DNA from: a virus
DNA length: 23,941 nt
IMG/VR virus record: IMGVR_UViG_3300031587_000009
Coordinates: 1 to 23,941 of that record
Strand: one strand, 5' to 3'
In this document: positions 1 through 23,941 of the stretch, piece after piece
Position numbering within the stretch: position 1 is the first letter of the stretch
Layout: the number at the start of each line of letters is the position of its first letter
The notes under the pieces: model-generated
Databases searched by the model: none
The model's input: the letters and a program-made list of their open reading frames with translations, nothing else
Told to the model about the DNA's origin: nothing
Program-made: the position numbers and the translations under genes

Positions 1-189
1 AAAGGTAAAGGTAAAAGTAATACAGGGGGGGCTGGGGGGAAAACGAGACTTTTACCCATCCCCGGCAAATGCTGTTCAAAAAAGGGCTGTGGGATGCCCG
101 CCGTTCATAGGATTACCAGCGGGGCCGGATATGATTTTTGGTATTGTCCGGAGCACCTGCCGGAAAAGGTCAAGGCCAAATATGAATGA
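1..189 (+). CDS. Small Cys-rich (zinc-binding-like) protein, 5' end cut by window
   Basis: Frame 1 is open from the first base to TGA at 187-189, giving 62 visible residues with no start in view. The visible part has a Gly-rich stretch, then CCSKKGC (Cys24, Cys25, Cys30) and, about 20 residues on, YCPEH (Cys49, His52). This spacing suits a single zinc-binding knuckle, and the C-terminus is Lys-rich. It is the first of several Cys-rich mini-proteins on this strand. Its function is not recognised. Runs of seven and six G near 25-40 encode the Gly-rich part. The reading frame is convincing because of the paired Cys/His motifs, but the gene is incomplete. Confidence 0.6.
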   Translation, partial: KGKGKSNTGGAGGKTRLLPIPGKCCSKKGCGMPAVHRITSGAGYDFWYCPEHLPEKVKAKYE

Positions 190-219
190 AGCCCGGGCCG
201 TTTTTTTGAAAAGGCAGAA

Positions 220-483
220 ATGACAATTTCAAATGTAAGACTGGTACGTCTTCTGTCCCATCCAAACTTAGCCCAAGTTAGGTATTACATAGGCAAATGG
301 GACGATGGGTACAGTCCTTGGCTGTGTTGGAGTGACCTTAAAATTTTAGCACCGAACCTCTGCAAAGGCATTCGACCAGGCCAATCATGCAAGATTAAAC
401 TTACCAATTTGAAGCGTGGTTTCAAGTTGGAGAGAATCCCGGAGCGTGCTGGCAAAAGACCAAAGCAAGAATCAGGGCTATAA
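220..483 (+). CDS. Hypothetical small basic protein
   Basis: The 87-residue protein is Lys/Arg-rich, especially in its second half, and has no membrane segment. It has two Trp-containing strands early (GKWDDGYSPWLCW) and a basic tail. The ATG follows the weak purine-rich stretch AAAAGGCAG. It sits 30 bases after the preceding Cys-rich gene and 82 bases before the next gene, within the same + strand run. I do not recognise the family. It could be a small nucleic-acid-binding phage protein, but only the basic composition suggests this. Confidence 0.55.
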   Translation: MTISNVRLVRLLSHPNLAQVRYYIGKWDDGYSPWLCWSDLKILAPNLCKGIRPGQSCKIKLTNLKRGFKLERIPERAGKRPKQESGL

Positions 484-565
484 AAGGGTAAGGCTCAAGA
501 AGAATAATCGACTGGCGGGCCTGCCAGAGTCTTTCCCATTGATTTTATAGGGAATGAGCTAAAGA

Positions 566-859
566 ATGAGATGCCACCGTTGCGGTTTATGTTGTCTTAA
601 AGTCGGACGAACATTTTGGAAATGCGGATTGCTTACGCCTGAAACAGTCGCAGCCTGGCCGCCAGAGATAGTCAAGCAAGCCCATAATGGAGACCATGAA
701 GACAGTGAACTATCTTGCGAAATGCTAATTATGGATGGTAAACACTTCGCGTGCAAACTCCATAATGAATACGGGTATAAAGCTAAACCATTATCTTGCA
801 GACAGTATCCTTTTAGAGATGAGAAATGTTTTAGAGAACAAGCAGATGCTCGATATTAA
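566..859 (+). CDS. YkgJ-family cysteine cluster protein
   Basis: The 97-residue protein begins MRCHRCGLCC (Cys3, Cys6, Cys9, Cys10) and later has an YGYKAKPLSCRQYPF segment. Together these are the signature of the YkgJ / UPF0153 cysteine-cluster family, which is thought to bind zinc or an iron-sulfur centre through CxxCGxCC and CRxYPF. Further Cys residues lie between (CEML, CKLHNEYG) and after (EKCF). Members are often 100-200 residues; this one is short and stops soon after the second motif. The family has no firmly established reaction. The ATG is weakly preceded by purines. It belongs to the run of Cys-rich proteins on this strand. Confidence 0.75.
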   Translation: MRCHRCGLCCLKVGRTFWKCGLLTPETVAAWPPEIVKQAHNGDHEDSELSCEMLIMDGKHFACKLHNEYGYKAKPLSCRQYPFRDEKCFREQADARY

Positions 860-915
860 CTGTACATGGCAGCATGGTAAGCTCAGTATTACCGACCTGG
901 GACAAAGGAGGCCTT

Positions 916-1155
916 ATGACTGAAAAGCAAATCGGGCTGGCCTGGTTGGGATATTTGGCATTTTACCTTTTGGTTTGGCTGTTTGCTCTCACAGGCCTGA
1001 TATATGTTGTGATAAGCTGCCAGGCATTACAGCCTGAGCGCAGAATTGACAAAGCTTTTCTGCTTGACCCTAATATCCCGCCTGCAGAGAAGAAAGTCCT
1101 CTGGCAGAAAATGGCCAAGCAGCGCTCGGCGACAGGGGAATGGATTGATAAATGA
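916..1155 (+). CDS. Small membrane protein (single transmembrane segment)
   Basis: The protein has 79 residues. The start at 916 is chosen because AAAGGAGG lies just upstream (904-911), a near-perfect ribosome binding site; an upstream in-frame ATG at 874 lacks one. Residues about 5-35 form one long hydrophobic segment (GYLAFYLLVWLFALTGLIYVV). A charged cytoplasmic-type tail follows and ends RSATGEWIDK. The last 48 bases (1108-1155) recur, with 39 identities, at 1300-1347 in the next gene region. The stop overlaps the ATG of the following small gene (ATGA). The family is unknown. Confidence 0.65.
   Translation: MTEKQIGLAWLGYLAFYLLVWLFALTGLIYVVISCQALQPERRIDKAFLLDPNIPPAEKKVLWQKMAKQRSATGEWIDK
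1108..1155 (+). repeat. Direct repeat copy 1 (gene 3' end)
   Basis: These 48 bases, the end of the small membrane protein gene, match 1300-1347 at 39 positions. Both copies end in TGA and encode the shared motif RSATG(E/Q)WI(D/E). Confidence 0.8.
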
Positions 1156-1310
1156 GATATGCTTACGGGAAACCAATTGAATCAAGGTGTCGGGGCGTTG
1201 TTTTTTTAAGCAGCAGTTTTTATCGCCCCCGGATCAGCCAGTGCCGAAGAAACAAACCCCGAAATGGACTCTATTGCCATGTGCATAAAAGACTCGCAAA
1301 AGATGCCTAA
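1152..1310 (+). CDS. Mini zinc-finger-like protein (52 aa)
   Basis: This ORF begins at the ATGA overlap with the previous stop and encodes 52 basic residues. The pattern is one Cys near residue 13 and then SQCRRNKPRNGLYCHVHKR (Cys31, Cys42, His45). That C...C(R/K)...G.YC..H layout is common in tiny phage proteins thought to bind one zinc ion. It competes with another frame (1159-1347), which also shows signs of coding, so it may be real, decaying or overlapping. Support comes from the Cys/His spacing and the coupled start, not from codon statistics. Confidence 0.45.
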   Translation: MRYAYGKPIESRCRGVVFLSSSFYRPRISQCRRNKPRNGLYCHVHKRLAKDA

Positions 1311-1347
1311 AGAGCGCTCGGCGACAGGACAATGGATTGAGCAATGA
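1159..1347 (+). pseudogene. Broken paralogue of the 916-1155 membrane protein gene
   Basis: In this frame an ATG at 1159 leads to a hydrophobic stretch (GALFF, stop, AAVFIAPGSASA). A TAA at 1207-1209 interrupts it, after which it runs on to TGA at 1345-1347. The C-terminus reads KMPKERSATGQWIEQ, against KMAKQRSATGEWIDK in the preceding gene. The nine base differences are synonymous or conservative (K/K, Q/E, E/Q, D/E) except for one A-to-P change and one K-to-Q change, a pattern left by selection in this frame. One base change, TTA to TAA, would explain the break. Alternatives are a 28-residue product from ATG 1264, or coding lost to the overlapping frame. Confidence 0.4.
1300..1347 (+). repeat. 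Direct repeat copy 2 (end of broken paralogue)
   Basis: This is the partner of the copy at 1108-1155, about 190 bases downstream in the same orientation. The substitutions mostly preserve the encoded peptide, so the copy is old and was kept as protein-coding for some time. Confidence 0.8.
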
Positions 1348-1359
1348 TTAGGCAAAAAA

Positions 1360-1914
1360 ATGAAGAATGTTACGCCTATAGCTGAACGAGTCATATTAGA
1401 CTTGTGCGGGGGGACCGGGGCCTGGTCACGGCCTTACAGCATGGCGGGTTACGATGTGCGAAATATCACCTTGCCCTGCCATGACGTAAAGACCTATCTG
1501 CCGCCGGAAAAAGTCTATGGCATTCTTGCTGCGCCGCCGTGCAGTGAGTTCAGCATAGCCAAAGGCAGTCTGCCAAGAGATTTTGAGTCGGGTTTTGAGA
1601 TTGTCAAAGTATGTCTGGAGATAATCTGGCAGGTCCGGCTGCGTTGCAAATTGCAATTCTGGTGTCTGGAAAATCCCAAAGGATTTCTGCGCCAGTTCCT
1701 GGGCAAGCCTGCCTGTACGGTTCGTTACTGGTGGTATGGCGACGGCCTCGATAAGCCAACAGACCTATGGGGCTATTTTAATCCGCCCAAGCGCCGCTAC
1801 AATGAGCCGCCTGGTCTGCTGCAACCCGTTCAGAATATGCCATCTCTTGGCGCGATAAAGAGAGCGATTACCCCTTCGGGTTTCGCTGAGGCATTTTTCC
1901 AAGCCAATCAGTAA
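1360..1914 (+). CDS. DNA cytosine C5-methyltransferase-like protein
   Basis: The 184-residue protein has ILDLCGGTGAW (residues 12-22), an SAM-binding motif I. Next is AAPPCSEFS (57-65), which matches the motif IV Pro-Cys nucleophile loop with Cys61, and then LENPKG (103-108), which occupies the place of motif VI (Glu-Asn) with Pro instead of the usual Val. These fit C5-cytosine methyltransferases. The length is far below the usual 300-400 residues, and a separate target-recognition domain is not evident. Short phage proteins with this layout are commonly annotated as DNA methyltransferases. The likely role is methylating phage DNA against host restriction. The shortened domain leaves open a different pyrimidine substrate. 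Confidence 0.7.
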   Translation: MKNVTPIAERVILDLCGGTGAWSRPYSMAGYDVRNITLPCHDVKTYLPPEKVYGILAAPPCSEFSIAKGSLPRDFESGFEIVKVCLEIIWQVRLRCKLQFWCLENPKGFLRQFLGKPACTVRYWWYGDGLDKPTDLWGYFNPPKRRYNEPPGLLQPVQNMPSLGAIKRAITPSGFAEAFFQANQ

Positions 1915-1926
1915 GAGGATAAAAAA

Positions 1927-2250
1927 ATGGCGACCAATAATCGGAACAGCTATGACAAGAACGCCCCTTGCGTTTGCTGCGGTGAGCCGGTCATCGCAGC
2001 CTCTATGGGCGGAACAAACCTCTGCCCCTGGTGTGACATGGGCATTTGCAGGTACTGCCATGTCTTTATCTTTGTGCTAAAAGAGGAAATAGATGGCGGT
2101 CAGTCTAAAAGAAACTTGTTGGAACACATGGCTTGGCATAAAAAGCAACAGAATGGTTCAGCCGCAAAAAGGGCAATTCTCGGAATCTTAGACGCGATCT
2201 ACTGCCTGGCAGAAGCAGCTCGAATAATTGACAGGAGAACCTTATCCTGA
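1927..2250 (+). CDS. Zinc-ribbon-like Cys-rich protein
   Basis: The 107-residue protein has three CxxC pairs in its first half (CVCC, CPWC, CRYC) and then a HMAWH pair, so there are enough ligands for two zinc sites. The C-terminal half is helical and Ala/Ile-rich (LGILDAIYCLAEAARII). The start ATG follows AAGAGGATAAAAAA, an acceptable binding site, 12 bases after the methyltransferase stop. The function is unknown. It may be a protein- or nucleic-acid-binding adaptor. Confidence 0.65.
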   Translation: MATNNRNSYDKNAPCVCCGEPVIAASMGGTNLCPWCDMGICRYCHVFIFVLKEEIDGGQSKRNLLEHMAWHKKQQNGSAAKRAILGILDAIYCLAEAARIIDRRTLS

Positions 2251-2283
2251 TAATTAAGGTCAGGTTAATCTGAAAGACAAACC

Positions 2284-2466
2284 ATGAAAGAAGCAAGGCA
2301 CAGGGTATCGTCCGTTAGCCTAAAAGTCAGACCAAAAAGAGGTTTTGATTGCCGATGCCGGGTCTGTGGTAGGGAAGCCAGAATCACCTGGGGAACAACA
2401 TCACGGGACTTAGGCAAGGTCAAGATCTACTGTCCAAAATGCAAGGATAACTACGTCTTTGTATAA
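2284..2466 (+). CDS. Single zinc-ribbon protein (60 aa)
   Basis: The 60-residue basic protein has the Cys pattern CRCRVCG then about 24 residues and CPKC, the two knuckles of a zinc ribbon. The N-terminus is strongly basic (VRPKRG). No strong ribosome binding site is visible before the ATG. Such free-standing ribbons in phages often bind nucleic acid or RNA polymerase, but nothing here shows which. Confidence 0.6.
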   Translation: MKEARHRVSSVSLKVRPKRGFDCRCRVCGREARITWGTTSRDLGKVKIYCPKCKDNYVFV

Positions 2467-2492
2467 GTTATAGATTTTCAAGGGGTTCAAAA

Positions 2493-2645
2493 ATGGCTGA
2501 AGTAAAACAGGATTCAAGAGACACATTCATCGTCAAACTGGATGAAGAAGAGATCGCAGAGCTGGAACGATACGAAGAGATCTGGGATCTTAGTACAGAG
2601 GAGACCTTCGCTAAGATTGTTGAGGAAGGCTTTGGGGTCTTATGA
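2493..2645 (+). CDS. Ribbon-helix-helix-like small protein (50 aa)
   Basis: The reading frame runs from ATG 2493 to TGA 2643-2645. After a short polar head comes DTFIVKLDEEEIAEL (a beta-strand, then helix one). The segment ERYEEIWDLSTEETFAKIVEEGF then forms a turn and helix two. This resembles the Arc/MetJ/CopG ribbon-helix-helix fold of short DNA-binding dimers. The gene's stop overlaps the next ATG (2642), suggesting coupled translation with the radical SAM enzyme. It may regulate the operon or act as an accessory subunit. Fold assignment is by eye. Confidence 0.6.
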   Translation: MAEVKQDSRDTFIVKLDEEEIAELERYEEIWDLSTEETFAKIVEEGFGVL

Positions 2646-3409
2646 TGATACCGCCAATCTATAAACCTAAAGGCAAGGCCGCCGAGTATTCGCACCTTGC
2701 GCTGACCGTTTACGGCGGCGATTGCGGGCACGAATGTACTTACTGCTGTATCCGCCGAATGAATCAGAGATTCAAACGTTCGGCAGCGCCGCATATAATA
2801 CCGGGATTATTCCGGGCATTCTGCAAACAGCTTGAAACCTTCAAGCCGGACAATCGCCGCGTGCTGTTGAGTTTTTCATCCGACCCTTATCAACCGCTTG
2901 ACAAAATTGAAGGAATGACTAGGTCAATCTTATGGATGTTGTCACGGCAGAATATAGCATTTCAGGTACTGACAAAATCCGTAAGCGCCGTTCACGACCT
3001 TGACCTCTATATGCCGTGCGACGCCTTCGCCACGACATTAACCTTTCTTGACAGCCGCTGGAAAGACTTTGAACCTAAAGCATCCTCCCCGCAAGAGCGG
3101 ATCGTTGCTCTGGACAAGGCGCATAGGCTCGGTATAGAAACCTGGGTAAGTCTTGAGCCAGTTCTTGATGATGAGGAAACGCTTAGAATAATCAGGGAAA
3201 CGTACACGCTTGTAGACTTGTATAAAATCGGCATACTGAACTATGGACAACCACCAAAACCGATTAGCTGGCGCCGGTTCGGAATCAAAGCGATAGATCT
3301 GTGCGAAAAGTTCGGCAAGCCGTACTTCATCAAAAAAGACTTAGCCAGGCATTTGACCGGCTTTCCGTTTACCAATACGGATAATCGCTGTTACGATTGG
3401 ACAAAATGA
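2642..3409 (+). CDS. Radical SAM enzyme, SPL-like phage family
   Basis: The 255-residue protein has CGHECTYC (Cys28, Cys32, Cys35), the CxxxCxxC site for the 4Fe-4S cluster that cleaves S-adenosylmethionine. Downstream LSFSSDPYQP, VLTKS and WVSLEPV are characteristic of the spore-photoproduct-lyase-like (Rv2578c-type) radical SAM proteins. The length is typical for phage members, which lack a known substrate. An unusual Cys36 directly follows the third ligand, where Tyr is usual in related proteins. It overlaps both neighbours (ATGA at the start, 4 bases with the PP-loop gene at the end), implying a coupled unit. A nucleotide or nucleic-acid modification role is plausible but unproven. Confidence 0.8.
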   Translation: MMIPPIYKPKGKAAEYSHLALTVYGGDCGHECTYCCIRRMNQRFKRSAAPHIIPGLFRAFCKQLETFKPDNRRVLLSFSSDPYQPLDKIEGMTRSILWMLSRQNIAFQVLTKSVSAVHDLDLYMPCDAFATTLTFLDSRWKDFEPKASSPQERIVALDKAHRLGIETWVSLEPVLDDEETLRIIRETYTLVDLYKIGILNYGQPPKPISWRRFGIKAIDLCEKFGKPYFIKKDLARHLTGFPFTNTDNRCYDWTK

Positions 3410-4170
3410 GCAAATTACTTTGCGGCAAATCTCTTGACCAAATAGCCATCGAACGCCTTCAAATGTTCGAGCCCGCTGCTCTGGCAAAATCGCCGGACGG
3501 TTACTATGTAGCCGTTTCCGGCGGAAAGGATTCCGATGTTGCGTGGGATTTGGTTCGCCGGTCCGGCGTCAGACACACTGCTCATTATCATGTCACTACC
3601 TGCGACCCGCCAGAGCTTGTCCGGCATGTGGCAAATCAAAGGGATATATTTTTTGAAAAGCCCGAAATGACGATGTGGCAGCTTATCAGAAAGAAAAAAC
3701 TTGCGCCTACGCGGAACCGGCGGTTTTGCTGTGAAATCTTGAAAGAACGAGGCGGCATTGACCGCCTTGTAGTCACCGGGGTCCGCTGGGAAGAGTCAAG
3801 TAAGCGAGCAAAAAGAAAAATGTTTGAGACCTGCTACCGGCAAAAAAACAAACAATTCCTCAACGTCATTATAGAGTGGAGGACGTCCGATGTTTGGGAA
3901 TATATCAGAACGCACGATTTGAAGGTTTGCGAGCTTTACGCAGAAGGCTGGAAGCGCCTGGGCTGCGTGCTTTGTCCGATGAAGCGGGACATCGAACGTG
4001 AAATGACTCGTTGGCCGCGAATCACCGACATGTGGAGGCGGGCCATAATCGAAAGCTATCGGCAAAGGGATTTCAGCCGCTTTGATTCTGCCGAGGCATA
4101 CTGGCGCTGGTGGCTTGCGCGCGACAAACAAATACCGGATGATAAACAACTCCACTTTTTTAGCGACTGA
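3406..4170 (+). CDS. Phosphoadenosine phosphosulfate reductase family (PP-loop) enzyme
   Basis: The protein has 254 residues. ATG 3406 overlaps the preceding stop and is preferred over an upstream in-frame TTG. SGGKDSD at residues 38-44 is the PP-loop that binds ATP/PAPS-type nucleotides. RRFCCEILKE (Cys108, Cys109), GVRWEES (125-131) and GCVLCPM (Cys187, Cys190) are landmarks of the phage PAPS-reductase-like family. The last Cys pair, with the earlier one, could hold an iron-sulfur cluster as in DndC/TtcA-type sulfur enzymes. True assimilatory CysH function is unlikely in a phage. Sulfur transfer to, or adenylation of, nucleic acid is a reasonable guess. It is coupled to the radical SAM gene. 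Confidence 0.8.
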   Translation: MSKLLCGKSLDQIAIERLQMFEPAALAKSPDGYYVAVSGGKDSDVAWDLVRRSGVRHTAHYHVTTCDPPELVRHVANQRDIFFEKPEMTMWQLIRKKKLAPTRNRRFCCEILKERGGIDRLVVTGVRWEESSKRAKRKMFETCYRQKNKQFLNVIIEWRTSDVWEYIRTHDLKVCELYAEGWKRLGCVLCPMKRDIEREMTRWPRITDMWRRAIIESYRQRDFSRFDSAEAYWRWWLARDKQIPDDKQLHFFSD

Positions 4171-4206
4171 GTGGAACTTTTGCGAAATTGAGAAAGGAAA
4201 TCAGGA

Positions 4207-4362
4207 ATGAGTGTGGAAAAAGCGATAAAGTTGTTGGAAGGTTTGGAGAAGGCTTTAGTAATTGAGTTTGGTGAGGCTGTTGTGGACTGTCAGTACGGAG
4301 ATTTAAGAAGGGCTCTTGAAGAATTGGAAAAGGGTAGTGGAGACAAGGAGAACCGGCAGTAG
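4207..4362 (+). CDS. Small acidic helical protein (51 aa)
   Basis: The ATG at 4207 follows GAAAGGAAATCAGGA, a strong binding site. The 51 residues (MSVEKAIKLLEGLEKALVIEFG onward) look like two amphipathic helices rich in Leu and Glu, with a polar tail. There is no membrane segment and no Cys motif. It begins 36 bases after the PP-loop gene. The family is unknown. Confidence 0.55.
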   Translation: MSVEKAIKLLEGLEKALVIEFGEAVVDCQYGDLRRALEELEKGSGDKENRQ

Positions 4363-4378
4363 ATTGGGAGACGATTTT

Positions 4379-4441
4379 ATGCACTCAAAAGATGAACGAT
4401 TAGATGCGGTTGATCTGCCGTTGAAAGGATTGTGGCAATGA
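4379..4441 (+). CDS. Possible 20-residue leader peptide
   Basis: ATG 4379 is preceded by GGGAGACGATTTT, a plausible binding site. The frame ends at TGA 4439-4441, overlapping the next ATG (ATGA at 4438). The peptide is MHSKDERLDAVDLPLKGLWQ. The arrangement suits a short leader whose translation delivers ribosomes to the following membrane-protein gene. A random short frame is possible. Confidence 0.35.
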   Translation: MHSKDERLDAVDLPLKGLWQ

Positions 4442-4596
4442 AAGAGATTTGGGAATTTTTGGTGATCGTTTTCGCGACAATGGCCGGTTTTTTAGGCTTG
4501 GTTATTGTTATCTCTGGCATAGTTTATGGATTTGCAAGGCTGGTCGCACGTGCTATTTTTGACGAGGCAGAACGACGGAAAGAAAAGAAAAAATGA
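4438..4596 (+). CDS. Small membrane protein (52 aa)
   Basis: The 52-residue protein opens with MKEIWEF and then a long hydrophobic segment of about 30 residues (LVIVFATMAGFLGLVIVISGIV). It ends in a highly charged tail (EAERRKEKKK). This is the topology of one transmembrane helix with a cytoplasmic basic tail. It is the last + strand gene and converges with the lysis genes of the late operon. It could be an early membrane protein or a lysis accessory; no family is recognised. Confidence 0.55.
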   Translation: MKEIWEFLVIVFATMAGFLGLVIVISGIVYGFARLVARAIFDEAERRKEKKK

Positions 4597-4619
4597 AGTC
4601 TATGCGAAACAATGCCTAT

Positions 4620-4892
4620 TTACGGCAAAATGCCGTGACTCAAGACCCAGCCTTCGCAATCCCGCAGCCAATTATACCGCGCCCGCGTTACCAGGACTCC
4701 GCCAAACGGGGCAGGTTGGTTCGGGTCAATCTCGATGTCATCAAACCGGATTCCCGCGACTGAGGTCTGCCAACTGCTTGCAGACTTGCAGCCAACGGGC
4801 GCGAAGCTTGTCATACTCAGGACTGCCAACACGCTCATAATCCATAGCAGCTTCAAGGTCGCGTTTTTTCTCCTGTAGTTTTTGAATCTCAT
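4620..4892 (-). CDS. Outer-membrane spanin-like lipoprotein (Rz1-like)
   Basis: The 90-residue protein has a basic N-terminus (MRFKNYRRK), a hydrophobic core (LLWIMSVLAVLSMTSF) and a Cys at residue 35 in PVGC. This fits a lipoprotein signal peptide, although Pro at -3 is non-ideal. The mature part is Pro-containing and short (about 55 residues). Its first half lies inside the 4741-4995 gene in another frame. This nested overlap is the hallmark of two-component spanins (Rz/Rz1), which fuse the inner and outer membranes at lysis. The position next to a holin-like gene agrees. The ATG has no obvious binding site, as is common for Rz1. An accidental frame is possible, but the signal peptide argues against it. 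Confidence 0.6.
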   Translation of the reverse strand: MRFKNYRRKNATLKLLWIMSVLAVLSMTSFAPVGCKSASSWQTSVAGIRFDDIEIDPNQPAPFGGVLVTRARYNWLRDCEGWVLSHGILP

Positions 4893-4995
4893 GCTGTTTT
4901 TTTTCTTTAGCTGCCGGCCAGAATCTTGTCAGCAGCGCCAACAGAAGCGCCGCAATCGAACCGAGCGCGCCGAGGATAATAGTCCACTTTTCCAT
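4741..4995 (-). CDS. Inner-membrane spanin-like protein (Rz-like)
   Basis: The 84-residue protein has one N-terminal transmembrane helix (IILGALGSIAALLLALLTRFW). A periplasmic-type coiled coil follows (KEKKQHEIQKLQEKKRDLEAAMDYE). This is the layout of the inner-membrane spanin Rz, but it is shorter than lambda Rz (153 residues). The 3' half contains the start of the lipoprotein gene in a different frame. It starts 2 bases after the holin-like gene's stop, so it probably relies on coupled translation. A membrane-anchored coiled-coil protein of another role is the alternative. Confidence 0.6.
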   Translation of the reverse strand: MEKWTIILGALGSIAALLLALLTRFWPAAKEKKQHEIQKLQEKKRDLEAAMDYERVGSPEYDKLRARWLQVCKQLADLSRGNPV

Positions 4996-4996
4996 C

Positions 4997-5215
4997 TTAG
5001 GAAATCATTTTCTTGGCCGTTAGCCTGCCGATAAAAGCAAGCGCGCCGCCGATTATGATTGCCGCTTGCTCCAGCCAGGCCAAAATGTTTTCCTTTTCGG
5101 TCTCGATTGTCTCGGCTTGCGTCACATTGCCAAGAATCCGCAAGACAGCAACAGCCAGGACTATCGCAGCGCCCCAGATAGTTTTACTTTGCCACCACTT
5201 TTTCGTTTCTTCCAT
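4997..5215 (-). CDS. Holin-like phage membrane protein
   Basis: The protein has 72 residues. Two hydrophobic segments (TIWGAAIVLAVAVLRILG and AAIIIGGALAFIGRL) flank an acidic loop, and the ends are charged (ETKKWWQSK, TAKK). WWQSKT...WGA at the front and GG.LAFIGR.TA at the end are typical of small two-helix phage holins. Holins form the inner-membrane lesion that times lysis. The start at 5215 is chosen because AAAGGAG lies 5 bases upstream. An ATG at 5230 that overlaps the previous stop would add five residues. The spanin-like pair lies directly downstream. Function is inferred from topology and neighbours. Confidence 0.65.
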   Translation of the reverse strand: MEETKKWWQSKTIWGAAIVLAVAVLRILGNVTQAETIETEKENILAWLEQAAIIIGGALAFIGRLTAKKMIS

Positions 5216-5226
5216 TTTTACTCCTT

Positions 5227-5478
5227 TCATGCCTGAATTTGAGGATGGTTGTCAAGGTCGTGTTTGAGTTTGCGAAGGCCATCGCCGATTTTCTTTACGC
5301 GCTCCCTCAATATAATGGAGCTGGCTTCAAGTGAGCGCAACATAGCCTCCACCCTTTCAACAAGCTCATTATATTCTCCATTAGCCAGAAGGATTTCGCG
5401 ATTAATGTGCTGCAATTGCCAGTCAGGTCTATCGTTTATTGTTTTGGCCAGATTCGGTCCTCGAGCTTTCTTATCCAA
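5227..5478 (-). CDS. Coiled-coil hypothetical protein
   Basis: The 83-residue protein is soluble and mostly helical, with heptad-like spacing (REILLANGEYNELVERVEAML, RERVKKIGDGLRKLKHDL). No ATG is available: the frame opens with TTG at 5478, just after AAATCAAGAG, and overlaps the previous gene by 43 bases. The stop overlaps an ATG of the next gene. Its place between a membrane coiled-coil protein and a holin-like protein suggests a lysis or virion accessory role. Its identity is unknown. Confidence 0.5.
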   Translation of the reverse strand: MDKKARGPNLAKTINDRPDWQLQHINREILLANGEYNELVERVEAMLRSLEASSIILRERVKKIGDGLRKLKHDLDNHPQIQA

Positions 5479-5642
5479 CTCTTGATTTCGTCCAACTGCT
5501 TGTCGAATTTGCTTTCAAGGCAATTGAGTCGGTCTTTAAGATGCTTCAAATCGTTGACGTGAATTGCGTATGAGCTTATTACGCTGAAGATAAAACCGGC
5601 CAGACTAACACCAAAAATTATCCACAAGCGCACATCGTCCAT
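5436..5642 (-). CDS. Membrane-anchored coiled-coil protein
   Basis: The protein has 68 residues. One transmembrane helix (LWIIFGVSLAGFIFSVISSYA) is followed by a coiled coil (LKHLKDRLNCLESKFDKQLDEIKSWIRKLEDRIW). The start at 5642 is chosen because it forms a TAATG overlap with the stop of the LamG gene; an ATG ten codons earlier lies within that gene. The topology is spanin-like, so it might be a second inner-membrane spanin, a holin regulator or an anchor. It is in the same polycistron as the lysis genes. Confidence 0.55.
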   Translation of the reverse strand: MDDVRLWIIFGVSLAGFIFSVISSYAIHVNDLKHLKDRLNCLESKFDKQLDEIKSWIRKLEDRIWPKQ

Positions 5643-6511
5643 TATTTCGGTCCGCTGGCACGTCTTACACAAAATCCAAATGTTGCTATACCAAAAAATA
5701 TTGGGATAACGTATTCGGTTAATACCGCTATGATAATTCGCCTTCGGTAAGTTGGCGGCGCTTCGGTAACGGCAAGAATCGGCGGCTTGGCGAACATGCT
5801 AAAAGGCTCTCGGTAAAGCTGCGAGATTTCCACTGCCGTCAAAGCTCTATCATAAATCATCACATTGTCAATAAGACCGTTCCAAGCCATCGTAGCATTA
5901 TTACGGCTAATTTTTGCATTTCCTTCAATGGCATAAGTCGTGTTGTAGGTGTCTACAGATGTTAAAACTCCATCAATATAAGGCCTACTTCCCCTAATCC
6001 AGCAAATATGATGCCATTGTCCATTGTTATATGTATTTGCAGTTCTCATCTGACCGCCTGTTGTTGCAATGGCGGTTATTATTTTGCCCAGTCTGGCTGT
6101 TATTTCCCAAAAATTTGTGTTTGATGAACCGCCGTGTATAAGTGTTGAACCTGCTCCGCTTCCAATATCAGTAGTAAAGCTAAACCAAACGCAAACCGTC
6201 ATAGAAGAATAATCAAATTGAGGATTTGCTCCTAAATCAACATAATCGGTAACGCCATCAAAGTTCAGGCAGGGTCCGAATTTGCCTGGCACCCAGTTAG
6301 TGTTGCCGTAAAAAGTGCCGGTGTTCTGATTTCCGCTCGAATCATTAATCTTGCTGCCGCTGCCTTCGTTCATCAGCCCGTAGAAAACAAGACCTCTGGT
6401 AAGCGGATGCGTGCGGTTAAGTTGATACCCGCGAATTGGCTTTTGGCCATCAGCTTGTGATACTTGCACAATAGCAAGTAGTGTTATCAGTAGAAAGCTC
6501 TTATGCCACAT
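5642..6511 (-). CDS. Secreted/anchored LamG-domain (concanavalin-like) protein
   Basis: The 289-residue protein begins with a signal peptide (MWHKSFLLITLLAIVQVSQADG). A LamG/laminin-G-like jelly roll follows at about residues 35-235. Its markers are GLVFYGLMNEGSGS, DSSGNQNTG, LNFDGVTDYVDLG, QWHHICWI, and NVMIYDRALTAVEI near its end. A single C-terminal membrane segment follows (VLTEYVIPIFFGIATFGFCV). LamG modules bind glycans or calcium. Type I topology with C-terminal anchoring would display the lectin domain outside the inner membrane, which is unusual for a virion protein. It overlaps the upstream gene by 11 bases. Possible roles are surface alteration, superinfection interference or a virion component. 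Confidence 0.7.
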   Translation of the reverse strand: MWHKSFLLITLLAIVQVSQADGQKPIRGYQLNRTHPLTRGLVFYGLMNEGSGSKINDSSGNQNTGTFYGNTNWVPGKFGPCLNFDGVTDYVDLGANPQFDYSSMTVCVWFSFTTDIGSGAGSTLIHGGSSNTNFWEITARLGKIITAIATTGGQMRTANTYNNGQWHHICWIRGSRPYIDGVLTSVDTYNTTYAIEGNAKISRNNATMAWNGLIDNVMIYDRALTAVEISQLYREPFSMFAKPPILAVTEAPPTYRRRIIIAVLTEYVIPIFFGIATFGFCVRRASGPK

Positions 6512-6863
6512 CTCTGTCCATGCCCCAATATTTTAATGTTCTGCGTATCTGATTCTGAATTATGTTGACGATGGATGTGTACTTAAGGTCGCAGGCAGTG
6601 CGCTTCTGCAAATCAGTCTTTTTAGCGTCATATTCCATTGTAGCTCGGTACTCATATAATTCCCCGTTTTGAAGGCTTGTAACCTCGGATGGATTAGACG
6701 ATGCAAGCCAAGGTACCACTGAGGCTGCAAACGGCATGTATTGTCTCAAGGCCGTGCGCAGATTGACGCCGACAGTATTGTTCTCGTCTGGAACGGGAAC
6801 ATGAAAGACAATTTCAACTTCGTGATCCTCGATGCTCGATTTAAGAATGTGATAGTTAGCCAT
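6501..6863 (-). CDS. Hypothetical protein downstream of fibre genes
   Basis: The 120-residue soluble protein has no signal sequence and mixed alpha/beta content. An early strand segment (EVEIVFHVPVPDENN) is followed by a helical C-terminus (YTSIVNIIQNQIRRTLKYWGMD). A good binding site, GGAGGCTAAAA, precedes the ATG. It lies between two genes with N-terminal hydrophobic segments. Lysozyme or amidase motifs were looked for, because an endolysin is expected near here, and none was found. Confidence 0.6.
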   Translation of the reverse strand: MANYHILKSSIEDHEVEIVFHVPVPDENNTVGVNLRTALRQYMPFAASVVPWLASSNPSEVTSLQNGELYEYRATMEYDAKKTDLQKRTACDLKYTSIVNIIQNQIRRTLKYWGMDRDVA

Positions 6864-6874
6864 TTTTAGCCTCC

Positions 6875-7342
6875 TTAGTAACTATACTTGCAGCCGCGAA
6901 CAGCGGCTCTAACATCATGGCTATCCGTTGTGCCTGTTTGTTGAAAACACACTTTGAAATGTGCAAGGTCGCGGACAATGAAACTTATTTGCTGCGGGTC
7001 AATAGTCTTATCACCCTGGAACTCCAGCACGGGTGTATCATCATAATCGGTAGTGTCGTGCCCGGCGCGGACTTTGATTTTTACCTGGTCCGTTGGACTG
7101 GCATCATAATTGATTTCCACCATAACGTGATAGAAAATTGCGCCATCCGTTGTTGCATCTACATCAGTGCTCAATTCCTCTGTCGTACCACTAAGGGTTG
7201 TCCAAGAGGATGCACCACCTTCGATCCAGGCTTGAGCTATCCATGAGCCTGCTATCGTGCCTGCATAAACAACATAGACAGCAACGCTCAAGACTAGCGC
7301 GATGGCCAGTACCCATGCAGTGAACCAAAATTTCCGAGCCAT
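6875..7342 (-). CDS. Secreted or membrane-anchored beta-rich protein
   Basis: The 155-residue protein has an N-terminal hydrophobic helix (FWFTAWVLAIALVLSVAVYVVYA), which is either a signal peptide or an anchor. The remaining 125 residues are beta-rich and Thr/Asp-rich (TTEELSTDVDATTDGAIFYHVMVEI, VKIKVRAGHDTTDYDDTPVLEF). The binding site GGAGAACATT precedes the ATG. It is placed directly after the fibre gene and looks like an accessory adhesin or fibre partner. The family is not recognised. Confidence 0.6.
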   Translation of the reverse strand: MARKFWFTAWVLAIALVLSVAVYVVYAGTIAGSWIAQAWIEGGASSWTTLSGTTEELSTDVDATTDGAIFYHVMVEINYDASPTDQVKIKVRAGHDTTDYDDTPVLEFQGDKTIDPQQISFIVRDLAHFKVCFQQTGTTDSHDVRAAVRGCKYSY

Positions 7343-7351
7343 AATGTTCTC

Positions 7352-9457
7352 CTATAACCTATCTATTCGATAGGTGATTGTGATGATAACGTAATCAACA
7401 GTACCGGATTCGGCGGATGCGCCTGTCGTCAGGAAAATTGACGCTCCGGCGGCGATAGATGAATCGGTAAAGGTCAAATCTTCTTCGCCGTTCGCGTCCG
7501 CTGTTTGAGAAGATGCGAAAATATCCGAGCCGCTTGAATTGTATGAGGCGTATGCGCGCTCATTGAGATTGAAGGTTAAAACAGGCGTGCTACTGCCGAT
7601 TGCCGTAGCACGAACCGAAAAAAGCGTGCAGGATGAATCGTAGCTCAGCACTACACCCGGAACCGCTTCGCTGTCCCAATTTCCATCGTCTGCTACAACG
7701 AAAGTTCGAGTTTGATTTGGCTCTCCGTAAACCCGTGCTGTCCCGCCTATATCTCCGGCGACGAGCTGACTTTTCGTTGTATCAACGGCAATCTTTCCCG
7801 CTGCGTCAATAGTCGGTGAAGCGCCGTATGGTATCTGCAAATATCCGCTCAAAGCGGCGTTTGTCTGGGTCAGTGTCGAGCCGTGCGGGTCAGATGAATC
7901 GCCGGTATGTGCTGAGAGTTCGCTATCCGTAGCAAGCGTTACGCCCCAGATAGTTTCTACTTCGCCTTGCGTATCCCATTCAGCATCTCGCGTTATTCCT
8001 GAAGGTATGTAAGCATCTGCTATAATCGTGCCTTGCCATACGCCTGATGTTATCGTACCAAGAATGGTAATGCTTGTTGCCCCCGTCCAGGTGCCAGCAG
8101 CAATGGCCGCCAAATTGGCATGGTACGCCTGGACATCGGTTCCAATCACAAGGCCAAGTGTCGTCCTGGCGGCGGCGGAAGTGGCGTCATCAATGAGTGA
8201 ACGACCAAAGGCTGTCAGCGGAGTCAGCGCCGTTGTGCCTGCGCCTGTCCAGTAGTTCAGGTTGTCTGCCGAGGTAATCAATCCGGCAATGGCAGTTAAG
8301 TTAGGGTCTGTAGGTTCATAGACCCCTGAGTGGTTGTGCGTTGTAAGTGAAAAATCAGCGTCCGTAGTAGCAGCATTTATTTCTGCCGCAGTATCCCATT
8401 CCGAATCCCTGGTTATGCCTGAAGGTATGGCGGCATCATTCACAGAACCGGAAGCGCCGACCGTAAGCGTATCGGAAACAGAAGCGTCAGCTAAAGGTGT
8501 AGTCAGAGTCAATGCGGGTAAGGCTATTGAGCCATTGTTGAAAATTATTGTCGGGTCTGTCCCTGTGGCTCTATCCCATGTCCAGACAATGGTATCTGTT
8601 GAACCATCACCCCACGTCCGGCTGCCGTTTAGTTCTGTCGGGTCAAATGCCACTGATGGAGTTGCGCCTTCACCTGCAGCCCCTACATCTATAGCAAGCC
8701 CTTCGGTTAAAGAGGCAACATAGTTGCCGGTTGTATGCGTTGTCAGGGCTATCAGGTCATTAAGGCTTGATGCTCCTGTGCCGCCGTAAGCGGTTCCGAT
8801 AACCGTTCCTTGCCATGTGCCGCCAGCAACAATGCCGGTATCGCCTATCGTTACCGCAGTATTCTGAATTATCTTGCCGGTCGTCTCATGGAAACGAGCA
8901 ATAGCATTGTCAGTGGATGACGCTGGCCCAGTGACATCCCCGCTGCCAGCGGGCGTATAAAACTCTAGGGCCGTCTCACCCGCATTGACTCTTACAGCTT
9001 TAAGAGTCTGGCCAGCGTACGAATCTGGCGTATCAGTCAGTCCGAGAAATGTGCCTGTGCCGCTTGTTGCATCCTCAGCCCAAATCCAGCTTGAACCATT
9101 CCATTTCGGGATATAGTTCGTTGCCGGAGTGCCTGACAGATACGTTGCCACACCATCTGAACCGATAATCAAAGGCGAGGCCGTCCCTGGATTTGCATTG
9201 GGAAACGTCCAGCCAAAATCAGCCGCCATAGCCGCAGCGCCGCTGATTCGATGGCGGTTGCCGCCGTTATCGCTATCTTCGTATAGGTCTATATAGCCAG
9301 CAGAAATATCGGCGTTTCTTATGCTAATCGGCCTATGACGGCCAGTCGGAAGATGCTCGATCAGAAAAGGCCATATAGGCTGTATCGCCTGTCCCAACAA
9401 CAGCGGCAAGGACAGTGCCAGCAATGATGCGCAAACGATAAGAGTTAGCTTTCTCAT
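7352..9457 (-). CDS. Tail-fibre-like protein with an apparent signal peptide
   Basis: The 701-residue protein starts MRKLTLIVCASLLALSLPLLLGQA, a textbook Sec signal peptide and very unusual for a tail fibre. The body is fibre-like and repetitive. It has GDVTGPASSTDNAIARF and TTGKIIQNTAV (a motif common in phage fibres), AYGGTGASSLNDL, and two copies of the IPSGITRD.EWDT segment. It ends in a beta-rich domain (SSQTADANGEEDLTFTDSS onward). It follows TipJ by one tiny gene with ATGA coupling. It may be a side fibre whose leader acts otherwise, or a phage-coded exported adhesin. The lack of a visible chaperone or peptidase domain leaves its trimerisation mechanism open. Confidence 0.7.
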   Translation of the reverse strand: MRKLTLIVCASLLALSLPLLLGQAIQPIWPFLIEHLPTGRHRPISIRNADISAGYIDLYEDSDNGGNRHRISGAAAMAADFGWTFPNANPGTASPLIIGSDGVATYLSGTPATNYIPKWNGSSWIWAEDATSGTGTFLGLTDTPDSYAGQTLKAVRVNAGETALEFYTPAGSGDVTGPASSTDNAIARFHETTGKIIQNTAVTIGDTGIVAGGTWQGTVIGTAYGGTGASSLNDLIALTTHTTGNYVASLTEGLAIDVGAAGEGATPSVAFDPTELNGSRTWGDGSTDTIVWTWDRATGTDPTIIFNNGSIALPALTLTTPLADASVSDTLTVGASGSVNDAAIPSGITRDSEWDTAAEINAATTDADFSLTTHNHSGVYEPTDPNLTAIAGLITSADNLNYWTGAGTTALTPLTAFGRSLIDDATSAAARTTLGLVIGTDVQAYHANLAAIAAGTWTGATSITILGTITSGVWQGTIIADAYIPSGITRDAEWDTQGEVETIWGVTLATDSELSAHTGDSSDPHGSTLTQTNAALSGYLQIPYGASPTIDAAGKIAVDTTKSQLVAGDIGGTARVYGEPNQTRTFVVADDGNWDSEAVPGVVLSYDSSCTLFSVRATAIGSSTPVLTFNLNERAYASYNSSGSDIFASSQTADANGEEDLTFTDSSIAAGASIFLTTGASAESGTVDYVIITITYRIDRL

Positions 9458-9660
9458 AATGTCCCCTTGTCCACGATTCTTGGATTCACAGGCTGGCCGT
9501 ACCCGTCAATGCCGTCAAAAACGAACTTCTGAGTGACATCATTGGCCTGGCCTTCCATCACAAACTCGCCTTCCTGGGCCTGTAACTCAAAAGTCGAATC
9601 CTGACAAGAGCCACTGCGCAAAATACGGCCTTCTTGATTGTAGACCACAAACTGTTTCAT
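9454..9660 (-). CDS. Small protein between TipJ and fibre
   Basis: The 68-residue protein (MKQFVVYNQEGRILRSGSC onward) is beta-rich, acidic and soluble. Its ATG overlaps the TipJ stop and its stop overlaps the fibre ATG (both ATGA), so all three are coupled. Phages often encode such short proteins between tail-tip and fibre genes. It may be a fibre assembly or attachment factor; the family is not recognised. Confidence 0.6.
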   Translation of the reverse strand: MKQFVVYNQEGRILRSGSCQDSTFELQAQEGEFVMEGQANDVTQKFVFDGIDGYGQPVNPRIVDKGTL

Positions 9661-12600
9661 TTTTTCAACTCTTGAATATACAAAGACCGATTACTAATGC
9701 TCGTATCTAAAGTACTGCTATTGATGCTTCTGATAGAATAAGTATATGTTCCAGCGGATGGTGAATCAGATATATTAAAAGACACCAAAATTCCTCCTGA
9801 AATGGGTGGCCCAGTTGTTGCACTGTATATCAAAGTTGAATCCCGATAAACTCTATAAGTCGGATTGCCTAAACCACCTGTGGCATAAGCAGCACAAGAG
9901 AATTGGAGTAGTATATTTGAAACAACAGTAAAACTTAGCGATTGAATCGTCACTTCGCTTTGGCCTACACTTATAGAGCCTGATGTAAAATTACTACCCT
10001 TATCTGTGGCAGCATTGTCCGCAATTTTCGGCGTGGTGACATTCAGGTCATTGATTTTTGCGGTAGTGACAGCGTTGGCAATAAGATGGCCAGTCTGTAT
10101 TTGGTCGGCGGCAATTTTGGAAGCTGTAACGGCATTGGCCGCCAGGTGATCTGTCCCTATTTCACCGGCCAGAATCTTTCCCGCCGTCACCGCATTGGCC
10201 GCTATTTTGTCCGCCGTTACGGCATTGGCGACTATCTTATCCGCCTCGACAGCTCCCGCCGCAATCTTAATGGCTGTTATGGCTCCGGTTGCTATCTCAG
10301 TGGCTGTTACTGCCCCCGCCGCTATTTTGGCCGTAGTCACTGCAGTTGCCGCCAATTTCTCGGTTGTAACCGCAAGAGCATCAAGTTTTCCTGTTGTCAC
10401 TGCAAGAGCGTTGATTTTGCCCGCCGTAACGGCGTTATCGGCAAGCTTGGCTTCTATTATCGCCCCCGCCGCTATCTTTACGCTCGTCACGGCATCGGCA
10501 ACGAGTTTGGTGGTATCTACGGAATCCGAGGCCAGTTTGGCCAGCGTAACGTTAAGCTCAGCCAGTTTGGCGGTTGTAACATTCAAATCGGCAAGCTTGG
10601 CCGTTGTAACGGCGTTATCCGCGAGGGCTGCCGAAAGAATTGTCCCATCGACTATTATCTCACCGGGCACTAAAGTCCCTGTCGAAACCGGGTAAGCCGT
10701 TCCGCCGATATTCTGACACAGCAGTCTTTTATTCGGCCCGACCGTTTCCGAGCGTGTATTGGTAGCGCTGAGAATGTTAGGATTTGCGAGGTCCCAATAG
10801 ATGTATTTGAGATTGCTGTTGCCAGCCGTAATCTCATAACCGATTCCCTTGTAGCTGACAAGAATCGGCGTCGCACCGTCATCGGCGCTCCAAGAGACGT
10901 AGCCGCCGCCTTCGTTGTTCCATTTGAGATTCGATGGTATGAGAATATCAACTGTCGGAAACTCGACTGTGACGTTCGGCTCGCGCCTTTGAATCTCGAC
11001 AGGACGGACTTGACGGACAAGCGGCCTTTCTGCCCTGGGCGCTATCGCCGTGACGTCCGGCACGACCGGGGCGGCCTCATCCGCCGCCCAGAGATTGGCG
11101 TTATATTCGATCAGCTCGACCGTGAACTGCTGCTCCTCGGTCTGTTTGCGGTCGATGATGATAAAGTCCTTCAGGACGAGATTCTGCTTGCCTATCGCCC
11201 AGAGGTCATTAGCTTGGGGCTTAGTTCCGGTGAACTGGCCGGAAATGACTACCTGATTGCCGGAAGCGCTGAGGATCGTCTTTATAACCGGCGCATCCGC
11301 ATCCTGAAGCCGGACGGCTATCTCGTACGTCTGGCCGGCCTCCAGCGAATCCTCGATGTCGCAGTCAAGTATGAGCTTGTCGTTCGTCCCAGGCTCGTAG
11401 CCGACAAGCCTGCCGCCGCCGCGACAGCCCATTTCCTTCAGGGCGTTCCAGTTAGGGACATCGTGCTGCACGCCGATTCTGTCGCCCAGGTGATAGCCTA
11501 TGCAGTCAATGTCGCCCTGGGCCTTCATGCTGCGCTTGAGCAGCTCGTTGTGGGCGAGGCGGAACTTGGCGTAACGCCACGCCTCGGATTGGCGCGCTAT
11601 GCCCAGGGGTGTCAGCGACACCTTGTTCTTATAGGTCGTCAGGCTTGAACTGTAGATGGGCAGCGTCACCCGCTCGAAGTCGCTGTCAGAGTCGTTATAG
11701 GTTATCTCGACCTCGCTTGCCAAGTCCGTTTTGCCCGAGAAACTCTCCTCGAAAGAGCCTTGCAGGATGTTGCCTACGCTCAAAATGCCGACCCTATTTT
11801 TGGGCTTGTTGATTGCCAGCCTGAGCCTGTTGCCGCGCCAGTAGGGGGTACAGCGCGCCATCTCTGCGCTGGCAAGAACCGCGTCCCACAACGACTGGAG
11901 ACGGTCGAATATACCGTTGAAGGTGATCCGCTTCTCAGTGCCGCCCTTGCCATCGGGGCAGAGCACATCGCAGAATTGCGACAGCTCCCACCAGTCGGCA
12001 TCCACAATCTTCTGCCAATCCAGGCCCTCATACTCCTCGACCTGATATGTCCCTGTATCGCCGCTTATCACCGGCTGCGTAAGGACGTCATAGTTGACCC
12101 AGGCGGGGCTGTTTGAGTAGCCGAGCGCCCATGTGCTGCCGTCGTAGGCATCGACAATCGCCCCTTCGATTTCCGCCGATACATCAAGGGGCGGCGTCAG
12201 CTCCTCGGTGCGAAGCGCCGAGATGCCGGCCAAAACTATGCCGGGATACATGAAGCCGTCATTCAAGACCTCGTTTGCAAACTCGAAGCAGATGTCCCTA
12301 AGCTTGCGCCCGCCATCCCAGGGGCCGTCGGGCGTTGAAATTTTCGTGATTTTAACATCATAACGGGCGCCGTTTTCCATGGTCATTGCATCACTAAGTT
12401 TGTATTTCTTCCAAAAGACGTTGCTGCCGTGACCGGAATTATTGACGCTGCCGTCAAATACGGTCGTATATGTTCCGTCGGTCGTCTTTTTCGCTTCTAT
12501 CTTGAACGAGCAAGACTGTATCTCCGCACTTCCGTCCTTGTGGTAGTAGTACATCTGGCAGCGCATGATTATCTCGACATCATCGAAATCCTTGCCCGGC

Positions 12601-13364
12601 GTCTGCCAGTTGAATGCGCCTTCTGCCTGCTTGATTGTGCGGTTGACCTTGTAGCATCGGCGTGTCTTGTCAAAGAAGCTGACATAAGTCTGGCTGAGAA
12701 GGCCGCGCCGAGTCTCAACAGTAACATCGCTGAAATTGCCGTATGCCTGGTTTTGCAGGCGGATGTCGGATATGCTTTTTACAGGCCCTTCGCAGAAGGC
12801 GATAAGGGCATAGATGTTCAGGTGTTTGGAGTCCGAGCTCGGCAGGACATGTGTGGCAATGATGTTGCCGTGCAGGCGCAGCTTGCCGTATGCCTTCGGA
12901 ATAGGCAGGCCCTGCTGCTGGGTGGTTGCCGGGTCCCAGCTATATGCCTGCGATGGACTGGGGCCTTCGCCCGGCGGTCCCGGCATCAATGCCTTAGCCA
13001 AATAAACGCCGCCTATTATAATGGCGGCCTTGACCGCAAGGGCCGCTGTCGTCGCCCAGAAAGATGCAGCAGCTGCCGTTCCGTAAGTCCCTGCCATTAT
13101 CGTCATCAGCGCCCAGATGGCGCCTACGATGTCGCCGAAATCCGGCACGAAAAGGACTTGGCTGCCAGGACGCGGCTGTGCCGAGTTCCACTGTTCTTGC
13201 TGGATGATTTCACCGTCAACGGAAACGGCGTACCCGCCGTGAGCCGGTAAAAATTCCGCCGCAATCTCGGACAGCGTCCAGCCGTTATGCGGCAGCGACA
13301 GTTCCTTGCGGTCCTCAGAGAGGCCCGCTATCGTTATCTGAATCTTTGAATTTAGACTTGACAT
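9657..13364 (-). CDS. TipJ-family host-specificity / tail-tip protein (gpJ-like, I-like N-terminus)
   Basis: The 1235-residue protein is the central tail tip. The first ~75 residues form a beta-grasp-like region (SVDGEIIQQEQWNSA, GSQVLFVPDFG), followed by a hydrophobic stretch (MTIMAGTYGTAAAASFWATT, AIIIGGVYLAKALM). This resembles lambda gpI joined to gpJ. Next come the TipJ hallmarks QGLPIPKAYGKLRLHGN and LIAFCEGPVKSISDI, then the long tail-hub domains. Near residue 915 a stalk of twenty 10-residue repeats starts (VTADKIAANA-type). It ends in a small beta-sandwich-like tip whose DNA is visibly more AT-rich. Like gpJ, it should contact the host receptor and gate DNA release. It overlaps the NlpC/P60 gene by 13 bases. 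Confidence 0.85.
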   Translation of the reverse strand: MSSLNSKIQITIAGLSEDRKELSLPHNGWTLSEIAAEFLPAHGGYAVSVDGEIIQQEQWNSAQPRPGSQVLFVPDFGDIVGAIWALMTIMAGTYGTAAAASFWATTAALAVKAAIIIGGVYLAKALMPGPPGEGPSPSQAYSWDPATTQQQGLPIPKAYGKLRLHGNIIATHVLPSSDSKHLNIYALIAFCEGPVKSISDIRLQNQAYGNFSDVTVETRRGLLSQTYVSFFDKTRRCYKVNRTIKQAEGAFNWQTPGKDFDDVEIIMRCQMYYYHKDGSAEIQSCSFKIEAKKTTDGTYTTVFDGSVNNSGHGSNVFWKKYKLSDAMTMENGARYDVKITKISTPDGPWDGGRKLRDICFEFANEVLNDGFMYPGIVLAGISALRTEELTPPLDVSAEIEGAIVDAYDGSTWALGYSNSPAWVNYDVLTQPVISGDTGTYQVEEYEGLDWQKIVDADWWELSQFCDVLCPDGKGGTEKRITFNGIFDRLQSLWDAVLASAEMARCTPYWRGNRLRLAINKPKNRVGILSVGNILQGSFEESFSGKTDLASEVEITYNDSDSDFERVTLPIYSSSLTTYKNKVSLTPLGIARQSEAWRYAKFRLAHNELLKRSMKAQGDIDCIGYHLGDRIGVQHDVPNWNALKEMGCRGGGRLVGYEPGTNDKLILDCDIEDSLEAGQTYEIAVRLQDADAPVIKTILSASGNQVVISGQFTGTKPQANDLWAIGKQNLVLKDFIIIDRKQTEEQQFTVELIEYNANLWAADEAAPVVPDVTAIAPRAERPLVRQVRPVEIQRREPNVTVEFPTVDILIPSNLKWNNEGGGYVSWSADDGATPILVSYKGIGYEITAGNSNLKYIYWDLANPNILSATNTRSETVGPNKRLLCQNIGGTAYPVSTGTLVPGEIIVDGTILSAALADNAVTTAKLADLNVTTAKLAELNVTLAKLASDSVDTTKLVADAVTSVKIAAGAIIEAKLADNAVTAGKINALAVTTGKLDALAVTTEKLAATAVTTAKIAAGAVTATEIATGAITAIKIAAGAVEADKIVANAVTADKIAANAVTAGKILAGEIGTDHLAANAVTASKIAADQIQTGHLIANAVTTAKINDLNVTTPKIADNAATDKGSNFTSGSISVGQSEVTIQSLSFTVVSNILLQFSCAAYATGGLGNPTYRVYRDSTLIYSATTGPPISGGILVSFNISDSPSAGTYTYSIRSINSSTLDTSISNRSLYIQELKK
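10020..10619 (-). repeat. Twenty tandem 30-base units in the TipJ stalk
   Basis: The array is exactly 600 bases, read on the minus strand from 10619 to 10020. Each unit encodes ten residues with the consensus [AD]NAVTTAKIA. Hydrophobic positions (V4, I/L9) and a Thr/Ala-rich face repeat, with a Lys usually at position 8. Units vary mainly at third codon positions and at 1-3 residues. Such repeats occur in stalks of phage tip and fibre proteins, where they probably form a trimeric shaft. Unit number could change by slippage or recombination. Confidence 0.85.
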
Positions 13365-13780
13365 TTTTCATCAGAATTTTTGCAGCGAAAGTATCCCACC
13401 AACCAGCGCGACCAAGGCCATTCATCCAAGCGGTCAATTCTTGCCTTTTTCGTGAAAGTAGCCGTATGAATAAAACTGCGACAGTCTGGTAAGACAGTAC
13501 CACAGTGATAGCCAAACCGGCGCGAATTGAAGATCACCATTGCATAGGCTTCCGGCCCGTTGAGTTTGTCGGCCCAATGGCTCGTGATGTTCTCGGCCAT
13601 TGCCGCCTGGAACTCCATCGCCTCCGGGCTTGGCTTGTCGGGCAATTCAATTCCTCTGCATTTTTGTATCGTGCGCAACAAGCCATAGCAGTCCAAGCCG
13701 TCAAGGGTCCGCCCGCCGTAAAGAAAAGGCACGCCGATTAGGTCATCAACATCGATTTCAAGCGATTCTGATCGTGCCAC
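13352..13780 (-). CDS. NlpC/P60 peptidase of the tail tip (gpK-like)
   Basis: The 142-residue protein starts at GTG 13780, since no ATG occurs early. LYGGRTLDGLDCYGLL holds the catalytic Cys31, and GYHCGTVLPD holds His92. These are the two recognisable residues of the NlpC/P60 cysteine-peptidase dyad that cuts peptidoglycan stem peptides. A third His is at FIHT. Unlike lambda gpK there is no N-terminal JAB domain, so the protein is only the peptidase half. Its place between gpL and TipJ matches lambda. It probably opens the cell wall locally during DNA entry. It overlaps both neighbours. Confidence 0.8.
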   Translation of the reverse strand: MARSESLEIDVDDLIGVPFLYGGRTLDGLDCYGLLRTIQKCRGIELPDKPSPEAMEFQAAMAENITSHWADKLNGPEAYAMVIFNSRRFGYHCGTVLPDCRSFIHTATFTKKARIDRLDEWPWSRWLVGYFRCKNSDEKCQV

Positions 13781-15008
13781 TTTCCAGACCCGTGAAGCCG
13801 CCGAAGCGGGCCGAGTTGTTCAAAGTCCGGCAATCGGCCAGACGGCGGTTGCAGCTTGTCGCTCCTCCTGTATAGCCGCAGCGCGCATTCTTGAACTTAT
13901 GCCGGCAAAGGTCGGCGAAGTATCTGTGCAAGGGGTGGCGCTGCGCAAGCAGGCTCGGCCCGCCGACCTGAAAGGCCACATCCATTGCCGTCAGCCGCGT
14001 GGCAAGAACCTCAAACTCGGTCTGAAGCTCGGCATAGTCCTCATTGAGATTGTCGGCGTGGACGATGCTCAGCACTATCGTCGCGCCGGTCAAGCCCTCC
14101 AGCCCCTCTATGTACTCCTGTAGAAACTGCGTGACATTGCTGACGGAAAGCGTCGTCTTCGGCAGTTCGCCCTCGCTGGATTCCTGGATGAGGCTCAAAT
14201 TGAAGTTGAAGTTTTCGTACCTGGCCGGGATCTTCTCCGTGCCGCTGCCGACATTGTAGAGGCGGTTGATTTCATCTTGGCCTAATGCGCGGCTGAAAAT
14301 GCGGATGTCGTCCATCTTTCCGGTAAACGTATAGCTGGCATTTTTGCCTATTCGGTTTTCCAGATTGAGGCCAAATATTCCCTCTACGGATTGAGAAACA
14401 GCGTCCAAATAAAGTGATATAACCCCGCTAGAGTTGACCAGGACTACGTGATGCCAAGCATCTAATGTGATCGGCCCTTTTCTGCCGATGTACTGTGAGC
14501 CATTCCAGTATCCCCCTTGCACATAACCATCCAGGATATTTATACCATTGCGATTGTCACTGGCGCCGCCGGGACATATATTGATGATTGTGCCAGGTTG
14601 TGCCGTTGCATAAATCCAGGCACTAATGGAGTAATTATTTGCCTTGCCAACAATGCCGGAAAAGTTATCCCCCAGTTCCACATAATCGGTCGAACCGTTG
14701 AATGTCAGCGCCCCGCCGACCTTGCCGGTCGTGTGTAGCACATCAGTATTCTGCTGGGCGGCGCCGTGTCCGGTGTTCGGGGAACTGTCGAGCACAGTCG
14801 TATTGGCTGCATTGTCGTTCATTTTGAAATGGCGAATGCTCCCTGTGCCTGAGTACTTCTGTGCGAACCACCACAAATCCTCAAAGTTGCGGACAAGGCG
14901 TTTGGCTTGGTCCTCGGCGTCATTGAACTGTATCTCAATAAGATTCAGCCAGGGATACTTCGTGTCCAGCTTGTTCTTCTGGACGACAAGATTGGTTGGT
15001 AATGCCAT
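13758..15008 (-). CDS. gpL-like minor tail protein with an inserted LamG domain
   Basis: The 416-residue protein has gpL features at both ends. An N-terminal part (LVRNFEDLWWFAQKY) leads to a split. ELPKTTLSVSNVTQFL follows at about 281-296. The Cys-rich C-terminus CRHKFKNARCGYTG...CNRRLADCRTLNNSARFGGF has Cys368, 377, 386 and 393, the four-cysteine site that binds an iron-sulfur cluster in lambda gpL. Residues about 55-255 form a full LamG domain (FNGSTDYVELGDNF, WHHVVLVN, DDIRIFSRALGQDEI) dropped between the two. Its DNA is more AT-rich than its flanks, suggesting later acquisition. The domain would sit on the tail tip and could bind glycans. Neighbours match M, L, K, J. Confidence 0.75.
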   Translation of the reverse strand: MALPTNLVVQKNKLDTKYPWLNLIEIQFNDAEDQAKRLVRNFEDLWWFAQKYSGTGSIRHFKMNDNAANTTVLDSSPNTGHGAAQQNTDVLHTTGKVGGALTFNGSTDYVELGDNFSGIVGKANNYSISAWIYATAQPGTIINICPGGASDNRNGINILDGYVQGGYWNGSQYIGRKGPITLDAWHHVVLVNSSGVISLYLDAVSQSVEGIFGLNLENRIGKNASYTFTGKMDDIRIFSRALGQDEINRLYNVGSGTEKIPARYENFNFNLSLIQESSEGELPKTTLSVSNVTQFLQEYIEGLEGLTGATIVLSIVHADNLNEDYAELQTEFEVLATRLTAMDVAFQVGGPSLLAQRHPLHRYFADLCRHKFKNARCGYTGGATSCNRRLADCRTLNNSARFGGFTGLESGTIRIA

Positions 15009-15009
15009 G

Positions 15010-15546
15010 TCAGGCTTCTCTCAGGATTGCCAAGTCAAGTCGCGCTTCCCACAAATCACCGGCGCTCTGGGGATGAATTGCGTAACTAATGGGGTCGAGG
15101 AGCTTGGCCACATAAAGTTTTTGGGCCTTATAGTCGTACCATGTGAAGGCCGCGCCCCCGTAGCCGATAGAATCGAGTTCCCAGGCCTCCAGGAGTTCCT
15201 TGTCGGAATCGGAAAGGGCCGGATAAATCAGGTGATAAGCCTTAGGGACCGCCGTAGAGCGGGTACGCGATAGAAGCGCCCCGCTTTCAAAGTTCGCGCG
15301 GTGTACCGGGTCTGTGACCATGTCCTGTCGGAACTCTTTTTTAGAATAACTGCGGGATAGTGTCGGAAAACTCTCCAGGCGAACTTTGACGGGCCAAACC
15401 CTGACAAAGAACGCCGCAAGGGTGATGTCCCTGATTGCGCCGTCCCTGTCGGCCCACTGGATTTTTTTGCGCAGCAGGAAAGCGTATGACAGGGGCTTAT
15501 TCCTGTAAGCGGTTATCCAGGCGGTTTTATTCAGCACCGACTCCAT
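15010..15546 (-). CDS. Minor tail protein (gpM-like)
   Basis: The 178-residue protein is beta-rich (FFVRVWPVKVRLESF). Its conserved-looking middle, AYHLIYPALSDSDKELLEAWELD, is followed by GGAAFTWYDY and YVAKLLDPISYAIH. The layout resembles the M/DUF2460-type tail-tip proteins that sit between the tape measure and gpL. It lies three bases after the previous gene. The name rests mostly on position plus the general beta-tandem composition, so the exact family is uncertain. Confidence 0.6.
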   Translation of the reverse strand: MESVLNKTAWITAYRNKPLSYAFLLRKKIQWADRDGAIRDITLAAFFVRVWPVKVRLESFPTLSRSYSKKEFRQDMVTDPVHRANFESGALLSRTRSTAVPKAYHLIYPALSDSDKELLEAWELDSIGYGGAAFTWYDYKAQKLYVAKLLDPISYAIHPQSAGDLWEARLDLAILREA

Positions 15547-15549
15547 AGG

Positions 15550-16356
15550 TTAACCTTGGGTCCAAATGACATGGCCGGCTATGTAGCTTGACGTAGTGGT
15601 CGATGGAATGAAGACCAGGAACGGTACGGAGTTGTTGAAAAACCGGGGGAACCCCGATGTCAAGGCGTCAATCGCGTTAGCAAGATTAGTTGCTATCAAT
15701 TCCAACCTTGCAATGATTCGGTACAGAACGACATGGATCGTGCCGCTTGTCCAGGTTGCCGACAGGGTCAAGGACTGCGCCTTCTGGATGCCGGAATCGC
15801 CTGCTGCCAGGCCGAACTGGTAAAAGGTCCCGGACGGCGCAGAGGCTACGGTGGCAAGGATGTTCGTAGCGGTCTTATCGGCGATGCCGTCCTGGTTTGT
15901 ATACTTGAGTGTCAGTGTCGGCGTGCCGGCGCCTACGGCGCCGGATATTTCGACTGCGCCAAGCACCTGCACTCCGGCATCCTGGCCGTTCGCATCGCGG
16001 GGCGGAATCTGCGCGGCGCCTGTGAATGTCTGTTCGGTAATCAATGTCACGTCTATGCCGCTGTTGTGCCATAGGCGGTCGCAAAGTAGCAGTGAGCCTG
16101 CAATCGTAGCCTGGGCCTGAAATCGGGCCAGGTGGGTATTGCCCGATGACGGGTTTGAGAACGGTATCTGGCCGGCATAGGTCGTAAGCGCTGCGCCGCC
16201 GATACCTGGCGTCGGAGCGACAGCCGCCGGCGGCACTCCGGCAAGGTAAAAGAGCGAATGGGGCCTGCCGGCCACGAGCGTTCCGGTGGCCGCCTTGACA
16301 ATCTCCCTGGGATACTGTATTCCCGCGATAACGCCGTCTAAGGTAGTTATGGCCAT
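15550..16356 (-). CDS. Phage virion protein between tape measure and tail tip
   Basis: The 268-residue soluble protein starts at ATG 16356 behind CAGGAG; a longer frame from 16386 would overlap a terminator hairpin and lacks a binding site. Its N-terminus (GVIAGIQYPREIVKAATGTLVAGRPHS) and a central segment (LLLCDRLWHNSGID) look conserved. The C-terminus (IVIWTQG-like ending AGHVIWTQG) also looks like that of proteins seen in other phage tail operons. There is no motif that reveals a function. An extra tail or tail-decoration component is the likely meaning. Confidence 0.65.
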   Translation of the reverse strand: MAITTLDGVIAGIQYPREIVKAATGTLVAGRPHSLFYLAGVPPAAVAPTPGIGGAALTTYAGQIPFSNPSSGNTHLARFQAQATIAGSLLLCDRLWHNSGIDVTLITEQTFTGAAQIPPRDANGQDAGVQVLGAVEISGAVGAGTPTLTLKYTNQDGIADKTATNILATVASAPSGTFYQFGLAAGDSGIQKAQSLTLSATWTSGTIHVVLYRIIARLELIATNLANAIDALTSGFPRFFNNSVPFLVFIPSTTTSSYIAGHVIWTQG

Positions 16357-16371
16357 TTGTAATCTCCTGAC

Positions 16372-16397
16372 AAAAAAGGCGGCCAATTTAGCCGCCT
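16372..16397 (-). terminator. Intrinsic terminator hairpin upstream of 15550-16356
   Basis: On the minus strand a 7-bp GC stem (AGGCGGC / GCCGCCT) with a 7-base loop is followed by six T (16377-16372). This is a normal rho-independent terminator, placed about 16 bases before a ribosome binding site. The stem is the same as in the terminator at 19250-19273. As the operon should continue through it, it probably gives partial termination or is overcome by antitermination. Confidence 0.75.
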
Positions 16398-16539
16398 GAG
16401 TTTCTATTGCCTTAATTTAGCCGCTTGGTTTGGCCTGTGGCTTGCGAATGCCTTTTAGCTTGATAACTTGACACCTAAAATTGAACCTGGGCCAAGCCGA
16501 TTTTGGCAAAATTGCCGTAAGATTTTAGCTATTCGCCTT

Positions 16540-18153
16540 TTATGTCTGTTTGGCGATTGTGCGAATAATGTCATAGACTCTACCATGCCTAACGGCGTTA
16601 TCTACGACTATGTCCACAACCATCTGGCCCGCATCGAACCTGGATGAGGCCTGCGCCGACAGGGGCACTCCGCTCTGATTTATGATATTGACCGTCGTGG
16701 ACGCGCCGCCTCTGGGAATGACCCGCTCTCCGGCCTGAAGGATGGCCGGAAATTCGTCCGCTGCCAGGCCGGCGTGAAGCCGCGGCGCTCCGGCGAAGGC
16801 CCAGGCCGGCAGCATCCGTGTCGGCATGAACGTATCGCCGACCATGCCGCCTCTATGCGGGGCAATTGCCCGCGTAAATATCGCCTTTTCAACGCCGCCG
16901 GTAAACGCACTTGCCAGGGGCTGAATCATCCAGACCCGCATCATCTCGCGCACAACCGCCCGAAGGACATCGAGCATCGCCTCTTTCCAACTCTGCGCCT
17001 CCCATATCATCTTATCGAAAGCCGAAGTCAGGGAATACTCCATGACCGTGCCGACTTGTTTCCACTTTGCGGCGATCTCGTCCAAATCCTCTTGATGTTT
17101 CTTCCATGCCTCCTCGGCTGCCTCCATCTGCCATTCAAAAAGATTGGCATATTTCTGGGATTCGTCCGTCACATATTCGATGGCTGGTCCAGTCCCCTCT
17201 CGCAGTTGCCTTTCAAATTCCTGTTGGAATTGAATGGCTTTTTGAGTTTCAATTTCCAGCCTAAGCTGGGGTACTTTTTCGCGCCATGGTGCCGGGGTGG
17301 TCGGTATCTGCGGAATTGTAGGCAAAGTCGGTTCGACTGGTTCGACCATTCGACGCCAAGGTTCGGGAAGCGGTATTATTTCGGGTATACGTTCTCGTTT
17401 TTCTAATTCCTCCAGCCAATCTTTCCGAAACGGGCCTTCTTTGATTTCCTTTCCTATCTCTCTCAAGATTCTCAAAAATTCGCCGAGCGCCCTGCTTAAA
17501 GGTCCTCCGACCTCTTCGGCAGCTTCATTGACAGAATTTTTGAACTGGGCCATTTGCCCGCTAATCGTCTTAGTTTCGGCTTCGGCAAGGTGAAACTTTC
17601 CAGCCCCTATATCCAGCAGCTTGTTGAATTTTTCCTGCGCACTGAGTGATTCGTCGATGACAATGCCGTATCGGGCGAGCATCTGGGTCTGGCCCTGCGA
17701 AGCCCTGCCCACGAGCATCATTGCGGATTCAAGTTCGATCCGGTACGCGGCAGCCAGGCCGATTGCCGCCTTTGTCGCATCCTTCAGACTGTCCTCAGTG
17801 ACGCCCAGATTCTTGGCATAGGCCATCTGGCTCAGGATAAGCTCGTCTGCGTAAATCGTCTGCCGCTGCATCTGGCTGGCAAACGCTTTGTAGATTTCGA
17901 CCGATTTGCGGGTGACAAGGTCTGTCTCTCCGAGAGCGGCGGCGAGTTCTATCTCCGCCTTTTCCTGGTCCATCGCCGCGCGCATACATACTTCAGTGGC
18001 GCGCTTAAGGCCGTACATGCCGCCGCCGATGCCGGCCAGCGAAAGTACCTCGCGGCTGAACCGGCTTAGGGAGTGCCTGCTGCGCGACATGCCCTTCTCA
18101 AAAGAGCTTGTCTCGGCGGTAAGCCTTGCAACGAGGTTAGAGATCAGAGCCAT
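16540..18153 (-). CDS. Tape measure protein
   Basis: The 537-residue protein is mostly helical, with an N-terminal coiled region (AETSSFEKGMSRSRHSLSRFSRE) and repeated Ala/Gln-rich helices. A hydrophobic stretch (GIGGGMYGL) occurs early. A C-terminal segment, HRGGMVGDT then LHAGLAADEFPAILQAGERVIPRGG, is typical of lambda gpH-type tape measures. The length predicts a short tail of about 80 nm at 1.5 angstrom per residue. The Pro-rich region near residues 250-300 (PEPWRRMVEPVEPTLPTIPQIPTTPAPW) is an unusual low-complexity linker. It overlaps the end of the GT gene by 17 bases. Confidence 0.85.
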   Translation of the reverse strand: MALISNLVARLTAETSSFEKGMSRSRHSLSRFSREVLSLAGIGGGMYGLKRATEVCMRAAMDQEKAEIELAAALGETDLVTRKSVEIYKAFASQMQRQTIYADELILSQMAYAKNLGVTEDSLKDATKAAIGLAAAYRIELESAMMLVGRASQGQTQMLARYGIVIDESLSAQEKFNKLLDIGAGKFHLAEAETKTISGQMAQFKNSVNEAAEEVGGPLSRALGEFLRILREIGKEIKEGPFRKDWLEELEKRERIPEIIPLPEPWRRMVEPVEPTLPTIPQIPTTPAPWREKVPQLRLEIETQKAIQFQQEFERQLREGTGPAIEYVTDESQKYANLFEWQMEAAEEAWKKHQEDLDEIAAKWKQVGTVMEYSLTSAFDKMIWEAQSWKEAMLDVLRAVVREMMRVWMIQPLASAFTGGVEKAIFTRAIAPHRGGMVGDTFMPTRMLPAWAFAGAPRLHAGLAADEFPAILQAGERVIPRGGASTTVNIINQSGVPLSAQASSRFDAGQMVVDIVVDNAVRHGRVYDIIRTIAKQT

Positions 18154-18469
18154 CTTCTTTGGCCTTGCACTTTTTCAAGAGGAAATCCTTGAGGTTCTTC
18201 CAGGTCTTTTTTTTCCGGGGTTCGCGCGCCAATGTAAAGTCGCCTATTCTGTATACCCGCTGTCCTTTGCCGCGCCAGATGTTGGCCAGTAGCGAGCAAA
18301 GCAGGGCGTTGCGGACATCGGCTGCGGTATCGCCGAACGGCTCGACCGAATAGTACGCCATCCATTCAGCCAGCTCGCGGCTGTCCATGCGCGACAGCAA
18401 TTCCCTGACCGTGCAGCCCAAGGCGAGCGCTAATCGGAAGTAGAATCGTCGCTCTGGGTTTGCCCTGAG
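18137..18469 (-). CDS. Tail assembly chaperone GT extension (made by -1 frameshift)
   Basis: This is the downstream reading frame of the G/GT chaperone pair. It has no ATG at its beginning (a TTG at 18421 is an artefact of ORF calling). It joins the G frame directly at the slippery heptamer. The 110 added residues include NPERRFYFRLALALG, LLSRMDSRELAEWMAYYSVEPFG and NALLCSLLANIWRGKGQ, typical of phage tail chaperone T-domains (DUF4035-like). The predicted fusion is about 224 residues. GT recruits tape measure and tail tube for tail polymerisation. It is not in the virion in lambda. Confidence 0.8.
   Translation of the reverse strand, partial: LRANPERRFYFRLALALGCTVRELLSRMDSRELAEWMAYYSVEPFGDTAADVRNALLCSLLANIWRGKGQRVYRIGDFTLAREPRKKKTWKNLKDFLLKKCKAKEDGSDL
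18417..18458 (-). promoter_or_regulatory. Possible stimulatory hairpin for the -1 frameshift
   Basis: Ten bases after the slippery site, CCCAGAGCGA (18458-18449) can pair with TCGCCTTGGG (18426-18417). This gives nine of ten pairs including one G-T, with a 22-base loop. The distance and stability are plausible for a frameshift stimulator, but no folding energy was computed. Confidence 0.35.
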
Positions 18470-18810
18470 TTTTTTTCCAATTCCTTAATGTCCGCCGCCG
18501 TCAAGCCATTGAGCCGTGATGCCTCCTTGAAAATAGCGAACAGCGCCATGCTATTTTTAGTCTTGAGAGTTTCAATATCTGTTTCGCTAAAGAGCAGATT
18601 GCCGGAGGCATCACATGCAGTCAGCGCAACAAGAATTGATATATAGTCTGCCGAACTTTGTTTTTCATCTTTAACGAGAAAAAGATTCTCAAACCGTTCC
18701 CTCTCGATAAGGCTCATAACTTTTACATATATCTCGCATGGCAGGTCAATGGTTGTAACTTTTACGAGCTTAGGTTCCAGTATTTGGAGAATGTCCCCTT
18801 TGGACAGCAT
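18430..18810 (-). CDS. Tail assembly chaperone G
   Basis: The 126-residue soluble acidic protein (MLSKGDILQILEPKL onward) has helical heptads and a disordered polar end (LEKNSGQTQSDDSTSD). Its last 16 codons overlap the GT frame. The position between tail tube and tape measure, and the slippery heptamer near its end, identify it as the G-type chaperone. It is the major (unshifted) product. It starts 15 bases after the tail tube gene's stop. Confidence 0.8.
   Translation of the reverse strand: MLSKGDILQILEPKLVKVTTIDLPCEIYVKVMSLIERERFENLFLVKDEKQSSADYISILVALTACDASGNLLFSETDIETLKTKNSMALFAIFKEASRLNGLTAADIKELEKNSGQTQSDDSTSD
18469..18475 (-). promoter_or_regulatory. Programmed -1 frameshift slippery site A AAA AAC
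   Basis: The minus strand reads GGAAAAAAAC. In the frame of the 18810 gene the codons are GAA AAA AAC (E112, K113, N114), so the heptamer A AAA AAC is positioned for tandem slippage. After a -1 slip, reading continues CTC AGG GCA in the frame that stays open to 18137. Lambda uses the different heptamer GGGAAAG for the same purpose. Confidence 0.85.
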
Positions 18811-18824
18811 TGTCGGCTCCTTTT

Positions 18825-19226
18825 TTATGCGGCCTTTGTGAAGGTCGGTTCGCCGGAGAATTCAATCGTTATCGTCTGGATGATCTTGTCTCTGTGCGGC
18901 GCGGCAACACTCGTTGCCTGTATGAAGCCGGTACATGCCCATATCGCAGTATCGGGGAATGTGATTGTCCATGTCTGACTTACGCCGATATTGTTGTCGA
19001 TGACGTCACTTATCCCGGACGCTCCGCCGTCGTACTCAAGAGTGAAGCTGACCCGACCGGCATCTTTGAGGCCCGCGATTTTTTCCTTCCACTTATTCGT
19101 GGAGGCCATATTCGTGACATCAATGACATCGGCTTCGGCCATCATCGCCGTATCAAAATCAATGATCTTGCCGATGGCACCGGCAGTCGCGCCGCTAAGC
19201 GTAGTACTATGTCCTATTTTTGCCAT
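18825..19226 (-). CDS. Major tail tube protein
   Basis: The 133-residue beta-rich protein begins MAKIGHSTTLSGAT. Its middle has DVIDVTNMASTNKWKEKIAGLKDAG, which is seen in many siphovirus tube proteins, followed by SFTLEYD and a beta-rich end (TWTITFPD, TITIEFSGEPTFTKA). A strong site AAAAAAGGAGCGAATA precedes the ATG, as expected for an abundant structural protein. An intrinsic terminator lies just upstream (19250-19273). Tube proteins of this kind stack as hexamers around the tape measure. Confidence 0.8.
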   Translation of the reverse strand: MAKIGHSTTLSGATAGAIGKIIDFDTAMMAEADVIDVTNMASTNKWKEKIAGLKDAGRVSFTLEYDGGASGISDVIDNNIGVSQTWTITFPDTAIWACTGFIQATSVAAPHRDKIIQTITIEFSGEPTFTKAA

Positions 19227-19249
19227 TATTCGCTCCTTTTTTGCCCAAT

Positions 19250-19273
19250 AAAAAAGGCGGCATCTTGCCGCCT
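19250..19273 (-). terminator. Intrinsic terminator hairpin upstream of the tail tube gene
   Basis: On the minus strand an 8-bp stem (AGGCGGCA / TGCCGCCT) with a 3-base loop leads into TTTTTT (19255-19250). The 7-base core stem is identical to that at 16372-16397. It lies between the tail terminator and tube genes, where read-through or a nearby promoter must feed downstream transcription. Confidence 0.75.
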
Positions 19274-19296
19274 CATTCTTCAGGCCCTAATAAAAT

Positions 19297-19695
19297 TCAA
19301 ACCTGGTAGTGGATTCTAAAGTCAAAGCGCCGCCCGTAGGCGTTCAAGTTCTCGTTCTCAGGCATAATTACCGGCATGTCACCTTCGCTTGAAAGCTCTA
19401 TCATTTCGATTACCACGCCTGCGGTTACGCCGCTATAGTCTTCTAGCGCATCGCGGACCGCATCAGCCAATTCGCAGGCCTTATCATAATCGCCAGCCCA
19501 GCAGTTGATTTGGAACATGCACTCGCTGATACTGCTACGACCTTGAATGTTGTAATCGGGCGCCTCCGCAATGCGCTGATACGTAACTGCCGGCAACGAT
19601 TCACCTTCCGGTACGCCTACAGGATAGATTCTATCCCCGATGATAGTTGCCACATCCATATCGCCGGAAAGAATCTCAAAGATCGCCTGTTCCAT
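19297..19695 (-). CDS. Tail terminator / tail completion protein (DUF3168-like)
   Basis: The 132-residue protein opens MEQAIFEILSGDMDVATIIGDRIYPVGVPEGESLPAVTYQRI, the typical order of the DUF3168 family. A helical segment (DYDKACELADAVRDALED) follows, with a beta-rich end (RRFDFRIHYQV). Such proteins cap the tail and join it to the head, as lambda gpU does. It overlaps the HK97 gp10-like gene by one base. Confidence 0.8.
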   Translation of the reverse strand: MEQAIFEILSGDMDVATIIGDRIYPVGVPEGESLPAVTYQRIAEAPDYNIQGRSSISECMFQINCWAGDYDKACELADAVRDALEDYSGVTAGVVIEMIELSSEGDMPVIMPENENLNAYGRRFDFRIHYQV

Positions 19696-20153
19696 TATCC
19701 GGTCTTAGCCACTGCCTCTATCCCCTGGCGCAAAATTTCCGTGAATCTGCTTAATACTTTCGAGCGGCTGCTTTCCGAGGCTCTTCGCATGAACGGCCTT
19801 GCCGCCTGCTCCCTGTTCCTGCCGTGCCCGTATTCGATGGCCGCCGGAATGTAGTGTTCTCTGCCAACTTTTGTCCTGTACCTAAATTCCGGGTTCGCCT
19901 TCAATAGTACGTGCATTGAGTAACTACTTCTGGCCATTCTTCGCTTTGCCGCACGCAAAGCGAACGACCTGGCTATCAGTGAACCCATCTTGCCGCCCAC
20001 GATAGTTAGTGCGCTTATTTTGGCCGCCTCAACCATTACTTTCTGTGCTTCTCGGATGGCGTTGCGAATAGTTTGGCGAGAGACTTTTCTTTCCAGCCCG
20101 TCAAGTTTTCTTTGCAGTTCTGCCCCGCCTTCAAGAACGATGCTTACGCGCAT
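19695..20153 (-). CDS. HK97 gp10-like neck / tail completion protein
   Basis: The 152-residue basic protein begins VSIVLEGGAELQRKLDGLERKVSRQTIRNAIREAQKVMVEAAK, the characteristic start of the HK97 gp10 / DUF646 family. It ends IEYGHGRNREQAARPFMRRA, the usual 'Y.E.GT....ARPF.R' tail. The family forms part of the head-tail neck. It shares its first and last bases with its neighbours. Confidence 0.85.
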   Translation of the reverse strand: MRVSIVLEGGAELQRKLDGLERKVSRQTIRNAIREAQKVMVEAAKISALTIVGGKMGSLIARSFALRAAKRRMARSSYSMHVLLKANPEFRYRTKVGREHYIPAAIEYGHGRNREQAARPFMRRASESSRSKVLSRFTEILRQGIEAVAKTG

Positions 20154-20470
20154 CAGAGAACCTCATTGCAGATCAGTTCGATTTCCCTGCCGGCCTCGTT
20201 CAGGTTGCGCACCTGGCTTATCTCGAATATGCGCGAGCCGAACTTAATGCGGTGTCGAACCGTAATCCGCGAATCGAACCGGAGCTTGACCCTGTGGCTC
20301 AGCGTCGCCTTGACTTGCTGAGCGATAAGGGCTTCAGCGCCCCGGAGCGGCTCGATGGCGGCCCATGCTGTCGCGTAAGTCACCCAGCTTTTCTTCACGC
20401 CGCCGAGCCTGTCCCTTACGGTTTCGGCCTGCTGCAGTTCGACCTTGTTTTTCAAGATTCCTGGTCGCAT
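20153..20470 (-). CDS. Head closure / head-tail adaptor protein
   Basis: The 105-residue protein carries VELQQAETVRDRLGGVKKSWVTYATAWAAIEPLRGAE and ends HRIKFGSRIFEISQVRNLNEAGREIELICNEV. These are clear hallmarks of the phage head-tail adaptor family (SPP1 gp16-like). It forms the ring beneath the connector and stops DNA leakage. It overlaps the connector gene by 19 bases. Confidence 0.85.
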   Translation of the reverse strand: MRPGILKNKVELQQAETVRDRLGGVKKSWVTYATAWAAIEPLRGAEALIAQQVKATLSHRVKLRFDSRITVRHRIKFGSRIFEISQVRNLNEAGREIELICNEVL

Positions 20471-21315
20471 CGAAACAGAACCCTCTTGGGCCAGAGCATC
20501 CTCTCGGCGCCGTCGGGAGTCTTGGCAAGCCTGGCCTCAGTGACATTCTCGCGGTTCTCGTAGAGATGACCCACGATAAGCAGGATCGCCTGCTTGATTT
20601 CGGCAGGCACATCATCGACCTTTTCATAACCGGCGGTGTAGCTTATGCTGACTGCGCCGAGGACCGAGCGAATTGTCGGCCAGCTTTCGCCGTAGGCAGG
20701 CATTACTCTTGCAAATCCGCTGTCAAGGTCGACCTGATATTTAGCGGAACTGAGGGTTTGAGTCTGCCCGTTGGCATCCACGTACTGAATGGCGTTTACC
20801 ATTGTGACTGGCGGGTAGGGCAGATTTACCATGGCCGGAAACTCGTCCAATTTGTAGACCCTCTGCCGCTGCATATAAGTCCGGTTCTGGAATGCCTCGG
20901 CGATATTCGTCGCGGCGGAAATCAAAGCCAGAATGTAGGCGTCATCGTCACTGCCGATTACTCGCAGATGATTCTTGGCCTCTTGTAATGTCACGGGAAG
21001 CGTCCAGGGACCAACTGCCGCATAAGTGCCCCACCAGTCGACCTCGGCGCCGGAGATGAAAGTATAAGTCGAACCATCGACCAGATAGACCTGCAATCCG
21101 TAACGGCCCACAGGAATGTCGTCCGAAAAAACAGGGTAATACCTGTCGCCGCCGGCATCGTTCATTCCGGTCGTGACGTAGTCAATGTAGGAATGTCCGC
21201 CGGTGCCCCAGGCCTCGAACTTTTTGCCGGTCGCGTACCAAACGTTGTGGGACTTGTCGCGGACGGCGGCTTTCAGGACGTACCCGCTGGGATAGTTAAC
21301 GTAAATCGCAGGCAT
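20452..21315 (-). CDS. Head-tail connector (gp6-like) with an extra N-terminal domain
   Basis: The 287-residue protein has a C-terminal ~180 residues matching the HK97 gp6-type connector. These include TLPVTLQEAKNHLRVIGSDDDAYILALISAATNIAEAFQNRTYM, LDEFP, PPVTMVNAIQYVDANGQTQTL and EIKQAILLIVGHLYENREN. The first ~95 residues are an added beta-rich module (YVNYPSGYVLKAAVRDKSHNVWYA, DDIPVGRYGLQVYLVDG). Canonical gp6 proteins are about 100-190 residues, so the module is an extra. It may decorate the neck or vertex. Its start is well supported by ATG context and the downstream overlap. Confidence 0.8.
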   Translation of the reverse strand: MPAIYVNYPSGYVLKAAVRDKSHNVWYATGKKFEAWGTGGHSYIDYVTTGMNDAGGDRYYPVFSDDIPVGRYGLQVYLVDGSTYTFISGAEVDWWGTYAAVGPWTLPVTLQEAKNHLRVIGSDDDAYILALISAATNIAEAFQNRTYMQRQRVYKLDEFPAMVNLPYPPVTMVNAIQYVDANGQTQTLSSAKYQVDLDSGFARVMPAYGESWPTIRSVLGAVSISYTAGYEKVDDVPAEIKQAILLIVGHLYENRENVTEARLAKTPDGAERMLWPKRVLFRCDQES

Positions 21316-21327
21316 GTTTGCTCCCGG

Positions 21328-21543
21328 TTATGATTTTCTCCGCCGCCTGGGCCGGGCAGGCGCAATCACGGCTGTTTCATCGGCCTGGCCGAAGGCTGCA
21401 GTTTCGGGCATTAGCTGCTCGATTGCAAAGGCATAACCGCCCTTGATAAGCTCGGCGGCCTCCTCGGCAGGAACATCATACTGCCTGCCGGGTATGCGCA
21501 TACCATTGGCGTCCTGTGACAGCGTCTTCATAATGATTTTCAT
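21328..21543 (-). CDS. Small head-region protein with a basic tail
   Basis: The 71-residue protein starts at ATG 21543 behind GGAG; a TTG four codons upstream is not needed. The segment QDANGMRIPGRQYDVPAEEAAELIKGGYAFAI is typical of short phage head proteins of unknown function. It ends in a basic run, RPRRRRKS, which could touch DNA or neighbours. It sits between a head-protein-like gene and the connector. Confidence 0.65.
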   Translation of the reverse strand: MKIIMKTLSQDANGMRIPGRQYDVPAEEAAELIKGGYAFAIEQLMPETAAFGQADETAVIAPARPRRRRKS

Positions 21544-21556
21544 ATCCGACTCCAAG

Positions 21557-21931
21557 TTAGCCGACCAGTATGTAAAAGCGGCCCTTTTTAGTGTCCCCGC
21601 CGCTGGCGATTACTATCTTGACCCGCTCCTCGGCAAATCCAACAGGCTCGCATACTGCCCGCGTACCATCATAGGTAAGGCCGACCCCTGCCGTGCTATG
21701 GACTTGCTCTCTAGGTGCGACGGCCTTGGAGGCGTTTACATTCAGCTCGCTCCACAAGGTTGTGCCCGTTATCTCGCCGGTGACGGTAAAATCAACGCCA
21801 TCGGAAAAGGGCGTGGTGGCATCCTTGACGTACTGAATGCTAAGGACCCTGCCATTGACTACGGCGCTGTATGCGGTCGCCGAACCGTCGGCGGCAGTGA
21901 CAACATCAACTGTCTGCCGATTAAGGTACAT
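21557..21931 (-). CDS. Phage head-associated protein, unknown function
   Basis: The 124-residue protein is beta-rich throughout. Segments LWSELNVNASKAVAPREQVHSTAG and ERVKIVIASGGDTKKGRFYILVG recall a family often found near capsid genes. A strong site GGAAAGGAGCAAGCA precedes the ATG. A virion head or decoration role is likely from position. The name is not certain. Confidence 0.6.
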   Translation of the reverse strand: MYLNRQTVDVVTAADGSATAYSAVVNGRVLSIQYVKDATTPFSDGVDFTVTGEITGTTLWSELNVNASKAVAPREQVHSTAGVGLTYDGTRAVCEPVGFAEERVKIVIASGGDTKKGRFYILVG

Positions 21932-21952
21932 TGCTTGCTCCTTTCCGCCTGG

Positions 21953-22225
21953 TTAGCTGGCTATGATGCCGGCGTTGCGAAGCGCGGTCAGTATGGCGTT
22001 GACTTTGGCTGCCAGCGACGCAATGTCGTCCTTGACGCTTGTTGTCGTATCATCGACCGTATTGCCTGCCGTTCCGCCGGTACTATCGGTCAGGCTGGTG
22101 ATGGCTGCCGTCTGGGCCGGAGTCCCGCCAGCCGCTGATTGGCCTTTGACGACTCCACCGTCACCGGCTCGGATGACCAGTACGTCTCCGCCCTGTTCGC
22201 GGTAAACTTTCGGTTCGTAGCTCAT
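21953..22225 (-). CDS. Head-fibre-like protein
   Basis: The 90-residue protein has an N-terminal region (YREQGGDVLVIRAGDGG) of head-fibre type. A Thr/Asp-rich linker (LTDSTGGTAGNTVDDTTTSVKDDI) follows, with a C-terminal helical bundle segment (IASLAAKVNAILTALRNAGI) that looks like a trimerising coiled coil. It resembles short head fibres that project from capsids. A 11-bp hairpin lies 22 bases upstream of its ATG. Confidence 0.6.
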   Translation of the reverse strand: MSYEPKVYREQGGDVLVIRAGDGGVVKGQSAAGGTPAQTAAITSLTDSTGGTAGNTVDDTTTSVKDDIASLAAKVNAILTALRNAGIIAS

Positions 22226-22247
22226 AGTTTTCTCCTATTGGTTGCCC

Positions 22248-22273
22248 CGCGAGGGCGGCAATCCGCCCTCGCG
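22248..22273 (-). other. Perfect 11-bp intergenic hairpin
   Basis: CGCGAGGGCGG and CCGCCCTCGCG pair without mismatch around the 4-base loop CAAT (22259-22262, plus strand). No T run follows on either strand, so it is not a standard terminator. It lies between the 22302-22742 gene and the head-fibre-like gene. It may be an RNA processing, stability or partial-pausing element. Confidence 0.6.
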
Positions 22274-22301
22274 AGTAGTCAGTTAAGACTTAGGGTTAGC
22301 T

Positions 22302-22742
22302 TTATGCTGTGCCTTCAGCCGGGCTGACATGGGTTTCGCCGCTTACGTTGCTGCCATGTGTCGGCGGCTTCTTGCGCCCGCGATATTGGGCATAAAGCGC
22401 CTCAGCTACAACTGCGTTTTGCGTGCCTCGGTCAATGACCAAGCGGACATAGCGCTCCTGCGGTCGGTACAGGTCTATGTAAAATGTTTTTTCATCATCC
22501 GTATCCGCTATCGTTTGGCCCGTTCCGGCAAGGTCGGCAGCGTCGCTAAGATTTGACGCGGCGCCCTGCTGGGCCTTGATGGACGTTACGGCGCCCGAGG
22601 TTATCGTCCCGAACGTCACAAGTATCAGCACGCCGTCATAGCCTGCCATGTCCAGGGTGGCGCCGTTGATGTCGCTCGTTCCAGCCGCGCCGCTTGCAGG
22701 CGGGATGGCCTGCGAAATCTTAATGTGTTTTCCGAGATTCAT
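22302..22742 (-). CDS. Head decoration-like protein
   Basis: The 146-residue soluble protein is beta-rich. ISQAIPPASGAAGTSDINGATLDMAGYDGVLILVTFG and FYIDLYRPQERYVRLVID resemble a family that commonly follows major capsid genes. The C-terminus is polar and disordered (RKKPPTHGSNVSGETHVSPAE). A capsid-decorating or assembly role is inferred from position. Nothing shows a catalytic function. Confidence 0.6.
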   Translation of the reverse strand: MNLGKHIKISQAIPPASGAAGTSDINGATLDMAGYDGVLILVTFGTITSGAVTSIKAQQGAASNLSDAADLAGTGQTIADTDDEKTFYIDLYRPQERYVRLVIDRGTQNAVVAEALYAQYRGRKKPPTHGSNVSGETHVSPAEGTA

Positions 22743-22800
22743 TTGCTTTCTCCTTAACTAAGCGATTTATGTTTTAGTTCTCTCGCCAAACCGCTAACTT

Positions 22801-23941
22801 TTAGGCGAGCTTTACTCTTGCGAAGGCATTGGCATCTATCGGGGCGCCGTCGGTCTCCTTTCGACCTATGTATCCGATCTGATTGGTAAGCGCATATAGT
22901 TCGCCGAGGACTTTAATAGTCATCTGCAAAGAATCGGCAATCCAGTAATTGTTGAAATCGCCGACTATCCCCACGTACTTGCCGGTGGTGAATGTATTGG
23001 GGGCATATTCGGACTCGCGAACAGGGACATTCAGGATCGTATCAGGTTGGCCGTTGATAACCGAAGCCTGCCAGATATACCGGCCCTCGCCGTCTTTCAG
23101 CTTGCGGATCATCTTTACGGCGTCGCGGTGGAATATCCAATTGAGGCTCCGGCGGTACTGAGCCTTCAGGCTGTAAAGCGCCTCAATAAGACCGTCGAAC
23201 CTGATCTCGGTCGTAGTGTTACCGGTCGAGACATCCCTAGCGGTTCCGATGCCGTCATCGCTGGCAGTGAAGACGCCGAGCGGGCAATTGTGGCCGCTGC
23301 CGTTGAGGAAGTTATTCTCCTCGACGACCCCGAACTTGTAAGCCAATCTTTCGCGTACCAGAGAATCAATTGATATTGCACTGTTGCGGATAAGCGTCTC
23401 ACTTACCTTCATGCGCTTTGCCAAGGGCTGCGGCTTAAATTCGCGCTTACCCAAACTCGTTGACGTATCCTCATCGCCCGTCCCAATTTCCGGGGTCCAA
23501 ATGGGGTCGGAAATATCGGTTTCTAACGTGGGAATACCCAAACTGTCACTTCGCACCAATGGCGGCAATATGTTGCAGATTTGCCGCATAAAAAGCAGGT
23601 TATCAAGCGATTTGATCAATTCTGCGATGAAGATTTGCGGCACGAGAAATCCGCCGGCAACGTCGCTATCCTGCTGCAGGTCGCGTTTCTCGCCAGTTAG
23701 AAGGAACCGGTTGAATGCTTGTTCATAACGTTCCGTGCCGCGCTCGCCTTCAAGCCTGACCAATCGTTTCTGGCCGCAGATGCTGGCGCGAAGTTCGATG
23801 ACCCGCGGTTGGCCGGTTTTTGTATCCTTCATCTGCAGGTCGGCCTGCCTACCCTGAGATACGGCAAGCTCAAGCTCAAGCCGCTGCTGAGTTTCCCTTC
23901 GCTCGATGTCCTTGTTGAGTTGGTCAATCTCGGCGTTGAGC
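22801..23941 (-). CDS. HK97-fold major capsid protein, 5' end cut by window
   Basis: The frame is open to the window edge, and residues before the internal ATG at 23832 are coding. A coiled-coil segment (LNAEIDQLNKDIERRETQQR) fits the scaffold-like delta domain. It is followed by DVAGGFLVPQIF, the entry motif of HK97-fold capsids. DPIWTPEIGTGDE, FKPQPLAKRMKVSETLIRNS (spine-helix region), LVRERLAYKFGVVEENNFLNGSGHN and RDAVKMIRKLKDGEGRYIW follow. The delta domain would normally be removed by the head protease, probably near residues preceding the AGG segment. At least 380 residues are in view. The protease and portal genes are presumably to the right. Confidence 0.9.
   Translation of the reverse strand, partial: LNAEIDQLNKDIERRETQQRLELELAVSQGRQADLQMKDTKTGQPRVIELRASICGQKRLVRLEGERGTERYEQAFNRFLLTGEKRDLQQDSDVAGGFLVPQIFIAELIKSLDNLLFMRQICNILPPLVRSDSLGIPTLETDISDPIWTPEIGTGDEDTSTSLGKREFKPQPLAKRMKVSETLIRNSAISIDSLVRERLAYKFGVVEENNFLNGSGHNCPLGVFTASDDGIGTARDVSTGNTTTEIRFDGLIEALYSLKAQYRRSLNWIFHRDAVKMIRKLKDGEGRYIWQASVINGQPDTILNVPVRESEYAPNTFTTGKYVGIVGDFNNYWIADSLQMTIKVLGELYALTNQIGYIGRKETDGAPIDANAFARVKLA

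Follow-up and report, generated by a model that had tools for sequence, protein, structure and literature searches.

The window, that is, the whole stretch of DNA analysed here, is a virus record of 23,941 bases. Its minus strand carries a lambda-like morphogenesis operon, which runs from the capsid gene to the tail tip gene J. Past J follow, in order, a 68-aa gene, the gene for a fibre-like protein, p155, p120, the gene for a LamG protein, and small membrane genes of lysis type (Table 1). J, the 68-aa gene and the fibre-like gene are chained through ATGA overlaps and are therefore almost certainly co-translated late genes. An earlier note on this DNA had singled out the fibre-like protein, p155 and the LamG protein as three late products with signal peptides, and its coordinates and open reading frames (ORFs) are correct. 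For the 78- and 90-aa proteins of the lysis-cassette-like region no family match was found.

Table 1. Late-gene features of the window; h, hydrophobicity value of the N-terminus; a slash marks a candidate cleavage site.
Feature	Position	Strand	Evidence and remarks
J-like tail tip protein	9657..13364	-	phrog_31 E=7e-95; tail-fibre PHROGs at residues 893-1116; h 1.02
68-aa protein, couples J to the fibre-like gene via ATGA overlaps	9454..9660	-	
Fibre-like protein, 701 aa, Sec-type leader	7352..9457	-	PHROG tail-fibre matches; h-region 2.92
Leader of the fibre-like protein, ~22 aa (MRKLTLIVCASLLALSLPLLLG/Q)	9392..9457	-	alternative cleavage two residues further, GQA/I
TWGDxSTDTIVWTWDRATGTDP (TWGD) module of the fibre-like protein, residues ~247-312	8522..8719	-	common to leadered L002, L004, L083, L085, L087, L088, L089
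EWDTAAEINAATTD (EWDT) module of the fibre-like protein, residues ~336-395	8273..8452	-	alignment A1; carrier leadered wherever the locus retains the N-terminus
p155, 155 aa, N-terminal leader or signal anchor	6875..7342	-	h 3.13, n-charge +2; candidate leader 7262-7342
p120, 120 aa, leaderless	6501..6863	-	hydrophobicity
LamG protein, 289 aa	5642..6511	-	leader 6446-6511; Laminin_G_3 5822-6259; C-terminal TM helix 5681-5740
Tail L-like protein with inserted LamG domain, leaderless (internal control)	13758..15008	-	Pfam Phage_tail_L + Laminin_G_3
Small membrane/coiled-coil genes, lysis-cassette-like	4620..5672	-	hydrophobicity; lipobox-like FAPVGC
Overlapping i-spanin/o-spanin-like pair	4741-4995, 4620-4892	-	within the lysis-cassette-like genes

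Each of the N-termini of the fibre-like protein, p155 and the LamG protein has a basic n-region followed by a strongly hydrophobic core and by sites resembling those of signal peptidase I (SPase I). The maximum 10-residue Kyte-Doolittle mean near the N-terminus is 2.92, 3.13 and 3.23, respectively, and the n-regions are net positive, whereas the remaining structural proteins of the head and tail operon do not exceed 1.54; the charged and hydrophobic starts described in the earlier note are thus borne out. Of the 106 mechanical ORFs in the window, 6 pass a fixed leader rule, which is a simple test of hydrophobicity and charge (h >= 2.6 and n-charge >= +1 at the first start), and in codon-shuffled windows the passes amount to 8/2835 (0.28%). 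Three of the six encode the late proteins in question and one is the o-spanin-like ORF of 90 aa; the last two, of 62 and 75 aa, are on the minus strand, overlap or lie beside plus-strand genes and are probably spurious.

The ATG of the fibre-like gene overlaps the stop of the preceding gene (ATGA) and has AAGGGG upstream as Shine-Dalgarno sequence (SD), and AGGAG lies upstream of the p155 start. Wrong start codons in the window were considered and rejected, since the SD and the ATGA overlap put the leaders inside translated genes. Candidate SPase I sites are ...LLLG/QA or GQA/IQ in the fibre-like protein, ...QADG/QK or SQA/DG in the LamG protein and ...VVYA/GT in p155. The hydrophobic run of p155 measures about 20 aa and is therefore long enough for a signal anchor, and an uncleaved anchor could take the place of a cleaved leader in this protein. 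No homologues of p155 were found, nor were close relatives of p155, J or the LamG protein found among the viral contigs. In the single-sequence structure model of p155 (mean pLDDT 55), the N-terminal helix is the sole confident part. The interval is not uniformly of the exported type, as p120, encoded between p155 and the LamG gene, has no leader.

The LamG protein matches Pfam PF13385 (Laminin_G_3) with E=7e-17 and 62.4 bits against a curated cut-off of 27.6. A membrane helix had been proposed at its C-terminus, and a hydrophobic helix is found there at residues ~258-277, placed at 253-285 by the single-sequence model, whose mean pLDDT of 32 is, like that of the p155 model, too poor for a fold search. 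Given this helix, the protein would be tethered to the inner membrane and not displayed at the surface.

The conservation of the leader was followed with two separate fibre-module baits, the EWDT module (A1) and the TWGD module (A2). The relatives found in this way are modular homologues and not full-length ones. A leader at a plausible start is present in 21 of 21 non-redundant loci which share either module and retain the N-terminus, an internal start having been chosen in about six of them. These loci are uncultured viral contigs and contigs of metagenome-assembled genomes (MAGs), namely, L002/3, L004, L005, L006/8, L007, L009, L029, L030, L032, L033, L035, L039, L040/41, L042, L044, L045, L083/84, L085, L087, L088, and L089; L031 stands outside the set because its contig ends before the N-terminus of the carrier. 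Conversely, none of the eight module-sharing fibres of isolated phages (phiCbK, phiPsa374, HMO-2011, GB2A, RHph_N3_19, VCPH, CcrC1, and Cr-LKS3, the last reached via the L005 relative) has a leader (Fisher p=2e-7), and neither has any of the 68 large ORFs in the loci of capsid relatives and isolated phages. The statement that tail fibres are normally leaderless is therefore upheld, as is the expectation that the leader would recur among homologues; related uncultured fibres do not start downstream of this segment. Tailed phages normally assemble their fibres in the cytoplasm.

The leader sequences themselves vary among the 21 loci. In the orthologous fibres of L004 and L085, the amino acid is changed at 9 of 18 leader codons and the leader character is kept. 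At the +1 position of the candidate SPase sites of the leadered set, Q occurs 20 times against 5.3 expected, of 166 (about fourfold), an enrichment that resembles the Q-rule, a trait of the SPase I substrates of Bacteroidetes (PMC5837995). Leadered-fibre loci also hold terL, portal, MCP or tail genes, and one of them, L032, is probably a bacterial and not a phage locus. Searching the whole fibre-like protein against bacterial genomes gave no match, although the module alignment did work, and phylum-wide scans with the EWDT module gave no new cases. The capsid relatives G011 and G017 show no clear leadered fibre, and the trait is therefore not tied to the lineage of the capsid. Fibre-like proteins with an export signal thus apparently occur in at least 20 other, mostly uncultured phages and seem to be widespread among them.

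These data bear on the idea that the hydrophobic N-terminus is not a Sec signal but serves a virion protein as a structural element or acts on membranes, for instance as a tail-tip anchor or a fusion-like helix. The length of the p155 run, suited to a signal anchor, would fit it, and it has been reported that capsid proteins of Porphyromonas phages, processed by a prohead protease, mimic signal peptides (PMC10367356). However, basic n-regions, cores of 10-15 residues, small residues at -3/-1 and Q at +1 are traits of signal peptides, the L004 and L085 leaders keep these features while diverging in sequence, and lectins are found among the leadered neighbours, all of which makes this explanation very improbable. 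Export is well supported, since the leader is constant in the leadered set and absent from leaderless relatives, and Q/AxA sites are enriched.

Whether the exported fibre-like protein is also the tail fibre of the virion is a different matter. Its tail fibre label rests on repeat modules only: the PHROG tail-fibre matches cover residues 355-468, and residues 23-350 have no family match in Pfam or PHROG. The protein departs from tail fibres in its N-terminus, which is not leaderless, and its gene does not hold a conserved place in the tail module. The contig of L087, termed G435, is colinear with the window (head-tail connector, tail genes, tape measure, tail L, tail K, and J, at 26-43% identity), but its leadered fibre of 1028 aa is encoded in the head region, upstream of the head-tail connector, and not after J, where holin- and lipoprotein-type genes directly follow. 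As G435 shares the tail core, including a leaderless J, and places its fibre elsewhere, the leadered fibre appears to be a mobile accessory. The J of the window is leaderless and has, at its C-terminus, fibre repeats and an end domain of its own. The fibre-like protein is therefore probably not the tail fibre of the virion, and of the exported tail fibre proposed in the earlier note the export stands, on the strength of the conserved leader, whereas the tail fibre part does not hold well.

A second leaderless counterpart is found in G022, a podovirus contig with Phage C75C1 as a close relative (terminase 75%, portal 69%, and capsid 65%). Its canonical tail fibre (807 aa) is leaderless, and between head and tail it has four extra leadered genes: an EWDT fibre-like gene, a LamG-like gene and two beta-helix-like genes, of which one has a Pfam match. 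At this place Phage C75C1 has leaderless genes only.

It is nevertheless conceivable, though unlikely, that the leadered fibre does belong to the virion and, once exported, is attached to particles in the periplasm or following lysis. Its fibre-type modules, its position next to J and the frequent location of leadered genes among head and tail genes (L004, L009, L044, and L087) agree with such loading. Several contigs (G002, G003, and L005) gave no separate leaderless fibre, and the J of G435 ends without the C-terminal fibre repeats seen in the window, so that in these contigs the leadered protein could be the only fibre and have a virion role after export. The J profile phrog_31, run across 17 contigs, found no J and one partial match. 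Against it, no tail-attachment domain is recognisable past the leader, the family matches being confined to the middle of the protein, a leaderless receptor-binding protein is present both in the window (J) and in G022, and the position of the fibre gene differs between colinear relatives. No tailed phage is known to assemble its fibres outside the cytoplasm. The broader proposal that many uncultured tailed phages secrete all of their receptor-binding fibres, or some of them, through Sec, to be loaded outside the cytoplasm or to serve as a separate soluble layer, is equally doubtful.

The neighbours of the leadered fibres recall secreted proteins. In L030 the leadered fibre adjoins a leadered LamG gene, in L045 both belong to a single run of five leadered genes, and further partners are Malectin and beta-helix proteins (G019) and a CHB_HEX/Fn3_assoc protein (L045). 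The genome contig of L078, which has a related capsid gene, carries a leadered fibre/LamG-type gene at a place similar to that of the leadered fibre in G435. Domains of the lectin, Malectin and CHB_HEX kinds typically belong to secreted proteins and would suit bacterial-type surface adhesins carried for lysogenic conversion, whose likeness to fibres would come from repeat modules swapped between the fibres of phages and the surface proteins of bacteria. The same may be said of L032, where a leadered EWDT protein is encoded on a MAG contig of Omnitrophota that shows no obvious phage genes, and of L079, a 646-kb contig in which a leadered fibre-type gene ends the tail module of a prophage. However, the ATGA coupling to J indicates late-gene expression, with the host near lysis, several contigs resemble lytic podoviruses, and inspection by eye of the 24-kb window, itself incomplete, showed no integrase. 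This origin is accordingly unlikely, about as much so as loading onto virions.

The explanation that we favour, with a probability of roughly 0.55, is that these genes encode Sec-exported accessory late proteins that bind receptors or glycans, the binding of the virion itself being left to the leaderless J. As judged from their predicted leaders, the fibre-like and LamG-type proteins would probably leave the infected cell and not be built into the particle inside it. Made together with the tail operon, the fibre-like protein, the LamG protein and probably p155 would pass the Sec translocon of the host, and SPase I would remove the leaders. The spanin-like pair of the window and a lipoprotein-type protein (LVAGC) beside the holin-like gene of G435 point to a diderm host. 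In such a host Sec alone delivers proteins to the periplasm, and the window proteins showed no signal for delivery to the outer surface (T9SS domain or barrel). The fibre-like protein might stay in the periplasm, reach the outer surface or be released at lysis, and the LamG protein would remain tethered through its C-terminal helix. Of the earlier placement of a fibre and a lectin on the host surface, the export step is supported, and the surface is one candidate destination of the fibre-like protein.

The fibre-like and LamG proteins are built from fibre and lectin modules which phages use for receptor binding. Because such modules would be placed outside the cytoplasm, they may occupy or alter glycans on the surface of the infected cell and of its debris; the likely benefit would be less superinfection and less re-adsorption of progeny, or an altered lysogen surface. 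What the sequences show are the hydrophobic leaders, their conservation, their lack in leaderless relatives, the setting in the late operon and a separate leaderless J. We infer from this that the leaders are cleaved, where the proteins end up, that the virion lacks them and that they act at receptors, as well as their purpose, be it exclusion, receptor masking, anti-trapping or conversion.

Exported late proteins of phages are already known. The most similar case is lambda Lom, encoded by a late gene just after J, a signal-peptide protein which is inserted into the host envelope and expressed in infection and lysogeny (PMC12309495). The fibre-like gene of the window is likewise an exported-type late gene just downstream of J, but Lom, a small beta-barrel of the outer membrane, has no fibre or lectin modules, and none of the three leadered window proteins has a Lom/Ail match in Pfam or PHROG. 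Phages of Porphyromonas gingivalis (“Nixviridae”) encode proteins of unknown function with Q-rule Sec leaders (PMC10367356), alike in this respect and not described as fibre- or lectin-type. The tail fibres of phiCbK, HMO-2011, phiPsa374, VCPH, GB2A and other phages have modules in common with the window protein but are leaderless. Bacterial surface-displayed DGR targets and fibre-like adhesins are, like the window proteins, exported binding proteins with leaders (PMC6199706, PMC8144416), whereas phage DGR targets have been reported without signal peptides (PMC6199706). In the open-access papers searched, which are a part of the whole literature, exported phage proteins are described and leadered tail fibres were not found. 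The window proteins are best read as a fibre and lectin form of Lom-type late export.

If this is true, a gene class usually annotated as tail fibre is exported and may act on receptors without being part of the virion, host-range predictions drawn from “tail fibre” genes may be misled, and a fibre- and lectin-based means of superinfection exclusion or progeny release is added to those of phages. The export idea is directly testable on same-genome pairs of a leaderless virion lectin or fibre and a leadered one. The window holds the LamG fold in two proteins, which are 24% identical: tail L, where it is an insertion and has no leader, and the late LamG protein, which has one; the tail L orthologue of G435 lacks the LamG insertion.

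The presence of an overlapping i-spanin/o-spanin-like pair points to a diderm host for the window phage. The tail L-like protein of the window carries a LamG lectin domain as an insertion, which is absent from the tail L (205 aa) of the colinear relative. The Radical-SAM-like and PAPS-reductase-like genes, which overlap by 13 nt, possibly constitute a nucleic-acid modification pair, their identities being assigned by eye.

Features of the window and of another locus (own coordinates)
Feature	Location	Strand	Remarks
Radical-SAM-like gene (255 aa) overlapping a PAPS-reductase-like gene (257 aa)	window 2642-4170	+	named by eye from sequence
Overlapping i-spanin/o-spanin-like pair	window 4620-4995	-	TM and coil; lipobox-like FAPVGC in a different frame
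Tail L-like protein with LamG lectin domain	window 13758-15008		insertion at residues ~104-248
Fibre-type protein with predicted leader, 935 aa	L079 3354-6161	-	Pro/Thr-rich linker

Among the other loci, the L079 gene closes a prophage tail module on a 646-kb chromosomal contig. Downstream of the leadered fibre in L003, a leadered 168-aa protein (14618-15124) ends in VLSFGLRIKF; it had no family match and looks like an outer-membrane barrel of the Lom type, Lom being an exported late protein of lambda. In L053 (13948-17408, minus strand), two leadered beta-helix-like proteins have in common the C-terminal ATLTRSASSGIGLLQ, which is perhaps a shared sorting or assembly tag. At least five leadered genes stand in a row, consecutively or nearly so, in L083 (7515-16204) and in L045 (5576-11611); the L045 series comes after the genes for terminase and portal.
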